This document shows, one piece after another, positions 1 through 64,000 of a stretch of DNA of 64,000 nucleotides. Both the position numbers and the translations under genes were made by a program. Positions within the stretch are counted from its first letter, which is position 1, and each line of letters begins with the position of its first letter. The DNA is from a bacterium (GTDB taxonomy: Bacteria; UBA10199; 2-02-FULL-44-16; JAAZCA01): the NCBI GenBank assembly GCA_021810905.1, contig JAJZQH010000002.1, forward strand, positions 124,001-188,000. The letters run 5' to 3'. The notes beneath the pieces are model-generated. The model did not search any database. It was not told the origin of the DNA and worked only from the letters and a program-made list of their open reading frames with translations.

Positions 1-2
1 CG

Positions 3-497
3 ATCGCTACGATCGAAGAAGCGATGCCCGAAGGAAGCGGACCGCTGATCGAAGTCATGGCCAACAATAACGACTGGGTACTGAGCCACGGCCTGACGCA
101 TCAGCAGTTAGCGCAAGATCTGAATTACGCACGCTGGGTTAGCGCCAACACGGAGGCCGTGGAGGATTCTAATCCTGAGCGCTATTTTCAGAGGCGAGGG
201 GCCGGCGATTTTTATGATCAGGAGATCGCGAATACAGAGTTTGGAAATTTAGGGGACGTGCATGAGTTTGTCCTGTACGGACAACGCTTCATAACAATTA
301 CTTCAGATCGGCATGTTGCTCAGGGCTCGCCTTTCCGCGACGGCCTTCGAGGGAGTCGTAAGATCATGGTCGTAAATATGGACGCCAGGAAGCTGGTCGT
401 CTTTGACGAAATCCTTTCGGACTTGATCGGCAGATACGGAGTCTATAACGAAATTCCCCCTCAGCAGATCGCCGAGGTATTCGGGCTTATTCCTTGA
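3..497 (+). CDS. hypothetical protein, probably 5'-truncated by the window edge
   Basis: The reading frame is open from the first complete codon of the window, and an ATG lies at 24. No ribosome-binding site is visible before that ATG, so the gene may begin outside the window. About 157 residues can be read from the ATG. The product looks soluble, with no signal peptide or membrane segment and a mixed alpha/beta composition. I do not recognise the family. Its 3' end overlaps the 3' end of gatE on the other strand by 11 nt, a tail-to-tail overlap. Function unknown. Confidence 0.5.
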   Translation: MATIEEAMPEGSGPLIEVMANNNDWVLSHGLTHQQLAQDLNYARWVSANTEAVEDSNPERYFQRRGAGDFYDQEIANTEFGNLGDVHEFVLYGQRFITITSDRHVAQGSPFRDGLRGSRKIMVVNMDARKLVVFDEILSDLIGRYGVYNEIPPQQIAEVFGLIP

Positions 498-2199
498 TGG
501 AAGAGATGAGCGAGGAGATTTCCAGCGCCGGATCGGCGGTGATTGCCTTGAGGACGGGTTCGTAATTTTTCTGTGGGACTTTTTCCGATAAGAGCTTCGT
601 CGCCAGCTCGATCCAGGTGCGGTCGTCGATTTTATCCACCGAAATTCCCTGCCTGCCCAGGCTGCGTACCGCTTGCCCCATGAGCCTGCCAACGAGCTTC
701 ATGTCGATTTTCTGCCTTGCGAGTTCGTCTACGAGCTTGATGCGCGGCGAGAGCGCAAGATCGGCGATCGCGTCCTCAGGAATCCCGTATGAGCGGAAGC
801 GCTCCTCAATTTTGTACGTCGGTTCCGGCAGCGCATTGCGTATCCGTTCGACCCTTTCTGCTGCGATGCGGACCGGTGGATGATCCGTGTCCGGATACAT
901 GCGATCCGCACCCGGGAGTATGCGCTCGAAGTCGGTGAGCCCGTCGCGCAGGTGCTGCCGCGTTTCGCATGGCACGCCGTCGCACGCCTCGACGATGCGG
1001 TTTTTGATCTCCGCGGTTGCGGTGATCGTATCTCCCTCCGGCCCCCATACGATCACTCCGACGTCCTGCGGCCCGAGCTTGAGCGCCAGACGAATTGCGC
1101 GGCTGTCGATGTGGTTGCGCGTATATTCCGGGTAGTTGTCCGTATGAAAAAGATTGGGAATTTCATCGAGGCATGCGATCACGCGCACCCTGCCCGCAAG
1201 TTCCGAAGAAAACATCCTGCCAGGCTGCGTGGGCGTATTGAGTATGCCCGAAAGTCCAACGAGCTTGATCGCGCGTATGCGATGCCCTTTTGCGATCGCG
1301 TCTGAGAGAATGGGCGATCGCGAATTGCGCAGCACGTCGGTGATGTCTTCTTCAACCGCCTTGAGCGAATCCTGCGTGATCTTCCTGCGTTTGAGCTCGT
1401 CGCGAATCTCCAGCAGCGCTTTCTGCCTCAAGGCCTCGATTCGCGTGAGCGCCGGTATCAGCTGATAGCGCGGCACGCCCTTGATCTCCACGCGCCTGCC
1501 GCCCTCGATCGATACGTTTACGTCCTGCCTTACAGCGCCTATCCCGCGCCGCACTTTTCCTGATGCGCGCAAAAGCCTGCCGATGTGGCGCACGCCGCGC
1601 GCAGCCTCTTCGGGTGACTTGAAGCAGGCCTCGGTCACCACCTCGATGAGCGGCATGCCAAGGCGATCGGTTCTGAAATGTATGAAGTGGCCGGAGTCCT
1701 CGACCTCGCGGCACGCGTCTTCTTCTATGGAAAAATGCGAGACGCCGATTTTTTTTCCCTCGAACGGAATCGAGCCGTTGATGCCTACGATTCCGGTGCG
1801 CTGAAAACCCGTAGGAATAGAGCCGTCGAGGTACTGCTTGCGCGCGATGTGCATCTCATCGACGACCCCGCAACCGCAGAGGAGCGCGAGCTCTATGGCG
1901 ATTTCCAACGCCTGCTCGTTGATCGGGAACGGAGGAGTGTCGTCCATATCGTAAGTGCAGACGGACTCCTTGTTCAGGAGATAGACGATCTCCTTCTTTG
2001 TCTTGAACTCCATGAGCGCGCAGCCGTCGTACACGCCCATTTCAGAGAGCGTGGGCCGCATGTGCCTGAGCACCTCGGCGTGATGCTCGGTGGAATAGAG
2101 CCCGGCCGGGCAGCGGCAGAAAAGCTTCTTATCGGTGAGGAGCTGCTGGTGGATCTCAACGCCGCATTTGAATCCGAGTTTGTTCAGATCTCTGTCCAT
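487..2199 (-). CDS. gatE: Glu-tRNA(Gln) amidotransferase subunit E (archaeal-type GatE)
   Basis: GatE is the tRNA-binding kinase/amidotransferase subunit of GatDE. It activates Glu on mischarged Glu-tRNA(Gln) and uses ammonia from GatD to make Gln-tRNA(Gln). The 570 aa protein opens with the GatB/GatE cradle signature (GVEIHQQL at about 13-20, KLFCRCP at about 25-31). The middle (about 310-420) contains PGRMFSSELAGRVR and resembles the GAD insertion that separates GatE from GatB. The C-terminus is the helical YqeY-like tail. It is a little shorter than typical archaeal GatE (about 620 aa). It starts 60 bp after the histidine kinase, probably in one minus-strand operon. GatDE is normally archaeal, so its presence in a bacterium is unusual. 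Confidence 0.9.
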   Translation of the reverse strand: MDRDLNKLGFKCGVEIHQQLLTDKKLFCRCPAGLYSTEHHAEVLRHMRPTLSEMGVYDGCALMEFKTKKEIVYLLNKESVCTYDMDDTPPFPINEQALEIAIELALLCGCGVVDEMHIARKQYLDGSIPTGFQRTGIVGINGSIPFEGKKIGVSHFSIEEDACREVEDSGHFIHFRTDRLGMPLIEVVTEACFKSPEEAARGVRHIGRLLRASGKVRRGIGAVRQDVNVSIEGGRRVEIKGVPRYQLIPALTRIEALRQKALLEIRDELKRRKITQDSLKAVEEDITDVLRNSRSPILSDAIAKGHRIRAIKLVGLSGILNTPTQPGRMFSSELAGRVRVIACLDEIPNLFHTDNYPEYTRNHIDSRAIRLALKLGPQDVGVIVWGPEGDTITATAEIKNRIVEACDGVPCETRQHLRDGLTDFERILPGADRMYPDTDHPPVRIAAERVERIRNALPEPTYKIEERFRSYGIPEDAIADLALSPRIKLVDELARQKIDMKLVGRLMGQAVRSLGRQGISVDKIDDRTWIELATKLLSEKVPQKNYEPVLKAITADPALEISSLISSIKE

Positions 2200-2259
2200 G
2201 GAATTTGGCGGGCACCATAGCGGGGATCACCTTCCCGGTCAAAATAATCCTGAGGACGA

Positions 2260-3459
2260 TCATTTTTTGTCGTTGTTCGAGAACGATGTAAGGGGAATGG
2301 TGACGACAAACTCGGTTCCGGTCTTTTTTGAGCGTGCGACCCTGATCGATCCGCCATAGCGCTCCACGATCTCCCTGGATATCGAAAGGCCGAGTCCGAG
2401 GCCGTGGCGATTTCTGCGCGTTGTAAAAAAAGGCTCAAAGATTTTTTCCATATTTTCACGCAAAATGCCGCAGCCGGTGTCGCTGACAAGGATTTCAACA
2501 CGGTTTTCCGTGCGTCGACTGGAGATGGAGAGCGTCCCTCCGCCCTCCATGGCGTCGATGGCATTGTTTACAAGATTGAGGAAGACCTGATCCAGATCTC
2601 CGCGCCGCGCCTGTATAGTATGGATGTCGGAGTCGAGCGCAACACTGACGGCAACGCCTCTCTTTTTACACTCCAGCCCGGCAAAATCGACGATGCCCTT
2701 AAGCACAGCGTTGATATCCACGGTGACGAGTTCCGGTTGGCCGCGGATATTCACCTTTGCAAGCGACAACATGCAGTCGATGATCTGCTTCATTGCGACA
2801 ATTGTGGATCGCAGGCTGTTGAGTTGATTTACAGCGGAAGGCGTCTTGACGGGCTCGTCCAGAAGCGCGTCGACAAGGAGCAGTGCGCCGCACAAGGGGC
2901 TGTTGAGCTGATGCGCGATACCCGCCCCCATCCGCCCCATGGCGGCAAGTTTGGCCGAGTTGAAGAGGTCGATGCGTATGAGGTCGAGTTCCCGGGTGCG
3001 TTCCTTAATCAATTGTTCAAGGTTATCCGAATAGGCCTTGAGCTTCTCCTCTACAGCCTTCTGTTCGCTGATATCGCGGATAGTGCCGATCATCCCCACG
3101 GGCTTGCCGCTCGCATCGCGCAGAGTGGAATTATTCATGAGTGTGGGGAACGGCGTTCCATCGCTTCGGACGTGCCAGATTTCTCCGCTGAAATGTCCGG
3201 TTTCAAGGATCTGCTTGTTCGCTGCCGCTACTGCCGGGAGCTGATCTTTGGAATGAAATATTGCGAGATTCTTGCCCACAAGATCTTCCGAGCGGTAACC
3301 GTGCATTGATGCGAAGGCATGGTTGACGAACACGATATCGCCCTTGAGATCGACCACAGCTATGCCCTCAGAGCATTGTTCGGCCGCCATCGTGAGCAGG
3401 GTCGATCTGTCCGTCGAGAGCATGTCTTCAAGTATCGCTTGTGGTGTTTTATCATCCAT
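2260..3459 (-). CDS. PAS-domain sensor histidine kinase
   Basis: This is a soluble two-component histidine kinase of 399 aa. A PAS domain (about 25-130, with GIAVVDLKGDIVFVNHAF) ends in the PAC-like tail GTIRDISEQK and is followed by a coiled coil (about 135-165). The dimerisation helix carries the phospho-acceptor His183 in AGIAHQLNSPL. The ATPase domain has the N box NLVNNAIDAM (295-304), G1 DTGCGI (327-332), F box FEPFFTT and G2 GLGLGLSI (353-360). There are no membrane segments, so it senses a cytoplasmic signal. It starts 5 bp after the V4R gene, which suggests that the V4R protein feeds it a signal. No response regulator is adjacent. Confidence 0.92.
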   Translation of the reverse strand: MDDKTPQAILEDMLSTDRSTLLTMAAEQCSEGIAVVDLKGDIVFVNHAFASMHGYRSEDLVGKNLAIFHSKDQLPAVAAANKQILETGHFSGEIWHVRSDGTPFPTLMNNSTLRDASGKPVGMIGTIRDISEQKAVEEKLKAYSDNLEQLIKERTRELDLIRIDLFNSAKLAAMGRMGAGIAHQLNSPLCGALLLVDALLDEPVKTPSAVNQLNSLRSTIVAMKQIIDCMLSLAKVNIRGQPELVTVDINAVLKGIVDFAGLECKKRGVAVSVALDSDIHTIQARRGDLDQVFLNLVNNAIDAMEGGGTLSISSRRTENRVEILVSDTGCGILRENMEKIFEPFFTTRRNRHGLGLGLSISREIVERYGGSIRVARSKKTGTEFVVTIPLTSFSNNDKK

Positions 3460-3464
3460 AGCGC

Positions 3465-4334
3465 TTACACCTGGTAACGCGGCGGCTTGCCCGAGTTCTT
3501 GAGCAATGCATTCACCTCGCGCTTGAGCTCCAACATGCGCAGCTCGCGGTCGGCCATGAAGGCGTTGAGCTTCTCGATTTCATCTATATGTCTTCGCAGC
3601 TCTTCTTCAAGGCGTTTGCGCGCAAAGAAATCGGGTATGGAATATCCGGAGGCGCGCATTGCCATCTCCGGCCTCTCTTTCATATAACGGTTGATGTGCT
3701 CCTCGATCCTGGCAGGAGGCGCCATTATGAACCTGCAGCAGTCATCCCCCCTGGCCTGGCACAGGATTTCGCTGGCCACGAGGGTAACGCCAAAGCTCTC
3801 CTCGCACCATCCCGAAGAATATCCGGCGTTCATGATGCATACGGGGAAAGTGGATGAACGCCCTTGCCGCTTCCACGCGTCCGACTCAAAAGAATACGGA
3901 TGGTCATAGATGAGCAGGTATTCCTCATCCGGAGAAGGATGCGATTCTGGGAAGATATCGACAAAGGCCCAACCGGTGTGGGAAAAGTGGATCGGTCCGG
4001 CGGATAGTTTCTCAAGCGGTTCGTGCAGGTTCATCTTTTCCTGAAAATTCCGCGCATCGGATTTGCCAAGGGCATGGGCTAGATCGAACAGCAGGTTGAG
4101 GGCGAATTCCCGCGCCTCCTTCTCGCGCCCACGCCCAAAGAGCCCTTCCACGAGATCGAAAAATTCTATGGCAAGGGCCGGGGCCCTGATCATTACATAG
4201 CGGTCGCCGGAGATTTCGACGGTGCCTTTTGTCGGGTCGTCTTTTCTGTGTTTGAAATATTCCGAGACCACCGCTTCTGCGCGTTCGAAGAGAGGCTGCA
4301 TCTGTTCTGGAACTTTTACCGTCTGGGTAATCAT
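3465..4334 (-). CDS. XylR_N/V4R-domain ligand-sensing protein with C-terminal coiled coil
   Basis: The protein (289 aa) has an XylR_N-like N-terminal half. A V4R domain follows at about 175-225, with GYSSGWCEESFGV followed by a Cys-rich CQARGDDCCRFIM segment. The end is a coiled coil (about 240-280). V4R domains bind small hydrophobic molecules and usually head sigma-54 activators, but no AAA+ or DNA-binding domain is present here. I chose the ATG at 4334 over the upstream ATG at 4349 because GGAGG lies 6 nt before it. It is co-directional with the histidine kinase 5 bp downstream, so sensor input by protein contact is a reasonable inference. Confidence 0.8.
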   Translation of the reverse strand: MITQTVKVPEQMQPLFERAEAVVSEYFKHRKDDPTKGTVEISGDRYVMIRAPALAIEFFDLVEGLFGRGREKEAREFALNLLFDLAHALGKSDARNFQEKMNLHEPLEKLSAGPIHFSHTGWAFVDIFPESHPSPDEEYLLIYDHPYSFESDAWKRQGRSSTFPVCIMNAGYSSGWCEESFGVTLVASEILCQARGDDCCRFIMAPPARIEEHINRYMKERPEMAMRASGYSIPDFFARKRLEEELRRHIDEIEKLNAFMADRELRMLELKREVNALLKNSGKPPRYQV

Positions 4335-4496
4335 CCGCGCCCTCCACATAAGGATCGATTGCGTGGGGATGGTTTATTGAAATACTAGCAGCTATGCGCA
4401 TTTGTGGCAATGCATCAAAAACGATGACCGCCTGGCCAGTTCTGGGCAATATCTCTTCATTGACAACATGAGGAATTGGGATAGAGGTGGCGCACC

Positions 4497-5882
4497 ATGA
4501 GCGATGACGATCCATACAAGGGCTACCGCGAACCGGCGCTTTCTCTGCTCAAGAAGAGCGGTGCGGCCGTGTGGGATAACGTCGAAATTGAGACGGTGAA
4601 GGGCCCGTTTGCCGGGCTCATACTCCCGCGCTCCACGACCGAGGATGCTGAGCACATCGTCATAAAGATGGCTTCGGGCTACAACACCGGCGTCCACGTC
4701 AGTTCAATAAAAAAAATAAAAAAAATTGGTCACCGAGAGGGGCACTACGCCATACCGGAGAAGGAATTTCCCTACGACAAGAGAAAGCGCAACGTCACGC
4801 TGCTTGGCACCGGAGGCACCATCGCCTCGCGGCTTGATTACAAGACCGGAGCCGTGGTTCCAGCTTTTTCCCCCGGCGAACTCTACGGCGCGGTGCCGGA
4901 ACTTGCCGACGTCTGCAATCTCACCACAAAGAAACTCTTCGGAGTTTTCTCCGAAAACATGGGACCTGAGCAATATAAGGCTCTGGCAGAGGAGATAGGC
5001 AGGCTCATCCGAGAGGGCGTGCATGGAATAGTTATCGGGCATGGAACGGACACCATGCATCACACGGCGGCGATCCTCTCATACATGGTGCAGAATCCGC
5101 CCGTGCCGATCGTGCTCGTGGGCTCGCAGCGATCGAGCGACCGCCCTTCTTCCGACGCCGCGCGCAATCTCCTGAACTCCACGTTCACCGCGGCGCACTC
5201 GGATCTGGCGGAGATCATGGTCTGCATGTTCGGCCCCACGTCCGATGATTACGGGCTGCTGCATGTCGGCACGCGCGTACGCAAGATGCACTCGAGCTAC
5301 CGCTCCACGTTCCGCACCATAAGCGATATACCGCTCGCCATGGTCTGGCCGGATCGCGTGGTGCCGTTGCGCGCGTGTCGCAAGCGCCGCACCGACCGAG
5401 AGGTGACGATCAACACCGCTTATGACGATCGCGTCACGATCCTCTATTATTACCCGGGCATGAATCCGGACATCGTGGACGCGCTCGTGGATAATGGCTA
5501 CCACGGCATCGTGATCGCCGGCACGGGGCTCGGGCACGTGAACGCAGCGCTCAACCCTGCGCTCAAACGCGCGATCGACGCCGGTGTAGCCGTCGTCATG
5601 ACGGTCCAGACTCTCTGGGGATACGTACACATGAACGTCTATGACACCGGAAGGTATCTCCTGGAGCTGGGCATCATCCCCTGCGAGAACATGATCCCCG
5701 AGGCCGCGTACATGAAGCTCTGCTGGACGCTCGGCCAGACTCGCGATCTCGCAAAAGTGCGCGAGATGATGCTCACGCCGATCGCTCACGAGATCACCGA
5801 GCGAGAGCCGCACAACGGCTATCTCGTCTACCAGGGCGGGATCCCCGAGGTTGAGCGCTTCCTCTCCACGTATAAGAAATAG
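4497..5882 (+). CDS. gatD: Glu-tRNA(Gln) amidotransferase subunit D (archaeal-type GatD)
   Basis: GatD is the L-asparaginase-like glutaminase/asparaginase subunit that supplies ammonia to GatE. The 461 aa protein has the short beta-barrel N-terminal domain typical of GatD (about 1-95). An asparaginase fold follows, with the first catalytic Thr block LLGTGGTIAS (about 101-110) and the second block GHGTDTMHHTA; the downstream GSQRSSDRPSSDAARNL block also fits the family. The N-terminal domain separates it from plain AnsA/AnsB asparaginases. It starts with ATG after GAGGTGG. It is divergent from the V4R/kinase/gatE operon, with 162 bp between start codons, so subunits D and E are transcribed in opposite directions. 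Confidence 0.92.
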   Translation: MSDDDPYKGYREPALSLLKKSGAAVWDNVEIETVKGPFAGLILPRSTTEDAEHIVIKMASGYNTGVHVSSIKKIKKIGHREGHYAIPEKEFPYDKRKRNVTLLGTGGTIASRLDYKTGAVVPAFSPGELYGAVPELADVCNLTTKKLFGVFSENMGPEQYKALAEEIGRLIREGVHGIVIGHGTDTMHHTAAILSYMVQNPPVPIVLVGSQRSSDRPSSDAARNLLNSTFTAAHSDLAEIMVCMFGPTSDDYGLLHVGTRVRKMHSSYRSTFRTISDIPLAMVWPDRVVPLRACRKRRTDREVTINTAYDDRVTILYYYPGMNPDIVDALVDNGYHGIVIAGTGLGHVNAALNPALKRAIDAGVAVVMTVQTLWGYVHMNVYDTGRYLLELGIIPCENMIPEAAYMKLCWTLGQTRDLAKVREMMLTPIAHEITEREPHNGYLVYQGGIPEVERFLSTYKK

Positions 5883-5957
5883 GATTTGAGATATCTAAAG
5901 CAGGGAATAATGGCCCATGCGAATTTCTTGCTCGACGAAGGCCTCTCCCGATGGAAT

Positions 5958-6028
5958 GTTGATATAATAAAAATAAAAGTTGATAAAAGGTTGATATGAT
6001 ATAAAATAATGTTGATTAATAATTGATA
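5958..6028 (+). promoter_or_regulatory. phased TTGATA operator array with probable promoter
   Basis: Five copies of (G/A)TTGAT(A/T) start at 5958, 5979, 5990, 6011 and 6022, so the steps are 21, 11, 21 and 11 bp. This is an imperfect 32-bp tandem repeat carrying two motifs per unit, all on the same DNA face. A possible promoter is TTGATA (5980-5985), a 16 bp spacer and TAAAAT (6002-6007). The last motif overlaps the ATG of the HTH protein. Autoregulation by that protein is an inference. Confidence 0.65.
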
Positions 6029-7068
6029 TGGCTACCCTGAAAGAGCAGATATTGCGCTATGTTAACGCCAGGTCCCGGGCCGATTCCTCGGAGCTCATGG
6101 AGAAGTTTGGCGTGAGTAGGCAGGCGATTCACAGGCATTTGACCGCCCTTCTCCGCGAACGCGCGATCGTCAAGCAGGGCAGCTCAAGGCGCACGACATT
6201 CTATGTGGCAAACAGGCCGGCCGCGTTGCGCAGAATTCAAGGCAAGATCCTGCGCTTCCGTAAACGTGTGCGCGCCAGGGGTGCATCTGAAGACAGGGAG
6301 CTGGCGGGCCTCGAAACGCAAACCGGATTGCTCTCCAATTTGTCGGCCGACGCACTCGCGAACCTGCAGTACGCATTCACTGAGATGCTCAACAATGCCA
6401 TAGATCACTCGGCTTCGAAATTCATCGATATCGAACTCCACGCAGACAGGGGGAGTTGTTCTTTCTCCGTGAGCGATACGGGCGTTGGAATCTTTGCCAA
6501 CATCCAAAAAAAATTCAGGCTTGCCTCGGAGATGGATGCCCTCGAAGAGCTGCTCAAGGGAAAGCAGACTACGGCGCCCGAGAGGCATTCAGGCGAAGGC
6601 ATATTTTTCACCTCCAAAATCGTGGAGCGGTTTGTGATCGAGAGCCACGGCAAGCGATTGATCGTAGACAATCGCATAGAAGACATCTTTGTGGAGGACA
6701 TGCGGTTCAAGAAAGGCACCCGAGTCGAGTGCGAGATAGACGTCAATACGCGCAGGAAAATTGCCGATATTTTTGCGGCATACACCAGCGAGGAATTTGC
6801 CTTTGACAAGACGCGCGTAAGCGTGAAGCTCTTTGAGTCAGGCGAGTTGTATGTATCGCGCTCTCAGGCAAAGCGGCTAGTGCATTCGCTGGAGATATTC
6901 AGCGAGGTGGTTCTGGATTTCTCCGGTGTTACGACCGTAGGTCAGGCCTTTGCCGATGAAGTCTTCCGTGTCTTTCAAAACGCGCATCCTGAGATACGTC
7001 TCATCCCTATCAACATGAACGAAAACGTAGAGTTCATGGTCCGCAGGGCCGCGCCCAAAAGGACTTAA
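6028..7068 (+). CDS. HTH / HATPase / STAS-like (DUF4325-type) regulator
   Basis: A single-chain switch protein of 346 aa. A winged HTH lies at about 3-60 (SSELMEKFGVSRQAIHRHLTA). An anti-sigma-factor-type HATPase follows, with N box EMLNNAIDHS (119-128), DTGVGIF (150-156) and GEGIFF (189-194). The C-terminal STAS-like DUF4325-type domain is at about 260-340 (LDFSGVTTVGQAFADEVFR). There is no phospho-acceptor His region, so it is unlikely to be a classical sensor kinase. No Shine-Dalgarno sequence precedes the ATG and the predicted transcript start is only about 13 nt upstream, so translation may be nearly leaderless. The phased operator array directly in front suggests it represses or activates itself. 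Confidence 0.8.
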   Translation: MATLKEQILRYVNARSRADSSELMEKFGVSRQAIHRHLTALLRERAIVKQGSSRRTTFYVANRPAALRRIQGKILRFRKRVRARGASEDRELAGLETQTGLLSNLSADALANLQYAFTEMLNNAIDHSASKFIDIELHADRGSCSFSVSDTGVGIFANIQKKFRLASEMDALEELLKGKQTTAPERHSGEGIFFTSKIVERFVIESHGKRLIVDNRIEDIFVEDMRFKKGTRVECEIDVNTRRKIADIFAAYTSEEFAFDKTRVSVKLFESGELYVSRSQAKRLVHSLEIFSEVVLDFSGVTTVGQAFADEVFRVFQNAHPEIRLIPINMNENVEFMVRRAAPKRT

Positions 7069-7073
7069 ACCTT

Positions 7074-7916
7074 CTACCTTTTTGATTCGAACGCGCGCAC
7101 AAGGTCTTCGCCGGTGGGATGCTGGATGCCGATGAGGTAGAGCACCTTTGGCCCATGCAGGAGCAGGGTCTTTGCGCCTGATACGTTCGTCATCCACGAT
7201 AACTTGTCCGGGCGCGCTATCTTTCCCATGTTGTACTGAACGATCTCCTTAGAGGCCGCCAGTCCCAGCAGGACGTCCGGGCCTATGCCGTATTTCTGCA
7301 GAGCCATGCTTTCATACCGATCCATGACCCTCACTTCGGTCAGCTCATCGAACCTGATGAAGATGCGCTTCTTGTCTTCCGGCCAGCCCTGAAAATTGAG
7401 CCAGACGCCGTCGCCCGTAATTTCGTACGCGACCAGTTGCTTGCGGCCCTGTTCGTTGATTTTTGCGAATATCGGTTTCAATAATGAAACGACCCAGGAG
7501 CGGACCGGAAAGTAGGCTGCGAGTACGGCCAGGATGATGAAAAAATTAGCGTTGAGGCGGAACGCCGTCGTGCGCATCAACAAGAATGCCGCGGCGATCA
7601 TGAAGGCTATGACCAGCGCGGCGCCAAGGAGGTCGCTGGCGAATTTTGCCAAGACGCCCGCGCTTGCAAGTTTCCTGCTCAGCGAAGGCGGCCTCTCGAT
7701 ATCGATTTTTTTTGTGAGCGAGCGGTATTTTTTTATCCAGAAGGCGCCGGCTTCTATGGCGGAGACAGAAACCATGAGGATGATGCACATCGCGGGCCAC
7801 TTGAAATCCGCTGACGATGTGAAATATGCCCCGAGCGCCAGAAAGAACAGGCCTGCAATAACGAATATTGCGCCGGCCACGATCTCGGAGCTCTTTGCGA
7901 TTGGATTTCTTTTCAC
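7074..7916 (-). CDS. membrane protein with four transmembrane segments and a C-terminal cytosolic domain
   Basis: 280 aa. Two hydrophobic hairpins (about 12-62 and 92-148) give roughly four transmembrane segments. The soluble C-terminal half (about 150-280) is beta-rich and resembles a PH-like domain, though I cannot name the family. It lies 12 bp after the MscS-type channel gene on the same strand and probably shares its transcript, so a role at the membrane beside that channel is likely. It converges with the HTH/HATPase gene with only 5 bp between the two stop codons; no convincing terminator is visible there. Confidence 0.7.
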   Translation of the reverse strand: MKRNPIAKSSEIVAGAIFVIAGLFFLALGAYFTSSADFKWPAMCIILMVSVSAIEAGAFWIKKYRSLTKKIDIERPPSLSRKLASAGVLAKFASDLLGAALVIAFMIAAAFLLMRTTAFRLNANFFIILAVLAAYFPVRSWVVSLLKPIFAKINEQGRKQLVAYEITGDGVWLNFQGWPEDKKRIFIRFDELTEVRVMDRYESMALQKYGIGPDVLLGLAASKEIVQYNMGKIARPDKLSWMTNVSGAKTLLLHGPKVLYLIGIQHPTGEDLVRAFESKR

Positions 7917-7928
7917 TGGTTCGGGCCT

Positions 7929-9431
7929 TCACGAGAGACTGAAGAATGACTTGATCCGCGCGAGGATATTTGATGCCTGCGCCACGGTGTCTGCAGCCTG
8001 CTTGTCCAGCGCCGTAGCGGTGGAAAGCTGTCTCTGGGCCAGCGTCCGGGCGAGCTGCTCCGATATGGACGGGTCGGCGGAGAGGATCTCTTTGAACAGT
8101 CCCTTGTCTATGGCGAATAATCGCGAATCCTCTGTAGTGCGCACAGTGGCAGTGCGCGGATCTCCCGTGAGCAGGCTCATCTCGCCGAAGAACGCAGGCG
8201 CCGTGAGCGCCGCCACAACGATCGACGCTGCCTCACCTTTCTTGACAAGCACCTCGCACGAACCGCGATACAGGATATACATGGAATCGCCTGCCTCGCC
8301 CTGCCCCACCACCGTCTCGCCTACTCCGTAATCCTGAACCAGCATGCGCTTCGCTATGGTGTCGCGAGCCGCGGCAGAGAGCGGAGCAAGGATCGGTACC
8401 GCGTCGAGGCTTGCCCTTGCCGCGAGGCGCATCTCTTCGCGGCGCTTGAGGTCAACGCGGCGCTCCACGTGGTGCAGTCGTACATCGCGCACGGGGTAAG
8501 GGATGGAGATCCTGTTTCTTCGGAGCGCATACCAGAGGCGGTTCATGACCGCCGATCGTACTATGGGCGAAGTCCCGAAATCATCGTACACAAAGCGAAG
8601 CTGATATTTTACCGCAAAGTCCGCGTAGTCGACCACGCGTATCTGCGGCGGCGGATCATTGAGCACCTGTGGTTCGTCGCCGAGCGCCTCAAGCAGAACC
8701 TTGCGCACGGCGTTTGGCGGAGCGCCGTAATCGAGCCCGATATCAATTTTCATCACGTGACGCCTTGATGGCCTGGAGAAGTTCTTGAGAACGGACTTCG
8801 CTATATCCATGTTCGGGACAAAAACGATTTCGTCTTCAAAGGTTCGCAGGCGCGTGGCCGCCCACCCTATACCAACCACCTGTCCCGTGTTTTCCCCATA
8901 CTGGATCCAGTCGCCGATTCCGTAAGGTTTTTCGAACTGGAGTGAGATTCCCGCAAAGAGATTGCCGAGCGTGTTTTGGGCCGCGAGGCCTATCACCGCG
9001 GTAAGAACAGCAGAGGTGGTGATGAGACCGACGAGATTCACTCCGCCGCGCGTGCGCAGCACGATAAATATGATTACGGCGTAAGCAGCAATGAGGACGA
9101 AGTCGCGAGTGATTTTTGGAAGCGTCTCGTGTTTTCTCAGGCTCAAAAACCATTCGACGCTGAACGCAAAAGCAATACGGAAAATTGCGCAGTACAATGT
9201 CACCAGGGAGGCGACCGTCAGCCATTTCACCAGGTCGTGGCTGACAGTGGCCGGCAGCAGGTTCAGGACGAGGCGCAGAACAAGATATATGAGCAGCAGT
9301 CCGACAGGCACCGGAGGCAGCGCGCGAATTTTCGTCGACGCCAATCGATAAGCGACGAGCAATGCAAAGAACGCGACTATCGCCCAATCGCTCGACAGAT
9401 AGTTGACCAGAAAATCGGTAGATAGATCCAT
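7929..9431 (-). CDS. MscS-family mechanosensitive channel with cyclic-nucleotide-binding domain
   Basis: 500 aa. The N-terminal transmembrane helices (about 10-130) lead to the MscS pore region (GLITTSAVLTAVIGLAAQNT, then GNLFAGISLQFEKPYGIGDWI) and the beta domain (EDEIVFVPNMDIAKSVLKNFS). A C-terminal cNMP-binding domain (about 355-480) contains the phosphate-binding cassette FFGEMSLLTGDPRTATVRT. These are the features of cyclic-nucleotide-gated MscS channels (bCNG type), which are thought to be gated by nucleotide rather than by membrane tension. Glu and Arg of the cassette are present, so nucleotide binding is plausible. First gene of a two-gene minus-strand unit. Confidence 0.92.
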   Translation of the reverse strand: MDLSTDFLVNYLSSDWAIVAFFALLVAYRLASTKIRALPPVPVGLLLIYLVLRLVLNLLPATVSHDLVKWLTVASLVTLYCAIFRIAFAFSVEWFLSLRKHETLPKITRDFVLIAAYAVIIFIVLRTRGGVNLVGLITTSAVLTAVIGLAAQNTLGNLFAGISLQFEKPYGIGDWIQYGENTGQVVGIGWAATRLRTFEDEIVFVPNMDIAKSVLKNFSRPSRRHVMKIDIGLDYGAPPNAVRKVLLEALGDEPQVLNDPPPQIRVVDYADFAVKYQLRFVYDDFGTSPIVRSAVMNRLWYALRRNRISIPYPVRDVRLHHVERRVDLKRREEMRLAARASLDAVPILAPLSAAARDTIAKRMLVQDYGVGETVVGQGEAGDSMYILYRGSCEVLVKKGEAASIVVAALTAPAFFGEMSLLTGDPRTATVRTTEDSRLFAIDKGLFKEILSADPSISEQLARTLAQRQLSTATALDKQAADTVAQASNILARIKSFFSLS

Positions 9432-9472
9432 TGCCTGGCACTATACGCGATATCAGGAGTCGTGTAAATTAG

Positions 9473-9596
9473 CAGAATCGAAATACAGAAGCCAGAATCC
9501 AGAAGTCAGAAGCCAGAATGGTAAGTGAATAGGCCTTTAACAGCTTACCGACTTCTGAATTCTGACTTCTGGATTCTGAATTCTGCATTTCGAATG
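9473..9596. repeat. word-repeat palindrome, family A copy 1
   Basis: The left arm is built from variants of the words CAGAAGTCAG and CAGAATCC. The right arm carries their complements (CTTCTGAATTCTGACTTCTG). The centre is a hairpin GGTAAG...CTTACC around the block AGGCCTTTAACAGC. It lies between the divergent MscS and MBL-fold genes. Copy 2 is at 17691-17800 between atpG and atpD; it has the same arm words and the core AGGCCTTCAACAGC in the opposite orientation. Confidence 0.8.
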
Positions 9597-9645
9597 CAGG
9601 AGCTTTCATTTACAGCGATATCTGGTTGGCGTATAGTGCTGATCG

Positions 9646-10491
9646 ATGGATCGGGTTCGCATAAAATTCTGGGGAGTGAGGGGCTCGCTGGCAGCGCCTG
9701 GCCGCGACACAGTGCGCTTCGGCGGCAACACGGCCTGCATGGAGATCGAATACGGGCGCACCCGGATCATCTGCGATGCAGGCACCGGCATCCGTCCCCT
9801 AGGGCTCGATCTTGTTCACCGCGCTGGGGGCAGGCCCATCGACGCGACCATCCTCCTCTCGCACGTCCACTGGGATCATTATCTAGGGCTCCCCTTCTTT
9901 CGACCTTTCTTCGAAAAAAAGAACAGGTTCGTAATTGCCGGGCCGAGCGTCATGGGCCGGAGTTTCGGAAAATTGCTGCGAGACGTGATACGGCCGCCGT
10001 ATATGCCGATAACGCTGGCCGATCTGGGCGCGCGCATTTCCTATAGGACGGTCGGGAAAAGGGCTTTCAAGATCGGAGCCGTCAGAGTGTTACCGATGCC
10101 CGCGAATCACCCTGACGGCGCGCTCGGCTGGAGATTCGATTTTCCAAACGGTCGGAGCGTCGTTGTGATGACGGATAATGAGCCGCTCGACGCTGCGCGT
10201 GATGTGGCGCTCATCGAATATATCGCTGGAGCTGATGCGTTGATACACGATGCGCAGTATTCGCCCGCAGAATACGGAAAGAAGCGCGGCTGGGGGCATA
10301 GCCCGTTTCCGTATCCCGTGGGGCTGGCGTGTGCAGCTCGCATGCGCAGGGTGTATCTCACGCACTTTGATCCAGAATCGAGCGATGCCGAGTTGATGAA
10401 GGCCCGCAGTGCAGCCAGGCGCATGATTGCGCGGCGCGGATCTCCCGTGCGATGCGAGCTGGCCCGCGAGGGGCTCTCGTTTTTCCTGTGA
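9646..10491 (+). CDS. MBL-fold metal-dependent hydrolase
   Basis: 281 aa metallo-beta-lactamase-fold protein with the metal-binding motif HVHWDH (73-78), a preceding strand IICDAGTGIRPLG, a later His in NHPDGALGWRF, an Asp in DALIHDAQY and a terminal His in YLTHFDPESSD. The pattern resembles the PhnP/cyclic phosphodiesterase branch more than beta-lactamases or glyoxalase II. It is probably cytoplasmic, since no signal peptide is seen. The substrate is unknown. No clear ribosome-binding site precedes the ATG, but the conserved first strand (VRIKFWGVRGS) begins immediately after it, which supports the start. A palindrome (family E) follows the stop. Confidence 0.82.
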   Translation: MDRVRIKFWGVRGSLAAPGRDTVRFGGNTACMEIEYGRTRIICDAGTGIRPLGLDLVHRAGGRPIDATILLSHVHWDHYLGLPFFRPFFEKKNRFVIAGPSVMGRSFGKLLRDVIRPPYMPITLADLGARISYRTVGKRAFKIGAVRVLPMPANHPDGALGWRFDFPNGRSVVVMTDNEPLDAARDVALIEYIAGADALIHDAQYSPAEYGKKRGWGHSPFPYPVGLACAARMRRVYLTHFDPESSDAELMKARSAARRMIARRGSPVRCELAREGLSFFL

Positions 10492-10498
10492 TTCACTC

Positions 10499-10590
10499 GG
10501 ATTGCCCTTCTGGACGCAACTTCGGAGGGGGAAACCCCCTCCCCGCGCCTGCGGAGCGGTTCCCTTCCCCAGCGTCCAGAAGGGCAATCC
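10499..10590. repeat. long inverted repeat, family E (possible terminator)
   Basis: A perfect 19-bp outer stem (10499-10517 with 10572-10590, GGATTGCCCTTCTGGACGC and its complement) encloses a GC-rich inner hairpin GGAGGGGGAAACCCCCTCC. It begins 8 bp after the MBL-fold stop and ends 65 bp before rsmG. There is no T tract on either side, so factor-independent termination is uncertain. Confidence 0.8.
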
Positions 10591-10655
10591 TCCCTTCGCA
10601 GCGTTTTGAAATGAATTCCAAGGCACGTGAATAGTGTTACGACTTGGATGAAATT

Positions 10656-11267
10656 ATGAATCAGGATGATCTCATCGCCAAATATTACTCATTGCTCGCG
10701 AAGTGGAACGAGAAGATGTCGCTCGTCTCTTCCGCGCGTGATGAAGCGGAATTCCGCGCAAAACATGTGGACGATGCCCTTGAACTGATTCCATTCCTCT
10801 CGAACGCGCGCACCGTGCTCGATCTCGGCACGGGGGCAGGCATTCCGGGCATCATTATCAAGATAGCTAGGCCGGATATTGAGCTGACGCTGCTCGATTC
10901 GATCCGCAAGAAGGTGAGTTTTTGTGATGAGGTCATCCGTCGCCTCGGCCTGGATCATATCAAAGCGGTGTGCGGCCGCGCTGAGGATGATCATGTCAGG
11001 ACCCTGCTTGGCCGTTTTGATGCCATCGTGTCGAGGGCGACGTGGCAAATTGAAAAATACCTAACAATATCAACGTGTTACTTGAATAAAAGCCCCTCTT
11101 CCAGGCTCATCGCGATGAAGGGTCCCTCCTGGAGGTCTGAACTAAATGCGGCAAAAAGCGCGATGCAGAAGCTTGGTGTGAAATTGGTGGAGACGTATGA
11201 GTATGAGCTCAAGGGCGGTGAGCGACGATGCATTTTGGCCTTCGGTGTGAAGAGTGTATCCTCTTGA
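10656..11267 (+). CDS. rsmG: 16S rRNA (guanine-527 N7) methyltransferase RsmG
   Basis: RsmG (GidB) methylates G527 of 16S rRNA using S-adenosylmethionine. The 203 aa protein carries the SAM-binding motif DLGTGAGIPGIIIKIARP, the acidic strand LTLLDSIRKKVSF and the catalytic-region SRATWQIEKYL. A TTG at 10644 is an alternative start; I chose the ATG at 10656 because the SAM-fold N-terminus begins there, although neither start has a strong ribosome-binding site. Placement just before parA parB is the classic origin-proximal arrangement, but mnmG is not next to it here. Confidence 0.9.
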   Translation: MNQDDLIAKYYSLLAKWNEKMSLVSSARDEAEFRAKHVDDALELIPFLSNARTVLDLGTGAGIPGIIIKIARPDIELTLLDSIRKKVSFCDEVIRRLGLDHIKAVCGRAEDDHVRTLLGRFDAIVSRATWQIEKYLTISTCYLNKSPSSRLIAMKGPSWRSELNAAKSAMQKLGVKLVETYEYELKGGERRCILAFGVKSVSS

Positions 11268-11302
11268 AATTATTGAATAAATAGATTTGATCCATTGGTT
11301 CT

Positions 11303-11318
11303 TGTTTCACGTGAAACA
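11303..11318. promoter_or_regulatory. parS: parS site, intergenic
   Basis: A perfect 16-bp palindrome TGTTTCACGTGAAACA, the consensus chromosomal parS bound by ParB, lies 156 bp before parA. It probably nucleates ParB spreading and may also help parAB autoregulation. Confidence 0.95.
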
Positions 11319-11474
11319 TATCGCATAACCCCTCACGGTTGATGGTAAAAATGTCCATGCCCAACAGGCGGAATTTCCTGTTCGAACTTCCGGATGGTCA
11401 TCCGGTCGAATCTCCGCTTGCACTTTAGCGCCGCATAAACTAGACGCAAATTCATCATCCACGCGGGGGCTTCC

Positions 11475-12245
11475 ATGGCCGAGGTGATTGCGATTTGTAA
11501 CCAGAAGGGCGGCGTAGGCAAGACCACGACCGCCATAAATCTCTCTGCTGCGCTGGCAGCAGCGGAAAAACGCACGCTGCTCATAGACCTGGATGCACAA
11601 GGCAACGCTACCACTGGAATGGGAATTGACAAGCACCACGTCGCCGGAAGCATCTATAATGTGATCATCGACGAAGCCGATCTCTCCACCCTCAGGCTCG
11701 ATACCGAACTCCCATTTCTCAAGATGCTCCCATCGAGCCCTTCCCTCGTTGGGGCTGAAGTCGAGTTGGTCAGCCTTGTTTCACGTGAAACAAGGCTCAA
11801 GCAGAGACTGGACGGCATCCGTAACGAATTTGACTATATCATTATAGATTGTCCCCCTTCGCTTGGGCTCCTGACGCTCAACGCATTGGTCGCGGCTGAT
11901 TCGGTGCTCATTCCGGTACAGTGTGAATACTATGCGATGGAGGGAATTGCTGACTTACAGCGAACCATAGCCCTCGTAAAGGGCCGGCTCAACCCCGGGC
12001 TTGCCACAAAGGGGATAATCCTCACCATGTTCGATTCTCGCAACAATCTTTCCCACCAGGTTCAGAATGAAATGAGAAATCATTTTAAAAACGCGGTGTT
12101 CCAAGTTGTCATACCGCGAAATGTCCGCCTGAGCGAGGCGCCAAGTTACGGGAAGCCTATACTTTTATACGACGTAGAATCAAAGGGCGCCCAGAGCTAT
12201 TTTGACTTGGCAAAAGAGATCCTGTCATCTGCCGCGCAGCAATAA
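11475..12245 (+). CDS. parA: chromosome-partitioning ATPase ParA (Soj)
   Basis: ParA is the deviant Walker ATPase that forms a nucleoid-bound gradient and moves ParB-parS complexes. The 256 aa protein has the Walker A motif KGGVGKTT (11-18), the A' region LIDLDAQGNATTGM, and Walker B IIIDCPPSLG. There is no N-terminal HTH, as expected for chromosomal ParA. The ATG starts the conserved AEVIAICNQKGGVGKTT strand directly; no strong ribosome-binding site is visible. An extended parS palindrome lies inside the coding sequence at 11773-11796, where it encodes part of LVSRETRL. parB follows after 42 bp. Confidence 0.96.
   Translation: MAEVIAICNQKGGVGKTTTAINLSAALAAAEKRTLLIDLDAQGNATTGMGIDKHHVAGSIYNVIIDEADLSTLRLDTELPFLKMLPSSPSLVGAEVELVSLVSRETRLKQRLDGIRNEFDYIIIDCPPSLGLLTLNALVAADSVLIPVQCEYYAMEGIADLQRTIALVKGRLNPGLATKGIILTMFDSRNNLSHQVQNEMRNHFKNAVFQVVIPRNVRLSEAPSYGKPILLYDVESKGAQSYFDLAKEILSSAAQQ
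11773..11796. promoter_or_regulatory. parS: parS site inside parA
   Basis: The 16-bp parS consensus (11777-11792) extends to a perfect 24-bp palindrome with flanking GCCT and AGGC. It lies wholly inside parA codons. ParB loading here would place the complex on the parAB operon itself. Confidence 0.95.
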
Positions 12246-12287
12246 GTGATTGAAATTATTATTGTTTAATCGTTACGGAGGTGTTGG

Positions 12288-13154
12288 ATGACACAGGTAA
12301 TCAAGAGGGGGCTTGGCAGGGGGCTGGAATCGCTCCTTCCCCCGCCAATCGCCACGGAGCAAGCACAACAGACCGGCCTTCACTTTGTGCCCATAGATTC
12401 CATAGTGCCGAATCGCCAGCAACCGCGCACGGTATTTGATGAAGAGAAGATCAGGGAGCTCGCGGACTCGATCCGCGAGCAGGGCATTATCCAGCCGCTG
12501 GCCGTATCCCCTCTTTCGGACGGCCGTTACGAACTCATAGCCGGAGAGCGCAGGCTGCGCGCATCGCGCCAGGCAGGACTCGAGCAAGTCCCCGTCGTTA
12601 TAAAGGAGACGGACGGCGAAGGCATGCTCGCACTCTCTATAATAGAGAACATCCAACGCGAGGACCTGAATCCCATCGAGGAAGCGAACGCATATCAGGA
12701 ACTCATGAATCAGTTCGGCTATACGCAGGAAGACGTTGCGAAGAAGGTCGGAAAGTCGCGTGTGGCAGTCGCAAACGGCGTGAGGTTGCTCAAACTTCCG
12801 CGAGTGATACAGGAGGATATCGCGACAGGCCGTTATTCGGCGGGTCACGCGCGAGCCATACTAGCCGTCGAAGGGCTTCACGAGCAGCTAAAGATTCGCG
12901 AGAAGATAATTCGCGAGATGCCCACGGTTCGAGACGTAGAAAAAATGGTGCAAGCTTTGGTTTCAGGTGGTAAGAAACCAACTCGTCGCGGCGCAGCCCT
13001 GACGTCGCAGATGAACGAATTATGCGAACGGATGAAGCAGGCCCTGGGCACGAAGGTGACGCTGGCGCCGAGCGGAAACGGCGGAAAAATCACGATAGAA
13101 TATTATTCACCGCAGGAACTGGATGGGATCTTCCGCCGAATCATCGGCGAATGA
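12288..13154 (+). CDS. parB: chromosome-partitioning protein ParB (Spo0J)
   Basis: ParB is the parS-binding CTPase clamp partner of ParA. The 288 aa protein has a basic N-terminal ParA-contact segment (KRGLGRGLESLLP), the ParB/Srx CTP-binding domain with ELIAGERRLRASRQAG (about 86-101) and IIENIQREDLNPIEEA, an HTH region with EDVAKKVGKSRVAVANGVRLL, and a C-terminal dimerisation domain. All are intact. The ATG follows GGAG with good spacing. It recognises the two parS sites in and near parA. It is followed 49 bp later by the bactofilin gene. Confidence 0.96.
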   Translation: MTQVIKRGLGRGLESLLPPPIATEQAQQTGLHFVPIDSIVPNRQQPRTVFDEEKIRELADSIREQGIIQPLAVSPLSDGRYELIAGERRLRASRQAGLEQVPVVIKETDGEGMLALSIIENIQREDLNPIEEANAYQELMNQFGYTQEDVAKKVGKSRVAVANGVRLLKLPRVIQEDIATGRYSAGHARAILAVEGLHEQLKIREKIIREMPTVRDVEKMVQALVSGGKKPTRRGAALTSQMNELCERMKQALGTKVTLAPSGNGGKITIEYYSPQELDGIFRRIIGE

Positions 13155-13203
13155 TCACAAACAGAGCGGCTGATTCGGCGCATGCGCGCAGGGGGAGGAA
13201 TCG

Positions 13204-13629
13204 ATGGGACGTGGGAATAAAGATGCTGGTCAGATCAACGGTCTCATCGACCGAGGTTGCAGCGTCGAAGGAAAGCTCATGTTCGACGGTACGGTGCAGA
13301 TCAACGGAGATTTCCGCGGCGACATACTTTCAGACGGCACGCTTATTGTGGGCGCGGAAGCGAAGTTGAACGCGCGAATCCAGATCGACACGATAGTGAT
13401 AGAAGGAAACGTCGAAGGGACTATCGAAGCCAAGCAAAAGGTGGAGCTGCGCAACGGAGGCACATTCATCGGCGACATCGTGGCTCCGGCCATTGCCATC
13501 GAAGAGGGGGCGATCTTCCAGGGGCGGTGTCAGATGCTCAGCGGAGCCACTCGAACTGAGGCAAAGCCTGCGGATTTCGGCGGCGAGGCCGTCTATGCGG
13601 AGGAGGGAGAAGACTCCCTCATGATGTAG
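13204..13629 (+). CDS. bacA: bactofilin
   Basis: 141 aa protein with the single right-handed beta-helix domain of bactofilins: a short disordered N-terminus with no membrane segment, then repeated hexapeptide-like strands (GKLMFDGTVQINGDFRG, LIVGAEAKLNARI, GNVEGTIEAKQKVEL) and an acidic tail. Bactofilins polymerise without nucleotide and scaffold cell-wall enzymes. In myxobacteria they also organise the ParABS system, which fits its place between parB and the atp genes. The exact paralogue name is an inference. Confidence 0.88.
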   Translation: MGRGNKDAGQINGLIDRGCSVEGKLMFDGTVQINGDFRGDILSDGTLIVGAEAKLNARIQIDTIVIEGNVEGTIEAKQKVELRNGGTFIGDIVAPAIAIEEGAIFQGRCQMLSGATRTEAKPADFGGEAVYAEEGEDSLMM

Positions 13630-13644
13630 CAAGGGAAAACGCCG

Positions 13645-14091
13645 ATGCTCTGCAGCGCCACCGATATAACGTTGAAGCCGGACTGGACGACGATCGTCCA
13701 GCTCTTCATATTTCTCTTCGCCGCCGCCTCCCTTTCGATATTCGTCATCCGGCCGATCATGCGTATAATCGAAAAGCGCAAGGCCTTCACCGAAGACGCG
13801 GCGGAAGAGGCTGCCAAACTCATGAACGAATCGGAGCAGCTTGAAATAGGCAGGAGAGAAGTTATCACGATGGCGCTCAAAGAGGCGTATGAAGAATTCG
13901 AGAAGCGCTCCGCGGAGCATCGCCGCAAGGCGGATTCAGTGATCGCGGATGCGCGCGCCAGGACGACCGAGGCGCTCGGCAGTTCGGCCCTCTCCATCGA
14001 GTCGGTCGAAGAGCTCAACGAGAAAGAAGCGGAATTGCGCGCGCGCGATCTTTCGGACGCGATCGTATCGCGCGTCATCGGAGGGCGGTGA
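13645..14091 (+). CDS. F-type ATP synthase subunit b' (AtpF')
   Basis: 148 aa peripheral-stalk subunit of the Fo sector. It has one N-terminal transmembrane helix (IVQLFIFLFAAASLSIFVIR, about 17-36) followed by a long charged coiled coil to the C-terminus. It is the first of two b-type subunits in tandem, an arrangement known from deltaproteobacteria, where b' and b form a heterodimer linking Fo to the F1 head. It follows bactofilin by 15 bp and precedes the second b gene by 4 bp. Confidence 0.88.
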   Translation: MLCSATDITLKPDWTTIVQLFIFLFAAASLSIFVIRPIMRIIEKRKAFTEDAAEEAAKLMNESEQLEIGRREVITMALKEAYEEFEKRSAEHRRKADSVIADARARTTEALGSSALSIESVEELNEKEAELRARDLSDAIVSRVIGGR

Positions 14092-14095
14092 ACAG

Positions 14096-14593
14096 ATGGC
14101 GTCACATCCGATAAGGATATTTTTTCTTGGAATAATCAATTTCGGGATACTGGCGTACGCCCTGCGCAGGCTCATCGGCCCGGCTGCAAATCAATTCTTT
14201 TTCGCAAGGCGCTCAAGAATACGAAGGCAGATGCTCAATTCGGTAATGAACCTTAGGAAGGCGCGCGCGCGAGCGTCGCAATGCAGGGCCGATTACGATT
14301 CCCTGCCCAAGGAAATGGCGGCCAGGCGCGCGGCGATACTCGCGCAGTGCCGCGAGGAGTGCGAGGCCATCGACGCCGAAGCCGCCCGCCGGGCGGAGTA
14401 TATGATCGAGAGCGCGGGACGCCAGGCGGAAGAGGAGAAGGCGAAGGCGGCCAGGCGAATGCGCGCCAAACTCATTTCGCGCGCATTCGAGATTGCGCGC
14501 CAGAAGCTGGGCAAGGAAGCCGGCAGGGATTCCATGCACAGATATCTTGATGAAGGATTGAAAGCGATGTCCGATTTTCGCATGGAGACGTGA
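14096..14593 (+). CDS. atpF: F-type ATP synthase subunit b
   Basis: 165 aa second b-type stalk subunit. An N-terminal membrane helix (IRIFFLGIINFGILAYALRR, about 6-25) is followed by a charged coiled coil rich in Arg, Ala and Glu. The frame is open further upstream, but the ATG at 14096 has GAGGGCGG just before it and starts the membrane helix, so I use it. The stop overlaps the start of atpH (TGATG), consistent with translational coupling. Confidence 0.88.
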   Translation: MASHPIRIFFLGIINFGILAYALRRLIGPAANQFFFARRSRIRRQMLNSVMNLRKARARASQCRADYDSLPKEMAARRAAILAQCREECEAIDAEAARRAEYMIESAGRQAEEEKAKAARRMRAKLISRAFEIARQKLGKEAGRDSMHRYLDEGLKAMSDFRMET

Positions 14594-15156
14594 TGGGGGA
14601 TACGGTCAAGGAAAAGATTATCGCCAGGCGCTACGCCAAGGGCCTTTTCGAACTCGCGCTGGAATCAGGCGAACTCGAACAACTCGAAGCGGACATGACG
14701 CTGATCGACTCGACGGCGAAGCGAGTGCCCAAATTCATCCATGCCCTGGAGGACGAACGAATTAGCCCGGCCAAGCGCCTCGCAGCGGCCGACGCGATAT
14801 CGCGCGCGCTCGGACTCGGTGATTTTGCGCGGAACGCGATACTGCTCATGTTACAGCGAAAGCGCATAGCCGCGCTGGACTTAGTGGCGCGTGACGTGAT
14901 CGCTCGAATTCTCTCGCGCCGCAGGCTTACGCGGGCGCGCGCGAACGTGGCAGACGCATCGCTGGCAAATGATACGAAGCGCAGGATAGAGGATATCCTT
15001 GGTAAGACACTCAAGCTCAAGGTGACGTGTGAAGTCGCAGTTGAACCGGAACTCATCGGCGGCTTCGTCGTCAGGGTCGGCGACATGCGTTACGATGCCA
15101 GCGTCGCCGGAGAACTGCAACGCATGAGGCAGCGCCTTCTCAACGCCGAAACTTAA
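14593..15156 (+). CDS. atpH: F-type ATP synthase subunit delta
   Basis: 187 aa OSCP/delta subunit that joins the peripheral stalk to the top of the alpha3beta3 head. The N-terminal helical domain begins with IIARRYAKGLFELALESGEL, and the C-terminal region contains the family signature VEPELIGGFVVRVGDMRYDA. A GTG one codon upstream (14590) is an alternative start. The ATG overlaps the stop of the b subunit gene. atpA follows 42 bp downstream. Confidence 0.93.
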   Translation: MGDTVKEKIIARRYAKGLFELALESGELEQLEADMTLIDSTAKRVPKFIHALEDERISPAKRLAAADAISRALGLGDFARNAILLMLQRKRIAALDLVARDVIARILSRRRLTRARANVADASLANDTKRRIEDILGKTLKLKVTCEVAVEPELIGGFVVRVGDMRYDASVAGELQRMRQRLLNAET

Positions 15157-15198
15157 CGAATGACCAAATCGGGATTTGAATAATATATTGAGGTATAC

Positions 15199-16719
15199 AT
15201 GAACATCAAAGTCGACGAGATCAGCCGCATAATAAAAGAACAGATACGCGACTACGGAACGCCCCACGCGGCGGATGAGACCGGCCAGATACTCTCCGTT
15301 GGAGACGGAATCGCTCACGTCTATGGACTCGCCGGCGTCATGGCCGGAGAGCTGGTGGAATTCAAGGAGGGGGTCGTAGGCATCGCCCTGAACCTCGAAG
15401 AGGAGGCGGTCGGCATCGCGGTGATGGGCGAAGACACCAAGCTCAAGGAGGGCGATGAGGTGCGGCGCACCGGTCGCATCGCCAGCGTTCCGGTGGGCGA
15501 GGGCGTGCTGGGCAGGGTGGTTGATGCGCTCGGCAGGCCTATCGACGGAGGCGGGGAAATAGCCTCTGCCGAATTGCGGAAAATAGAGATCAAGGCGCCC
15601 GGAATCGTGGCGCGCCGCCCGGTGAACCAGCCGCTCTTCACCGGCATCAAGGCGATAGACGCCATGACGCCAATCGGCCGCGGTCAGCGCGAGCTGATAA
15701 TCGGCGACCGCCAGACCGGCAAGACCGCCATAGCAGTGGACGCCATCATCAATCAGAAGGGCAAGGACGTCTCCTGCATCTATGTGGCCATCGGTCAGAA
15801 GGCCTCGACGGTGGCCAGGGTCGTCGACAAGCTGCGCGCGAACGGAGCTCTGGAGTACACGACCGTGGTGGTTGCGGGCGCGGCCGATCCTGCGCCGCTT
15901 CAATACCTGGCGCCTTATTGCGGCGTCACGATGGGCGAATTTTTCCGCGACAGCGGCAGACACGCGCTGCTCGTCTACGACGACCTCTCCAAGCACGCGG
16001 TAGCCTACAGGCAGCTCTCCCTGCTTCTGCGTCGCCCGCCCGGACGCGAGGCATATCCCGGCGACGTCTTCTATCTCCACTCACGCCTTCTGGAACGCGC
16101 GGCAAAGCTCTCGGAGGCGCACGGCGGCGGATCCCTCACCGCGCTCCCGATAATAGAGACACAGGCGGGCGATATCTCCGCATACGTTCCGACTAACGTC
16201 ATCTCCATAACAGACGGGCAGATATATCTTGAAGCGGATCTCTTCTACGCTGGCATCAGACCGGCAATCAACGCCGGCCTTTCCGTGTCGCGCGTCGGCG
16301 GAGCTGCGCAGACCAAGGCGATGAAGCGCGTAGCCGGAACTCTCAGACTCGATCTGGCGCAGTATCGCGAGATGGCTTCGTTCGCGCAGTTCGGAGCAGA
16401 ACTCGACGACGCCACGCGCAAGCAGATCACGCGCGGAGAGAGGTTGACTGAACTGCTGAAGCAGCCTCAGTACAAACCGATGCCCATGGCGAAGCAGGTC
16501 GTGCAGATATATGCGGGCGTGAGCGGCCAGCTCGACGACCTCGACGTGTCCAGAATCGGTCAGTTCATCGTGGGTCTCCTGCGCGATGTGGAGGATCGAA
16601 ATCCCAAACTCCTCGAGAAGATAGAGACCGCAGGAGATCTGGACAACGCGACCACGCAGGAGCTGGACAAGGCGATAACCGCCTACAAACTGCAGTTCGT
16701 GCCAGAGGCAAAATCGTGA
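15199..16719 (+). CDS. atpA: F-type ATP synthase subunit alpha
   Basis: 506 aa non-catalytic nucleotide-binding subunit of F1. It has the beta-barrel domain (about 25-95), Walker A GDRQTGKT (169-176), and the alpha-specific [20 protein letters not shown]. Length and motifs are normal, and the Gln in the Walker A region is typical of the alpha subunit. Peripheral inner-membrane complex. A palindromic repeat of family B fills the 111 bp before atpG. Confidence 0.97.
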
Positions 16720-16826
16720 CTCGTGCATCGTGGTTCGTGATTTGTTTATCGTAAAACCGTCCAAGTATTTGAGGCGGTTACGAATCACGATTCACGAACG
16801 ACGAACGACGATCCACGAACGACGGA
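16713..16826. repeat. word-repeat palindrome, family B copy 1, between atpA and atpG
   Basis: The left arm repeats variants of ATCGTGGTTCGTGATTTG and the right arm repeats their complement (ACGAATCACGATTCACGAAC, then CGACGAACGACGATCC). The centre is a smaller hairpin GTAAAACCG...CGGTTAC. The left edge overlaps the last atpA codons and the right edge stops just before the atpG start. A processing or stability hairpin setting subunit ratios is possible but unproven. Confidence 0.8.
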
Positions 16827-16830
16827 GTAT

Positions 16831-17685
16831 ATGGCATCTCTCAAAGACATAAGGCGCCGCATCCTCGCCGTGCGCAATACGCAGAAGGTCACGCGCGCAA
16901 TGAAGCTCGTGGCCGCGGCAAAGCTCAAGCGTGCGCAGAGAGAGGCGCAGCAAGGCCGCGCGTATGCCTCCGGTCTGCATGACGTGACGGAGCGCGTCTC
17001 GCGCAGGCTGGGGCCGGGTGCTCCGCTGATGTGGCGGCGACCCGCATCGCTTGAATGCATAGACCTGCTTCTCATCACCTCCGATCGGGGCTTGTGCGGC
17101 GGATTCAACGAAAACCTGATCCGAGCGGCGGAAGAGGGGCTGGAGGATCTGATTTCTCACAATATGGAACTCAAGATCTTCGTCATAGGCAGGAAGGGTT
17201 ACGAGCACCTGGCCGGACACGGCTATGACGTTGAGTCAGTTTCGCTGGAAGGCGGAACAGAGGCGATGCTGGACAGAATCGTCACGCGATTGTCCGACCG
17301 CTATATAAAAGGCGAGAGCTCAGGGAGCAATCTGGCGTTCAACCGTTTCATAAGCGCTGCCAGGCAAAAAATAACCTTCTGGAATCTCATCCCGCTTCAC
17401 GAGCGGGGAGCGGAACACGAACGCCATCTCGAATATCTCTACGAGCCGGACAGAATATCAGCGCTCGAGGCGCTGAGGGTCATGGCGACCAAGAACGCGA
17501 TAAGGCAGGCGCTGCTGGAATCATACGCCTCGGAGCTTGCCGCGCGAATGACCGCTATGGACGCCGCCACAAAAAACGCCGACGAAATGATCGCTCATCT
17601 CACTTCGGTATATAACAGGTTGCGCCAGGAGACGATCACGTCGGAGCTTCTGGATATCATGAACGGAGCCGATGCACTGAGATGA
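16831..17685 (+). CDS. atpG: F-type ATP synthase subunit gamma
   Basis: 284 aa central rotor shaft. The N-terminal helix has DIRRRILAVRNTQKVTRAMK and the C-terminal helix contains the family signature YASELAARMTAMDAATKNAD, followed by RLRQETITSELLDI. Length is normal. It sits between two palindromic repeats (family B upstream, family A downstream), which is unusual for an operon gene whose product is needed at one copy per complex beside three alpha and three beta subunits. Confidence 0.96.
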   Translation: MASLKDIRRRILAVRNTQKVTRAMKLVAAAKLKRAQREAQQGRAYASGLHDVTERVSRRLGPGAPLMWRRPASLECIDLLLITSDRGLCGGFNENLIRAAEEGLEDLISHNMELKIFVIGRKGYEHLAGHGYDVESVSLEGGTEAMLDRIVTRLSDRYIKGESSGSNLAFNRFISAARQKITFWNLIPLHERGAEHERHLEYLYEPDRISALEALRVMATKNAIRQALLESYASELAARMTAMDAATKNADEMIAHLTSVYNRLRQETITSELLDIMNGADALR

Positions 17686-17690
17686 AAAAG

Positions 17691-19238
<1,548 letters not shown>

Positions 19239-19243
19239 ACCTG

Positions 19244-19275
19244 TGCGATCGTGCGTTAGTGCGATCGTGCGTTCG
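19244..19275. repeat. degenerate word repeat, family B-like, between atpD and atpC
   Basis: A 15-nt word TGCGATCGTGCGTTA/C is repeated twice in tandem with a 1-2 nt spacer. It resembles one arm of family B without its partner arm. It lies in the 56 bp between atpD and atpC. Confidence 0.5.
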
Positions 19276-19294
19276 TCAACATCAGTGAGTTAAA

Positions 19295-19555
19295 ATGAAA
19301 TTGAGAATCCTGAAACCTGGTACGATCGTAGCAGAGGCAGAAGTCGATGCCGTCACATTGCCAGGCGCGAGCGGCCAGCTCACTCCGATGAACGGGCACG
19401 ACCTTCTGCTTACGCCGCTGAAGCAGGGGGCAGTATATTTCAGGCCCATAATAAAAGGAGCTCCTGGCGAGAAGCAGGAATACAAGATATCCGGAGGCGT
19501 GGCCGAGATTCTCAAAGATGCCGTAACCGTCTTTACTGCCGAAACGAACCGCTGA
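19295..19555 (+). CDS. atpC: F-type ATP synthase subunit epsilon, short form without C-terminal helices
   Basis: 86 aa. It contains only the N-terminal beta-sandwich of epsilon (VDAVTLPGASGQLTPMNGHD and YKISGGVAEILKDAVTVFTAE). The usual protein is about 130-140 aa and ends in two helices that inhibit ATP hydrolysis; these are absent, and a stop codon follows directly. The sandwich is enough to bind gamma and the c ring. This is the last F-type gene. The GTG start of the V-type E gene lies 23 bp downstream. Confidence 0.9.
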   Translation: MKLRILKPGTIVAEAEVDAVTLPGASGQLTPMNGHDLLLTPLKQGAVYFRPIIKGAPGEKQEYKISGGVAEILKDAVTVFTAETNR

Positions 19556-19578
19556 CGACGGAAGTTAAGGGGGGTGCC

Positions 19579-20208
19579 GTGGAAGGCGAACTGTCTGGCC
19601 TTATCAAGTCGCTCAGGGAAGAGGGGGTTGAGCGCGGCCGCATGGAGGCTGACAGGATAGCTCAGGAAGCCCGCGCTGACGCCTCCAGGATCGTGAACGA
19701 CGCGCGAACCGAAGCGGAGCGCATAGTAGAGGAAGCGCGGACCAGGGCTGCCGATACAATGAAGCACCTCGAGCAGCAGATGTCGCTCGCGCTCCGCGAC
19801 CTCCTACTCAAAGCGCGCGCGGAGCTGACCGAACTGGTGGCCCTCAAGCCGTTGCGCCGCGCTGCAGAGGATGCATTTGCAGATCCGGAATTCATCAAGA
19901 AACTCATCTCAACAATGCTCTCAACGTATGCCAGGAGTCAGGCGGCGCACGAGTCTCGCCTTATCCACATTACAATTCCCGAAGAGATGAAGGACGCGTT
20001 CGTAAAAGAATGGATGTCCATGATGCGCGGCGAGCTCAAGGTCCAGGCAACGCTTCATGCGGAGAAGGGGCTCAAGGGATTCAGGCTCTTCACGGAGGGC
20101 AGCGGCGGAGAGCTGGTCGTGGACGCCGCATCGATGATAGAGGTGTTGCGGCCCTTTGTATCGGAAAGATTCCGCGAAATACTGGATGAACAGACGGCCA
20201 AAAGCTAA
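19579..20208 (+). CDS. ntpE: V-type ATPase subunit E
   Basis: 209 aa peripheral-stalk subunit. The N-terminal half is a charged helix rich in Glu, Ala and Arg (IKSLREEGVERGRMEADRIA and onwards), and the C-terminal globular half (about 115-205) fits V/A-type subunit E. It starts with GTG after AAGGGGGGTGCC and lies 23 bp after atpC, so F-type and V-type genes are probably on one transcript. This is the first gene of the Chlamydia-type order E, DUF2764, A, B, D, I, K. Confidence 0.85.
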   Translation: MEGELSGLIKSLREEGVERGRMEADRIAQEARADASRIVNDARTEAERIVEEARTRAADTMKHLEQQMSLALRDLLLKARAELTELVALKPLRRAAEDAFADPEFIKKLISTMLSTYARSQAAHESRLIHITIPEEMKDAFVKEWMSMMRGELKVQATLHAEKGLKGFRLFTEGSGGELVVDAASMIEVLRPFVSERFREILDEQTAKS

Positions 20209-20210
20209 AG

Positions 20211-20315
20211 GAGCAAGCAACGCAAGCAACGTAAACAACGCGAGAAACGATAAAAACATTTCTTGATGATCACGCGTTGCTTGCGTTTCTCGCCTTGCTG
20301 GCGTTGCTGGCAGGG
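20211..20315. repeat. word-repeat palindrome, family C copy 1, inside the V-ATPase operon
   Basis: The left arm repeats AGCAAGCAACG and GAGAAACG; the right arm is their complement (CGTTGCTTGCGTTTCTCG and GCCTTGCTGGCGTTGCTGG). The core contains CTTGATGATCACGCG, nearly the same as copy 3 (35535-35680). It fills the gap between subunit E and the DUF2764 gene. Confidence 0.8.
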
Positions 20316-20321
20316 TTTTTT

Positions 20322-21077
20322 ATGGCCTACGAATATCTCTTCGCAGCGCTTCCCACGCTCCCGCGCCAGCCAGGCGCCGGACTCAAAATAGACGCGCACA
20401 AAATTATCGAGATGTGCGATGATGAGGGTGGTGTCGCAGCCCGCATCGCTCGCGCGCTTGGCATGTCGTTCGACCTTCGTGCGATGGAACGCATCTCGCG
20501 CGGCACAGGTCCGGGTGAGACTGCCGTGTTTGAAGCAAAACAAATAGAGGAACGCTTCGGACTTCCGGAGTGGCTCTCCAGCGCACTCGAAGATATGAAC
20601 GTAGCCGCTTCCGAACGCCGCGGAGAAGATGCTGTGAAGATCTACGGATTCGAAAAAATATGGATGGCATATTATGCCGAGCTGTGGCGGATTGCGTGCG
20701 AAACGGGCGCCGTCTTTTTGCAGAGATGGATACCGTGGGATTGGGGGCTGCGAAGGGCCGTTGCCGCTCATCGCGCCTCAACAATGAAGGCGGAGATAGA
20801 GGATGCGCAGTGGCAGGCTGGTGCTGATGAATATCTCGAATGGGCATACGATTATCGCCCTGCTGTAGATGCGCTGATTTCCATCGAGGAGCGCGGTTTT
20901 GATGCATGGCGGCGCAGGGACGGCCTGCTTGCCTCCATGAGGCTCGCGCGGGCGCGCGAGCTGGCGCCCGAATACACGTTTACGCTCGACGAGTTCGCGT
21001 CATATCTGGTTCAGTTCTTCATATTGAAGGAAGTGGAATATATCGGAGAAAACATTCAGCACAAAGCGCACCGCTGA
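20322..21077 (+). CDS. DUF2764 family protein of the V-ATPase operon (subunit C-like position)
   Basis: 251 aa soluble, mostly helical protein beginning AYEYLFAALPTLPRQPGA. It occupies the place taken by the DUF2764 gene between subunits E and A in Chlamydia, spirochaete and Bacteroidetes V-ATPase operons, and its N-terminus fits that family. A role equivalent to subunit C/d is an inference from position. The frame is open further upstream, but that part encodes a hydrophobic Leu/Ala run made by the family C repeat, so I take the ATG at 20322 after GGCAGGG. Confidence 0.75.
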   Translation: MAYEYLFAALPTLPRQPGAGLKIDAHKIIEMCDDEGGVAARIARALGMSFDLRAMERISRGTGPGETAVFEAKQIEERFGLPEWLSSALEDMNVAASERRGEDAVKIYGFEKIWMAYYAELWRIACETGAVFLQRWIPWDWGLRRAVAAHRASTMKAEIEDAQWQAGADEYLEWAYDYRPAVDALISIEERGFDAWRRRDGLLASMRLARARELAPEYTFTLDEFASYLVQFFILKEVEYIGENIQHKAHR

Positions 21078-21100
21078 ATGCCGCCTGGCGGGGGGGAAAA

Positions 21101-22867
21101 TTGAAAGAGCGCATCGTCAAGGTGGTGATGGTCGACGACAACCTCGTCGTCGTGGATCTGCAGGGTATGGGCGTTGCCGGCACTCCGTGCATGATGAACG
21201 AGGAGACCTTCATAGGGCCTATGCATCTGCGCGGTGAAGTCATTCGGGTTCGCGGCTCGCACGCTGACCTGCAGTGCTACGAGGATACGACAGGCGTTAT
21301 GGTGGGACATGAGGTGAGGCTCACCGGCCACCTCATAGAGATGGAGCTGGGCCCAGGCCTTCTCGGCGCCACACTGGACGGGCTGGGCAATCGGCTCGAG
21401 GGCTTTGGAGATTTCCTGCCACGCGGAGAGATCGTCCCTGCGCTCGACAGAAATAAACGCTGGAAATTCGAAGCAGCGGTCAACGACGGGGACGTTGTCT
21501 CGCCCGGCGACATCATCGGCACGGTCAAGGAGACGGAGCTCGTAGAGCACAGGATAATGGTCCCGCCGCTCTTTGCCCGCGGCAAGATCAAGGGGCTCAG
21601 GAGCGGCGAGTTCACGGCCGCAGACGTCATCGGACATGTAGTCGGCGAGGATGGAATCGAGCGCGAGCTTACGCTCATGCAGCGATGGCCCGCGAGGATT
21701 CCACGGCCCGCTGCTGCGCGGCTTGCCCTCTCCGAACTGCTCAATACCGGCGTGCGCATCATCGACGGCCTCAACCCGATCATGCTCGGAGGCACCGCGT
21801 GCACGCCGGGCGATTTCGGTACCGGCAAGACCATGTGCCAGCACGACCTCGCGAGGCACAGCCGCGTGAAGATCGTGATCTACGTTGGATGCGGCGAGCG
21901 GGCCGGCGAGATGGTCGAACTGATGAAGGAGTTCCCGAAGCTTAAGGACCCTGAATCGGGAAGGCCGCTCACCGAGCGCACCGTGCTCTTCGTGAACACG
22001 AGCGCAATGCCCGTGGCCGCGCGCGAGGGCTCGATCCTGGTGGGCGCCACCGTCGGAGAATATTTCCGCGACATGGGCTATGACGTATTGCTTCTCACCG
22101 ACAGCCTCTCGCGCCAGGCGCAGGGCATGCGCGAGATGAGCGGCAGGTTGGGCGAGATCCCTGGGCCGCAGGCGTTTCCCGCATACATCAGCGCGTATCT
22201 CACTCGCTGGTTCGAGCGCGCGGGCAGCGTGATCTGTACGGGAGAGCGAGGCGAACGCCGCAAGGGCAGCATGACTACGATCGCGGCGCTCTCGCCGGAC
22301 GGCGGCGACATCGCGGGTGATCCGCCCACGCAGGCCTCGATCCAGACGGCAAAGGCCGCGCTCATACTCTCCAGAAAAAGGGCTGCGGCGCGCCTCTTCC
22401 CCGCGTTCGATCCGCTCGAATGCCATTCCAAATATCTCGACTCATCGCGCGATGCGCTGCAGCGCTTTTTCGAAACGCGGGAGTTGCCGCTGTGGCTCAC
22501 GTTCGTAGAGGCTATCAGGGATTCGGTAGTGGCGGGCGAGAGGGTCAAGTCGCAGATGGAGATCCTCGGCGAGCGCGGGATATCGGATGACGAGTACAGG
22601 AAATACCTGCTGGGCGATCTGGTGCAGAAGGCGTATCTCTGCCAGAACACGTTCGAGGCGCACGACAGCGCCACCAGCCTTGAGAGGCACTATATAATGA
22701 TGCGCTTCCTCGTCCACCTGATCGACCTCTTTCCGCTCAGGGACAAGACCTCGATGCGAAGGCAGGCGGAACAGCTCATATTCGACATAACTCAGGTCAA
22801 TTATTCCGAGGCCTGCGAAGGCGGCTATCAGGCGCTCCTGGATTCCGTGGCAGGAGGTGGCAGGTGA
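21101..22867 (+). CDS. ntpA: V-type ATPase catalytic subunit A
   Basis: 588 aa catalytic subunit. It has an N-terminal barrel, the A-subunit-specific bulge region (about 110-190), Walker A GDFGTGKT (237-244), catalytic GERAGEMVELMKEFP and the SRQAQGMREMSGRL segment. The frame is open upstream across the end of the DUF2764 gene. I chose the TTG at 21101 because a GGGGGGG run sits 4 nt before it and the family N-terminus starts here. The Walker A motif reads GDFGTGKT rather than the usual GPFGSGKT/GAFGSGKT. Its stop overlaps the GTG of subunit B. Confidence 0.95.
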   Translation: MKERIVKVVMVDDNLVVVDLQGMGVAGTPCMMNEETFIGPMHLRGEVIRVRGSHADLQCYEDTTGVMVGHEVRLTGHLIEMELGPGLLGATLDGLGNRLEGFGDFLPRGEIVPALDRNKRWKFEAAVNDGDVVSPGDIIGTVKETELVEHRIMVPPLFARGKIKGLRSGEFTAADVIGHVVGEDGIERELTLMQRWPARIPRPAAARLALSELLNTGVRIIDGLNPIMLGGTACTPGDFGTGKTMCQHDLARHSRVKIVIYVGCGERAGEMVELMKEFPKLKDPESGRPLTERTVLFVNTSAMPVAAREGSILVGATVGEYFRDMGYDVLLLTDSLSRQAQGMREMSGRLGEIPGPQAFPAYISAYLTRWFERAGSVICTGERGERRKGSMTTIAALSPDGGDIAGDPPTQASIQTAKAALILSRKRAAARLFPAFDPLECHSKYLDSSRDALQRFFETRELPLWLTFVEAIRDSVVAGERVKSQMEILGERGISDDEYRKYLLGDLVQKAYLCQNTFEAHDSATSLERHYIMMRFLVHLIDLFPLRDKTSMRRQAEQLIFDITQVNYSEACEGGYQALLDSVAGGGR

Positions 22868-24177
22868 AGATCGTCTACTGCGACATCTCCAACATAGACG
22901 GCCCAATCCTCCAGGTTCGCGGGGTCTCAGGCGTGGGCATGGGAGAGCAGGCGATTTTGCCGGGCTACGGTCTGGCAAAGGTGGTGAAGATCCAGGGCGA
23001 CACCGTTTTTATGCAGTCGCTGCAGGGGAGCCTTGGCGTGCTCACCACGCAGCGCACGGAATTCACTGGCCGTCCGTTCGAGCTGCCGTTCAACGCGGAT
23101 CTTGTGATGGGCCGCATCTTCGACGGCATCGGCCGTCCGCGCGACGGCAGGCCGGAGATACAGGGCGAACATATTCCGGTGGAGGGCCCGGTCGTGAACC
23201 CGGACCGCCGCGCCATGGGCCAGGGCTACATCGAGACCGGCATACCATCGATCGACGGAGCGAACACGATCGTGCGCGGCCAGAAGATTCCGATCTACAA
23301 ACTTCCCGGCGAGGACGTGAACCACATCGTGGCGCGCATCATAAGGCAGGCGCGCGTGGCAGGTCAGGAAAATTTCAGCGTAGTGTTCGGGGGCCTGGGT
23401 CTTCTCAACGAAGAATATCTCTTCTACCGCGAGGTGCTGGAAGATGCTGCGGAGCGCACCATCATGTGCGTGAATTTAGGAAGCGAATCGCCGATCGAGC
23501 GGTTGAACGTCCCGCACATCTGCTGCGCATTTGCCGAGAAACTGGCGTTGGCGGGCAGGCACGTGCTCGTGGTCATGACCGACATGCTCAGATACGCGGA
23601 CGCGCTCATGGAGGTGTCCAACGCGCAGGGCAAGATCCCCTCGCGCGACGGCTATCCCGGGGATCTCTATTCGCGCCTGGCGCGCATCTACGAGCGCGCG
23701 GTGAACTTCGCGCCTCCTCGCGGCTCAGTCACCATCATCGGCGTCAATTCGGTTCCGGACAACGATCTCTCGCACATAGTCGCCAACCTCACCGGATACA
23801 TCACCGAGGGTCAGCTGCCGGTGGAGCGCGGCAGGTTTGTCATCATGAAGTGCCTGTCGCGCCTCAAGGGGCTCGTGGTCGGCAAGGAGACGAGAAAGGA
23901 TCACGGCCCCATCATGGACGCATGCGTCGCAGCGTATGCAAACGCGCTGGGGCTTCGCGAGCAGAGGGAGATGGGATTTTCCATAACCGATCCCGTGGAT
24001 CTCGCGTATCTGAAATTCGCCGGCGAATTCGAGCGGCGATTTTTGCCAGCGGATCAAAACCTCCCGCTCGATCAGACGCTCGATCTGGCGTGGGAGCTGG
24101 CCGCGCTCCTTCCAAAGCGCGTGATGCGAATCAAAAAAGAACTGCTCGATGAATTCTGGAAAGGCCCGCAGGATTAA
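22864..24177 (+). CDS. ntpB: V-type ATPase subunit B
   Basis: 437 aa regulatory nucleotide-site subunit. The N-terminal barrel leads to family motifs GETGIPSIDG-like (YIETGIPSIDGANTIVRGQK), KLPGEDVNHIVARI, DMLRYADALMEVSNAQGKIP and PSRDGYPGDLYSRLARIYER. As expected for subunit B, there is no functional Walker A. It starts at GTG overlapping the stop of subunit A by 4 nt, which favours coupled translation of the A3B3 head. Subunit D begins 2 bp after its stop. Confidence 0.96.
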   Translation: MKIVYCDISNIDGPILQVRGVSGVGMGEQAILPGYGLAKVVKIQGDTVFMQSLQGSLGVLTTQRTEFTGRPFELPFNADLVMGRIFDGIGRPRDGRPEIQGEHIPVEGPVVNPDRRAMGQGYIETGIPSIDGANTIVRGQKIPIYKLPGEDVNHIVARIIRQARVAGQENFSVVFGGLGLLNEEYLFYREVLEDAAERTIMCVNLGSESPIERLNVPHICCAFAEKLALAGRHVLVVMTDMLRYADALMEVSNAQGKIPSRDGYPGDLYSRLARIYERAVNFAPPRGSVTIIGVNSVPDNDLSHIVANLTGYITEGQLPVERGRFVIMKCLSRLKGLVVGKETRKDHGPIMDACVAAYANALGLREQREMGFSITDPVDLAYLKFAGEFERRFLPADQNLPLDQTLDLAWELAALLPKRVMRIKKELLDEFWKGPQD

Positions 24178-24179
24178 TC

Positions 24180-24773
24180 ATGCCGAATGTTTCCAAGGGG
24201 GCACACAGGTTTTACAAGATGCGCACGGAGCGGCTCTATCGCGCCGTGCCTACGCTCGATCTGCGCCGCAAACAGCTCTCCCGCGAACTGCTCGCTTGGG
24301 AGGAGGCGATTGAGGCGCTGGCGAGGCGGCGCGAAGCCCTCACCCTGCGGATGCGCGAGAACCCGCATCCGGAGGTGGAGCGGATCGTCTCGGTGGAGCG
24401 AATCGATACTGCGGAGATGAACATCGCAGGAGTTGCGCTCAAGAAGGTTCGCGATGTCGCGTATCGCATTGAAGCATACAGCTTTCTGATGACCCAGCCG
24501 TCGTTCGATTTTTTTGTCGAATTGAAAAAGGAAGTTTTGAAGGCGGACGCGGAGCTGGATGTCATGAAGCGCTCGCTCGCGGTGCTGGTGGAGGAGCTCA
24601 CAATAACCACTCAGCGCATCAACCTTTTTGAGAAACGGCTGATACCGCAATACGTGGAGCAGATGCGTTACATCAGGGGGAGGCTCGAGGATAACGAGCG
24701 CGCGTCGGTGATGGTGGCGAAGATCGCGCAGCGTGAAATGCTTTTGGAACAGAGCACTGCGGAGTCCGCATAG
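24180..24773 (+). CDS. ntpD: V-type ATPase subunit D
   Basis: 197 aa central-shaft subunit, equivalent in position to gamma of the F-type enzyme. It is almost wholly helical, with long N- and C-terminal coiled coils (AVPTLDLRRKQLSRELLAWE near the start, VEELTITTQRINLFEKRLIP near the end), the typical D-subunit layout. It overlaps nothing but is separated from B and I by only 2 bp each. No separate gene for subunit F was found next to it. Confidence 0.92.
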   Translation: MPNVSKGAHRFYKMRTERLYRAVPTLDLRRKQLSRELLAWEEAIEALARRREALTLRMRENPHPEVERIVSVERIDTAEMNIAGVALKKVRDVAYRIEAYSFLMTQPSFDFFVELKKEVLKADAELDVMKRSLAVLVEELTITTQRINLFEKRLIPQYVEQMRYIRGRLEDNERASVMVAKIAQREMLLEQSTAESA

Positions 24774-24775
24774 AT

Positions 24776-26536
24776 ATGGCGATCGTGCCCATGAAGCGCA
24801 TGACCTTTTTGACCCTGGCGCGCGAAGGGCTTGCGTTCATGCGCCTTCTTCAACAGCTGAGGATCATCCATCCAGAACGCCTAGTTCATGCCGACGAACG
24901 CGAAGAGCTGGAAGGGCTCAAGCATGTCATCAACATGCAGCACGCGGCGCTGCTCGAACTGGCGGCAATCGATGCGCCGATGGCGCAGCCTGGAGAATCG
25001 CACGACGCACCGGCGTTCGAGGAACTTGTAGAATGGCTCGCTGAAGCGAGGCGCCTCAAGGAACGTATCGCTGCGCTCGATCGAACCATAGAGCACGCAA
25101 GGCCGTGGGGCGACTTCGATCCTGAAGAGATCGATGTGCTTGAAGCCTTCGGAATCTTCGTTCAGCTATGGAGCATGGATGAGAAGCTCTTTGATAAGCT
25201 GACATTTCCAGATGGCGCGGTAGTCCACGTCGTGCGACGCGGAATAAAGGCGCTCTTCGCGACCGTGAGCCGGGGCGAGCGCATTTCAATACGAACCGCG
25301 GAAGCGGTGCAGCTGCAGCGCCCGAGGCTATCCTCGCTGGAGGAAGAGAGGTGCGCAGCCGGGCTTCAGAGAGAAGCTTTCATGAACAAGATCGGCATGG
25401 CAAAGGCGCATATGGCTGGGCTTAAGCTCGAGCATGAAGCCGTGAAGAGGGAATACGATTTTCAGAAGGCGCTTGGAGAGACCTTTGGCGATGATTCCGT
25501 GATGGCGGCCGCAGGCTGGATTCCCGCCCACGAGGTGCAGATGGTGAGGGAGGCGGTGGCGCAATTTGCGGCGCCGGTCGTGGTGAAAGAGCGCGGCCCA
25601 CTGGAAGACGAGCAGCCGCCCGTGCTCACGCGCAATCCCTGGATCGTCAGGGCGTTCGAGCCGATGTTGCATCTGCTCGGCGTGCCGAAATACAGGGGCC
25701 TCGATCCCGCGCTTTTCTTCGCCCCTTTCATGATGCTCTTCTTCGGAGTCTGTATGGGAGATGCGGGGTACGGATTGGCAATGGTAGTTGCCGCTCTCCT
25801 CCTCAGGCGCTTCCTGGCCGGGAAAAAAACCGAGGCGATGGTTGCGGCCAACATCGCGTTGCTCTTCGGTATCGCCACTATCATCTGCGGACTTGTGACC
25901 GGTTCGATATTCGGAGTTGCACCTGGAGGCCGCGACTGGATCCTCCTGGACGTATCGCATGAGTTCGGGGACCCGATGCTGCTGTTTAAGATTTCAATCG
26001 GGCTCGGCATCCTTCATCTCACGATCGCATTTTTGATGGCCGCGTTTTCGCAGGCGAGCCTTGGCGCAAAAGTAGCAAAGCTCGGATCGATCGCAATTCT
26101 GTGGAGCGGAGTTCTCTTCGTGCTGAAGGTGCAGTTCTGGTGGGCGCTTCTTGCGGCGGGTGTCGCTGCGGTGCTCACGCTATCGTCCAGCTCATCCAAC
26201 ATTGCCAAGCGCCTGGGGCTCGGTCTCTGGAACGTGTACGGGCACACGAGCCTTCTCGGAGACGTGATGTCGTACTCGCGCCTCTTCGGGCTGGGCATCG
26301 CTACCGGCGCCATAGCATCGGTAGTCAATATGCTGGCAGGGAGGGTGGGTGAAGCAGTGGACCTGCCAGTGCTTGGCACGTTGATTGTGATCGTCGTGTT
26401 GATCGTCGGCCACACGTTCAACCTGATCATGAGCACGATAAGCTCTGTCATTCATCCCGCGAGGCTTCACGCCGTGGAGGCTATGCCAAAGTGTGTTGAG
26501 CTCACGGGAACGCCGTACCGGCCGTTGGCGAGTTAG
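24776..26536 (+). CDS. ntpI: V-type ATPase subunit I (a-type stator)
   Basis: 586 aa membrane subunit that forms the ion half-channels. The N-terminal cytoplasmic part (about 1-310) includes coiled coil. The C-terminal part has about seven to eight membrane segments, including the family signature PALFFAPFMMLFFGVCMGDA, the GNVYGHTSLLGDVMSYSRL-like segment (WNVYGHTSLLGDVMSYSRL) and the ILIVGHTFNLIMSTI-like end (VLIVGHTFNLIMSTISSVIH). Slightly shorter than most homologues (600-660 aa), but all core motifs are present. Confidence 0.94.
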   Translation: MAIVPMKRMTFLTLAREGLAFMRLLQQLRIIHPERLVHADEREELEGLKHVINMQHAALLELAAIDAPMAQPGESHDAPAFEELVEWLAEARRLKERIAALDRTIEHARPWGDFDPEEIDVLEAFGIFVQLWSMDEKLFDKLTFPDGAVVHVVRRGIKALFATVSRGERISIRTAEAVQLQRPRLSSLEEERCAAGLQREAFMNKIGMAKAHMAGLKLEHEAVKREYDFQKALGETFGDDSVMAAAGWIPAHEVQMVREAVAQFAAPVVVKERGPLEDEQPPVLTRNPWIVRAFEPMLHLLGVPKYRGLDPALFFAPFMMLFFGVCMGDAGYGLAMVVAALLLRRFLAGKKTEAMVAANIALLFGIATIICGLVTGSIFGVAPGGRDWILLDVSHEFGDPMLLFKISIGLGILHLTIAFLMAAFSQASLGAKVAKLGSIAILWSGVLFVLKVQFWWALLAAGVAAVLTLSSSSSNIAKRLGLGLWNVYGHTSLLGDVMSYSRLFGLGIATGAIASVVNMLAGRVGEAVDLPVLGTLIVIVVLIVGHTFNLIMSTISSVIHPARLHAVEAMPKCVELTGTPYRPLAS

Positions 26537-26548
26537 GAATTGAAGTCA

Positions 26549-26638
26549 TCCTCCCCCTTTGTAAGGGGGAGTTAGAGGGGGTAGATCACGAGTAATCCTT
26601 GACCTACCCCTCCCATCCTCCCCTTACAAAGGGGAGGA
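26549..26638. repeat. inverted repeat, family D copy 1, between ntpI and ntpK
   Basis: Nested palindrome: CTCCCCCTTTGTAAGGGGGA on the left and CTCCCCTTACAAAGGGGAGG on the right, with inner pairing of GGGGTAGATC against GACCTACCCC. A second copy is at 40888-40968, before the Memo-AMMECR1 gene. Each ends shortly before a start codon with its own ribosome-binding site. Confidence 0.8.
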
Positions 26639-26668
26639 GAACAGCATCACACTACTGGGGAGGTTTTA

Positions 26669-27079
26669 ATGGATATGATCATGTTGCAGAAACTGGCGTT
26701 CTACCTGGGCATAGGTCTTGGCCTTACGGGTTCAGCGTGGGGACTGGTCATTTCATTCCAGGCCGCGCTTGGAGCCGGAAAGCAGCACTTCTTCAGCGTC
26801 ATGCCGCTCGCGGTCATGCCATCCACGCAGGGGATCTACGCATTGCTCTCCGGACTTCTCAAGAAGGATCTGCTCGCCACCAATCCGCAGGTCGCATGGG
26901 TGTTGCTTGCCATCGTAGGCATCACCTGTTTTACGAGCGCAATCTTTCAGGGCAAGGTCTGCGCCGCAGGCATCAGGGCGATCGCCGACGATCGCAACAC
27001 GCTAGGCAACGGAATGGTGGCAGCCGCAATGCCGGAGACGTACGCAGTGCTCAGCTTTGTCTCTGTGTTCCTCTTTTAA
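26669..27079 (+). CDS. ntpK: V-type ATPase proteolipid subunit K
   Basis: 136 aa rotor-ring proteolipid with four transmembrane helices, a duplicated hairpin. The ion-binding carboxylate is present only in the second hairpin (Glu123 in AAAMPETYAVL). The equivalent place in the first hairpin has Gln54 (AVMPSTQGIYALL). One carboxylate per four helices is the V-type pattern and gives a low ion-to-ATP ratio, suited to ATP-driven pumping. The ATG follows GGGGAGG. hppA follows 12 bp downstream. Confidence 0.93.
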   Translation: MDMIMLQKLAFYLGIGLGLTGSAWGLVISFQAALGAGKQHFFSVMPLAVMPSTQGIYALLSGLLKKDLLATNPQVAWVLLAIVGITCFTSAIFQGKVCAAGIRAIADDRNTLGNGMVAAAMPETYAVLSFVSVFLF

Positions 27080-27091
27080 AGCGGAGTCCAT

Positions 27092-29173
27092 ATGCCCAAG
27101 GAGACGCTGGCGATTCTGTTGTCCATAGGCTGCTCCATCATTGCGCTCTTATATGCATGGCGTCTCGCCGCAGGTGTCTCGCAAAAGGATTCCGGCACGG
27201 ACAGGATGCGGGAGGTTGCTGCGGCGATCCGCGAGGGCGCCATGGCATTCATAGCCAGGCAATACAAGGTGCTCTCCATCTTCGCAGCGGCCTTTGCCGC
27301 AATCTTTGCCCTTGTAAATTCCGGACCGCTGAGGCTCGCGGCCGTTGCGTTCCTGGCAGGCGCGTTCTGCTCCGCGCTCTCCGGCTATCTCGGGATGAAC
27401 GTAGCCACAAAGGCGAACGTGCGCACCGCCAACGCCGCACGCACGAGCCTGGTGGGCGCGCTCAACATCGCCTTCAACGGCGGTTCCGTAATGGGACTTT
27501 GCGTGGTGGGGCTGGGGATGCTGGGGCTCGCCACGCTCTTTCTTTTATTCTCTCACATATTCGGGTCAAATTCGCTTGAGCTGCGCATGACAGTTTTGCC
27601 GATACTCATAGGTTTTTCGTTCGGCGCGTCGTTGATAGCGCTGTTCGCGCGCGTTGCCGGCGGGATCTACACCAAGGCCGCGGACGTGGGCGCGGATCTC
27701 GTGGGCAAGGTCGAAAAGGGAATCCCGGAGGACGATCCGCGAAATCCTGCAACGATCGCAGACAACGTAGGCGACAATGTGGGCGACGTCTGCGGCATGG
27801 GAGCGGATCTATTTGAGTCGTACATCGGCGCGCTGATAAGCTCGATGATCCTAGGCGCGATATCGGGCCTCGACGGCGTAGTGCTCCCGCTCGCCATAGC
27901 GGGCGTGGGAATACTGGCGTCGGTCTTCGGCACGCTCTTCGTAAGGGTAAAGGAAAACGGCGATCCGCAGCGCGCCTTCAACATCGGCATGGGTGTTTCA
28001 GCGCTGGTTTTGCTCATCGGGACATTTGAAATCACGCACTGGCTGGCGCCGAACGGGCTTGTCATCAACGGCGAAACTCATTTGCCCATAATGATATGGG
28101 CAGCGGTTGCAGTGGGCCTCGTGGCCGGGCTCATCGTGGGCATACTTACGGTTCACTACTGCTCAAAGCACACGAAGCCGATACAGGAGCTGGTGGACTC
28201 TACGAGGATGGGGCCAGCCACCGGCATCATAGCGGGCATCGCGCTGGGCATGCGGTCCACCGCCCTGCCGGTGCTCGCCATCTCGTGCGCGATAGTGGCG
28301 GCCTATCAGTTTGCTGGGCTCTTTGGAATCGCGATAGCGGGCCTCGGCATGCTCTCCACGACCGGCATACAGCTCGCCGTGGATGCGTACGGTCCTATAG
28401 CCGACAACGCCGGCGGCATAACTGAGATGAGCGCGCTGGGCGAAGAGGTCCGCGCGCGCACCGACGAACTCGATTCCGTGGGCAACACCACCGCTGCCAT
28501 AGGCAAGGGCTTTGCCATAGGATCGGCGGCACTCACCGCGATTTCCCTCTTTGCCGCGTTTCGCGAGCAGACCGGCCTCGTGAAGCTCGACATCACAAAG
28601 CCGGACGTGATGGCAGGGCTTCTCATCGGCGGCATGCTGCCGTTCCTCTTCTCATCATTCGCGCTGCGAGCGGTTGGCCGGACCGCGAACCGCCTGATCG
28701 AGGAGGTGCGCCGCCAGTTCAGGGAGATCCCCGGGCTCATGGAGGGGACCGCTCGCGCGGACTACGCAAGGTGCGTGGATATCTCGGCGACAGCGGCGAT
28801 CAAGCAGATGCTCAAGCCCGGATTCGTTGCAATAGCAGCACCGGTGATCGTGGGTTTTGCCGCACAGCTCATCTGGGGCGATCTCGGCGCGCTGGGGGGC
28901 TTGCTCGCTGGCGTCACGGTCTCCGGCGTTATGCTCGCGCTCTTCATGGCGAACTCAGGCGGCGCGTGGGACAACGCCAAGAAGCAGATCGAAGAAGAGC
29001 CACGCGACAAGGAGAAGAATACCGGCAAGGGGAGCGCGCGTCACGCGGCCGCGGTCATAGGCGACACTGTTGGCGATCCGTTCAAGGACACGGCAGGGCC
29101 TTCGCTCAACATACTGATCAAGCTCATCTGCGTACTATCGCTATTGCTGGCGCCGCTGTTTCTCAAGGTTTGA
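27092..29173 (+). CDS. hppA: membrane-bound ion-translocating pyrophosphatase
   Basis: 693 aa integral membrane pyrophosphatase with about 16 transmembrane helices; it couples PPi hydrolysis to H+ and/or Na+ export. The catalytic motifs are GGGIYTKAADVGADLVGKVE-like (VAGGIYTKAADVGADLVGKV), then GIPEDDPRNPATIADNVGD and DNVGDVCGMGADLFESY. The motif GNTTAAIGKG has Ala where K+-independent enzymes have Lys, so it belongs to the K+-dependent class. H+ versus Na+ transport cannot be settled by eye. The end of the gene lies in the left arm of a 28-bp perfect inverted repeat. Confidence 0.95.
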   Translation: MPKETLAILLSIGCSIIALLYAWRLAAGVSQKDSGTDRMREVAAAIREGAMAFIARQYKVLSIFAAAFAAIFALVNSGPLRLAAVAFLAGAFCSALSGYLGMNVATKANVRTANAARTSLVGALNIAFNGGSVMGLCVVGLGMLGLATLFLLFSHIFGSNSLELRMTVLPILIGFSFGASLIALFARVAGGIYTKAADVGADLVGKVEKGIPEDDPRNPATIADNVGDNVGDVCGMGADLFESYIGALISSMILGAISGLDGVVLPLAIAGVGILASVFGTLFVRVKENGDPQRAFNIGMGVSALVLLIGTFEITHWLAPNGLVINGETHLPIMIWAAVAVGLVAGLIVGILTVHYCSKHTKPIQELVDSTRMGPATGIIAGIALGMRSTALPVLAISCAIVAAYQFAGLFGIAIAGLGMLSTTGIQLAVDAYGPIADNAGGITEMSALGEEVRARTDELDSVGNTTAAIGKGFAIGSAALTAISLFAAFREQTGLVKLDITKPDVMAGLLIGGMLPFLFSSFALRAVGRTANRLIEEVRRQFREIPGLMEGTARADYARCVDISATAAIKQMLKPGFVAIAAPVIVGFAAQLIWGDLGALGGLLAGVTVSGVMLALFMANSGGAWDNAKKQIEEEPRDKEKNTGKGSARHAAAVIGDTVGDPFKDTAGPSLNILIKLICVLSLLLAPLFLKV

Positions 29174-29341
29174 AAGCGCATTTTTGTTGTTCTGCGGGTC
29201 CTGTCGCCGGCCACCCCCATTGTCGGCATCGCACGCGATATACTACCGAGCCTATGTGGGTTTTGAGGCGCGGCTGCTGGCGTCAATGGGGGTCCCCCGT
29301 CCGGCACCACCCACAGAACAACAAAAATGCGCTTTCAAACC
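29167..29341. repeat. long inverted repeat, family K copy 1, after hppA
   Basis: Perfect 28-bp arms (29167-29194 and 29314-29341) are followed inward by further imperfect pairing (CACCCCCATTG with CAATGGGGGT). The left arm includes the last codons of hppA. The interior contains TTTTGAGGCG, a short match to the core of copies 2 and 3. It could act as a transcript end for the ion-pump operon, but no T tract follows. Confidence 0.8.
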
Positions 29342-29377
29342 GGAGTAAAGCGGTGCGAACAAGGAGCTTCGATGTGG

Positions 29378-29542
29378 TTATGCGAGGTCGATTATGATGA
29401 TGCCGCCGGCGGTCTTTTCTTCCTCTTCGGCGGGTTCGTTGCGGTTGATCTCTTCAGGCGGGTATAGCGGCAATCGCAGGGCAGGGCGCTCTTGTTCCTC
29501 CCTCTCGCGCTTGATCCTGTCGATCACTTCCGGCGGAAGCAT
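29378..29542 (-). CDS. small acidic/basic hypothetical protein, 54 aa
   Basis: A short gene beginning with ATG at 29542 after a clear GAGGAGG site, ending in TAA. It starts MLPPEVIDRIKRE, continues with a charged segment, has ALRLPLYPPEEI in the middle, an acidic run and a hydrophobic tail GGIIIIDLA. No signal peptide or membrane helix. The pattern of charged N-terminus, Pro-rich centre and IIIIDL end recalls a small conserved protein of myxobacteria-like genomes, but I cannot name it. It lies 46 bp downstream of the 391-aa gene on the same strand. Confidence 0.6.
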   Translation of the reverse strand: MLPPEVIDRIKREREEQERPALRLPLYPPEEINRNEPAEEEEKTAGGIIIIDLA

Positions 29543-29588
29543 GGCAGCCTCCTCATACCCCTCCCATATTAATTATCGGCGGAAAAAT

Positions 29589-30764
29589 TCAAAAGTTGCG
29601 TGAATCCGACGCAACGACCTGTTCAAAGAGGCGCCACGTATTGAGGAAGCAGCAGATGACTGAAAATGGAGCAGAATCCCTTCCGAGTTCGTGGATACTG
29701 CGCATGCCCATCGCTGCATCCAGCGACAGATAGGCCTCGCGATCCTCTCTGCGGAGCAGCTTCCAATCGTCGACCGCGTGCTCTATCAGACCCCTATGCT
29801 GATCCGACGGCATGGCCCTGAGGATGAGGTTGGATGCCTTGATGGAAAGCATGATAGAGGCAGCGCGGTCCAGTTCCGTCGTGCGCCTAGCCTTGCTCAC
29901 ATTTTGGATAATGCGCACGTAGGAATCAGCGATTTTGTGGCTGCGCTTGTGAACTTCGACCATATCGGATTCGCATGTAGCTACAGGGCAATTTTCCCCG
30001 GTCAATGATGTCGACTCGCTCCTGCGCGTGGACTTTCGATATATTTCAAGAAAGACGCGATAGAATCGTTGAAGTTCATCGTGACAACTCAGGAGTTCAC
30101 ACCTTGCCGCCTCCTTGTCCAGAGTTTCGATCTCCATGGCCGCTGCTTCGCAGCTGCGAGCGGAATGAAATACCCTTACATAATATTCAGCAAAGCTGAC
30201 CGGCGGCATGATGCCTCTGGCAAGCGCGCAGCGTTCGATATCCAGAAAGGAATCGCCCGCTTCCCTTGACGAGAAGCTCCAGCGTCGTACGGGGGTCAGC
30301 AGGTTGAAGGTTTTTTTTGCGCCGATTTCAAGCTCATGCATGAAAGGCGGCAAAGATCCGTAGTATCGACGGCAGAACTCTTCCCATTCAGAACAACGCC
30401 GCGCAGATACGCTGTCGACGAGGTTCGCTAATTCCCCGTAATCCAGCGAGGCGCCTGAAAGATGCTTGTGCACGAATCTTCCGAATACGTTCCTCCCTGT
30501 CGTGACGACACCAAGCATGACAAGGGGTAGCGCCAGATAAACGCCAGGCATCGATGCCTGGGCTGCATGCAGCCCCGCATCAGAGGTTGAGTAAATTGCA
30601 TTGGGTTGGAGCGTGCCTGTTTCCTGATCAGCAGTGCTGACAGCCGCATTGCTATCATCTGCCCCGTCACCTGCAAGTGCCTGCTCCGATCCGTCAGATT
30701 GGAGTGAAAGCGGCGCAGCGGAGCCGATGATAGACGCCTGATTGTTCTGCATGAATATGACCAT
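29589..30764 (-). CDS. hypothetical protein with one membrane segment
   Basis: 391 aa, family not recognised. The first 70 residues are Ser/Ala/Asp-rich and look disordered. A single hydrophobic segment follows (VYLALPLVMLGVVTTG, about 75-90). The remaining 300 residues are helical and charged, with several Cys. A second ATG at 30752 is an equally possible start; neither has a good ribosome-binding site. It lies between the nitrilase-family gene and the 54-aa gene in a minus-strand unit, with 45-46 bp spacing. Function unknown. Confidence 0.6.
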   Translation of the reverse strand: MVIFMQNNQASIIGSAAPLSLQSDGSEQALAGDGADDSNAAVSTADQETGTLQPNAIYSTSDAGLHAAQASMPGVYLALPLVMLGVVTTGRNVFGRFVHKHLSGASLDYGELANLVDSVSARRCSEWEEFCRRYYGSLPPFMHELEIGAKKTFNLLTPVRRWSFSSREAGDSFLDIERCALARGIMPPVSFAEYYVRVFHSARSCEAAAMEIETLDKEAARCELLSCHDELQRFYRVFLEIYRKSTRRSESTSLTGENCPVATCESDMVEVHKRSHKIADSYVRIIQNVSKARRTTELDRAASIMLSIKASNLILRAMPSDQHRGLIEHAVDDWKLLRREDREAYLSLDAAMGMRSIHELGRDSAPFSVICCFLNTWRLFEQVVASDSRNF

Positions 30765-30809
30765 GGCCGATACGGTCTTTATCGTCTGGCTTTTTAAGAA
30801 GTTGCGCGA

Positions 30810-31661
30810 TTATTTGTGCGGGCCAAAGCGCTTGAGTGAAATGAATTTTCTGATCTTTTTTACAGCTGGAAGTTGTTTGCGAAGCCGGGCGACAGCATTG
30901 AGGTCGATCGGGCAGATGAGCATAGCGTCGCCTTTGGCTGGCGCTTCCTTCAATACCCTCCCCCACGGGTCCACGACTACGCTCGATCCGAAGAAGCGCA
31001 CGCCTTCGGCATTCCTGCCGCTCTGATTCACCGCCACTATGTAACACTGATTTTCTATCGCACGAGCGCGCGTGAGCGTGAGCCAGTGGTCTCTGCCCGT
31101 GAACCTGGTGAACGCGGAAGGGAGGAATATTACCTCAGATCCTGCCGATATCATGCGGCGGAATAGCTCTGGATAGCGCAGGTCGTTGCATATCGCGAAG
31201 CCGAAAGTTCCGAGTTTTGTGCGCGCGACAGTGGCATGGCTGCCGGGACGCATGACGCGGGATTCTGAATAATGGATGCGGCCGGGGATATCGATGTCAA
31301 AGAGGTACATCTTTGAATAGCGCGCCAGAATTTCGCCATCAGGGCCTATCAAAAAACAGGTGTTGAGAGGGAGCCTGCGGCCTCTGCGCTCGAGTATGGA
31401 CCCGGCCACGATATGAACCCGATGCTCAGCTGCAAGATTCCTCAACATCGATATAGACGGACCGGCGACCTTCTCCGCCGCCTCACAGGGATGGTGGAAA
31501 TCGCCCATATAATTGAAGAGCTCCGGCAGGCAGATCAGATCAGCGCCGCGCCTCGCCGCTCGCTCGCAGAGCAGGCGCGCGCGACGAAGGTTGTCGCGGA
31601 TATCCGGGCCTACGTCGAGTTGAACGAGACCTACCTTGAAGATGCGCCGCCTTTTGGACAT
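30810..31661 (-). CDS. carbon-nitrogen hydrolase, Nit1/Nit2 branch
   Basis: 283 aa nitrilase-superfamily amidase with the catalytic triad Glu47 (LICLPELFNY), Lys117 (RYSKMYLFDIDIPG) and Cys158 (FAICNDLRYPELF). The KMYLFDIDIPG segment and ICNDLRYPELFR are typical of Nit1/Nit2, that is deaminated-glutathione amidase or omega-amidase, a metabolite-repair role in the cytoplasm. Plant-type nitrile hydrolysis is unlikely. The exact substrate is not determined. First gene of the minus-strand unit with the two unknown genes downstream. Confidence 0.88.
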   Translation of the reverse strand: MSKRRRIFKVGLVQLDVGPDIRDNLRRARLLCERAARRGADLICLPELFNYMGDFHHPCEAAEKVAGPSISMLRNLAAEHRVHIVAGSILERRGRRLPLNTCFLIGPDGEILARYSKMYLFDIDIPGRIHYSESRVMRPGSHATVARTKLGTFGFAICNDLRYPELFRRMISAGSEVIFLPSAFTRFTGRDHWLTLTRARAIENQCYIVAVNQSGRNAEGVRFFGSSVVVDPWGRVLKEAPAKGDAMLICPIDLNAVARLRKQLPAVKKIRKFISLKRFGPHK

Positions 31662-31700
31662 GCAGGCATATTAACCGGCAGGTGAAGAAACGCAATAAAT

Positions 31701-31795
31701 CTGCGAGAAACGCCAGCAAGGCTGGCAACGCGCCTTAAGCAGGGTGTGCTCTTCGTTGCTGGCGTTGCTTGCTTTGCTGGCGTTTCTCGCGCATA
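31701..31795. repeat. word-repeat palindrome, family C copy 2
   Basis: The left arm GCGAGAAACGCCAGCAAGGC and the word GGCAACGCG face a right arm made of CGTTGCTGGCGTTGCTTGC and GCTGGCGTTTCTCGC. It lies between the divergent nitrilase and phosphoesterase genes. Read in frame it encodes a Leu/Ala run that makes a false N-terminal extension of the downstream gene. Confidence 0.8.
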
Positions 31796-31821
31796 TCAGC
31801 AAACTTGATAATCGCTCGCGC

Positions 31822-32457
31822 ATGGCCTATTCTCCCCCCATGATCATCGGAGTGATGAGCGATACCCACGGCAGGCAGGACCTCATGCAGCGGGCAGCAG
31901 ACCTGATGACGTCAAAGTTCAAGGTCGAAGCGATCGTGCACCTGGGCGACGATTATTCCGACGCAATGAAGATGGACACCAGGGGGAAAACACTCTACGC
32001 GGTGCCTGGCGTGTATGAGAAGGCATGGTACGACAACACCGTACCGCACAGGCTCATCAAGGATTTCGGTGGCGTGACGTTCATGCTCAGCCACACACCC
32101 ACGCGAGACGCGCACGACCTTACTGGAGATTTGAATCCCGGCCGCGCGCGTTCGCGCTTTGGCTGCGACGCGTTCCTGCACGGGCACACGCACAAACGCC
32201 GTGTCATGGAATCGGTGGACGGCCTCATCGTAATATGCCCTGGCCATCTCAAGGCTGAAAAGGATCGAGGAGAGCCTGCCACGTTCGCAATCATAGACGT
32301 GAGGGATCCAAAGCTGCTCATCGAATTTTCAAATCTGGACGGAGAGATAATAGAGGAACATGGGCTTACGATCGCAAGGCCGGAACAGAGCGAACACACG
32401 CCGTTGCCTGAAATTATTGCGGAAGAAGAGATATCGGAAGATCCCACCATGGGTTGA
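31822..32457 (+). CDS. YfcE/MJ0936-type metallophosphoesterase
   Basis: 211 aa calcineurin-like phosphodiesterase. Metal-binding motifs are present in order: GVMSDTHG near the N-terminus, VHLGDDYSD, LSHTPTRDAHD and LHGHTHKRRV. This is the compact family that hydrolyses small phosphodiesters in the cytoplasm. The frame extends upstream through the family C repeat, but that extension is a repeat artefact. ATGs at 31822 and 31840 are both possible starts; neither has a clear ribosome-binding site. The stop abuts the stop of the convergent peptidase gene. Confidence 0.82.
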   Translation: MAYSPPMIIGVMSDTHGRQDLMQRAADLMTSKFKVEAIVHLGDDYSDAMKMDTRGKTLYAVPGVYEKAWYDNTVPHRLIKDFGGVTFMLSHTPTRDAHDLTGDLNPGRARSRFGCDAFLHGHTHKRRVMESVDGLIVICPGHLKAEKDRGEPATFAIIDVRDPKLLIEFSNLDGEIIEEHGLTIARPEQSEHTPLPEIIAEEEISEDPTMG

Positions 32458-33369
32458 TCAACGCACGTAAAACTCGTTCGAATAGATCGGCGCTACCGAC
32501 AGGTCTTTGTTCGCAAAGATGACGAGGCGGTATTTGCCGAGCGGCTGATCCGATGGAACCTGCCACGACCATTCCGCCTTATCTCCCTGCTTGAGCGTTT
32601 TCGCTGAGCCGCCCTTTGAGAGCTGCGACTGCTCGCACCACTTGCCCTTGCGGAAGCGCTCGATCCACACGTTTGTCACGAGTTTCTGTGTGCCGTAGTC
32701 GTTGTTGGTAATTGCAACCGACAGCTCGCTGCCCGGTGTATATTGATTTTTGTCCGTCAGCGCGGCCCATGCAGGGTTGGGATTGTTCTCGGTTCCAACG
32801 ATCACGCGCTCCTTTGCAGGCGCCTCTCTCCACGTCCTCGGCGGACCCGCATCAACGTGAACGAAGCTGTAGCGCGGATAAATGCCGGCTCCGCCCACGC
32901 CGAGCTTTGATGCGTAATCAAAGAGCGCCTCCTCGCTCACTTCATCCAGATGGATGTCCGCGGCCATGCCCTGTTGGTGGAGGCTTTCGCGTGCGGCGCC
33001 TCGTCCAGCGTCGATGAGCGCACCGTTGTATTTAGGGCTTCTGTAGCCGGAGATCACCTCTACAGTCTCTGCATTGAAATGATCTTGTATCCTGTCCAGA
33101 AGCTCGAGGAGCCGCAGGTCCATCTTGTGCGTCGAGCCGTCGCCGCGCGAGCGCATTATATGCTCGAACTCCGCGAGACCTTCGGGGATGTAACGATCCC
33201 CATCGCGATAACGGATCTCGCTAAAATCGTTTTCGTGGAAGTTGTAGATCGCGATGGCGCCGTCTCCTCTCGCGCTGCCGCCGGCTGCCGGGGCGCAGAT
33301 TCCTTCGGAGCACAGACAGATCGACAAAATAAATACAACGATTTCAAGGGACTTGCGGAGAGAGCTCAT
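32458..33369 (-). CDS. exported M15/DUF882-type peptidase with C-terminal beta domain
   Basis: 303 aa. Signal peptide (SLRKSLEIVVFILSICLCSE). A murein-endopeptidase-like domain of the M15/DUF882 family (about 50-205) has VISGYRSPKYN, the metal-binding HQQGMAADIHL and FVHVDAGPPRTW. A C-terminal beta-sandwich (about 225-303) carries LSVAITNNDYG. Predicted to cut peptide cross-links in peptidoglycan in the periplasm. I chose the ATG at 33369, nine codons into the longest frame, because AAGGAG lies 9 nt before it. It is divergent from a paralogue 70 bp away. Confidence 0.82.
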   Translation of the reverse strand: MSSLRKSLEIVVFILSICLCSEGICAPAAGGSARGDGAIAIYNFHENDFSEIRYRDGDRYIPEGLAEFEHIMRSRGDGSTHKMDLRLLELLDRIQDHFNAETVEVISGYRSPKYNGALIDAGRGAARESLHQQGMAADIHLDEVSEEALFDYASKLGVGGAGIYPRYSFVHVDAGPPRTWREAPAKERVIVGTENNPNPAWAALTDKNQYTPGSELSVAITNNDYGTQKLVTNVWIERFRKGKWCEQSQLSKGGSAKTLKQGDKAEWSWQVPSDQPLGKYRLVIFANKDLSVAPIYSNEFYVR

Positions 33370-33438
33370 AATCATTCGCTCCTTTTGTTTTTTCACGAAA
33401 CATTTTCAGGGGCGCGCCGATAATAGCCGTGAGGTGAC

Positions 33439-33996
33439 ATGAGGGCAAGGATCGCATTCATATTGATCGCAACTGCCGCAGTGCTGCTATGGCGCCTGCC
33501 TTCCACGGAGCTGCGGGCCTCTGTAAGCGGCAATTCGCCCTTTACCCTGACCGGCGACGGCAGGCTCGTGGTTGCAGACACACACACCGGAGAATCAGTC
33601 TCGATCATGTATCGCACGCCGAACGGCCTATATGAAGACGCGGCGCTGGACGCAATCGACTACACGCTGCGCTGCCACGGCAAGGGCGAGGAGTATCCGA
33701 TCTCGCTAAAACTCATCGAGCTCGTCGATAATATCCAGGATCACTTCGGCGCGACAAGGGCGATGGTCGTATCCGGCTATCGAAGCCCCGAGTACAACGC
33801 AGCGCTAAAGCGCACGCTAGGCAGGGTTGCGCACAACAGCCTCCACATGCAGGGGCTGGCGATGGATATCCAGCTTCCAGGCGTCAGCAAGCGAGATCTA
33901 GTGGCCTACGCAAGATCGCTGAAGGCAGGCGGAGTAGGCGACTACTCTGGCAGCAACTTCGTCCACATAGACGTAGGGCCGGTAAGAAGCTGGTAG
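33439..33996 (+). CDS. exported M15/DUF882-type peptidase, short form
   Basis: 185 aa. An N-terminal signal or anchor (IAFILIATAAVLLWRLP) is followed by the same M15/DUF882 domain as its divergent neighbour: MVVSGYRSPEYNAAL, HNSLHMQGLAMDIQLPG and NFVHIDVGPVRSW. It ends directly after the last motif, so the C-terminal beta domain of the neighbour is absent. The ATG follows GAGGTGAC. The two share the layout of a divergent duplication with a common 69-bp control region. Confidence 0.82.
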   Translation: MRARIAFILIATAAVLLWRLPSTELRASVSGNSPFTLTGDGRLVVADTHTGESVSIMYRTPNGLYEDAALDAIDYTLRCHGKGEEYPISLKLIELVDNIQDHFGATRAMVVSGYRSPEYNAALKRTLGRVAHNSLHMQGLAMDIQLPGVSKRDLVAYARSLKAGGVGDYSGSNFVHIDVGPVRSW

Positions 33997-34064
33997 GCCA
34001 ATATTTCCCATGCGCAATAGCACGTAGCAAGCGCGGGTTCCGTCTCCTCGCCGTTGGCAGGAAA

Positions 34065-35528
34065 TCACGCGTGGCTGGAATTTGCCTCGAATATCGTCCC
34101 CTGGCCTAGTATCCAGTTTGGATCGTATTCGCGTTTCCAGTTCTTCATCTGCTCGATCGCCGCGGCGCTGTGCTGGATCGGCAGGAGATCAGCGTGGATC
34201 TTGCCTATGCCGTGCTCGCCTGCAACTCCGCCGCCGAGTTCGACCGCTTTTCTGCAGCAACGGCTGAGCACGTCGTGCGCGCGCTGTTTTTCCTCCGGGC
34301 CTGGGGCAAGTATGTTTGTGTGTGGGTGGCCGGCGCCGATGTGCGCGTAGCCCATGTGCACGAGTCCCGTGGCCGCTGCCTGGGAATAGAAGAATTCCAT
34401 CATCTCCATGATTCTCTCGATAGGCACCCACCAATCCGAACCTATCTTGCTTCCGCCGTTGGGCCAGTAGCCGTGGCCGATCTCGTTTGCGGCATCAGGT
34501 ATGCGATGGCGCCAGAGGCGGAAGCACTCCTGTTCCTCGCGAGTCACGGCGATGAGTATGCGATCGGCAAGTGCCGGTGTGGCGAATGGAAGTGCGGCCT
34601 CGTACCACCGCGCGAGCAGCTCGTCGCGTTCCACCTCGTTTGAAAATTCCTGTTTGATATAAAGAAGTGCTGCGACGTCGTTAGGCAGATTGGGGAATCC
34701 ATCCGCAGTGCGCATGAGTTTTAGCGCGCCGTTGTCGATGAGTTCCAGAGTGCGCGCATCGAGGCCAGCTCTTCCGGTTGCGATATCGACGACAAACTTG
34801 AGCGCCGCTTCGGTAGACGGCATGGGCATGAGCGCAGAAAAGAATTCAGGAGATGATGGTAGGAGAGAGAGTTCGATTTTAGATACGAACGCGAGCGTCC
34901 CCTCTGATCCGATAATGAGATCGATCGGATTCTTCCAGCCAGTGAAATACCCGGCGCGATTTCTCTCCCCGGAAGGGGCCTCACCGTGTTCGCGTTCAAG
35001 CGTGCGGCGCGCGCCGTCTGCAAGGATTATCTCGAGCTGCCTCACGTATTGCCGCACCGGCCCGTACTTGTAGGAATCTTCGCCCGTGGCATTGGTGTTT
35101 ATGTTGCCGCCGATAAAGCAATCGTCGCGCGAGGTAGGTGCCACGGGATAGAAGTATCCCGCGTCAGCCACCGACCTCTGAAGATCGGCCACGACAGTAC
35201 CGGGACGTACGAACACCGATGCGATATTGCCGGCTGTCTTGATATCCACAACGCCATCCAGCCGCTCGGTTGAGATTATGAGCCCTGAATTTGCAACTGA
35301 CGCGCCTGTCATGGAGGTCTGCGCGCCGCAGAACGTTACAGGGATATTGTTGCCGTTGCAGAAAGCGAGGGCCTCGGCCACCTCCTGCTCGTCGCGCGCA
35401 ATGAGCACGGCGTCAGGCGAGCCGCGCATCATCGTGTCCTCGCGAAAGCGCTCGATGCGATCGTCGTCCGCAGGAATAAGCCCACCCTTGCAAGGCACGG
35501 ATTTCAATCTATCCAGGTTCATAGCCAT
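34065..35528 (-). CDS. FAD-binding oxidase/dehydrogenase of the GlcD/D-lactate dehydrogenase type
   Basis: 487 aa VAO-family flavoprotein. The N-terminal FAD domain has PVTFCGAQTSMTGASV, then PTSRDDCFIGGNINTNATGE and the GSEGTLAFVSKIELSLLP segment. The C-terminal cap ends with the usual GGGVAGEHGIGKIHADLL. It probably oxidises a 2-hydroxy acid (glycolate or D-lactate class), with no clue to the acceptor. No Fe-S domain is attached. I start it at 35528; the frame continues upstream into a Leu/Ala run encoded by the family C repeat, which I regard as an artefact. Confidence 0.85.
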   Translation of the reverse strand: MAMNLDRLKSVPCKGGLIPADDDRIERFREDTMMRGSPDAVLIARDEQEVAEALAFCNGNNIPVTFCGAQTSMTGASVANSGLIISTERLDGVVDIKTAGNIASVFVRPGTVVADLQRSVADAGYFYPVAPTSRDDCFIGGNINTNATGEDSYKYGPVRQYVRQLEIILADGARRTLEREHGEAPSGERNRAGYFTGWKNPIDLIIGSEGTLAFVSKIELSLLPSSPEFFSALMPMPSTEAALKFVVDIATGRAGLDARTLELIDNGALKLMRTADGFPNLPNDVAALLYIKQEFSNEVERDELLARWYEAALPFATPALADRILIAVTREEQECFRLWRHRIPDAANEIGHGYWPNGGSKIGSDWWVPIERIMEMMEFFYSQAAATGLVHMGYAHIGAGHPHTNILAPGPEEKQRAHDVLSRCCRKAVELGGGVAGEHGIGKIHADLLPIQHSAAAIEQMKNWKREYDPNWILGQGTIFEANSSHA

Positions 35529-35534
35529 AAATGA

Positions 35535-35680
35535 ATAGCAAGCAACGCCAGCAAAGCGAGAAACGAAAAAAACTGCGAGAAAGGCTAGCAACGCCAGCAA
35601 GGCAAGCAACGAAAAGCAATACTTGTTGAACACGCGTTGCTTGCGTTTCTCGCTTTGCTGGCGTTGCTTGCGAGTTTTAT
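35535..35680. repeat. word-repeat palindrome, family C copy 3
   Basis: The largest family C copy. The left arm repeats AGCAACGCCAGCAAAGCGAG, GCGAGAAAGGC and AGCAACGCCAGCAAGGC; the right arm reads CGCGTTGCTTGCGTTTCTCG and TTTGCTGGCGTTGCTTGCG. The core CTTGTTGAACACGCG matches copy 1. It sits in the 327-bp gap between the divergent FAD oxidase and Cys-rich protein genes. Confidence 0.8.
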
Positions 35681-35789
35681 TTTGTTCGATCTGCCAAAAA
35701 AATGACGATGCTTTTGCCGTTTATCAATTTGATCGGTTTGAAGCAAATGCTTTTCCCGTAATTTCAACGACGTTGCCTTTTTGAAATCA

Positions 35790-35806
35790 TGGCACGCCCC
35801 TTGCTT
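35790..35806 (+). promoter_or_regulatory. sigma-54 promoter (-24/-12)
   Basis: TGGCACGCCCCTTGCTT matches the sigma-54 consensus TGGCAC-N5-TTGCT exactly. It is 50 bp before the start of the Cys-rich exported protein. The rest of the gene-free gap (35681-35789) is AT-rich and could hold activator sites; no specific site was recognised. Confidence 0.85.
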
Positions 35807-35855
35807 ATTTTATAGACGCTGGATTCTGATCCACGACAACCAGGAAGGGGGATGT

Positions 35856-37358
35856 ATGAGAAACCGGATAATAGCCTTGATGCTCATCGCAATGCTCTAC
35901 CCGTTCATCGGCGGACAGAAGGGATGCGGAGGGCAATTGCGCAGCGGAGAAGAGGCCGCGCTGGAAGAGGGCGCGGTTCAAACCGATGTGCTTGCCGAAA
36001 CTCAGCCCCAGATCGATACGGCGATTCCTCCTTCTGACGTCGCGCAAGCAGATAAAGGACCGACGGACATCATCTGCCAGCCCGGCATTCCCCCGCCAAA
36101 GGAGCGCGTGGCGCCGTCATGCGCGGACTTCCTGCCGCCGGGTGTTGCTGCGACCATGGTCGCGGACCTGACGCGCGTCAACAAAGAGATGCTGGACAAG
36201 ATGGACTGGTGGAAACAGCTCGCAGCCGGAGTGGACCCGCTGGGTCTCGCCTCGCGCGAAGTGGGCGGCCTCGATAAGCTCGCATCGATCTGCATGGCGT
36301 GCGCGATCAAGCAGGCACCACCTGCTCTGATGGGCGCGCCTGCTGGAGCTGGTGCAGAGGCGCCGATGACTACGATGATGGCGAAGGAGAAAGAACGCTT
36401 CAACATCGACGCCTGCGAGAAGTTCATCGTGATCTACGGTTACAAAGGCGGAATGAACGTCGGCGTACACAGCCTTGCAAAGGACGTGAATGCAGACGCG
36501 GACGGCATCTATCAGATCAAGGATTATGCAGCCGCTGAATCCGGCGATTTCCTATTCATAGGATCAAAGGACAAGGAATACGTGAAAGCGGCGCTTGCCG
36601 GACCGCACGAATACGAACTCAAGGACATGGCCCTCTTCATGCCCGCTACCGTAGCGTTTGGAATCAAGGCAGAGGCCATACAGTCAGGCTTCAGGACTCC
36701 GCTCTTTGACGCGTTCAAGGTACTGCCGCTACCGTTCGACGCGTTCAAGGACGTAGCCGGCGTGACTTTCCTGGGCGCCATCGATCTGCAGAAGCTCATG
36801 ACCGTGTCCGCGGCGATCTACGACAAGGATATGCAGGCCCAGGCGCGCTCCGTGCTGGCGATCGCGTATGAGGAGTTCAAGAACCTGCTGGATATCGAGA
36901 ACAAGGAAAGCTTTGTGATAGCGGATAAAGAAAAGATAATGAAAATGAAAGAGGGCACGTTCATCGATCAGAGCGGCACCGTGATGGAAACAAAGACCAT
37001 CGGCACGTCAGGTGGATATCAGGCAACGACGCCGATTTACAAAGATACGGGAAAAACGATCGGTGAATTGCCTGTGGACATATCCAAAATTCATCCGCAG
37101 GAGATAGGCAAGCTCGTGAGCCTGTGCGGCAATGGGGTCAAAGATGCGGGTGAGCTATGTGGCGAGCCAGGATTATGGCCGTGCGGTCCAGGTACGCAAT
37201 GCAAGAATTGCAGAGAATGCGTCCCGATATGCGGAGATGGAAAATACGTTACGGGCGAGGAATGCGATCAATCTGCACCCGATGGCAATAAATACTGCCC
37301 CATCAATTCTTCATGCGTTGACTGTAAATGCAAACGCAATTTCTTGCAGCTCCAGTAA
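35856..37358 (+). CDS. exported protein with C-terminal DUF4215-type Cys-rich repeats
   Basis: 500 aa. A signal peptide (about 1-21) is followed by GGQKGCGG, so a lipid anchor is possible but the lipobox is poor. The long middle region (about 60-420) is not recognised. The C-terminus has two Cys-rich units, CGNGVKDAGELCGEPG and CGDGKYVTGEECDQS, of the kind common on myxobacterial surface proteins. The start at 35856 has AAGGGGGA before it; the overlapping ATG at 35852 is in another frame. Transcription is probably from the sigma-54 promoter at 35790, so it should depend on an enhancer-binding activator not seen in the window. Confidence 0.75.
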   Translation: MRNRIIALMLIAMLYPFIGGQKGCGGQLRSGEEAALEEGAVQTDVLAETQPQIDTAIPPSDVAQADKGPTDIICQPGIPPPKERVAPSCADFLPPGVAATMVADLTRVNKEMLDKMDWWKQLAAGVDPLGLASREVGGLDKLASICMACAIKQAPPALMGAPAGAGAEAPMTTMMAKEKERFNIDACEKFIVIYGYKGGMNVGVHSLAKDVNADADGIYQIKDYAAAESGDFLFIGSKDKEYVKAALAGPHEYELKDMALFMPATVAFGIKAEAIQSGFRTPLFDAFKVLPLPFDAFKDVAGVTFLGAIDLQKLMTVSAAIYDKDMQAQARSVLAIAYEEFKNLLDIENKESFVIADKEKIMKMKEGTFIDQSGTVMETKTIGTSGGYQATTPIYKDTGKTIGELPVDISKIHPQEIGKLVSLCGNGVKDAGELCGEPGLWPCGPGTQCKNCRECVPICGDGKYVTGEECDQSAPDGNKYCPINSSCVDCKCKRNFLQLQ

Positions 37359-37393
37359 CGATTCGTGCGAAGAGCGCGAGCGCTATAGGAGCG

Positions 37394-37840
37394 TTAAACA
37401 GCTTTTGTATCCAGCATTATCGTAACCGGGCCGTCGTTCGTGAGCGTCACTTCCATGTGCGCCGCGAACCAGCCCGTTGCTGTATCCACGCCCTCTGAAC
37501 GGCAGAATGCGCAGAATTTTTCATAGAGCGCGTTTGCAACATCAGGAGAAGCGGCGTTGTCAAACGACGGGCGCCTTCCCTTGCGGCAGTCGGCCGCGAG
37601 CGTAAACTGCGAGACGACGAGCAGGCTGCCTCCCGCGTCCTTCACGGAGAGATTCATCTTTCCTGCGCTGTCTTCAAAGATGCGCAATTCGCAGCACTTG
37701 CGTGCTAGCTGCAGCGCCTCGGCATCAGTGTCGTCCTTCAACACGCCGAGCAATACGAGCAATCCCTTGCCGATAGAAGCGACATCGTCGCCATCCACGA
37801 AAACACGGGCAGAGCTCACGCGCTGAATGAGTGCCTTCAT
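37394..37840 (-). CDS. dtd: D-aminoacyl-tRNA deacylase
   Basis: 148 aa. DTD removes D-amino acids and Gly from mischarged tRNA. The chiral-proofreading motifs are SQFTLAAD (the SQxT motif) and GPVTIMLDT near the C-terminus (the Gly-cisPro motif; GPVTLLLDS in many species). The frame extends upstream, but the conserved start [12 protein letters not shown] begins at the ATG at 37840. Normal length. It is convergent with the Cys-rich protein gene. Confidence 0.95.
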
Positions 37841-37931
37841 ACCCAAGCTATCGGATAATTCGACCAACCGATCAATGGCAAAGTGAGAACGGTTACAACT
37901 GGAAATCAATTTGCGAAGTGGTATGCAGCAA

Positions 37932-38051
37932 GCGTGGCGTCCACCCTCCCGCCGAACGAACTGGAACGCATTGGCTCATGCTTCATCGTTAGCCATAGAA
38001 GATGAGAATAATTCCGTGTCGACTCGTTCGCCGGGAGGGTGGACGCCACGC
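37932..38051 (+). repeat. structured repeat, family J copy 1 (J1)
   Basis: A 120-bp element: arms 37932-37959 and 38024-38051 pair in 27 of 28 positions, with a single C-C mismatch at the eighth pair from the inside. They enclose a 64-nt core (37960-38023) with GGAACGC, GGC, GTTAG and GTGTCGAC. A core stem TGGCT/AGCCA is possible. It lies between dtd and the NosR-like gene. Confidence 0.85.
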
Positions 38052-38113
38052 GTCCTCCTTGGCGCGGAGCTGCGCTTCTTGACACTGTTTTCACCCTAGA
38101 GCATATTCCGCGC

Positions 38114-39304
38114 ATGTTCGGGGGGAGAAGAATCGCCATAGCATTGGTAGGCTGCTTCGCTGCGCTGTTCTCCGTCATTGCGGCGCGCGCCGCGGTTCTA
38201 CCTTCGTCGCAGGATCTCCTCTCGATGGTTCCTGGCGCAGCCTCGTTTGAGCACGAGATCAGCCCAACGGATTTCTACAGGATGAAGGACGCGTCCGGCC
38301 GCGTCATCGGGGCAGCGTTTGTCACGAGCAACATACCCCCGCAGGTGAGCGGCTATGGCGGAGAGCTCGACGTGCTCGTGGGCATCGATCCGTCTGGAGC
38401 GATCACGGGGATCAAGATACTCTCGCACAACGAAACGCCGCAGATCATGCAGAAGCTCCTCGGTTCAGGGTTCCTCTCGCGTTTCACGGGACACAAGGCA
38501 GGCGATAACTTCGCCGACATAGAGGCGGTGAGCGGAGCTACCATATCTTCGCAGGCTATCGTCGACGATATCAAGACCTCAGCGGCCGCTGTGGCCGCGG
38601 CGCTCGCGGGCAAGGGCGGCGAGGCGGGCGGATATGTTTCCGCGAGGACGCTGCCGTGGCTGCACGCCGGTGCTGCGATTATAATGATAGGGCTATGCAT
38701 CGCCTCTGTGCTGCGTCCGTCCGTGAAAAAATTGCGGGCAATTGCGCTCGTCTTCTCGGTAATCGTAATCGGCCTGTGGCTTAATACGCCGATCACCATA
38801 GGCGACATAGTCGATGTAAGAAATTTCGCCGTATCATGGGCAGCAAAACTCCCGCTCGCGATACTCATGGCATTTGCCCTCGCGGCGTCGTTCTGGCGCG
38901 GAAATCTCTATTGCTCCTATATCTGTCCGTTCGGAGCGCTGCAGCAGGGCGCGGCTGAGTTGATGCCCGCGAAGTGCCGCCCGTCGGATCGCATGCAGCG
39001 CTCGCTTGGCTGGCTTCGCTGGTTTGTGGCGATCGCGACTATCTACGCGATAGCGGGGATGGGCAGTTACGCGTTCAGGGAGATCGAGCCGTTCGCGCTA
39101 TGCTTCTCGCGAGATCCCGACTTAACGACCATCATTCAGACCGCTACCGTGCTCGCGGCAGCCCTCTTTGTCCGGAGGATATGGTGCAGATTTTTCTGCC
39201 CGACAGGCCTGGTGCTGGATCTGATTGGACAGCTCGGCTGCAAGGCGCGTCACGCGGCGCTGAAATTCGCAAGGAGGCGGCATGGTCCGTGTCCGGCTCC
39301 ATAA
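38114..39304 (+). CDS. NosR/RnfG-like FMN-binding and 4Fe-4S membrane protein
   Basis: 396 aa. A signal or anchor helix is followed by an FMN-binding domain (about 40-165) with the flavinylation site region EAVSGATISSQAIV, where FMN is normally attached to Thr by ApbE. About five transmembrane helices follow, with two polyferredoxin-type clusters CSYICPFGALQQG and CRFFCPTGLVLDLIG of the NapH/NosR type. The classic 4Fe-4S ferredoxin tail of NosR is missing. It probably moves electrons across the membrane. No Shine-Dalgarno sequence is visible before the ATG. Confidence 0.82.
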   Translation: MFGGRRIAIALVGCFAALFSVIAARAAVLPSSQDLLSMVPGAASFEHEISPTDFYRMKDASGRVIGAAFVTSNIPPQVSGYGGELDVLVGIDPSGAITGIKILSHNETPQIMQKLLGSGFLSRFTGHKAGDNFADIEAVSGATISSQAIVDDIKTSAAAVAAALAGKGGEAGGYVSARTLPWLHAGAAIIMIGLCIASVLRPSVKKLRAIALVFSVIVIGLWLNTPITIGDIVDVRNFAVSWAAKLPLAILMAFALAASFWRGNLYCSYICPFGALQQGAAELMPAKCRPSDRMQRSLGWLRWFVAIATIYAIAGMGSYAFREIEPFALCFSRDPDLTTIIQTATVLAAALFVRRIWCRFFCPTGLVLDLIGQLGCKARHAALKFARRRHGPCPAP

Positions 39305-39557
39305 TATCCTCATGGCTATAGCAATCGGCGCGGTGCTCGGCGTTACGGCGTGGTCGCTCCACGCCCGCGAACCGGATCTCATTGCGCCCGGCGGAGTCAT
39401 CGCGCCGCAGCCGCAAAAACCGACATCACAAACAAAAAACACGGAGCCCACAAACGAGTCCCGAGTCCCGAATCCCGAGTCCCGATTAACAGAGCAGATG
39501 ATCGAGCGCGGCGAGCTCTCGAAGCATCCTGCCCGATTTTATAAGAAAGAGCCGTAG
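39282..39557 (+). CDS. small membrane-anchored protein with word-repeat linker
   Basis: 91 aa. The ATG follows AAGGAGGCGGC and overlaps the end of the NosR-like gene by 23 nt. One N-terminal membrane helix (ILMAIAIGAVLGVTAW) precedes a Pro/Thr-rich linker and a charged tail. The linker NESRVPNPESRL is encoded by a tandem word repeat (GAGTCCCGAATCCCGAGTCC, about 39456-39487). This resembles one arm of the intergenic word-repeat palindromes captured inside a coding sequence. Likely an accessory of the NosR-like protein; function unknown. Confidence 0.65.
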   Translation: MVRVRLHNILMAIAIGAVLGVTAWSLHAREPDLIAPGGVIAPQPQKPTSQTKNTEPTNESRVPNPESRLTEQMIERGELSKHPARFYKKEP

Positions 39558-39564
39558 GTGCTGG

Positions 39565-39717
39565 TTGCAGTTCGATGATCAGAAACGCTTTGTCCGCGCC
39601 TAGAGGAGGCCGGATACAGCAGCCGTATTATAGTACCGGCCGACGTAAGGCAGGCGGCTCGCCGGCGTTTGAGGCGAGACGCCGGCGGACAAAGCGTTTC
39701 TGATCATCGAACTGCAA
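39565..39717. repeat. long inverted repeat, family K copy 2
   Basis: Perfect 33-bp arms (39565-39597 and 39685-39717) enclose an 87-nt core that includes CGCCGGCGTTTGAGGCG (39660-39676). The same 17-mer occurs in inverse orientation in copy 3 (59756-59772), preceded in both by GGCAGRCG. It fills the gap between the small membrane protein gene and the radical SAM gene and ends 14 bp before the latter's ATG. Confidence 0.85.
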
Positions 39718-39731
39718 GAGAGAGAACCTCA

Positions 39732-40709
39732 ATGAGCGCAGATAATATCAGATGCGAGCTCTGTTTCCGCTTCTGCTCCATTCCGCCCGGCGGTCGAGGC
39801 AATTGCAGGGTTCGTTACAATTTGAACGGAGAGCTGGTGAGTCTGGTTTACGGCAAGCCGTGCGCCGTGCATATCGATCCGATAGAGAAGAAGCCGATGT
39901 TTCATTTTTTGCCAGGCACACGCGCGTTCTCGATCGCCACCGCGGGCTGCAACGGTCATTGCCAGTTTTGCCAGAACTGGGAGATCAGTCAGCGCGAACC
40001 CGAGGAGACGGATAATATAGACATGCCCCCTGCCGCAGTGGTCGAGAACGCGATAAAGTCGGGATGTCGATCTGTAGCATATACGTATACCGATCCCAGT
40101 ATATTTTACGAATACACGTACGACTCAGCGGTCATCGCCAGGAAGAAGGGAATAAAAAACGTGCTCGTGACAGCGGGTTTTCTCAACGAAAAGCCGCTGC
40201 GCGAGCTGGCGCGATACGCGGATGCAGCGAACCTTGATCTCAAGGGAAACGCGGAGTTCTATAATAAGGTCGTGCTCGCGGAACTAAAGCCGGTGCTCGA
40301 TTATCTTCGCATCGCGCGCGAAGAGGGGATATTCATCGAGCTCACCAACCTCATCGTGCCGACGCTCAACGACAAGAAAGAGGATCTCGAGTGGTTGATA
40401 AAAACGATACTCGACAGCGCAGGTCCTGATGTACCGCTGCACTTCTCCAGATTTTTTCCGATGTATAAATTGACAAACCTCTATCCAACTCCTGCCGAGA
40501 CGCTGATGGATGCGGCGCACATGGCGGAGGATATGGGTATCAATTACGTCTATGTGGGAAACCTCCCGGCAGGGGAGTTCGAGAACACGCGATGTCCAAA
40601 GTGCAAGGAAACGGTGATAACAAGGCGCGGCTACATGACGCCTGAGATAAAGCTCGTGGACGGAAAGTGCCCGAAGTGCGGCGAAAAGATTCCCGGGGTA
40701 TGGAGGTGA
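39732..40709 (+). CDS. amrS: AmmeMemoRadiSam system radical SAM enzyme (AmrS)
   Basis: 325 aa radical SAM protein related to pyruvate-formate-lyase activases. The cluster-binding motif is CNGHCQFC (Cys73, Cys77, Cys80). An N-terminal Cys set (CELCFRFC, then Cys25) and a C-terminal zinc-ribbon-like pair (CPKCKE, CPKCGE) are typical of the family. The start at 39732 is chosen because the Cys set begins there; longer frames run into the family K repeat. It heads a cluster with a small membrane protein and Memo-AMMECR1. The reaction of this conserved trio is not established. Confidence 0.9.
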   Translation: MSADNIRCELCFRFCSIPPGGRGNCRVRYNLNGELVSLVYGKPCAVHIDPIEKKPMFHFLPGTRAFSIATAGCNGHCQFCQNWEISQREPEETDNIDMPPAAVVENAIKSGCRSVAYTYTDPSIFYEYTYDSAVIARKKGIKNVLVTAGFLNEKPLRELARYADAANLDLKGNAEFYNKVVLAELKPVLDYLRIAREEGIFIELTNLIVPTLNDKKEDLEWLIKTILDSAGPDVPLHFSRFFPMYKLTNLYPTPAETLMDAAHMAEDMGINYVYVGNLPAGEFENTRCPKCKETVITRRGYMTPEIKLVDGKCPKCGEKIPGVWR

Positions 40710-40711
40710 AG

Positions 40712-40867
40712 ATGAAGATCACGCGCAAAGAGTTCGGCCTCGCAGTGCTCCTGGGGCTCGGCGCAATGTTTCTCACGCGGATGTTCGGAAAATTTCGCGG
40801 TACGAAATCATCGCGTCCGCATGAAGCCGCGAGACATTGGCGCAGAGGAGGTCAGCTGGCTGGGTGA
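40712..40867 (+). CDS. small membrane protein of the AmmeMemoRadiSam cluster
   Basis: 51 aa. It begins 2 bp after the amrS stop with ATG preceded by GGAGGTGAAG, a strong site. A short basic start (KITRKEF) is followed by one hydrophobic helix (GLAVLLGLGAMFLTRMFG) and a basic tail. The spacing implies translation coupled to amrS. It could anchor the enzyme at the membrane; that is inference only. Confidence 0.65.
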   Translation: MKITRKEFGLAVLLGLGAMFLTRMFGKFRGTKSSRPHEAARHWRRGGQLAG

Positions 40868-40887
40868 AGAGAACCCATCTCATAAAT

Positions 40888-40968
40888 TCCCCTCCTTTGT
40901 AAGGAGGGGTAGGGGAGGTAGATCCTGCGCGATCTACCCCACCCAGCCTCCCCTTACAAAGGGGAGGA
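40888..40968. repeat. inverted repeat, family D copy 2
   Basis: CCCTCCTTTGTAAGGAGGGG on the left faces CTCCCCTTACAAAGGGGAGG on the right; the inner part pairs GGTAGATC with GATCTACC. Same architecture as copy 1 (26549-26638), with independent base changes in the left arm. It ends just before the ribosome-binding site of the Memo-AMMECR1 gene. Confidence 0.8.
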
Positions 40969-40984
40969 GTATAAGGAGGGACGA

Positions 40985-42445
40985 ATGAAGCGCATTGTTG
41001 TTGTTGTCATGATTTTTCTGGCTATCGCTATCGCTGCACAGCAGGCCGCGTGCAAGAAATCTGCGCGCGAGGCGCCCAAGGCCGCGACTATTCAGGCGCC
41101 AGCGGTTGCAGGCCAGTTCTATCCCGGTTCGCGCGAGGAACTTTCGCGCATCGTGGACGCGGATCTGGCCAGGGCACCGCTCAAGCGTTTTGATGGCGAT
41201 ATCATCGGTCTCATCGTTCCGCACGCTGGCTATCAGTATTCCGGCAAGATTGCGGCAGCCGCCTTCAAACAGGTGGAAGGCAAATCGTATAAGCGCGTTG
41301 TGGTGATGGGACTCTCGCACCACGTGCCGGTCTACGGCGCCGCGCTCTCAACTCGCGACGCGTACCGCACACCTCTCGGCGATATACCGATCGATACGGA
41401 GGCGGTGAAGTCGATACTCAAAAATTATTCCTGGGCTAACGATGACCAGAGGGTTTACGAGGTCGAGCATTCGCTGGAAGTCGAACTGCCGTTTATCCAG
41501 ACGGCACTCAAGGACTTCAAACTCGTGCCGATCATAATCGGCGCGAACGATCCGATGTTGCTGGACAAGATCGCCGTCGCGCTGGACTCCATGTTCCCTG
41601 GCGACGACACGCTCTTCGTAGCAAGCACGGACCTCTCTCATTACCACCCCTATAATGAGGCTACCGAACTCGATCGCCGCACCATAGGTTTTATCACGGA
41701 TTCAAAGCTCGACGATTATGCTGATGCGGTTGCAGCGGAAAAGGCTCAGCTCTGCGGCTCGTCTCCGGTATACGTCATGAAGAAGATCGCACAGCTGCGC
41801 GGGGCAAAACTCAGCCTCATACAATATGCAAACTCAGGAGACACCACGGGCGACCGCTCGCGCGTGGTCGGCTATGGGGCGATTGCAGCCGTCGTACCTG
41901 AAAAAGCGGGCTCGCTTGGCGATACGCAAAAGAAGGAGTTGATCAAGCTCGCCCGCGCAACCGTGGACGCGCACGTCGCAGGGAAGAAGCTGCCGCCATT
42001 GCCCGACGACCCGGCGCTCAAATCGCCTGGCGCGGCATTTGTGACGCTCAAGAAACATGGCGAGCTCAGGGGCTGCATCGGCCAGATCATCGCGCAGGGC
42101 CCGCTCGATCGCACGGTGCAGGACATGGCCGTGGCTGCTTCGTCGCAGGATCCGCGGTTTCCTCCGGTGCGCCCTGAAGAACTGAAGGATATAGATATCG
42201 AAATATCTGCGCTTACCCCGCCGGAGCCGCTTGTCGATCCGCTTGCGGTGCGCGTGGGCACCGACGGGCTAATCATAGAGAAGGGGATGTACCGCGGCGT
42301 GCTCCTGCCTCAGGTTCCAGCGGAGCAGGGCTGGAACAAAACGCAGTACCTGGAAGGGATCGCGCGCAAAGCAGGTCTCCCGCCGGATGCGTGGAAAGAT
42401 GCAAAGCTCATGCGCTTCCAGGCGATAGTGTTCGGAGAAAAGTGA
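40985..42445 (+). CDS. exported Memo-AMMECR1 fusion (AmmeMemoRadiSam proteins B and A)
   Basis: 486 aa. A signal peptide (about 1-22) ends in AAQQAACKK, which looks like a lipoprotein signal although Gln at -3 is atypical. The Memo domain (about 38-305) has VAGQFYPG, IVPHAGYQYSG, GLSHHVPVYGA and STDLSHYHPY. The AMMECR1 domain (about 318-484) has GAAFVTLKKHGELRGCIGQI and IDIEISALTPPE. Memo and AMMECR1 are usually separate cytoplasmic proteins. Here they are fused and appear to be exported, while the partner radical SAM enzyme upstream has no export signal. The ATG follows AAGGAGGGACG. Confidence 0.9.
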   Translation: MKRIVVVVMIFLAIAIAAQQAACKKSAREAPKAATIQAPAVAGQFYPGSREELSRIVDADLARAPLKRFDGDIIGLIVPHAGYQYSGKIAAAAFKQVEGKSYKRVVVMGLSHHVPVYGAALSTRDAYRTPLGDIPIDTEAVKSILKNYSWANDDQRVYEVEHSLEVELPFIQTALKDFKLVPIIIGANDPMLLDKIAVALDSMFPGDDTLFVASTDLSHYHPYNEATELDRRTIGFITDSKLDDYADAVAAEKAQLCGSSPVYVMKKIAQLRGAKLSLIQYANSGDTTGDRSRVVGYGAIAAVVPEKAGSLGDTQKKELIKLARATVDAHVAGKKLPPLPDDPALKSPGAAFVTLKKHGELRGCIGQIIAQGPLDRTVQDMAVAASSQDPRFPPVRPEELKDIDIEISALTPPEPLVDPLAVRVGTDGLIIEKGMYRGVLLPQVPAEQGWNKTQYLEGIARKAGLPPDAWKDAKLMRFQAIVFGEK

Positions 42446-42458
42446 AGAGCGCTGCTGG

Positions 42459-44660
42459 TCACTGAAGGATCAGGATGACGGCGATAGCACAGGCGAGCGC
42501 AAGTGCGGCCATCACCAGCGAGGCCCACAGCCCGAGCAGCGGTATCGCTATTGCGCTGGCAATCATGGCGCCCACCGCAGCACCCCAGAGGTCTGCATTC
42601 TGCACGATTCCGGCTACGGTGCCTATGCCCAGCCCTTCTGCGGCGAGCGACTTTGCCGTTCGCTGATAGATAAATCCTGCGATAAGTCCCATGCCCAGAT
42701 TCGCAGCTATGGCGCTTACGTCCGCGACGATGAAGAGCAACAATGTATATACTGCGCATATCGCAAGAGGAGCGATGAGCGTCCATCTCCCTTTCGTGTA
42801 ACGATCCAATGCGACCGCAGTCCATGCTCCGGCGCCTGCGCCAACCATGAATGCGGTTATTATGAAACCGAGTCTCCAGACGAGGATGCCCACCGACATC
42901 TGGTAATGCACCAGCAACACCACCTCATAGACGATGGAAGCAAAGCCCGTGGAGAAGAGAGCCCACGTCGCTGCGATTCGCACTTTGATCGCGCGGCTTC
43001 TTCCGGCGATAGCCGATAGGGCCATCATCAATATGATGAGCGCTGCCGCCTTCCATGGATTCAGTAATTCGCCCGCCCTGGCGAGCAGGGGCATGCCTTC
43101 TCCCGCGCGCCTCTCCCAGAGGAGAAGTCCGTTGAAATACGCACGCGGCTTGAGGTCCGTATCGATTGAGGCGCCTGCTGCTGCGCTCGCGATCTCTTTT
43201 TGCGCTGATTCGATGCGCTCGGGGTAGATGCCGGCCAAGACCACTGAACGCAGGAAATCCGCGCGAATATGGCGCTCGTCCAGCCTTCTCGCCAGTTCAG
43301 AGGGATCCGCGGTGAGCGCACCGCTCTCGGCAGAAGCGAGGTAATAGTAGCGATCGAGAGGGAGCAGCATGACGTGGGGAAATACAGACCCTAGCGTGGC
43401 CTCGATACCGCCTAGTAGTCGAACGCGTTCCTTGCTCATAGAATTCGATGTATCCATGAGCGCCAGGCATAAAACTCCTCCGGGCTTAAGCGCCTGCGCC
43501 GCTTCCTCAAAAAACTCCTTCGTATAGTAGCGGTCTGCGGCTGCGGTGTCCGGCTCACTCACGTTCACGATCACCACATCGAAGCAGGCCGTGGCGCAAC
43601 GCCCCGGTACACCCTCACGCACGAATTTTCTGCCGTCCGTGTGATGGATCTCGACCCATGCCGGAAGATCGTCGAGGTGCGAAGGCATCTCCGTTCTCTC
43701 GAGCAGCGTGACGTCGGGATCGAGCCGCGAAAAATAAGCGCGGTCAAGCCCGAGCCCGCGCCACCTGTCCAACACGCCTGAGATTCCGCCTTCTATCATG
43801 AGCACGTGCTTTGGAGCGGGGTGCTCGAGCAGGGGGAGCAGGGAGATCGACTCGTAGGTCTCGGGAAGCGGCAGCGAGAACAAAGGGCGGTTGTCCGAGA
43901 AGAGCGTGCGCTCGCCGCGATTGTCGGTGACCATGAGCGTCGCTATCAGGGAATCGCGGTGTACGGCCGGATTATAACCTCGCCATTGCGCCGAGGTCAG
44001 CCGGGCATCTAAAGCGTACGCCTGCCACATGGCAGGGATGAGCGCTGCCAGCACAGCGATCGATGCGAATCTGAAGACGCGCCTTGGAATGGTCGCGGCA
44101 ACGCACGCTGCAAGCATGGCGGAAGCGGCAAATGATGACTGAAGAGCTGTAGTATGCTGCAACACGAAGAGCGATACGATCAGTCCTCCGATTCCGGAAC
44201 CGATCGCGTCGAAGAGATAGGCTCTTGCGATATCAGATGCCTGATTTGTAGCCGGCAGCTTGCATGCTAACGTGAAGGATACGCCGATTGCGAGACCCAG
44301 GGGCGCAGAGATGACTATCGCAGAGATGAGCGCGGTTTCCAGTCCCACCATCGCCGGCGCGGCCAGCCCAAGCGCCGGCTTTACAAAGTACGTAGCGACG
44401 ATCGTGGCCGGCATTAGCAGGGCCATTGCGATGAGCCAGAGCGCCGTGGAGCGCCAGGCGTCGCGCAGGCGGTCGGCGAATTTTCCCGCGATGAGGTTGC
44501 CCAGCCCCGAGAACCCGAGCCAGCCCGCGAGCACTCCGCCGCTTATGAGTTCGTTGCCGCCGAAACAGACGATCAAACGCCGCATGATGAGAATCTGCGC
44601 CGCCATCGCCGCAAAGCCCATGGCGATAAACAGAACGTGCAGCCTGAAGGAAGCCTTCAT
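42459..44660 (-). CDS. membrane-embedded spermidine-synthase-like protein
   Basis: 733 aa. The N-terminal membrane region (about 5-215, six to seven helices) and the C-terminal membrane region (about 535-733, six to seven helices) flank a spermidine-synthase-like Rossmann domain (about 250-500). The domain includes HVLMIEGGISGVLDRW, DVTLLERTEM, VEIHHTDGRKFV, DVVIVNVSEPDTAAADRYYT and LKPGGVLCLAL. The GGxSG motif is retained, but the aminopropyl-acceptor residues cannot be judged by eye. Polyamine synthesis is uncertain, since many fused homologues have unknown reactions. It is convergent with the Memo-AMMECR1 gene, 13 bp apart. Confidence 0.8.
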   Translation of the reverse strand: MKASFRLHVLFIAMGFAAMAAQILIMRRLIVCFGGNELISGGVLAGWLGFSGLGNLIAGKFADRLRDAWRSTALWLIAMALLMPATIVATYFVKPALGLAAPAMVGLETALISAIVISAPLGLAIGVSFTLACKLPATNQASDIARAYLFDAIGSGIGGLIVSLFVLQHTTALQSSFAASAMLAACVAATIPRRVFRFASIAVLAALIPAMWQAYALDARLTSAQWRGYNPAVHRDSLIATLMVTDNRGERTLFSDNRPLFSLPLPETYESISLLPLLEHPAPKHVLMIEGGISGVLDRWRGLGLDRAYFSRLDPDVTLLERTEMPSHLDDLPAWVEIHHTDGRKFVREGVPGRCATACFDVVIVNVSEPDTAAADRYYTKEFFEEAAQALKPGGVLCLALMDTSNSMSKERVRLLGGIEATLGSVFPHVMLLPLDRYYYLASAESGALTADPSELARRLDERHIRADFLRSVVLAGIYPERIESAQKEIASAAAGASIDTDLKPRAYFNGLLLWERRAGEGMPLLARAGELLNPWKAAALIILMMALSAIAGRSRAIKVRIAATWALFSTGFASIVYEVVLLVHYQMSVGILVWRLGFIITAFMVGAGAGAWTAVALDRYTKGRWTLIAPLAICAVYTLLLFIVADVSAIAANLGMGLIAGFIYQRTAKSLAAEGLGIGTVAGIVQNADLWGAAVGAMIASAIAIPLLGLWASLVMAALALACAIAVILILQ

Positions 44661-44756
44661 ATCGTTACCATAGCAACATGAAGCGCATGATACAATTGCC
44701 GGCTGGTAATCCGCGCCCCGCCACGGAGAAAGCGTGGGCTCCGTGCCACAGAGTAC

Positions 44757-44876
44757 GCGCGGCTTCCGCCCTTCCGGCGAATGAGTCGATACGGAGGATC
44801 GTCCAGATCATAGGGCTAACGTTGGAGCACTTGCCTATGCGTTCCCGATCATTCGGCGGGAGGGCGGAAGCCGCGC
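44757..44876 (-). repeat. structured repeat, family J copy 3 (J3)
   Basis: A 120-bp element in the opposite orientation to J1. Arms 44757-44784 and 44849-44876 pair in 27 of 28 positions, counting one G-T wobble, with a G-G mismatch at the eighth pair from the inside, the same place as in J1. The arm sequence differs from J1. The core 44785-44848 is 64 nt and, read on the minus strand, has GGAACGC, GGC, GTTAG and GTATCGAC. It lies between the divergent spermidine-synthase-like and exonuclease genes. Confidence 0.85.
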
Positions 44877-44944
44877 TAGCTAAGTGCCACTTCGCCAATA
44901 GATGACCTTTGCTTTGGGATACGGGCTGTGCTAGGCGCTGCCGC

Positions 44945-45538
44945 ATGGTACAGAATATCATCGTATTCGATATCGAGACGAAGGACGCGTTCAGCGACGT
45001 TGGCGGCCGGGATCTGTTTGCAAATCTGGAGATCTCGGTGCTCGGGGCTTACGATTATCTGGACGGAGAATTTCACATCTACGAAGAGCGCGAGCTGACC
45101 CGTTTTGCGGAGAGGCTGTCGAAGAGGCCCATGATCGTTGGCTTCAACAGCCGCCGCTTCGATACCCCGATCCTCCAGAAATATATTCGCTTCGATCTGA
45201 CTGACCTTCACCAGCTCGACATAATGGAGGAGATCACAAAGGAGCTGGGTCACAGGGTGAGCCTCGACAGCGTTGCCAAAGCTACCCTTTCTGCGGGCAA
45301 GAGCGGGTCCGGCCTCGAGGCCATCAGGCTGTGGCGCGAGGGGAAAATGGACGAACTAAAGCGCTATTGCCTCGATGACGTGCGCTTAACTCGCGATATC
45401 TTCGAATACGGCGCGACGAACGGCGAACTCTTTTACGTGCATAAATTCGGGGGAGCGAAGGCTCGCGTCAAGGTCTCCTGGAAGGTCGAACATCCAGAGG
45501 AATCTTCCGAAGAGTCTCGGCAGCAGACGCTTTTTTGA
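44945..45538 (+). CDS. DnaQ-fold 3'-5' exonuclease-like protein (YprB type)
   Basis: 197 aa ribonuclease-H-like fold. The three exonuclease motifs are present: ExoI VFDIETKDAF, ExoII GFNSRRFDTPIL, ExoIII YCLDDVRLTRDIF. It resembles the RNase_H_2/YprB exonuclease-like domain more than proofreading DnaQ. Cytoplasmic. The frame runs 12 codons further upstream; I use the ATG at 44945, directly before the first strand (NIIVFDIET). Substrate (DNA or RNA) unknown. Single gene. Confidence 0.8.
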   Translation: MVQNIIVFDIETKDAFSDVGGRDLFANLEISVLGAYDYLDGEFHIYEERELTRFAERLSKRPMIVGFNSRRFDTPILQKYIRFDLTDLHQLDIMEEITKELGHRVSLDSVAKATLSAGKSGSGLEAIRLWREGKMDELKRYCLDDVRLTRDIFEYGATNGELFYVHKFGGAKARVKVSWKVEHPEESSEESRQQTLF

Positions 45539-45601
45539 CGTGCGACTTTTCTGAACGCGTTGACATCGCCGCCTGCCGCAGATACCATCCGCCCATATGA
45601 T

Positions 45602-45735
45602 GATTTCCCGCAGCTTGCTGCGGGGATTCCGTCACCCTCTCCCTTGAGGGGAGAGGGAAGGGTGAGGGTGATCGGAGATGTTGCCGGTGATACCCCGCGG
45701 CTTGCCGCGGGGAGCTTTCATTCCAAGGGGTTATA
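45602..45735. repeat. composite of three short inverted repeats, family L
   Basis: Three hairpins follow one another: CCCGCAGCTTGCTGCGGG (45608-45625), then CCTCTCCCTTGAGGGGAGAGG flanked by TCACC...GGGTGA, then CCCCGCGGCTTGCCGCGGGG. The first and third are variants of one another. The set ends at the ribosome-binding site of the thioredoxin-reductase-like gene. Confidence 0.7.
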
Positions 45736-45737
45736 AA

Positions 45738-46664
45738 ATGCAGAACAGCTTCGATGTCATAATTATCGGCGGAGGGCCGGCGGGTTGCGCTGCCGCCGCC
45801 TTCGTATCACGCTGCAAGTGGAGCGCCATGGTGATCGACCGCTCCGCCTCCGCCGGGCACCTTGGAAGCCTCGGCAACGTCAGTTATTTCCCCGGATTTC
45901 CAGAGGCCATAAGCGGAGCCGAACTCCTCAAGCGCATGAGGCGTCAGGCGGAACTTGTTGGCGTTCATTTCCTCATGGACGGAGCTGCCGCGGTGGGCGG
46001 CGATACTGCGCCATTCAAGCTGCGCACCGAGGGGGCCAAGGAATATGAAGCCCGCTCTGTCATCATCGCCACCGGCGCTGCCGCGCGTACAAACTACCTC
46101 CACGGCGAGCGCGAGTTCCTCGGCCGCGGCGTTTCTTATGACGTGCAGGCCGACGGCCCGGCGGTAGCGAAGAGATCGGCGGCGGTCATCGGCAAGAGTC
46201 CTCAGGCCGCTCAAGAGGCGTTGGCGCTCTCCAGGTTTGCGGAAAAGATCTATTTCATCATACCATCGAGCAAGCTGGACGTGGATGACGCGCTGCTGGG
46301 GCAGTTGCAGAGCAATCGGGCAATTGAGATGTATTTCTCCACGAGCCTCAAGAAGATCAACGGCCAGGATCACGTGAATTCAGTGACTGTTTTCACGGGA
46401 GGTCAGGAAAAAGAGATACCGGTCGTTGGCGTGTTCACGTACGTTCACGAATATAAATCCACTACAGAGTTTCTCGGCAACAAGGTCGAGCTCTCGCAGG
46501 CAGGCGCTATCAAGGTCGATCGTTCGTTTGTCACGTCTCTTGAAGGACTCTTCGCATGCGGCGACGTGCTCTGCGCGCGACCCCAGTTGCCGGCGATTGC
46601 GGCCGCACAGGGGGTTCTTGCTGGAATCAGCGCAGACAAGCACCTCACCCAAAGAAAACAGTAG
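45738..46664 (+). CDS. thioredoxin-reductase-like NAD(P)H/FAD oxidoreductase without CxxC
   Basis: 308 aa. It has the FAD-binding VIIIGGGPAGCAAAAFVSR, the IATGAAAR strand end, an NAD(P)H-binding segment SAAVIGKSPQAAQEALALS and the FAD-contact LFACGDVLCARPQL near the end. Where thioredoxin reductases have CATCDG the protein reads GVSYDVQADG, so the redox-active Cys pair is absent. It is therefore more likely a ferredoxin/flavodoxin-type reductase or a relative. The NADPH motif GxGxxA is altered to GKSPQA. The ATG follows AAGGGG. The HAD gene starts 8 bp downstream. Confidence 0.82.
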   Translation: MQNSFDVIIIGGGPAGCAAAAFVSRCKWSAMVIDRSASAGHLGSLGNVSYFPGFPEAISGAELLKRMRRQAELVGVHFLMDGAAAVGGDTAPFKLRTEGAKEYEARSVIIATGAAARTNYLHGEREFLGRGVSYDVQADGPAVAKRSAAVIGKSPQAAQEALALSRFAEKIYFIIPSSKLDVDDALLGQLQSNRAIEMYFSTSLKKINGQDHVNSVTVFTGGQEKEIPVVGVFTYVHEYKSTTEFLGNKVELSQAGAIKVDRSFVTSLEGLFACGDVLCARPQLPAIAAAQGVLAGISADKHLTQRKQ

Positions 46665-46672
46665 GAGGAAGC

Positions 46673-47338
46673 ATGCAGGTCGCCGCCCTCATATTCGATT
46701 TCGACGGAATAATAACCGATACCGAACCCGTGCATATGGAGGCCTGGCAGGGCGTGCTTGAGCCAGAGGGATTGTTTTTTGACGAAGAGGAATACAATCA
46801 CAATTACCTTGGTTTGAACGACCGCGATTTTCTGGACGCCGTATGCCGAAAGCAGGGCCGGCACTTTTCCGAAGGAGAAAAATTCGATCTCATAGAGCGC
46901 AAGATGACCGCGAGCGTGGCACTCCTGGAAAAAGAGATACCGCTGATACCCGGCGTAGCTGAATTCATCGAAGAAGCGCGTAACCGCGCGTTGCTCGCAA
47001 TCTGCAGCGGGGCAAACCGGGGCGAGATCGATTTCATACTCAGGCATCTTAAGTGGACCGGCATATTCGATCCGATCGTCGCCTCGGATGTGGTTACAAA
47101 GGGAAAGCCCGACCCGGAAGGATACATACGCGCGATAGAGGGCCTGCAGGAACGCTCAAAAGGAGTGCTGCTGCTGGAGCAGGCAATTGCGATCGAGGAC
47201 TCGCCGAGGGGAATAGCGGCCGCAAAGGCAGCAGGGTTGCGTTGCCTGGCGGTGAAAAATTCATTTTCCAGCGAGGAGCTCTCCGGCGCGGACTGGATCG
47301 TGGGTTCTCTGGACGAAGTGGATCTGAATTCGTTGTGA
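46673..47338 (+). CDS. HAD-family hydrolase, beta-phosphoglucomutase-like
   Basis: 221 aa. The catalytic motif I FDFDGIITDTE (nucleophile Asp9, acid/base Asp11) is followed by a helical cap, motif II LAICSGANRGE, the Lys of GKPDPEGY and motif IV AIEDSPRGIAAAKAAG. This is the subfamily I layout of phosphatases and phosphomutases. The substrate is a small phosphorylated metabolite, unidentified. The ATG at 46673 has AGGAGGAA before it. It probably shares a transcript with the reductase upstream. Confidence 0.85.
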   Translation: MQVAALIFDFDGIITDTEPVHMEAWQGVLEPEGLFFDEEEYNHNYLGLNDRDFLDAVCRKQGRHFSEGEKFDLIERKMTASVALLEKEIPLIPGVAEFIEEARNRALLAICSGANRGEIDFILRHLKWTGIFDPIVASDVVTKGKPDPEGYIRAIEGLQERSKGVLLLEQAIAIEDSPRGIAAAKAAGLRCLAVKNSFSSEELSGADWIVGSLDEVDLNSL

Positions 47339-47341
47339 CGC

Positions 47342-49183
47342 CTATCTTATGACCCTAAGAAGTTCTCCGACCTTCTGATAATCTCCGAACGGCGGGAAGA
47401 TGTAGGCGCCGCCTATCCTTCCCATGGAGTGCGCGGCTTCAAGCGCTTCAAGCGCTACGGAGAGTCCGACCGCCTGCTGCGCTTCGTGCGTACCGGCCGA
47501 AGACATCCTGTCCATGACGGACTTGGGAATCTGCATGCCCGGCACTTCATTGTGCAGAAACTCAGCGTTCCTGTGAGAGGCGAGCGGCAAAATACCCACG
47601 AACAGCGGTATGTGCGGCACGCCTTCGATCTTCGTGAGAAATGATTCAAGCAGGCGCGGGTCGTAGATCGGCTGCGAGAAGGCGAACTCGGCGCCGGCCT
47701 CGACCTTCTGCCGAAAACGCTCCGCCTCCAGGTCCGTGTCGATAGCGCCGGGATTCACTCCGCAGCCGATCAGAAATTTCGTCGGCTCCTTTATCGGGCG
47801 TTCGGCGAAATCGAGACCGCGGTTCAGATTCGACACGAACCTGATGAGCCCTATGGAGTCTATGTCAAAGACTGCCGTAGCTTCGGGGTAGTTGCCCATC
47901 TTGGGCGGATCGCCCGTAATGATCATCACGTTGTTCAAACCGAGCGCCGCTGCTCCGATCAGATCCATCTGCATGCCGAGGAGATTTCGGTCGCGGCAGC
48001 AGTAATGCACTATGGTCTCAATTCCTACGTGCTGCTTGATCAGAAGCGCCAGCGCCATGGGGCCCATGCGCGCCATGGCGCGGGGACCGTCGGCGATGTT
48101 CACGGCGTCAACGCCCAGATCCTTCAGAAGTTTCACGCCGGTGAGCGCGCGAGCCGCGTTTATGCCGAAAGGAGGATCGACCTCAACGGACACGGAAAAT
48201 TTTGTGCCGAGCGTAGCGCCGAAGGCGCTCTTCTCAGACGGCGGCATGCGCTGCGCGGGCGCTGACACCGACACGGTGATATGCGGCTTGCCCGCGTGTC
48301 TCGCGGCGGGCCTCATCGCCTTGAGGAATTTTTTCATCTCGCGGATATGTGCGGGCGTTGTACCGCAGCAACCCCCGATGAGTGCGACCCCCAGCTGTGC
48401 GTAGCGCCTCGCGTATTCAGCAAAGTACTCGGGGCTGGCCAGATACAAGAGCCTGCCCTGCACCATCTGCGGGAGGCCAGCGTTGGGCATCGCGGACAAG
48501 GGTTTCTCCGTCACCGCCGCCATCCTGCGGACCGCCTCGAAAACGCCCTGCGGCCCGTCGCAACAATTTACTCCGATGACGTCCGCGCCCCACTGGTCGA
48601 TGGCCACGGCGGCATATTCGGGCAGAAGGCCTTCGAACTCGCCCTCTCCAAGATGCTTGAGGGTCACCTGCGCTATTACGGGCAGATCGCATACCTCACG
48701 CGCGCACTTGTACGCAGTATGGAGTTCCTCCAGGTGCGTGAAGGTCTCCAATATGATCGCGTCAACGCCGCCATCGGCAAGCGCCTTGATCTGCTCGGAG
48801 AAGACGGATCGCATCTCCGCCGCGCTCATCCCGCCGGAGTCTTTTTTGGTCCATGAGATCGGCCCCATCGCGCCCGCGACGAACGCACTGCCGCCGGCGG
48901 CCTCGCGCGCGATCCTTGCACCGGCGAGATTGATCTCCACAACCTTGTCTTCAAGGCCGAACGCAGCGAGCGCCGGCCGGTTTGCCGTGAAGGTGTTGGT
49001 CTCGATGAGGCCCGAGCCCGCCTTGAGGTAATCGCGATGAATATCTCCGATCAGCTTGGGGTTGGACAGGTTGAGTTCGTCGTAGCAGCGATTGATAAAT
49101 ATGCCGCGGTTATAGAGCTCCGTGCCCATCGCTCCGTCGGCAAGTATTCCTTCGCTGATAAGTGATTCGAGAAATTTAGGCAT
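47342..49183 (-). CDS. bifunctional homocysteine S-methyltransferase / methylenetetrahydrofolate reductase
   Basis: 613 aa fusion. The N-terminal Hcy methyltransferase domain (about 1-290) has DGAMGTELYNRG and the zinc ligands in GVNCCDG and GGCCGTTPAHI. The C-terminal MTHFR domain (about 320-613) has SVEVDPPFGINAARAL, NIADGPRA, ITGDPPKMGNY and FLIGCGVNPGAID. The architecture matches the Bacillus YitJ type: it makes 5-methyl-THF and passes the methyl group to homocysteine without cobalamin in the same chain. Nothing is missing. Convergent with the HAD gene. Confidence 0.93.
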   Translation of the reverse strand: MPKFLESLISEGILADGAMGTELYNRGIFINRCYDELNLSNPKLIGDIHRDYLKAGSGLIETNTFTANRPALAAFGLEDKVVEINLAGARIAREAAGGSAFVAGAMGPISWTKKDSGGMSAAEMRSVFSEQIKALADGGVDAIILETFTHLEELHTAYKCAREVCDLPVIAQVTLKHLGEGEFEGLLPEYAAVAIDQWGADVIGVNCCDGPQGVFEAVRRMAAVTEKPLSAMPNAGLPQMVQGRLLYLASPEYFAEYARRYAQLGVALIGGCCGTTPAHIREMKKFLKAMRPAARHAGKPHITVSVSAPAQRMPPSEKSAFGATLGTKFSVSVEVDPPFGINAARALTGVKLLKDLGVDAVNIADGPRAMARMGPMALALLIKQHVGIETIVHYCCRDRNLLGMQMDLIGAAALGLNNVMIITGDPPKMGNYPEATAVFDIDSIGLIRFVSNLNRGLDFAERPIKEPTKFLIGCGVNPGAIDTDLEAERFRQKVEAGAEFAFSQPIYDPRLLESFLTKIEGVPHIPLFVGILPLASHRNAEFLHNEVPGMQIPKSVMDRMSSAGTHEAQQAVGLSVALEALEAAHSMGRIGGAYIFPPFGDYQKVGELLRVIR

Positions 49184-49212
49184 TTGGCTTCGTAACGATA
49201 CAGCGTGAATAA

Positions 49213-49821
49213 TTAAAACAACATCTCCTCTGAAATTCCGCGCAGGTACTGATTGCTCTTGAGCAGCTCCCCTATGGTAGCGCTGCGCTTGCCGCCGTAG
49301 TCGTGGCCCGCGTAGACGACAACGTCAAGTGGAAGTGACGCAAGTTTGCGAAGCGATGAGAGCATATTCCGGGGATCGCTTCCGGGAAGATCAACGCGGC
49401 CGCATCCCTCGATAAAGAGAGTATCGCCGGTGAAAACCGCTCCCTCAGTCAGGAAACATTGAGAACCGGGAGTGTGACCGGGCGTATGAATGCACTTTAT
49501 CTTGACGGCGCCTACTTCTATCACCGTGCCGTCCTGCGTAGGCGTGACCGGAATGCCGACGTCCTGCATATCGTCCCGGTGTACGTAGACTGGCGCCTTG
49601 GTCAGGGCCACGAGATCGTCAACCGCGCCCGCGTGATCGAAGTGCGAATGGGTGAGCAGGATCTTTTCGATCCTCCATCCCTTTGCGCCGGCTTGCTTGG
49701 AGATGCCGGCGGCATCCCATCCAGGATCCACCACGGCACAGAGACCGGCGGTCTCGTCGGCCACGAGATAGACGAAATTCATCATCGGGCCCAATTCAAA
49801 CTGCACTATTGCTGGACGCAT
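49213..49821 (-). CDS. MBL-fold hydrolase, glyoxalase II-like
   Basis: 202 aa (215 aa if a TTG at 49860 is used). Metallo-beta-lactamase fold with HSHFDHAGA (metal-binding HxHxDH), IHTPGHTPGSQC, FTGDTLFIEGCGRVD and VYAGHDYG, the zinc-ligand set of the glyoxalase II-type subfamily. The C-terminal substrate domain of true GloB is absent, so a YcbL/persulfide-dioxygenase-like small hydrolase is a better label. The TTG start would overlap the stop of the DUF2203 gene; neither start has a good ribosome-binding site. Confidence 0.85.
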   Translation of the reverse strand: MRPAIVQFELGPMMNFVYLVADETAGLCAVVDPGWDAAGISKQAGAKGWRIEKILLTHSHFDHAGAVDDLVALTKAPVYVHRDDMQDVGIPVTPTQDGTVIEVGAVKIKCIHTPGHTPGSQCFLTEGAVFTGDTLFIEGCGRVDLPGSDPRNMLSSLRKLASLPLDVVVYAGHDYGGKRSATIGELLKSNQYLRGISEEMLF

Positions 49822-49856
49822 GTCTGTCAGGATGAACCACGGAGGGTGCAATGCGG

Positions 49857-50234
49857 TCAAGAGGTAAATTCGCCGGGAAGAGGGGATGAACTAACGCCCT
49901 GCGGAAATTCATGCGAATGAAAGAACGCGAGGCGTTCGTCTCCGAGCCTCCATGAGAACCAGCCCTCTCCTGCGTCGAAATCTACTAGCCAGATGCCGCG
50001 GGGCTCGCATCCCAGCCTTGAGATCTTCACCGCCCACCGCTGCACCTCGGATTCGATCTGTGAATAGAGGCGCCGATGCAGCGGCTCTTCATGCGGGACG
50101 AAGCGGAGCTGCTCTTGCAGCTGCGCGACTTCGGCTGCTACCTTTTCTGTGATGCGCCGTACTACCGGGAGCAACGAGCCGGCTTCTTGTTCTGAAAATG
50201 TGCGGCGGGAATGGATAGGAATTACTTCGCCCAT
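49857..50234 (-). CDS. DUF2203 family protein
   Basis: 125 aa soluble protein. A helical first half (EQEAGSLLPVVRRITEKVAA) with coiled-coil character is followed by the family signature RGIWLVDFDAGEGWFSWRLG and AFFHSHEF near the end. DUF2203 proteins are small, widely conserved and uncharacterised. The ATG at 50234 (second possible start) is preferred over a TTG three codons upstream. First gene of a two-gene unit with the MBL-fold hydrolase. Confidence 0.8.
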   Translation of the reverse strand: MGEVIPIHSRRTFSEQEAGSLLPVVRRITEKVAAEVAQLQEQLRFVPHEEPLHRRLYSQIESEVQRWAVKISRLGCEPRGIWLVDFDAGEGWFSWRLGDERLAFFHSHEFPQGVSSSPLPGEFTS

Positions 50235-50330
50235 GAATTGCAATTTAATCTCATCATTGAAATTGTCAACGAATTGCGCGCCTTGACTGAAGATATTTTT
50301 TTGTGTTAGGCAGCGGATGAAATCTTAAAC

Positions 50331-50363
50331 CCGCCTTCGAACGTCTCTTCGTCGAAGGCGGGC
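50331..50363 (+). promoter_or_regulatory. GC-rich hairpin in the greA leader
   Basis: CCCGCCTTCGA (50331-50341) pairs perfectly with TCGAAGGCGGG (50353-50363) around an 11-nt loop, and is followed by a short T-rich stretch. It lies 50 bp before greA and could be an attenuator or the terminator of an upstream leader. The 170 bp before it hold no gene. Confidence 0.6.
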
Positions 50364-50412
50364 ATTGTTTTGATGAGCCGCGCGCTTGGCGTGCGTGAAC
50401 GAGGAGTGCAAA

Positions 50413-50889
50413 ATGCACAAACGAGTTCCGATGACTCCAGATGGTCAGCGCAAGTTGACGGAGAAACTCAAGTATCTGAAACAGGTGGAGCGCCCGCGCA
50501 TCGTGGCGGCGATCGAAGAGGCTCGCGGCCACGGCGATCTCTCGGAAAACGCGGAGTATGACATCGCTAAGGAACGACAGCTCCAGATCAGCCAGCAAAT
50601 TCAGGAGATCGAGCATAAACTTTCGCTGGCTCACGTGATCGATCCGAAGACGATAACATCCGATAAGATAGTATTCGGCGCATGCGTTACCCTCTCAGAC
50701 ATCGACAATGAAGAGCATGTGACTTACGTCATCGTCGGCAGCGATGAGGCGGATATTTCCGCAGGCAAGATCTCCATCGATTCACCGGTCGCAAGGGCGA
50801 TGATCGGCAAGGAAGAGGGCGACGAGGTGAAGGTCGCTACGCCCAGGGGAACGCGCACGTACGAGGTCGTGGAGATTAAATACTGCTGA
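50413..50889 (+). CDS. greA: transcription elongation factor GreA
   Basis: 158 aa. GreA rescues backtracked RNA polymerase by stimulating transcript cleavage. The N-terminal coiled coil has the tip signature ARGHGDLSENAEYDIAKERQ, with the acidic tip residues needed for cleavage, and the C-terminal FKBP-like domain has YVIVGSDEADISAGKISIDS and GKEEGDEVKVATPRGTRTYE. The ATG at 50413 has GAGGAG before it; the upstream extension of the frame is not part of the family. A GC-rich hairpin precedes it. Confidence 0.96.
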   Translation: MHKRVPMTPDGQRKLTEKLKYLKQVERPRIVAAIEEARGHGDLSENAEYDIAKERQLQISQQIQEIEHKLSLAHVIDPKTITSDKIVFGACVTLSDIDNEEHVTYVIVGSDEADISAGKISIDSPVARAMIGKEEGDEVKVATPRGTRTYEVVEIKYC

Positions 50890-50909
50890 CAAAATCCTGG
50901 CGGTTGGGG

Positions 50910-50940
50910 CGTCAAATCCTCAAAATGAGAGGCTTTGACG
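50910..50940 (+). terminator. hairpin after greA
   Basis: CGTCAAA-T-CCTC pairs with GAGG-C-TTTGACG around a 7-nt loop, starting 21 bp after the greA stop. There is one T-C mismatch and no following T run, so it may end or protect the greA transcript rather than be a classic terminator. Confidence 0.5.
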
Positions 50941-51054
50941 AATCTGTCGGCCCACGAGACCCGGTATTTCGGCGTTTTTAAAGGGTATAGGGCAGTTAAT
51001 AAATCTTCGCTACGTGGCATAGTCTATGCAAATTAGGTCATCAGGAGGCAAGAG

Positions 51055-51198
51055 ATGGTAAGGGGAGTCATCACAACGAGACACATCATACTTCACCCGG
51101 TCACGATCATCGGAACCTGGGGATTCTGGCGTTATCTGCGAATGCTCGCCGCATGCATCACATCCAAATCGCATTGCTTCACGGATTTCATTCGCTGA
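51055..51198 (+). CDS. small hydrophobic/basic hypothetical protein, 47 aa
   Basis: A short frame with a strong AGGAGG site 6 nt before its ATG, ending in TGA. It reads MVRGVITTRHIILHPVTIIG, then TWGFWRYLRMLAACI and a Ser/Cys-containing tail. The centre is hydrophobic and aromatic, with Arg and His dispersed, and could lie on or in the membrane. No family recognised. It is alone between greA and the convergent TRAP genes, in a stretch otherwise without genes. Confidence 0.5.
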   Translation: MVRGVITTRHIILHPVTIIGTWGFWRYLRMLAACITSKSHCFTDFIR

Positions 51199-51206
51199 AT
51201 TCAAAA

Positions 51207-52481
51207 CTACGGCCTCAAAAACGCTGGCAGCCACGTGGAGAGCGCGGGTATGTAGGTGATGAATACCAGCGCAATTAGCATGACCAGCAAAAACGGCAGG
51301 CTGGCTTTGTAGACTTCAGGGATCGGTTTTTTGAAGCGGATGCTGGAGATGAAAAGATTCAAACCGACCGGCGGCGTGAGATAACCGATCTCAAGATTCG
51401 TCAGAAAGATGATGCCGAGATGGAGCGGGTTCACGCCGAATTCCTTTGCGATAGGTACGATGAGCGGCACCACGACTATCGTGGCCGAGAAGATATCCAT
51501 GAGGCAGCCTACGATCAGAAGGAATATGTTGAGCACGAAGAGGAACATCAGCTTGCTCGATATGAATTGCCGCATGAGTTCGATGATCTTCATCGGGATC
51601 TGCTCGTCTACCAGGTAATTCGTAAGCCCAAGCGCACAGCCGAGTATCACGAGCACGCCGCCGACGAGTATCATCGACTCGGAGGCTATTCTCGGAATAT
51701 CGCGCGTAATCGAGACGTCGCGGTAGATGAGAAGTTCCACGAAGAGTACGTATACTACGGTCACGGCAGCGGCCTCCGAAGCCGTGAAGAATCCTCCGTA
51801 GATCCCCCCCAGTATGATGACGGGCAAGGGCACGATCCAGGCGGCGTTTCTCAGTGCGGGCCAGACGTTCTTCCATGCGAAGGCCTGATACGCCGCACCC
51901 GAACGCTTGCCCTCGCGCATGCTGAAGAGGGACAGCAGTATTATGAGCAGGAATCCCGGGATGATGCCGGCCAGGAAGAGCTGGTCCACGTTGACCTGGG
52001 CCACGACGGCATAAAGGATGAGCGGCAGGCTCGGAGGAAAGAGCAGGCCCAGGCTTCCGCTCGCCGTGATGAGTCCCATGGAGAAGCGCTCCGAGTATCT
52101 CTCGCTGGTGAGCAGCGGATAGAGCAGACCGCCAAGGGCTATGATGGTGACGCCAGACGCGCCGTTGAACGACGTGAAGAAGGCGCAGGTCGCGAGCGAT
52201 ACAATCGCCAGTCCGCCTGGCATCCATCCGAATACGGCCCGGTATAGGTTGATCATCCTCTGCGGAGATTTGGATTCAGCGAGAAGAAATCCGGCAAAGG
52301 TGAAGAGCGGTATCGCGATCAGTGTGGGCGCCGAGGCAAGTCGATACATCTCGATGATCACTGCCTGCGAATCGATGCCCACCGCCGCAAACAGAACGAG
52401 CGCCAGACCTCCGAACACAATGAAGAGAGGAGCGCCGCAGAGCGCGCACAGGATCAGGGCCGCGACGTAGAGGGCTGTCAC
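51207..52481 (-). CDS. dctM: TRAP transporter large permease DctM
   Basis: 424 aa integral membrane protein with about 12 transmembrane helices, the ion-coupled transport channel of a TRAP system. Family features include PLFTFAGFLLAESKSPQRMI, FFTSFNGASGVTIIALGGLL, FPPSLPLILYAV and LTPPVGLNLFISS near the C-terminus. It imports an organic acid using the Na+ or H+ gradient together with DctQ and DctP. It overlaps the end of dctQ by 4 nt. Normal length. Confidence 0.94.
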   Translation of the reverse strand: MTALYVAALILCALCGAPLFIVFGGLALVLFAAVGIDSQAVIIEMYRLASAPTLIAIPLFTFAGFLLAESKSPQRMINLYRAVFGWMPGGLAIVSLATCAFFTSFNGASGVTIIALGGLLYPLLTSERYSERFSMGLITASGSLGLLFPPSLPLILYAVVAQVNVDQLFLAGIIPGFLLIILLSLFSMREGKRSGAAYQAFAWKNVWPALRNAAWIVPLPVIILGGIYGGFFTASEAAAVTVVYVLFVELLIYRDVSITRDIPRIASESMILVGGVLVILGCALGLTNYLVDEQIPMKIIELMRQFISSKLMFLFVLNIFLLIVGCLMDIFSATIVVVPLIVPIAKEFGVNPLHLGIIFLTNLEIGYLTPPVGLNLFISSIRFKKPIPEVYKASLPFLLVMLIALVFITYIPALSTWLPAFLRP

Positions 52482-53014
52482 TGTTGTCTCCCCCTGCCGG
52501 CCACATGAGTGCCGGATGCGTCTGTCGCGATGCGCCAGATATCAAGGCCTATTCCAATGGCGTACTCGAGGGAGATCATCGCAAAGCCGAACGGGATGAC
52601 TGCCTCCGCGACCCATATCGGTATTCCTACGAAGAGTTCAGCGCCGGACGCTCTTTCGTCGAGTATGAACGCAAAGGCCGCCCGGGCGAGTAAAAAGGCG
52701 ACGGCGCACGCGAGCGCATCGAGCCCTATCCTTATGGCGTTGCGCGACTTGCGCGGAAAGAGGCGCATCAGGGCGTCTATCGCCAGATGCTGGCGGCTGC
52801 GCGTGGCCATCATCGCGCCGAGGAACGCAACCCACAGGACCATGTGGCGGGAGGCCACGTCGGCCCACGTGATACCGCTGGAGAAGATGTTTCTGAGCAC
52901 CACCTGCGACGCCACGAGCAACATCATCGCCAGCAGAATGACTATCAGCAGGATCTCTACGCAGCGAGCGAAGACCTTGTCGACGAATACGAATAGATTG
53001 ACGATTCGTTTCAA
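52478..53014 (-). CDS. dctQ: TRAP transporter small permease DctQ
   Basis: 178 aa with four transmembrane helices: LIVILLAMMLLVASQVVLRN, the region around HMVLWVAFLGAMMATRSRQH, IGLDALACAVAFLLARAAFA and the WVAEAVIPFGFAMISLEYAI end. The central FLGAMMATRSRQHLAIDAL matches the DctQ signature. It supports DctM in the membrane. It lies 25 bp after dctP and overlaps dctM by 4 nt. Confidence 0.92.
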   Translation of the reverse strand: MKRIVNLFVFVDKVFARCVEILLIVILLAMMLLVASQVVLRNIFSSGITWADVASRHMVLWVAFLGAMMATRSRQHLAIDALMRLFPRKSRNAIRIGLDALACAVAFLLARAAFAFILDERASGAELFVGIPIWVAEAVIPFGFAMISLEYAIGIGLDIWRIATDASGTHVAGRGRQQ

Positions 53015-53039
53015 AATTCCCCCAGCGACGCCGAAGGCG

Positions 53040-54038
53040 TCACTTTGCGCCGCGCTTTTCAGCTGCAGCAGCGACGGCTTCGTCCAGCAATTCTTTAGAA
53101 TAAAGCTTGCCGACGAGCTTTGTCCAGACGTCCTTGCTCGTCGTGCGGATGAGTTCCTGTTCTTCCGGCGAGACCTTTACGGTCGTCAGGCCGGCCTTTG
53201 CGAGCGTGGCGTAAGATTTTTCATTGTCCGCGCGCGTCTGATCGATGAGCATCTTCGCATATTTCTTTGCAGTGCTCTTCAGCAGCTCACGATCCGCAGG
53301 CTGGAGCGCGTCGAGCGCCTTCTTGGTGATCACGATGCCGCCGGTGGAATCAGCGAGTTTCATGTCGGTGAGATATTTGGTATGCGTGAACCACTGAAGC
53401 GCGATGGCGCCCAGGGGCGGCGCGTATACCGCGTCTATGAGTTTCGTCTGGAGCGAAGTCATCACGTCGGTGACCGGCAGGGGGATAGGAACGATATTGA
53501 ACACGCCGTACATCGTCTCCACCAGCGGGTCTCCCTCCCACGCCCACATCTTCATTCCCTTCATGTCCGCGCGCGAGGTTATCGGCTTGTTGGAGAAGAT
53601 GTTTACGAAGCCGGTCTCCGCCGGGCCCAGTACCACGAACCCGTTCTTTTCGAACCCGGGTTCGATTTTCGGCCAGATGCGGTTTGCTACGGCATCCGCC
53701 TCGTCATAGGAGCTCACCAGCATCGGCAGTTCCATCACCCGGACTTCCGGATTTATCCTGCCGAGGCCAAGGCCGGTGAGGCCAGCCGCATTTATCTGGC
53801 CGATGCGCATCTTGCGCACCACGTCTTTTTCGTCGCCCATAACGCCGCCGGCGTAGATCTTGAGACCCAGGCGGCCGCTGCTCTTCTCGCGCAGTTCCTT
53901 GTCCCACGCGCTCATGACCTTGAACCATGTCGAACCTTCGGGGGCCAGGATCGCGAGTTTAATATCCTCTGCTTGCGCCGGGCGCGCGGAGAGGAAAAGC
54001 ATGGCGAGTGATAGTACCAATGCCAGTCGTTTTATCAT
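53040..54038 (-). CDS. dctP: TRAP transporter substrate-binding protein DctP
   Basis: 332 aa periplasmic solute receptor. A signal peptide (ALVLSLAMLFLSARPAQAED, cleavage after AQA) is followed by a DctP domain with APEGSTWFKVMSAWDKELRE, the conserved GAxGLGLGRI-like stretch and MKGMKMWAWEGDPLVETMYG; the usual Arg that binds the carboxylate is in the KMRIGQINAAGLTG to TSRADMKG region but cannot be fixed by eye. The ligand is unknown. It sits between the TatT gene and the permease genes. Confidence 0.92.
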   Translation of the reverse strand: MIKRLALVLSLAMLFLSARPAQAEDIKLAILAPEGSTWFKVMSAWDKELREKSSGRLGLKIYAGGVMGDEKDVVRKMRIGQINAAGLTGLGLGRINPEVRVMELPMLVSSYDEADAVANRIWPKIEPGFEKNGFVVLGPAETGFVNIFSNKPITSRADMKGMKMWAWEGDPLVETMYGVFNIVPIPLPVTDVMTSLQTKLIDAVYAPPLGAIALQWFTHTKYLTDMKLADSTGGIVITKKALDALQPADRELLKSTAKKYAKMLIDQTRADNEKSYATLAKAGLTTVKVSPEEQELIRTTSKDVWTKLVGKLYSKELLDEAVAAAAEKRGAK

Positions 54039-54085
54039 CGGAAGGCTCCTTTTCTGGTTCGACTTTCTTTAGATTCGCAGGCGCT

Positions 54086-54985
54086 TCAGAAGAGTTTTCC
54101 TTGCTGCGAAAGCAATATCTTTGCACGGCGCTTGGCGAGTTCATTCGCAAGCCTCTGTTCTGGCAGCGCCGCGGCGTCTGCGGCCTCCACTTCCTCGAGC
54201 GTTTTTCGGAAGAGTGCGGCGTCGTTGATTTGTCTCGTATAATAGATGGCGTACAAAATGTCGGTCATCAGGTACCTGCGCTCTATGCCCATTGCCTCGT
54301 GGAATTCTTTGTCCGCGAGCGCAGTGTCTCCGCCGAGCGTAGCAGGCCTTGAGGCCGCAATCGCTCCGAGCAGCGCGTGGGCAGATCCGTAATAGAACTT
54401 CGGATCGAGTTCTATTACGCGCTCCGCAAGTGCCTTGATACGCGGCGCGTCCACGACGGCGGCGGGATCGTCCCTGTGGAGATTGAGCCAGTTAGCCCAA
54501 TTGAATGCCGTCCAGAAGAGGGCGGGCAGATATTTTTTCCCGAGATGGCCGGCGGCGCGTTTGAATTCAGGGAACGGGGCATCGAAGGCCTTGCGCATGC
54601 CGGAGTTTGATTTGAGCGCTGCGATTCCGAACTGCTTTCCTCTATCATAGAATAAATCCGCTCTGGCGGATGCATCCGCGCGGCGCGGATCTTTCTCCGA
54701 AAGGGAGAGCATATCCTCCTCCAGGAAGCCGAACGCATATGAGCCGTATGCCTTGGAGAGAAGCGTGAGCGCGCGAACATCCTTTGTATTGCCGTAGCGC
54801 AGGACTTCGAGCGTCTTGATCAGCGGCGGCAGCGATTGCCTGGCGAATTCAACGTCCCGTTCGCTCTCTATCGCAACCATTCCATCTGTGGAGATGTTGC
54901 TGATTACCCTCGTAGCCACCTTCTTCATTCCGCAGGCAGGCTGAACGAGAAGAAGCGCAAGCAGTGCGATGGAAAATTTTTTCAT
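54086..54985 (-). CDS. TRAP-associated TatT (TPAT) family protein
   Basis: 299 aa exported protein. The signal peptide ends in LLVQPACG, so a lipid anchor at the Cys is possible though the lipobox is imperfect. The rest is helical and TPR-like and fits the TatT component described for Treponema, where TatT trimers feed ligand to a TRAP receptor (TPAT system). Gene order TatT, DctP, DctQ, DctM on the minus strand supports the same role. The ligand in Treponema is thought to be hydrophobic; here it is unknown. Confidence 0.82.
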   Translation of the reverse strand: MKKFSIALLALLLVQPACGMKKVATRVISNISTDGMVAIESERDVEFARQSLPPLIKTLEVLRYGNTKDVRALTLLSKAYGSYAFGFLEEDMLSLSEKDPRRADASARADLFYDRGKQFGIAALKSNSGMRKAFDAPFPEFKRAAGHLGKKYLPALFWTAFNWANWLNLHRDDPAAVVDAPRIKALAERVIELDPKFYYGSAHALLGAIAASRPATLGGDTALADKEFHEAMGIERRYLMTDILYAIYYTRQINDAALFRKTLEEVEAADAAALPEQRLANELAKRRAKILLSQQGKLF

Positions 54986-55077
54986 GATGAGCGGGCTCTG
55001 TAACAGCTCGCAGGAGGGAAATCAACAGTGACTCTCGCAAACTATGACGCAGCGCGTCCACGAAGACGACATTCTCT

Positions 55078-55138
55078 GTGCAGTGATGCGGGAGACACAT
55101 GCCGAGGTGCTCGGCATGTGTCTCCCGCATCACTGCAC
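55078..55138. terminator. 29-bp perfect-stem hairpin at the end of the DUF116 gene
   Basis: Arms 55078-55106 and 55110-55138 are perfectly complementary with a 3-nt loop (GTG). The stem includes the stop codon region of the DUF116 gene. It lies 145 bp before the TatT gene start. No T tract follows, but a stem of this strength should stop exonucleases and may stop transcription. Confidence 0.7.
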
Positions 55139-55954
55139 TGTGGATTTCATTTGAGTGGAAGGCGGTCCTACGAAGAACTCGATTGCGTCTATCAGCTCCT
55201 GCATATCAATGCGCGTATCTTTGCACGGGCCATGAGGCCTCTCGTTTGGAATGCCTATGACGGAGAAACGCGAGCCCACGTCGCGGATCCCGCTCACGAG
55301 GTCGCGCTCGCAGGCAACTCCTATCACGGCCGTGGGCTTGAGCTCTTTGACTTTCTTTCGCGCGAGTTCGCCGCCGGAGACGGTATGAATGGAGATCGGA
55401 TAACGGTCCTTGAGGTCGTTTATCTGTTTGAGTTCGTCTTTAGCAAGACACCGCGGCAGGAGCACCAGGAGTTTTTCTTCCCGCCCCGACGGTTTTGTCG
55501 CGCGCGAAATTTCATTAGAGACCCGAACGAACGAGCGGCCGATGCGGTCGCGCGATACGCCCAGCATTCGGCCGGTGCGAAATGCCCCGGAAAATACGAG
55601 GTCGAACAGAAAGCGCACACGGGCAGGATGAATGACCGGGCTTTTTCTCGCGAACGCGGTTACAAGCATCTGCACAAACCACAGAACCGCGGCAACAGCC
55701 AGTAGTGCTGCGATCATCCACGCGAGCACCGGAAGATGGGCGTGCCACATGGCGAGCCGCGGAGATATGAGATAGATGAAGGCTGCAGAAGCGCCCGCGC
55801 TCATTGCCAGGACGAGTAGGGATAATGAGATGAACATTCCCTTCCCATCTTTAATATGGGCGTTGTCTTTGCCGTCCCAGTCCATCCATTCGTCGCCCAG
55901 ATTTCTGCCGTCAGAGGAATTTGCGTCGCTTTGATATTCTTTAAAATGGCTCAT
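55130..55954 (-). CDS. DUF116 family membrane protein
   Basis: 274 aa. Two transmembrane helices (MFISLSLLVLAMSAGASAA and HLPVLAWMIAALLAVAAVLWF) follow a charged N-terminus. The cytosolic C-terminal domain (about 115-265) has FDLVFSGAFRTGRMLGVSRD, the Cys-containing LLVLLPRCLAKDELKQI, AVIGVACERDLVSGI and GPCKDTRIDMQELIDAI, the DUF116 signatures. DUF116 is uncharacterised and often found with anaerobic or Fe-S functions. I use the ATG at 55954 near GGAAGG; a start six codons upstream is possible. Confidence 0.8.
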   Translation of the reverse strand: MSHFKEYQSDANSSDGRNLGDEWMDWDGKDNAHIKDGKGMFISLSLLVLAMSAGASAAFIYLISPRLAMWHAHLPVLAWMIAALLAVAAVLWFVQMLVTAFARKSPVIHPARVRFLFDLVFSGAFRTGRMLGVSRDRIGRSFVRVSNEISRATKPSGREEKLLVLLPRCLAKDELKQINDLKDRYPISIHTVSGGELARKKVKELKPTAVIGVACERDLVSGIRDVGSRFSVIGIPNERPHGPCKDTRIDMQELIDAIEFFVGPPSTQMKSTVQ

Positions 55955-56229
55955 GTGCCTTCCAGTTCCCATGCAATGGGCAACTCAACTCAGCCTGATC
56001 TTCAAATAACAGAATTTAAAAACACGGCCGTGAAGCCTCTCGGGAGATATCGATATTTCGTCGTTTGCGCGAGATAACTTTTTGTACGCCGCATAATGTA
56101 AAAGTAAAGGGCCGTCGATAACCGCAAAAACCTCTGTTATCACACTTTCTCACCTTCAGCTGAAATTACTTCCATACTTTCTACTATGATGCCAAGGCAT
56201 GAGAATTCTTCCTATATCGGCAATTTATA
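55955..56229. other. gene-free stretch with nothing recognised
   Basis: Between the divergent DUF116 and nrdJ genes. AT-rich toward the right. No coding frame, repeat or convincing promoter was recognised in this part. Confidence 0.5.
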
Positions 56230-56266
56230 AGCGGGAGCAAGCCAAAATTAGAGCCCCCCGCTTTTT
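56230..56266 (+). terminator. terminator-like hairpin upstream of the nrdJ promoter
   Basis: GCGGG pairs with CCCGC across a long loop and is followed by TTTTT. No plus-strand gene ends here, so it may insulate the nrdJ promoter or stop antisense-driven read-through. Confidence 0.4.
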
Positions 56267-56269
56267 CAT

Positions 56270-56324
56270 TTGACACCACAATATATAGTGGCCTAGGAAT
56301 GGCTTAAGCCACTACATATTGTGG
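56270..56324 (+). promoter_or_regulatory. nrdJ promoter with tandem NrdR boxes
   Basis: Two 16-bp NrdR-type boxes, CCACAATATATAGTGG (56276-56291) and CCACTACATATTGTGG (56309-56324), are 33 bp apart start to start, about three helical turns. A consensus -35 TTGACA (56270-56275) directly precedes box 1, with a weak -10 TAGGAA (56294-56299). NrdR-ATP/dATP binding would block polymerase. Confidence 0.85.
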
Positions 56325-56383
56325 ATAATTTGGTGGATAAGCGGGGGATAAGTTTATAATTGCCCGTTATTTATGGAGGATCG

Positions 56384-59300
56384 ATGGTTACAAGGGCCGC
56401 TCAAAGAACTGCCAAGCCAGGTACAAAGAAGGCTCCACCAATTACAGCTACCTCTCGCGGGCTTCACCTGGCCAGACGCTTCACGCGGCCCGGCGCAAAC
56501 CCTCTCGATGAGATCAAATACGCAAAGCGCTCAAGTCTGATCACAAATCCGGATGGTTCGGTCGTTTTTCGAATGGAAGGCGCCGAAGTTCCGGACTCAT
56601 GGTCGCAGCTCGCAACCGACATCCTCGTCTCCAAATATTTCCGAAAACGCGGAGTGCCGGGCAAAGGGCATGAGCATTCCATACGGCAGGTGGTGGAGCG
56701 CATTGCAAGGACGATAAGGGACGGCGGCGTTGCGGCCGGCCGCTACTTCGCATCGGATGAAGACGCGGACGCCTTTGAGGCGGAACTCTCATATATGCTC
56801 GTGAACCAGGTCGGCGCGTTCAACTCACCCGTGTGGTTCAATTGCGGCCTGTATCATGTCTACGGCATCGAGGGGAGCGGCGGCAACTGGCACTGGGACG
56901 ACGCGTCCCAGGCATTCGCGCGCACGGCCAGTTCCTACGAATATCCCCAATGCTCCGCGTGTTTCATCCAATCGGTCACCGACGATCTGATGTCGATCTT
57001 CGATCTGGCCAAGAACGAGGCCAAGCTCTTCAAGTACGGCTCCGGCACTGGCACAAATTTCTCCGCGCTGCGCTCGAAATACGAAAAGCTCTCCGGCGGC
57101 GGAACCAGCTCCGGCCTCATGAGCTTCCTCGAGGTACTGGATCGCGGAGCGGGCGCCACGAAATCCGGCGGAACCACGCGTCGCGCGGCAAAGATGGTAT
57201 GCCTGGACGTCGATCATCCTGAGATCACCGACTTCATAGAATGGAAGGTCAAGGAAGAGCGCAAGGTGGCGGCGCTCATCGAGAATGGCTATCCGGCGGA
57301 TTTCAACGGCGAGGCGTATCGAACGGTGTCCGGTCAGAACTCGAACAACTCCGTGCGCGTCAGCGACGATTTCATGTACGCCTACCTCAACGACGAGCAG
57401 TGGCAGACGAAGATGCGCACGACAGGCGAGATTCACGAGACGATATCAGCGCGCGATCTGATGCACAAGATCGCGGAGGCCACGTGGGCGTGTGCAGATC
57501 CGGGCATTCAGTTCGATACCACGATCAACAAGTGGCATACGTGCAAGGCGTCGGGCCGAATCAACGCTTCGAACCCCTGCTCCGAGTTCATGTTCCTCGA
57601 CGACTCCGCATGCAACCTCGCTTCGATCAACCTCATGAAGTTCTACGACGAAGCCACAGGGCGATTCGACGTGGAGGGGTTCGAGCACGCATGCAGGGTA
57701 TTCATCCTCGCGCAGGAGATACTCGTAGACTTCTCGTCATATCCTACCGAAGCGATCGCGCGGAACAGCCACCTCTTCAGGCCGCTGGGGCTGGGCTACG
57801 CAAATCTCGGCACGCTTCTTATGGTGAACGGCATTCCCTACGATTCCGACGAAGGCAGATCGATCTGCGCGGCGATCACCGCGATCATGCACGGGACCGC
57901 ATGCCGCACTTCTGCGGAGATGGCGGCGCAGGCAGGGGCGTTCAAGGAATATGCGAAGAATCGCGAATCAATGCTGGGAGTCATGCGCATGCATCGCGAT
58001 GCGGCCTACGAAATCGACGGACGCAGCTGTCCCGAATACCTCGTGGCGGCGGCTCGCGACGAGTGGGACAAATGTATCGCAGAGGGCGAGCGCAGCGGCT
58101 TCCGCAATTCTCAGGTCACGGTGCTGGCGCCGACCGGCACCATAGGGCTGCTCATGGATTGCGACACGACAGGCATCGAGCCCGACTTCTCCGTGGTCAA
58201 GTTCAAGAAGCTCGCAGGAGGCGGATATTTCAAGATAGTGAACCGCTCGGTGTCTGCGGCGCTGCGCAAGCTCGGCTACGCGCAACGCGAGATCGAGGAT
58301 ATAATCACCTACATCCAGGGCACGAGCTCGCTCGCCGGTGCGCCGCATATCAACGAGCGCAGCCTGCGCGACAAGGGCTTCAACGATTCGGATTTCGAGC
58401 GCATCAACCGCGCGCTGCCAGGCGTGTTCGATCTTTCGTTCGCGTTCAACGTCGGCACCCTCGGCAAGGAGGCGATGGCGAGGTTCGGCCTCACGGAGGA
58501 GCAGTATTCTGCACCGGGTTTCAATCTCCTGAAGGCGCTGGGATTTTCGGACGCGCAGATCGAGGAGGCGGGGTTTCATATCTGCGGGCGCATGAGCATC
58601 GAGGGCGCGCCGAACATAAAGCCCGAGCACCTTCCGGTCTTTGATTGCGCCAACAAATGCGGCAGGAACGGCACGCGCTATCTGGCTGCGATGGCTCATG
58701 TGAAGATGATGGCCGCGGCGCAGAAGTTCCTCTCCGGCGCGATCTCGAAGACGATAAACCTGCCCAATGAAGCGACGGTCGAAGAAATAGAGCGCCTCTA
58801 CGTCGAGGCGTGGAGGGCGGGACTCAAGGCCGTGGCGCTGTATCGCGACGGCTCAAAGATGGCGCAGCCACTCTCCGCAACTGCGGACGAGGTTAAAAAA
58901 AAACGGGATTCACAACCTTCCCAGGAGGGGATCGCTGCCCAACAGACTTCGACGGTACCTCAACCTGTTCTTAAGCGCCGCCGCCTTCCAAAGAAGCGCA
59001 GGGGGTTCACTCAAGAGGCGCGCGTCGGCGGACAGAAGGTCTATCTCCGCACGGGCGAGTACGAAGACGGAGGGTTGGGCGAACTCTTCATCGACATGCA
59101 CAAGGAAGGCGCCGCGTTCCGCAGCATGATGAACTGCTTCGCCATCGCGATTTCACTCGGCCTGCAATACGGAGTTCCGCTCGAAGAATACGTCGACTGT
59201 TTCACCTTCACACGCTTCGAACCTCAGGGAATCTGCGATCATCCCAACATCAAGATGGTCACCTCCGTTGTCGACTACGTCTTCCGCGTGCTCGGCATGG

Positions 59301-59707
59301 AGTATCTTGGGAGGACGGATTTCGTGCAGGTTAAACCGACGAAGGACGACGACGTAAAAATAGAGATAGAGCGTGCTTCTGTTACGGCAAACGCAGCCGG
59401 GCAGGCGCCGCAGGAAAACATGCGGCAGGCGACGACAGCAGATAATTCGGATGATGAGGCGCCATCCGTAGTTGCTGTGAGCACCCAGCAGGCGCATGTG
59501 GTTGGAGGCGGATTGCAGGCGGTCTCTTCCGCGGCCGGCGTTGTCGTCAAGCTCGCTGAGGCAAAGCGCCAGACAAGCGCTGTGGGTAGCCATCTCTCGA
59601 ACATGATGGGAGACGCGCCGTTCTGCGATCAGTGCGGCCACGTCACCGTGCGCAACGGCGCATGTTACAAGTGTCTCAACTGCGGAAATTCCATGGGATG
59701 CTCATAG
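56384..59707 (+). CDS. nrdJ: adenosylcobalamin-dependent (class II) ribonucleotide reductase
   Basis: 1107 aa. It reduces ribonucleotides using a B12-derived thiyl radical. Key regions are the Cys-containing [11 protein letters not shown] (about 186-196), [20 protein letters not shown], the radical-site [20 protein letters not shown] (about 397-416), and the [19 protein letters not shown] region. A C-terminal extension ends in a Cys-rich zinc-ribbon-like [20 protein letters not shown] and a last Cys pair, as in the long NrdJ class. The ATG has GGAGG before it. NrdR boxes upstream predict control by nucleotide levels. Confidence 0.95.
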
Positions 59708-59717
59708 GACCACCATG

Positions 59718-59859
59718 AGCAGCTGTCCGGTCATCCTCCCTCGGCACGACTTCGCCGCCTCAAACGCCGGCGGCTCGTCTGCCCTCCGGGCGCCGCGTTA
59801 TGAGAGGCTTGGAAAGCGGCGCCCTCCGAGCGCCGAGAGAGGATGACCGGACAGCTGCT
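59718..59859. repeat. long inverted repeat, family K copy 3, between nrdJ and thyX
   Basis: Perfect 21-bp arms (59718-59738 and 59839-59859) continue inward with TCGGC/GCCGA and GGGCGCCGC/GCGGCGCCC. The core carries the complement of CGCCGGCGTTTGAGGCG (59756-59772), shared with copy 2. Arm sequences of the three K copies are unrelated. Confidence 0.85.
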
Positions 59860-59892
59860 TTGATTGTGATCACTCTTTTGCAAGAGAGGAAT

Positions 59893-60678
59893 ATGAAAAA
59901 AGATCGCATTGTAACCGAACCTCGCGTTTACCTCGTGGGCCGTCAGCAGATCGACGAGAACATGCTTCACGCATTTCTAGATGACGAGGGGATGCGCTTT
60001 GAGACGGACACCGAAGTGCCTGCAGAGATTCTGGCCGAGGTGGCGGGCCGCACTTGCTACATGTCATTCGGCAAAGGCCGCAAGACAAATGCGGAGTATC
60101 TCGATCGCATCATATCGAGTCACCACGGTTCGGTGCTGGAACATGCGGTGTGGAATTTTCTTATCACCGGTGTTTCTCGTTCGCTTACGCATGAACTCAT
60201 TCGACACAGAATTGGCGTATCTTATTCACAACTTTCACAACGCTACGTGGACGAATCGCAGGCGCGCTACGTTGTTCCGCCGCTCTATCGCGAACAGCCG
60301 GAGCTCTATGAGCGCTGGCTCGGCGCCGTTGAGTCCGCGCATACGGCATACGAAGAGCTGGTGAAGGCGACAGAGCCATGTGTGGCTGAGATGCATCCGG
60401 AGCTCTCACCAACCGATCGCCGCAAGCTCGTGCGTCAGTCCGCGCGCTCGGTTTTGCCCAATGCCTGCGAGACAAAGATCTTCATCTCCGCAAACGCGCG
60501 CGCACTGCGCCACTTCTTTGAGATGCGCGGCTCGGCGCACGCCGACGCGGAGATCAGGGAGCTGGCGATCGCCATGTTCCGCATCATGAAGGAAGAGGCC
60601 CCCAACATCTTCGCCGACCTCAACGTAGTGCTCGAAGAGGGCACGGAGTCCATCCGCGTGGTCCACTCAAAGGTCTGA
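59893..60678 (+). CDS. thyX: flavin-dependent thymidylate synthase
   Basis: 261 aa. ThyX makes dTMP from dUMP with methylene-THF and FAD/NADPH. The ThyX motif RHRIGVSYSQLSQRY (RHRxxS..., about 103-117) is intact, and SVLEHAVWNFLITGVSRSLTHE precedes it. The frame is open upstream into the family K repeat; the ATG at 59893 has AGAGGA before it and is chosen. With nrdJ directly upstream this gives a deoxynucleotide-supply pair. ThyX users usually lack ThyA. Confidence 0.96.
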   Translation: MKKDRIVTEPRVYLVGRQQIDENMLHAFLDDEGMRFETDTEVPAEILAEVAGRTCYMSFGKGRKTNAEYLDRIISSHHGSVLEHAVWNFLITGVSRSLTHELIRHRIGVSYSQLSQRYVDESQARYVVPPLYREQPELYERWLGAVESAHTAYEELVKATEPCVAEMHPELSPTDRRKLVRQSARSVLPNACETKIFISANARALRHFFEMRGSAHADAEIRELAIAMFRIMKEEAPNIFADLNVVLEEGTESIRVVHSKV

Positions 60679-60679
60679 T

Positions 60680-61333
60680 ATGGACAAGCGGCAGAGGCGG
60701 GAAAAGCGGAACTGGTTTCTCTTCATGATCGGCTATTTCACGGCCGGTTATCTAGCTATCAACTGGCTCACGCAAGGGCGCGGCAGGTTTTATGACCTCG
60801 GTTTTCCGTTTGAGCGCGAGATTCCGTTCGTCGCCATTTTTATCTTCGGCTACATACTCGTCTACGTGAGCGTGTTGCTCACGTACTTCATCATAGACGA
60901 CTGGGACGACTGGAGGCGCGCGATTATAGCGTTTTTGGGCGCTACCACGTTCGCTTATCTTTTTTTCTTTTTCCTTCCGGTAAAGATGCTGCTCCGGCCC
61001 GACCTCACTGGCCTGACCGGAATATCTGCGTCGGTTTCGCGTTTTTATTATCTCATCGACCTGCCGTATAACTGCTTTCCGTCGCTGCACGTGACGTATC
61101 CCTCGCTTGCAACGCTCGTAGCATGGAGGCGCCACCACATCATGAGATGGGTCTTTGCAGCGATGACGCTGATCGTGGCGCTCTCAGTCGTACTCGTGAA
61201 GCAGCATTATGTTGCAGATGTGGCCGGCGGCTTCCTCAACGCCAGCCTGGTCTACTGGCTGACCGTAAAGAGCGAATCGTGGTTTTCCTGTTGCCGCAGA
61301 GAGCGGGATATGCTCAATAGCCCGCCTGCTTAG
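60680..61333 (+). CDS. PAP2-family membrane phosphatase (Aur1/Ipt1-like)
   Basis: 217 aa with about six transmembrane helices. PAP2 motifs: NCFPSLHVTYPSLATLV (motif C2) and KQHYVADVAGG (motif C3, H...D). The layout fits the inositol-phosphotransferase-type PAP2 group (PF14378-like) rather than undecaprenyl-PP phosphatase BacA. It likely dephosphorylates or transfers phospho-head groups of membrane lipids at the outer face. It starts 1 bp after the thyX stop, so it is co-transcribed. Confidence 0.82.
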   Translation: MDKRQRREKRNWFLFMIGYFTAGYLAINWLTQGRGRFYDLGFPFEREIPFVAIFIFGYILVYVSVLLTYFIIDDWDDWRRAIIAFLGATTFAYLFFFFLPVKMLLRPDLTGLTGISASVSRFYYLIDLPYNCFPSLHVTYPSLATLVAWRRHHIMRWVFAAMTLIVALSVVLVKQHYVADVAGGFLNASLVYWLTVKSESWFSCCRRERDMLNSPPA

Positions 61334-61354
61334 AGGTTCTTAATAGGAGGATAT

Positions 61355-61582
61355 ATGGATAAGGCAGCGGTTGAAAAGGTACTCAACGAGAGAATCAGGC
61401 CCAGGCTCGCTGCGGACGGCGGCGGCGTGGACCTCGTCGAGGTAAAGGATGACAACACTGTGGTGGTAAAGCTCACCGGCGCATGCGGTTGCTGCCCGTT
61501 TTCGCTCATGACGCTGAAGGCAGGAGTAGAAGCCGAGCTCAAGAGTGCCTTCCCCGAACTCAAGGAAGTGGTAGCGGCGTAG
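61355..61582 (+). CDS. NifU C-terminal-domain (NfuA-type) Fe-S scaffold
   Basis: 75 aa, a stand-alone NifU C-terminal domain. RPRLAADGGGVDLVEV is followed by the cluster ligands in GACGCCPFSLMTLKAGVE. The usual spacing is CxxC; here Cys-Gly-Cys-Cys gives C-x-x-C from the first to third Cys. It carries a 4Fe-4S cluster to targets. No adjacent Fe-S genes, but the ATG follows AGGAGG closely. Last gene of the nrdJ-thyX run. Confidence 0.9.
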   Translation: MDKAAVEKVLNERIRPRLAADGGGVDLVEVKDDNTVVVKLTGACGCCPFSLMTLKAGVEAELKSAFPELKEVVAA

Positions 61583-61627
61583 CCAGCTGTTCCTGCTGCA
61601 TGCCGGGGCTTATTCGCCACAAACGAC

Positions 61628-61749
61628 GCTGGATCGGAGGTCCTGCCGCTCCGCGAGTCGATACGGAATAAACCAAGCTATTTTAGCTAACGTTCATTTT
61701 TTCAGCCACCGCGTTCCCGATCGCTCCACGGCTGGCCCTCCGACCCAGC
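61628..61749 (-). repeat. structured repeat, family J copy 4 (J4)
   Basis: A 122-bp element in the orientation of J3. Arms 61628-61656 and 61721-61749 pair in 22 of 29 positions, with an open 4-nt block near the core. The arm sequence is unlike J1/J2 and J3. The 64-nt core (61657-61720), read on the minus strand, has GGAACGC, TGGCT, GTTAGCTA and GTATCGAC. Confidence 0.8.
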
Positions 61750-61790
61750 TTGCTCTGTGCTGTTGACAACTGCGTAGTTGCACGCTGCCA

Positions 61791-61910
61791 GCGTGGTGTC
61801 CAGCCTCCCGCCGAACGAACAGGAACGCGATGGCGTGGGTTACATGGTTAGTTGTAAAAGCTGAAAATAATTCGGTGTCGACTCGTTCGCCGGGAGGGTG
61901 GGCGCCGCGC
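61791..61910 (+). repeat. structured repeat, family J copy 2 (J2)
   Basis: A 120-bp element with arms 61791-61818 and 61883-61910 closely related to J1. Some positions use G-T wobble pairs, and a C-C mismatch sits at the eighth pair from the inside as in J1. The 64-nt core (61819-61882) has GGAACGC, GGC, GTTAG and GTGTCGAC. It lies head to head with J4, 41 bp away, in a 406-bp gap with no gene. Confidence 0.82.
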
Positions 61911-61988
61911 GTCACTCGTGGCACGGAGCCCGCCGGAAGGGAGGAGGAACAGTGTACTCTTGGCACGAAGTTACGTGTTGGCGATGGC

Positions 61989-62405
61989 TCAGGTGGCCTG
62001 GTACGTTGCCTTGGATGTCTCGGATTCCCAGACTTCGACCTGCCTGATTGGAAGATTGAATCCCTGCGCCATGTTGAAGAGCAGCTTCGCGATATTCTCT
62101 GCGGTCGGATTTACGTCCAGTTTGCGGAAGCGCTCGCCCGCATTCTCCAGCGCTGCCGTGAGCGGGTCGTCTTTGCAGAGCAGCGTAGTGTGGTCGAGGT
62201 TCTCGGCGATCCATTCGCCTATCGTCTCCTTGAGGCGATCGAAGTGAATTACCATCCCGTGTTCGTCAAGCGTCTCTTTCCCCAGTACAAAGGTAACTCT
62301 GGCGGTATGGCCGTGCAGGTTCCCGCACCGGCCTGCATCGTTCATAAGCCTGTGTCCGTAACAGAAGGTAAATGTCTTGGAGACGGTATACATGTCAGCC
62401 CTCAA
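61989..62405 (-). CDS. queD: 6-carboxy-5,6,7,8-tetrahydropterin synthase QueD
   Basis: 138 aa. QueD makes carboxytetrahydropterin from dihydroneopterin triphosphate in queuosine and 7-deazaguanine synthesis. Zinc ligands are the His of CYGHRL and the HGH of CGNLHGHTARV; the catalytic Cys is in GRCGN. DHTTLL, PTAENIAKLLF and VWESETSKATY complete the signature. A start four codons downstream (MYTVSKTF) is possible. No other queuosine gene is adjacent. Confidence 0.94.
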   Translation of the reverse strand: MRADMYTVSKTFTFCYGHRLMNDAGRCGNLHGHTARVTFVLGKETLDEHGMVIHFDRLKETIGEWIAENLDHTTLLCKDDPLTAALENAGERFRKLDVNPTAENIAKLLFNMAQGFNLPIRQVEVWESETSKATYQAT

Positions 62406-62536
62406 ACGCAGCGCCTATAGCATTTTCCGGACAACATCAATCGTCAAAAGATTGGCGGCACATGGCGCGCTTATCGAATTGAGAATGATGTGAGCGCATA
62501 ACATGCTGATAAACAAAGTCAAATAATCATCCGTTA

Positions 62537-62553
62537 TGGCACGCATATTGCTT
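62537..62553 (+). promoter_or_regulatory. sigma-54 promoter (-24/-12)
   Basis: TGGCACGCATATTGCTT matches TGGCAC-N5-TTGCT. It is 102 bp before the start of the exported Cys-tail protein. Compared with the promoter at 35790, the -24 and -12 blocks are identical and the spacer differs. Confidence 0.85.
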
Positions 62554-62654
62554 CTTCTATAGATTGAACAATTTTTGAGGTGGCAGGTCCAGGCAATTGC
62601 GTTTATTATGGATCACAATCTTTGCGGCAAACGACTGAAGGAGGAGATCATAAG

Positions 62655-63530
62655 ATGAAGCGTTTATTCTGTGCAGCTGCCGTGCTCATTGCCTTCCTCA
62701 GCGTCTCTCTCCATGCGCGGGCTGAGTTGAATAATACGGCATTCTCAAAAAACCCCGACGATTACTGGGCAAGGATCGCGGTCTCCGGAGACAAGTTTAC
62801 CATCAGCGTCGGCGGGAAATTCGCATCTGACTCTATTACCTTCGATCAGTTACTCACGTTCGGCGATTTCTGGAACGGACCCGCGACATGTCAATTCCCT
62901 TCATTAAAAACAATTGGTAGCTGCCTCTGTTACCAGTGGGTGGGCAGCAGCCTTCAGAAAAATGTCGACTGTCTTAACGCGGCAAAGGAATTCTATCCGC
63001 TGAAAATTATTCCGTGGACGATAGTGGCGGCAGATCCAAAAGCCAACCTCCCATTGATGAAATCCACATGCGAGGCGGGCGATGATGCGCAGTCGTTCAA
63101 GTGCGCATTGCCAGGGAGCTTTGATACGCAGGGCAAGACCGCGGATCAGATAACCGACGATGCCATTGCCGCCATATCGAACAATTTATATTTTTCATCG
63201 CACAGGGGTTTTGCATTCTGGGCAATAGATTCCAGCAAGGCCCTCTCAGTCAGTCCCATACTCGACGTGCCGGCAATGCTCAAGAACGCAAGGCTTGCGG
63301 ACGAGGCAGCGGCGAAGAAGGCCGAAGAGGAAGCCGCGGCAGCCGCCGCATCATCAGCAGCAGCTGAAGAGCAGCAGAACCAGCAGACCGCGGGCGAAAA
63401 CGTCGTACATCTGCGCACCTTTGACGAGGGCGGGATGTGCACCTTGATGCCCGCGGCATCGCCGAACCCGGCGATGTTCATGTTGCTGGCGTCGGCCCTG
63501 GCGCCGATGATCTTCAGGCGCAGGAGATGA
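62655..63530 (+). CDS. exported protein with MYXO-CTERM-like C-terminal sorting tail
   Basis: 291 aa. A signal peptide (AAAVLIAFLSVSLHARA) is followed by an unrecognised extracytoplasmic region with several Cys (about 25-205), an Ala/Glu-rich segment (about 215-250), and a tripartite C-terminus: a Cys in GGMCTLMP, a hydrophobic helix (AMFMLLASALAPMIF) and a final RRRR. That layout resembles MYXO-CTERM-type tails that are cut and lipidated at the Cys for surface display. The ATG at 62655 has GGAGGAG before it. Driven by the sigma-54 promoter at 62537. Confidence 0.75.
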   Translation: MKRLFCAAAVLIAFLSVSLHARAELNNTAFSKNPDDYWARIAVSGDKFTISVGGKFASDSITFDQLLTFGDFWNGPATCQFPSLKTIGSCLCYQWVGSSLQKNVDCLNAAKEFYPLKIIPWTIVAADPKANLPLMKSTCEAGDDAQSFKCALPGSFDTQGKTADQITDDAIAAISNNLYFSSHRGFAFWAIDSSKALSVSPILDVPAMLKNARLADEAAAKKAEEEAAAAAASSAAAEEQQNQQTAGENVVHLRTFDEGGMCTLMPAASPNPAMFMLLASALAPMIFRRRR

Positions 63531-63601
63531 GAGGTGGACGTAACCGAGACTTTAAAGTATAAAGAAAGACACAAACGAGGGGGATTTGAAAGGAGATGGG
63601 T

Positions 63602-64000
63602 ATGAAGAGATTTTTTATTATTATGGCTGTGCTTTTCTCCGTAGGGTTTGCGTATATATCTGATGCTGTATCATTTTGTTCAGCACCGGGTATGTTTTCT
63701 TCCAATGCCAGCGATTTCTTCGGAACGGTGATTGTTTATCCGGACGTCCAGGCTTATCAAACCGTCGTGTATGGAAGACTGGCTCCTGGAAAGCATTTTA
63801 AGGATCTCAAGCCGCTTGTATCGCTCTTAAGTGTAAAAAACACACTTGATCCAACCCTGCAAAAATATTTTATGGAACTTGCGGAACAAAGAATATTTTT
63901 GTGGAGAACTGGTTCTCAGGTTACGACATTGAGTTCGTGCAAGCCAATACCAACCAAGGATGCCGATACAAAAGGGGAACTTTTTAGCTGTGTGCGGTTC
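63602..64000 (+). CDS. exported hypothetical protein, 3'-truncated by the window edge
   Basis: At least 133 residues, open to the last base. The ATG follows AAAGGAGATGGGT. A signal peptide (FFIIMAVLFSVGFAYISDA) is followed by Cys residues and an unrecognised sequence with VIVYPDVQAYQTVVYGRLAP. It lies 71 bp after the MYXO-CTERM-like gene on the same strand, with no terminator seen, so it is probably in the same sigma-54-dependent unit. Base composition is more AT-rich than its neighbours. Confidence 0.65.
   Translation, partial: MKRFFIIMAVLFSVGFAYISDAVSFCSAPGMFSSNASDFFGTVIVYPDVQAYQTVVYGRLAPGKHFKDLKPLVSLLSVKNTLDPTLQKYFMELAEQRIFLWRTGSQVTTLSSCKPIPTKDADTKGELFSCVRF

Follow-up and report, generated by a model that had tools for sequence, protein, structure and literature searches.

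The gatE–gatD locus

The stretch of DNA analysed here (the window, 64,000 nucleotides) carries divergent gatE and gatD genes, which an earlier note, made from the sequence alone, had taken for an archaeal-type Glu-tRNA(Gln) amidotransferase in a bacterial genome (Table 1). The sensor kinase gene between them is a neighbour and not part of GatDE, since gatD and gatE are directly adjacent and divergent in the relatives G001 and G003.

Table 1. Genes, domains and sites discussed in the text, with their coordinates in the window.
Feature	Position	Strand	Basis
gatE, Glu-tRNA(Gln) amidotransferase subunit E, type 2 (bacterial branch), 570 aa	487–2199	−	equivalog HMMs, PDB, fold search, tree
Short GatE C-terminus; distal part of YqeY-type tail domain missing	490–642	−	no PF02637 match; alignment
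AspRS-like (GAD) insertion in GatE, residues ~272–398, limits estimated	1006–1386	−	stretched GatB_N match, Foldseek
Active-site signature RKQYLDGSIPTGFQRT, GatE residues 120–135	1795–1842	−	comparison of type-2 and canonical subgroups
PAS-HisKA-HATPase sensor kinase (neighbour, outside GatDE)	2260–3459	−	profile/Pfam matches
V4R-domain protein (neighbour)	3465–4349	−	PF02830, slightly under cut-off
gatD, Glu-tRNA(Gln) amidotransferase subunit D, type 2, 461 aa	4497–5882	+	equivalog HMMs, PDB, tree
GatD_N barrel domain of GatD	4566–4727	+	PF18195, 1.4e-12
Stretch with asparaginase-type active-site residues T108, T184, D185 and K263 of GatD	4818–5285	+	invariance, alignment with archaeal GatD
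rsmG, synteny anchor common to an independent MAG	10644–11267	+	synteny comparison
parA, synteny anchor	11475–12245	+	synteny comparison

The identification of the two proteins holds, both passing curated equivalog cut-offs. GatE scores 533.8 bits against NF003107 (cut-off 456) and 454.7 bits against TIGR00134 (cut-off 319.55), while no GatB model gives more than 138 bits and the GatB model TIGR00133 gives 117.6, below its cut-off of 314.8, so that the protein is not a GatB. Its top PDB matches are the archaeal enzymes of Pyrococcus abyssi (1zq1_C, 7.7e-101) and Methanothermobacter (2d6f_C, 1.9e-100), to which both subunits correspond over most of their length, and the top fold match of its AlphaFold model (pLDDT 86) is again 1zq1_C (Foldseek, 1.2e-47). 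As in archaeal GatE, a GatB-like catalytic cradle is combined with an AspRS-like insertion (NF003107, fold match): the Pfam GatB_N match is stretched across residues 11–450 and spans the insertion, and AspRS chains align with part of the model over about 130 columns (Foldseek), although the Pfam GAD profile stays below its pass level on this protein.

The earlier note had also called GatE complete with a GAD-like insertion. The insertion was confirmed; completeness in the archaeal sense was not, since the C-terminal GatB_Yqey tail is undetectable. PF02637 matched neither the window GatE (even at E 0.05) nor that of its sister L040, whereas most other full-length type-2 and canonical GatE proteins tested keep this domain. 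The absence is common to families f1 and f2 and, as judged from these profile searches, is a shared loss in the window's order, the rest of the clade mostly keeping the domain. "GatDE without its tail" is thus the accurate name for the window system, and what places it under GatDE is the whole-protein equivalogs together with the trees. The tail, which recognises the tRNA elbow, helps archaeal and bacterial amidotransferases to discriminate tRNA(Gln) from tRNA(Glu) via the D-loop (PMC4810234); its absence here counts against the reading preferred below.

GatD scores 504 bits against NF003217 (cut-off 310) and 503 against TIGR02153 (cut-off 324), and its top PDB match is 1zq1_A (5.6e-121); its structure model, with a pLDDT of only 65, was set aside. 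The Pfam architecture is that of archaeal GatD, an N-terminal barrel followed by an asparaginase-type domain (GatD_N, Asparaginase and Asparaginase_C; PF18195, PF00710 and PF17763) with a Thr/Thr-Asp/Lys site. Its residues T108, T184, D185 and K263, which are taken as catalytic from established knowledge of the family, are invariant across 10 type-2 GatD proteins and align with archaeal GatD. Type I L-asparaginases share the catalytic domain but not the GatD_N barrel, the conserved C-terminal extension or the gatE partner, and the GatD equivalog gives this protein 503 bits, the type I asparaginase model 378. By HMM scores and by tree, therefore, the two proteins fall neither inside GatB nor among plain asparaginases.

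The window comes from a draft assembly of 21 contigs. The order gatE<>gatD-rsmG-parA-parB is found again in an independent MAG, co234_bin13 (L063/L256), with protein identities of 50–82%, so the contig is no chimera; together with the sister genomes, this bears out the earlier note's placing of GatDE in a genuine bacterial genome. Carriage by a plasmid or phage was considered and rejected, as no close relative was found; the sole plasmid match across most of the length was a GatE, at 35% identity, on a megaplasmid of the archaeon Natrinema. When the 1403 flanking ORFs of 101 loci were clustered, nothing besides gatD recurred in more than 6 loci, and the idea that a conserved neighbourhood might point to a different function was likewise rejected.

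A second clade of GatDE

In the GatE tree, rooted on GatB, the canonical archaeal proteins form a clade (100/99) that excludes the window, which lies in a second clade (100/96); the GatD tree gives the same split (99/98), again with the window outside the archaeal clade. By sequence, the window GatDE is a member of this second clade, termed here type 2, which is sister to canonical archaeal GatDE. Thus, of the label "archaeal-type", the GatDE part stands and the archaeal part does not. The earlier note had offered two origins, of which an old bacterial lineage is supported by both trees, whereas inter-domain transfer from known archaeal GatDE is not supported, since the window is not nested in the archaeal clade and type 2 shares with GatB active-site residues missing from archaeal GatE. 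No paper describing type-2 GatDE was found in the open-access literature, though a subscription paper may have been missed.

The residues shared with GatB lie in the signature RKQYLDGSIPTGFQRT, which corresponds to RK-x-V-x-DGSNT-x-GFQRT in archaeal GatE. A comparison of 54 type-2 with 31 canonical sequences revealed fixed changes adjoining the active site, with Y123, I128 and P129 as type-2 markers where archaeal GatE has V, N and T; Y123 and P129 also occur in GatB. The two subgroups have 64 near-invariant residues in common, among them E15, H17, R120, K121, D125, S127, E159-D161, R164, D226, N228, E238 and K240. With GatCAB, the system has in common the catalytic cradle of GatB and GatE; it differs in the AspRS-like insertion of GatE and in having, instead of a GatA/GatC type glutaminase, the asparaginase-family glutaminase GatD.

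Type 2 is mostly bacterial, occurring in at least a dozen phyla as well as in a few archaeal genomes, and two archaeal-related genomes (G262 and G270) have a type-2 GatE in addition to a canonical one. Within the window's phylum, gatD and gatE occur in an identical set of 7 of 46 genomes, including all four sampled from the window's family as well as one sister family. The genes are adjacent in most loci and their usual order separates the clades: gatD follows gatE in 59 type-2 loci (the reverse count, 5, takes in four GC-rich loci whose order is obscured by very long open frames), whereas gatD precedes gatE in all 22 canonical loci holding both. At least two families share the short C-terminus, and their proteins are 62–78% identical, with intact active sites. 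The dN/dS values (0.14 for gatE, 0.10 for gatD and 0.095 for gltX among G000–G002) indicate purifying selection, albeit from few pairs, as dS is saturated for most. GatDE has probably been inherited vertically within the window's bacterial order as part of an old, mostly bacterial branch.

tRNA charging in the host and in other carriers

The earlier note expected consequences for the charging of tRNA-Gln and tRNA-Asn; these are weaker than claimed. The host genome has an intact gatCAB operon, separate from the GatDE locus, which makes GatDE a second amidotransferase, and one bacterial GluRS, an AsnRS and a bacterial-type AspRS; a genome search found no GlnRS. With gatCAB, a single GluRS and AsnRS present, GatDE is in principle not needed to charge either tRNA. 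A classification of the GluRS as discriminating or non-discriminating by the Arg358 rule was dropped, since this rule fails across phyla (PMC3927822).

Archaeal GatDE reads the A1-U72 pair of tRNA(Gln) (PMC9499178). Read by eye, both tRNA-Gln genes of the host have U1-A72, as do those read from nine other carriers, which is a further difference from the canonical archaeal system and also counts against the reading preferred below. A dedicated A1-U72 substrate was accordingly rejected, with the proviso that the search for UUG tRNA-Gln, using a strict T-arm pattern, detected such genes in just 10 of the 26 genomes and could miss a second tRNA(Gln).

Among the sampled bacteria, GatB is present in 8/16 carriers of type-2 GatE versus 94/101 non-carriers (p 7e-5), and the depletion persists with one genome per family outside the window's own class (4/9 versus 56/61, p 0.002), the only version that takes kinship into account, and among genomes without GlnRS (5/8 versus 81/84, p 0.008). 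Since GatB is rarer among carriers, type-2 GatDE seems to substitute for GatCAB.

GlnRS is the commoner among carriers (8/16 versus 17/101, p 0.006; outside the own class 6/9 versus 16/61, p 0.02). It occurs in 47 of 64 type-2 carriers, and AsnRS in nearly all, so that most need no amidotransferase to charge tRNA-Gln or tRNA-Asn; only 6 of the 64 have neither GatB nor GlnRS, some of those genomes being incomplete. GlnRS, AsnRS and type-2 GatDE are found without GatB in three assemblies of chromosome level (G103, in one contig; G122, CP070707; G162, CP054675). Family f1 keeps type-2 GatDE under either route, with GatCAB in G000, G002 and G003 and GlnRS in G001, a pattern suggestive of a role alongside the main charging route. 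Both the frequency of GlnRS and AsnRS and this retention count against the reading preferred below.

Possible roles of type-2 GatDE

The explanation that we consider rather probable is that type-2 GatDE is an old, mostly bacterial Glu-tRNA(Gln) amidotransferase able to replace GatCAB and kept here as a second enzyme. The two genes would encode a two-subunit, glutamine-dependent enzyme, most likely working as archaeal GatDE does: the asparaginase site of GatD would hydrolyse glutamine (or asparagine), the ammonia would pass to GatE, and GatE would activate, with ATP, the side-chain carboxylate of the Glu on tRNA(Gln), which would then be amidated to Gln. In bacteria, such an enzyme could replace GatCAB, for the most part where GlnRS is present too; in the host, it probably serves as a backup or removes misacylated Glu-tRNA(Gln).

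The main rival, which we regard as unlikely though it deserves serious weight, is a changed job: type-2 GatDE would either act in quality control, repairing Glu-tRNA(Gln) that a relaxed GluRS forms in cells already charging tRNA(Gln) directly, or amidate a different substrate. The GlnRS association, the three GatB-less chromosome-level assemblies, the retention in f1, the genomes holding both types of GatE, the loss of the tail in the window's order and the fixed differences beside the GatE active site are all in keeping with it. However, the catalytic residues of GatE and the asparaginase site of GatD are conserved, the depletion of GatB even without GlnRS fits an ordinary GatCAB substitute, the neighbourhood points to no other pathway, and the GlnRS association may stem from shared phylogeny.

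Another possibility is that GatDE, redundant with the host's GatCAB, is a decaying relic, with the truncated C-terminus as a first step in its loss; the intact active sites in at least two families with this C-terminus and the low dN/dS make this quite improbable. Still less credible is a recent transfer of an archaeal GatDE operon to the host or a recent ancestor. The curated models do name the proteins archaeal and the literature has GatDE as archaeal only (PMC9499178), but both trees, the gene order and the occurrence in every sampled genome of the family, in a sister family and in many phyla speak against it. The joining of an archaeal fragment to the bacterial contig by misassembly or mis-binning, for which no evidence was found beyond the draft state of the assembly, has a negligible chance given the synteny and the sister genomes.

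A further proposal can be made tentatively: the bacterial GatDE lineage may match the archaeal one in age, its active site being nearer to that of GatB, so that GatDE would be no archaeal invention, and in most carriers it may clear Glu-tRNA(Gln) beside GlnRS (or act on an unknown substrate). We know of no amidotransferase with such a clearing role.

According to reviews, present-day GatDE is confined to archaea (PMC9499178, citing Sheppard and Soll 2008). In the picture built on this premise, bacteria may descend from a population with GatCAB only, and GatDE evolved in archaea together with A1-U72 tRNA(Gln) and prevented GlnRS from becoming established there (PMC9499178). The premise is contradicted by a bacterial GatDE clade that is sister to the archaeal one, spans so many phyla and often occurs without GatCAB and often alongside GlnRS and U1-A72 tRNA(Gln); such a clade also allows the order of events to be tested. 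One family even offers a natural experiment, in which GatDE was retained through an exchange of GatCAB for GlnRS or of GlnRS for GatCAB.

The gatDE locus and its genome

The earlier note had claimed an archaeal-type GatDE in this bacterial genome, and both genes are present as it described (see table), as judged by equivalog scores, domains and solved relatives. GatE scored 533.8 bits on NF003107 (cut-off 456) and 454.7 bits on TIGR00134 (cut-off 319.55), and only 117.6 bits on the GatB equivalog TIGR00133, under its cut-off of 314.8; GatD combines the GatD_N barrel with the two asparaginase domains, and its score on either GatD equivalog is about 503 bits (cut-offs 310 and 324). The closest solved structures for both proteins are the P. 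abyssi and M. thermautotrophicus counterparts. The AlphaFold model of GatE (pLDDT 86, from a 15-row alignment) matched 1zq1_C best and GatB structures after it; it also matched AspRS chains over about 130 columns, the last being expected because GatE has an AspRS-like insertion.

Features of the gatDE locus in the window
Feature	Coordinates	Strand	Description
gatE	487-2199	minus	570 aa; passes equivalogs NF003107 and TIGR00134
PAS histidine (sensor) kinase gene and V4R-domain gene	2260-4349	minus	between gatE and gatD
gatD	4497-5882	plus	461 aa; passes both GatD equivalogs

A chimera joining an archaeal fragment to a bacterial contig, a possibility raised by the same note, conflicts with the synteny: the MAG co234_bin13 (L063/L256), from the window's family, has a divergent gatE and gatD and, after them, rsmG, parA, parB and one further gene, all in the window's order and at 50-82% identity to it. 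The two genes are adjacent and divergent in G003, of the same family, as well; in the window, the kinase and V4R genes lie between them and share gatE's direction.

The window (C9:124001-188000) belongs to a draft genome of 2.98 Mb that is 99.5% complete. A genome-wide look for gatCAB, glnS, gltX and asnS, as the note had proposed, found an intact gatC-gatA-gatB operon on contig C12 (its gatC, of 101 aa, identified by eye), just one GluRS (a bacterial one) and an AsnRS, but no GlnRS; bacterial AspRS and LysRS are also present. Since gatCAB, GluRS and AsnRS are already there, GatDE is a second amidotransferase, not needed in principle for Gln-tRNA or Asn-tRNA. Both tRNA-Gln genes (UUG and CUG) have U1-A72. 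The 43 tRNA matches (L006-L035, L227-L239) include tRNA-Sec (L239) and one match without an ARAGORN call (L231, C19:860-961); no tRNA-Asn or tRNA-Ile was identified among them despite the AsnRS, which probably reflects an assembly gap.

A second branch of GatDE

The GatE tree, rooted with GatB as the outgroup and built without the hard-to-place long-branch rows L036 and L199, separates a canonical archaeal clade (100/99) from a type-2 clade (100/96), which comprises all the bacterial rows plus eight from genomes akin to a Thermoplasmata MAG; these archaeal-related rows branch near the type-2 base with weak support. The GatD tree gives the same two-way split (99/98). Type-2 GatE carries the signature RKQYLDGSIPTGFQRT, whereas its archaeal counterpart reads RK-x-V-x-DGSNT-x-GFQRT; GatB, with RKNYFYPDLPKGYQ at this site, shares Y123 and P129 with type 2. 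In canonical loci, gatD precedes gatE (22/22), whereas in type-2 loci gatE precedes gatD in 59, and the genes are divergent in 8 and convergent in 3. Separate clades, signature and gene order therefore make a recent transfer from the known archaeal GatDE unlikely and favour a second lineage of old standing, which may have arisen in either domain; of the two origins previously considered, transfer or an old bacterial lineage, the trees support the latter.

Type-2 GatDE belongs to the GatDE family, shares its catalytic residues (T108, T184, D185 and K263 in GatD; 64 GatE residues, catalytic positions included, at ≥90% in both branches), is inherited as a pair (across the window's phylum, the genomes with GatD are the very 7/46 that have GatE) and is under purifying selection (dN/dS about 0.1-0.14). 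GatD would hydrolyse Gln, and the ammonia would pass to GatE for the ATP-dependent amidation of Glu-tRNA(Gln). Full-text literature searches turned up no paper known to describe bacterial GatDE. Because annotation models already assign the names GatD and GatE, type-2 proteins are found in sequence databases under these names.

Several loci stand apart. L036, in the bacterial genome G051, has a long-branch GatDE in the archaeal order (D>E) that groups with archaeal GatE in a wide tree, possibly a true inter-domain transfer or a mis-binning; L199 (G309), also long-branched, is placed at the type-2 base. The archaeal-related genomes G262 (L202, L203) and G270 (L200, L201) have two GatE genes each: the canonical one adjoins gatD, and the type-2 one has glmU- and glmS-like genes nearby but no gatD within the stretch examined.

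Distribution and relation to tRNA charging

Type-2 GatE occurs in 16/118 sampled bacterial genomes (all four of the window's family, one of a sister family, two from a further family of the class, plus nine scattered over the domain). When a bacterial GatE alignment was used to scan the GTDB r220 contigs, at least 549 relatives were confirmed, the best 80 of which are labelled Acidobacteriota, Myxococcota/Deltaproteobacteria, Planctomycetota, Ignavibacteria, Bacteroidota, Calditrichota, KSB1, Zixibacteria, Aminicenantes, Cloacimonetes, Neomarinimicrobiota, Caldisericia, WOR-3 and others, with one Thermoplasmata archaeon.

Among 64 type-2 carriers, 29 have GlnRS without GatB, 18 both, 10 GatB only, 6 neither and 1 a GlnRS fragment; AsnRS is nearly universal. 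In the 118-genome sample, GatB is found in 8/16 carriers versus 94/101 non-carriers (p 7e-5; p 0.002 with one genome per family outside the window's class) and GlnRS in 8/16 versus 17/101 (p 0.006), counts in which kinship enters through the per-family test only and MAG gaps inflate absences. The chromosome-level assemblies G103, G122 and G162 have GlnRS, AsnRS and type-2 GatDE and no GatB. This depletion of GatB suggests that type 2 can replace GatCAB. The association with GlnRS would also be compatible with repair, or with a different substrate, as would retention in the window's family whichever the charging route: type 2 is kept in all four genomes, three of which have GatCAB, and the fourth, G001, has no GatB and a GlnRS gene adjoining gltX, in surroundings that match those of gltX in the window's genome.

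Neither GatB nor GlnRS was found in G128 (L250) and G153 (L248, L249), which have two GluRS matches each (one of those in G128 partial) and are candidates for type-2 GatDE as the sole route to Gln-tRNA(Gln), nor in G075 (L051, L246), a carrier rated 100% complete, where gatE is split across two contig ends and followed by gatD. G126 (L075/L219; contigs C44, C133), labelled a Thermoplasmata archaeon, has type-2 GatDE, a GlnRS-family protein above the glnS cut-off (731.7 bits) and a second, weaker GluRS/GlnRS-family match; GlnRS is reportedly absent from archaea, and the GlnRS-family protein may be contamination.

The tail domain of GatE

In the window's GatE and its sister L040, GatB_Yqey went undetected even with the threshold relaxed to E 0.05; most other type-2 proteins matched it, as did the canonical GatE and GatB tested. 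Judging from these profile searches, the tail domain lacks its distal part across the window's order. In both known amidotransferases, this domain recognises the small D-loop of tRNA(Gln) (PMC4810234), and tRNA selection by the window's GatDE is therefore probably altered.

Follow-up and report, generated by a model that had tools for sequence, protein, structure and literature searches.

Introduction

The AmmeMemoRadiSam trio of AMMECR1, Memo and the radical SAM enzyme AmrS is widespread, and its human members, MEMO1 and AMMECR1, are both disease-linked. To the best of our knowledge, the trio has no known reaction and has always been assumed to act inside the cell; likewise, we know of no radical SAM enzyme that works outside the membrane. 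The locus described here lies in a 64,000 nt stretch of bacterial DNA (the window, i.e. the whole stretch that was analysed). It shares with the described trio all three domains (TIGR04335, TIGR04336 and TIGR04337), each above its curated cut-off and with the active-site residues kept. It differs in its export signals, in a putatively split AmrS anchor, in a putative membrane electron carrier and a SpeE-like protein as neighbours, and in that its genome has a further set, without signals.

Four other described systems resemble parts of the locus. The NapH/NosR-like flavinylated systems (PMC8238504) likewise combine an FMN-binding domain at the N-terminus with a PF12801 Fe-S membrane domain; the partners named for them in the passages cited here are reductases and oxidases, whereas the partner in the window is a radical SAM system, and the terms 'radical SAM' and 'AMMECR1' are absent from the main text of that paper (Meheust 2021). 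In dual Sec-Tat proteins (Tooke 2017, PMC5449189), a polytopic part is succeeded by a twin arginine (RR), a weakly hydrophobic stretch and a cofactor domain, an arrangement that, to judge from the relevant passages, recurs after the NapH-like part in two genomes discussed below (G159 and G164), where the cofactor domain is instead AmrS; 'radical SAM' is absent from the main text of that paper also. Tat hitchhiker complexes, as presented in passages of PMC10924467, would explain a signal carried by a small partner, although the small peptide of the window has RK in place of RR and a complex is here only proposed. None of the passages concerned in these three papers treats AmrS. Spermidine synthase (SpeE) shares a PF01564 domain match with a protein of the window that also has PDB relatives by sequence and that differs from it in having about 11 membrane segments and a replaced catalytic Asp.

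A literature search of partial coverage retrieved no exported AmmeMemoRadiSam system and no periplasmic radical SAM enzyme; Burroughs 2019 (JBC), which reportedly treats Memo contexts, could mention exported forms.

Organization of the locus

The genes of interest begin on the forward strand with a gene for an FMN-binding and NapH/NosR-like Fe-S membrane protein (38039-39304), as judged from PF04205, PF12801, its membrane segments and its motifs. A frame for a 91-residue single-helix protein follows (39282-39557), and then amrS, which runs from its ATG at 39732 to its stop at 40709 and is assigned from TIGR04337 and from trees. Only 2 nt past that stop, the ATG of a 51-residue single-helix peptide is found at 40712 (stop 40867), preceded by a GGAGG (40702-40706) that lies within the 3' end of amrS. 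The Memo-AMMECR1 fusion (40985-42445, same strand) comes next, and the SpeE-like gene (42459-44660) is on the opposite strand. All three elements that the original prediction had placed here, namely amrS, the 51-residue frame and a signal-bearing fusion, are thus present, and the operon is also found in genome G003.

Several repeats accompany these genes. A perfect 33-nt inverted repeat (arms 39565-39597 and 39685-39717, spacer 87 nt), present as a single copy within the window, lies between the 91-residue gene and amrS, and an imperfect palindrome (40883-40973) separates the 51-residue gene from the fusion; the 21-nt core of the latter, CCCCTCCTTTGTAAGGAGGGG, recurs next to the 51-residue gene of G008 (L111) and elsewhere in the genome of the window (L007). 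A short direct repeat of the CGAGTCCCGAGTCC type (39455-39482) is located inside the coding sequence of the 91-residue gene. Further upstream, positions 35781-37358 encode a 525-residue protein, for which no Pfam match was obtained and whose C-terminal part is rich in Cys (CGNGVKDAGELC..., CGDGKYVTGEECD).

A second Memo, AMMECR1 and AmrS are encoded on three other contigs of the same genome, none of them with a signal. Among the 46 genomes of the phylum, an end-to-end Memo-AMMECR1 fusion is present in six, and two AmrS above the cut-off occur only in the genome of the window (G000), G003, G008 and G039, all of them among those six. Genomes with both copies have, as a rule, one AmrS of each type. 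The locus therefore appears to be a second, duplicated AmmeMemoRadiSam module, separate from the set that the genome has for the cytoplasm and, on the sequence evidence presented below, extracytoplasmic, a reading to which we assign a probability of roughly 0.55.

The Memo-AMMECR1 fusion

In the fusion, Memo spans residues 39-300 (TIGR04336, 265.4 bits against a cut-off of 26) and AMMECR1 residues 321-483 (TIGR04335, 177.7 bits against 99), both being above the Pfam cut-offs as well. The predicted structure (mean pLDDT 91.3) matches those of human MEMO1 and of archaeal AMMECR1. Residues H80, H112, D216, H219 and C257 of the Memo part and C364, the cysteine of the AMMECR1 RGCIG motif, are invariant in 18/18 fusions, so that the fusion looks active as far as its sequence can tell. 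The correspondence of these positions to human MEMO1 residues was established in part, and for C244 follows the residue list in PMC7694686.

The chain begins with a Sec-type signal: residues 4-22 are hydrophobic and are followed by Cys23. When the N-termini of 25 fused frames were judged by eye for a hydrophobic stretch after the start codon, 16 were of the signal type, eight (L024-L030 and L033) had none, and one (L031) was cut by a contig end. The claim that Memo and AMMECR1 are joined in one chain with an export signal is therefore borne out in the window and in its signal-type relatives; signal-less fusions, which were to count against it, do exist (8/25) and sit in other branches. Export of the window fusion by Sec is near certain from its N-terminus. 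In the tree, exported Memo does not form one clade and falls into several groups; three rows (L338-L340), the exported fusions of G008, G003 and G000, carried the wrong label in this test.

The lipoprotein-like cysteine proposed earlier stands in part. Cys23 does close the hydrophobic stretch, as a Cys does in G003 and G008, and both the cysteine in this position and the following residues ('CKK') are shared with G003; however, a PROSITE-type lipobox pattern fails on the N-termini of the window, G003 and G008 alike, and is passed by 18/28 exported Memo N-termini. The fusion is probably tethered to the membrane.

AmrS and its relatives

The AmrS of the window scores 341.6 bits with TIGR04337 (cut-off 220) and has the cluster motif CxxxCxxC in the form CNGHCQFC. 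The chain begins almost at these first cysteines; the N-terminal segment of its relatives is missing, and no RR signal of its own is present. The original prediction had placed the enzyme simply in the cytoplasm, which was a deduction from the missing signal, and the trees speak against it. A quick tree was computed from 111 of the 166 AmrS collected, with the rows of the usual type thinned; the RR-signalled, TM-anchored and split forms, together with an ambiguous row from G112, make up a single set of 33 rows (SH-aLRT 85). In a more careful tree, built from 76 rows, the window enzyme groups with those of G003 and G008 and with the TM-anchored L155 and L156 (99/98), while the other AmrS of the genome (L116, cytoplasmic type) falls in a different part. 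The exported group needs two changes on this tree, not one, compared with 24.9 in shuffles, and a single exported clade is not rejected (p-AU 0.396). This grouping indicates that the window AmrS descends among exported-type enzymes and, as a reading of sequence and tree, makes a location outside the membrane probable.

A strict AxA was found behind the RR region in 17/27 cases. It should be noted that a crude scan for RR missed L149 and L256 (added by eye). The scan also flagged stretches upstream of the start codons of four unsignalled AmrS (L189, L194, L203 and L295); these candidates were dropped when the frames were read.

The chief rival to an external AmrS, close to the first reading of the locus, is a split topology, in which Memo-AMMECR1 is outside, AmrS is held at the inner face by the 91- and 51-residue proteins, and the product is handed across the membrane. 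It would account directly for an AmrS that has no signal, and it leaves the enzyme where S-adenosylmethionine (SAM) and reductant are established to be, i.e. in the cytoplasm. The closest one-chain relatives, L155 and L156, are also compatible with it, as their anchor is Sec-like, very hydrophobic and flanked by K/R at either end, and is of ambiguous orientation. However, the nearest relatives in the tree have anchors or RR signals, many of them with AxA sites, and an electron carrier whose FMN domain is expected to be outside would then be hard to explain. We regard the split topology as unlikely, but serious.

The 91-residue protein and the 51-residue peptide

The 91-residue frame is conserved at the same place in G003 (E 5e-10) and, by eye, in G008, and overlaps the start of amrS in both. 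Its C-terminus, RLTEQMIERGELSKHPARFYKKEP, aligns with KLTEKWVRDHDLSLREAMYYDKLP in the N-terminal extension of the one-chain AmrS L155 (score 43, z 6.6, equalled in 0/1000 shuffles); the G003 copy of the protein, taken alone, gave a weak match to L155 (z 1.64). From this alignment and conservation, we infer that the AmrS anchor became a separate gene and that the enzyme is now split into a core and an anchor. The two would join through the RGELSKHPARFY segment, and the 91-residue anchor would work in trans on the AmrS core.

The idea that the C-terminus of the 51-residue peptide is the detached N-terminus of AmrS could be ruled out (z -0.56 against L155), and it is the 91-residue frame that fits instead. 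For the membrane link, which had been proposed for the small protein next to amrS, the 91-residue protein is a better candidate than the 51-residue peptide.

The peptide is nonetheless a real gene, conserved in G003 and G008, which belong to other genera. A profile built from the frames of the window, G003 and G008 gave E 6.0e-26 for G003 and 2.7e-31 for G008, with all other matches at E > 0.009, so that among the 46 genomes of the phylum the peptide was found in G000, G003 and G008 and in no other (3/46); a separate blastp search, with the frame of the window as query, recovered that of G008 at E 9e-8. The three copies have in common a Tat-like N-terminus, M-x-ITR[RK]-x-FG, followed by a helix and by a C-terminal W...L.G. 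They adjoin the fusion in 3/3 genomes and amrS in 2/3, so that the expected position beside amrS held in G003 and failed in G008, where amrS is about 11 kb away. At the twin-arginine position, G003 and G008 have RR and the window has RK, which speaks against a strong Tat signal in the window copy and is a further point for the split topology. Its role as a Tat escort, dock or scaffold for AmrS is a guess.

Co-occurrence of exported Memo and signalled AmrS

In another phylum (that of L041), AmrS above the cut-off is present in 93/195 genomes. From the 195, 40 were picked by hand so as to cover those with a divergent AmrS and some with the usual kind only; they were searched for Memo, mostly retaining matches with E below about 1e-20, and the N-termini were read. 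RR-signalled AmrS is present in 19 of the 21 genomes with an exported Memo (the exceptions being G048 and G112) and in none of the 17 without (Fisher p 1.2e-8, for hand-picked genomes and uncorrected for kinship). Two more, G213 and G221, have an RR-signalled AmrS and a Memo that is cut, and their Memo was therefore not assigned to either class.

Pooling this set with the six genomes of the window's own phylum and six more gave 33 genomes with an exported Memo, of which 25 have an RR- or TM-signalled AmrS and three the split form; the remaining five (G042, G043, G047, G048 and G112) have neither. L113 in G042 and L112 in G043 are fusions with a signal peptide, and the only AmrS of these genomes is without a signal. 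Conversely, G059 has an RR-signalled AmrS, yet L064, the one Memo observed in it, is without a signal. As to G221 (L252, L266) and G214 (L223, L300), one carries a pair of RR-type AmrS with a SpeE-like gene next to each, and the other a pair of exported fusions.

Putative electron-carrier and SpeE-like neighbours

The product of the gene upstream of amrS matches PF04205 (61.9 bits) and PF12801 (59.6 bits) and has an SGAT motif at residue 165; the gene is found in this position also in G003 and G008. ApbE and TatC are encoded in the genome. The protein thus has the features of a NapH/NosR-like flavinylated carrier, i.e. an FMN_bind domain with SGAT, PF12801, and ApbE in the same genome.

The SpeE-like product matches PF01564 (51.4 bits) and has PDB relatives by sequence. 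A profile for it found a match in 16/34 neighbourhoods of the exported type, six of which were training loci, and in 0/27 of the cytoplasmic type, 16 of these 27 being about 7 kb or longer. When training loci and short neighbourhoods are left aside, the comparison is 10/28 against 0/16 (p 0.007). The catalytic Asp of spermidine synthase belongs to the motif D[ST]xDP, which the PDB relatives also show. This Asp is replaced in 9 of the 11 aligned proteins (VNVSEP in the window), and the SpeE-like protein is therefore not an ordinary aminopropyltransferase.

In G159 and G164, a single open frame encodes SpeE-like, NapH-like, RR motif and AmrS parts in this order, and a lipoprotein fusion follows; in G039, a single chain of SpeE-like and NapH-like parts comes ahead of an RR-signalled AmrS and a Memo-AMMECR1 fusion. 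These natural fusions, taken with the linkage, indicate that SpeE-like protein, NapH-like protein, AmrS and Memo-AMMECR1 belong to one system.

Proposed mechanism

The model proposed here draws on what the sequences show, namely the genes and their signals, the co-occurrence, the gene fusions, the position in the tree and the conserved active-site residues, and from these we infer an AmrS located outside, an anchor acting in trans, and a supply of electrons and SAM. Members of this AmrS paralogue group, mostly with a Tat-type signal, would leave the cytoplasm already folded, with the Fe-S cluster in place; in the window, where the core is split from its 91-residue anchor, the 51-residue peptide may escort the core or dock it. 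Electrons for the Fe-S cluster of AmrS would cross the membrane by way of the FMN/NapH-like protein. Quinol cannot reduce a radical SAM cluster, so that a donor of low potential, for instance ferredoxin, would be needed. The SpeE-like membrane protein may deal with SAM or with the products formed from it, by transport of SAM or removal of 5'-deoxyadenosine. The part of AmrS would then be to produce or repair something on which Memo, through its metal site, and AMMECR1, through Cys364, act outside. The complete scheme, in which a whole radical SAM system operates outside with a Tat-exported AmrS (here split and anchored), a feed from the NosR/NapH-like carrier, the SpeE-like protein and a tethered Memo-AMMECR1, is tentative, and we would place it somewhat below even odds.

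Two further explanations fare worse than the split topology. RR-signalled AmrS and the fusion might be exported remnants without radical SAM activity, with a structural or metal-binding role for instance, as no source of SAM is known outside; we consider this quite improbable, given that exported AmrS keep CxxxCxxC and score well above the TIGR04337 cut-off, and that the site residues of Memo and AMMECR1 are invariant. That the locus is an ordinary AmmeMemoRadiSam set, whose signal and small frames arise from wrongly called starts or by chance, is hardly credible even though Memo-AMMECR1 fusions are common, because the signals and both small frames are conserved in other genera.

Concluding remarks

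A paralogue with fixed partners (carrier, SpeE-like protein and anchor) narrows what the reaction of the AmmeMemoRadiSam trio can need, and the locus is one where a deletion would touch only one AmmeMemoRadiSam copy. Should AmrS indeed work outside, no earlier radical SAM enzyme would, to our knowledge, share that location, and one would have to ask how the exported enzyme obtains SAM and low-potential electrons.
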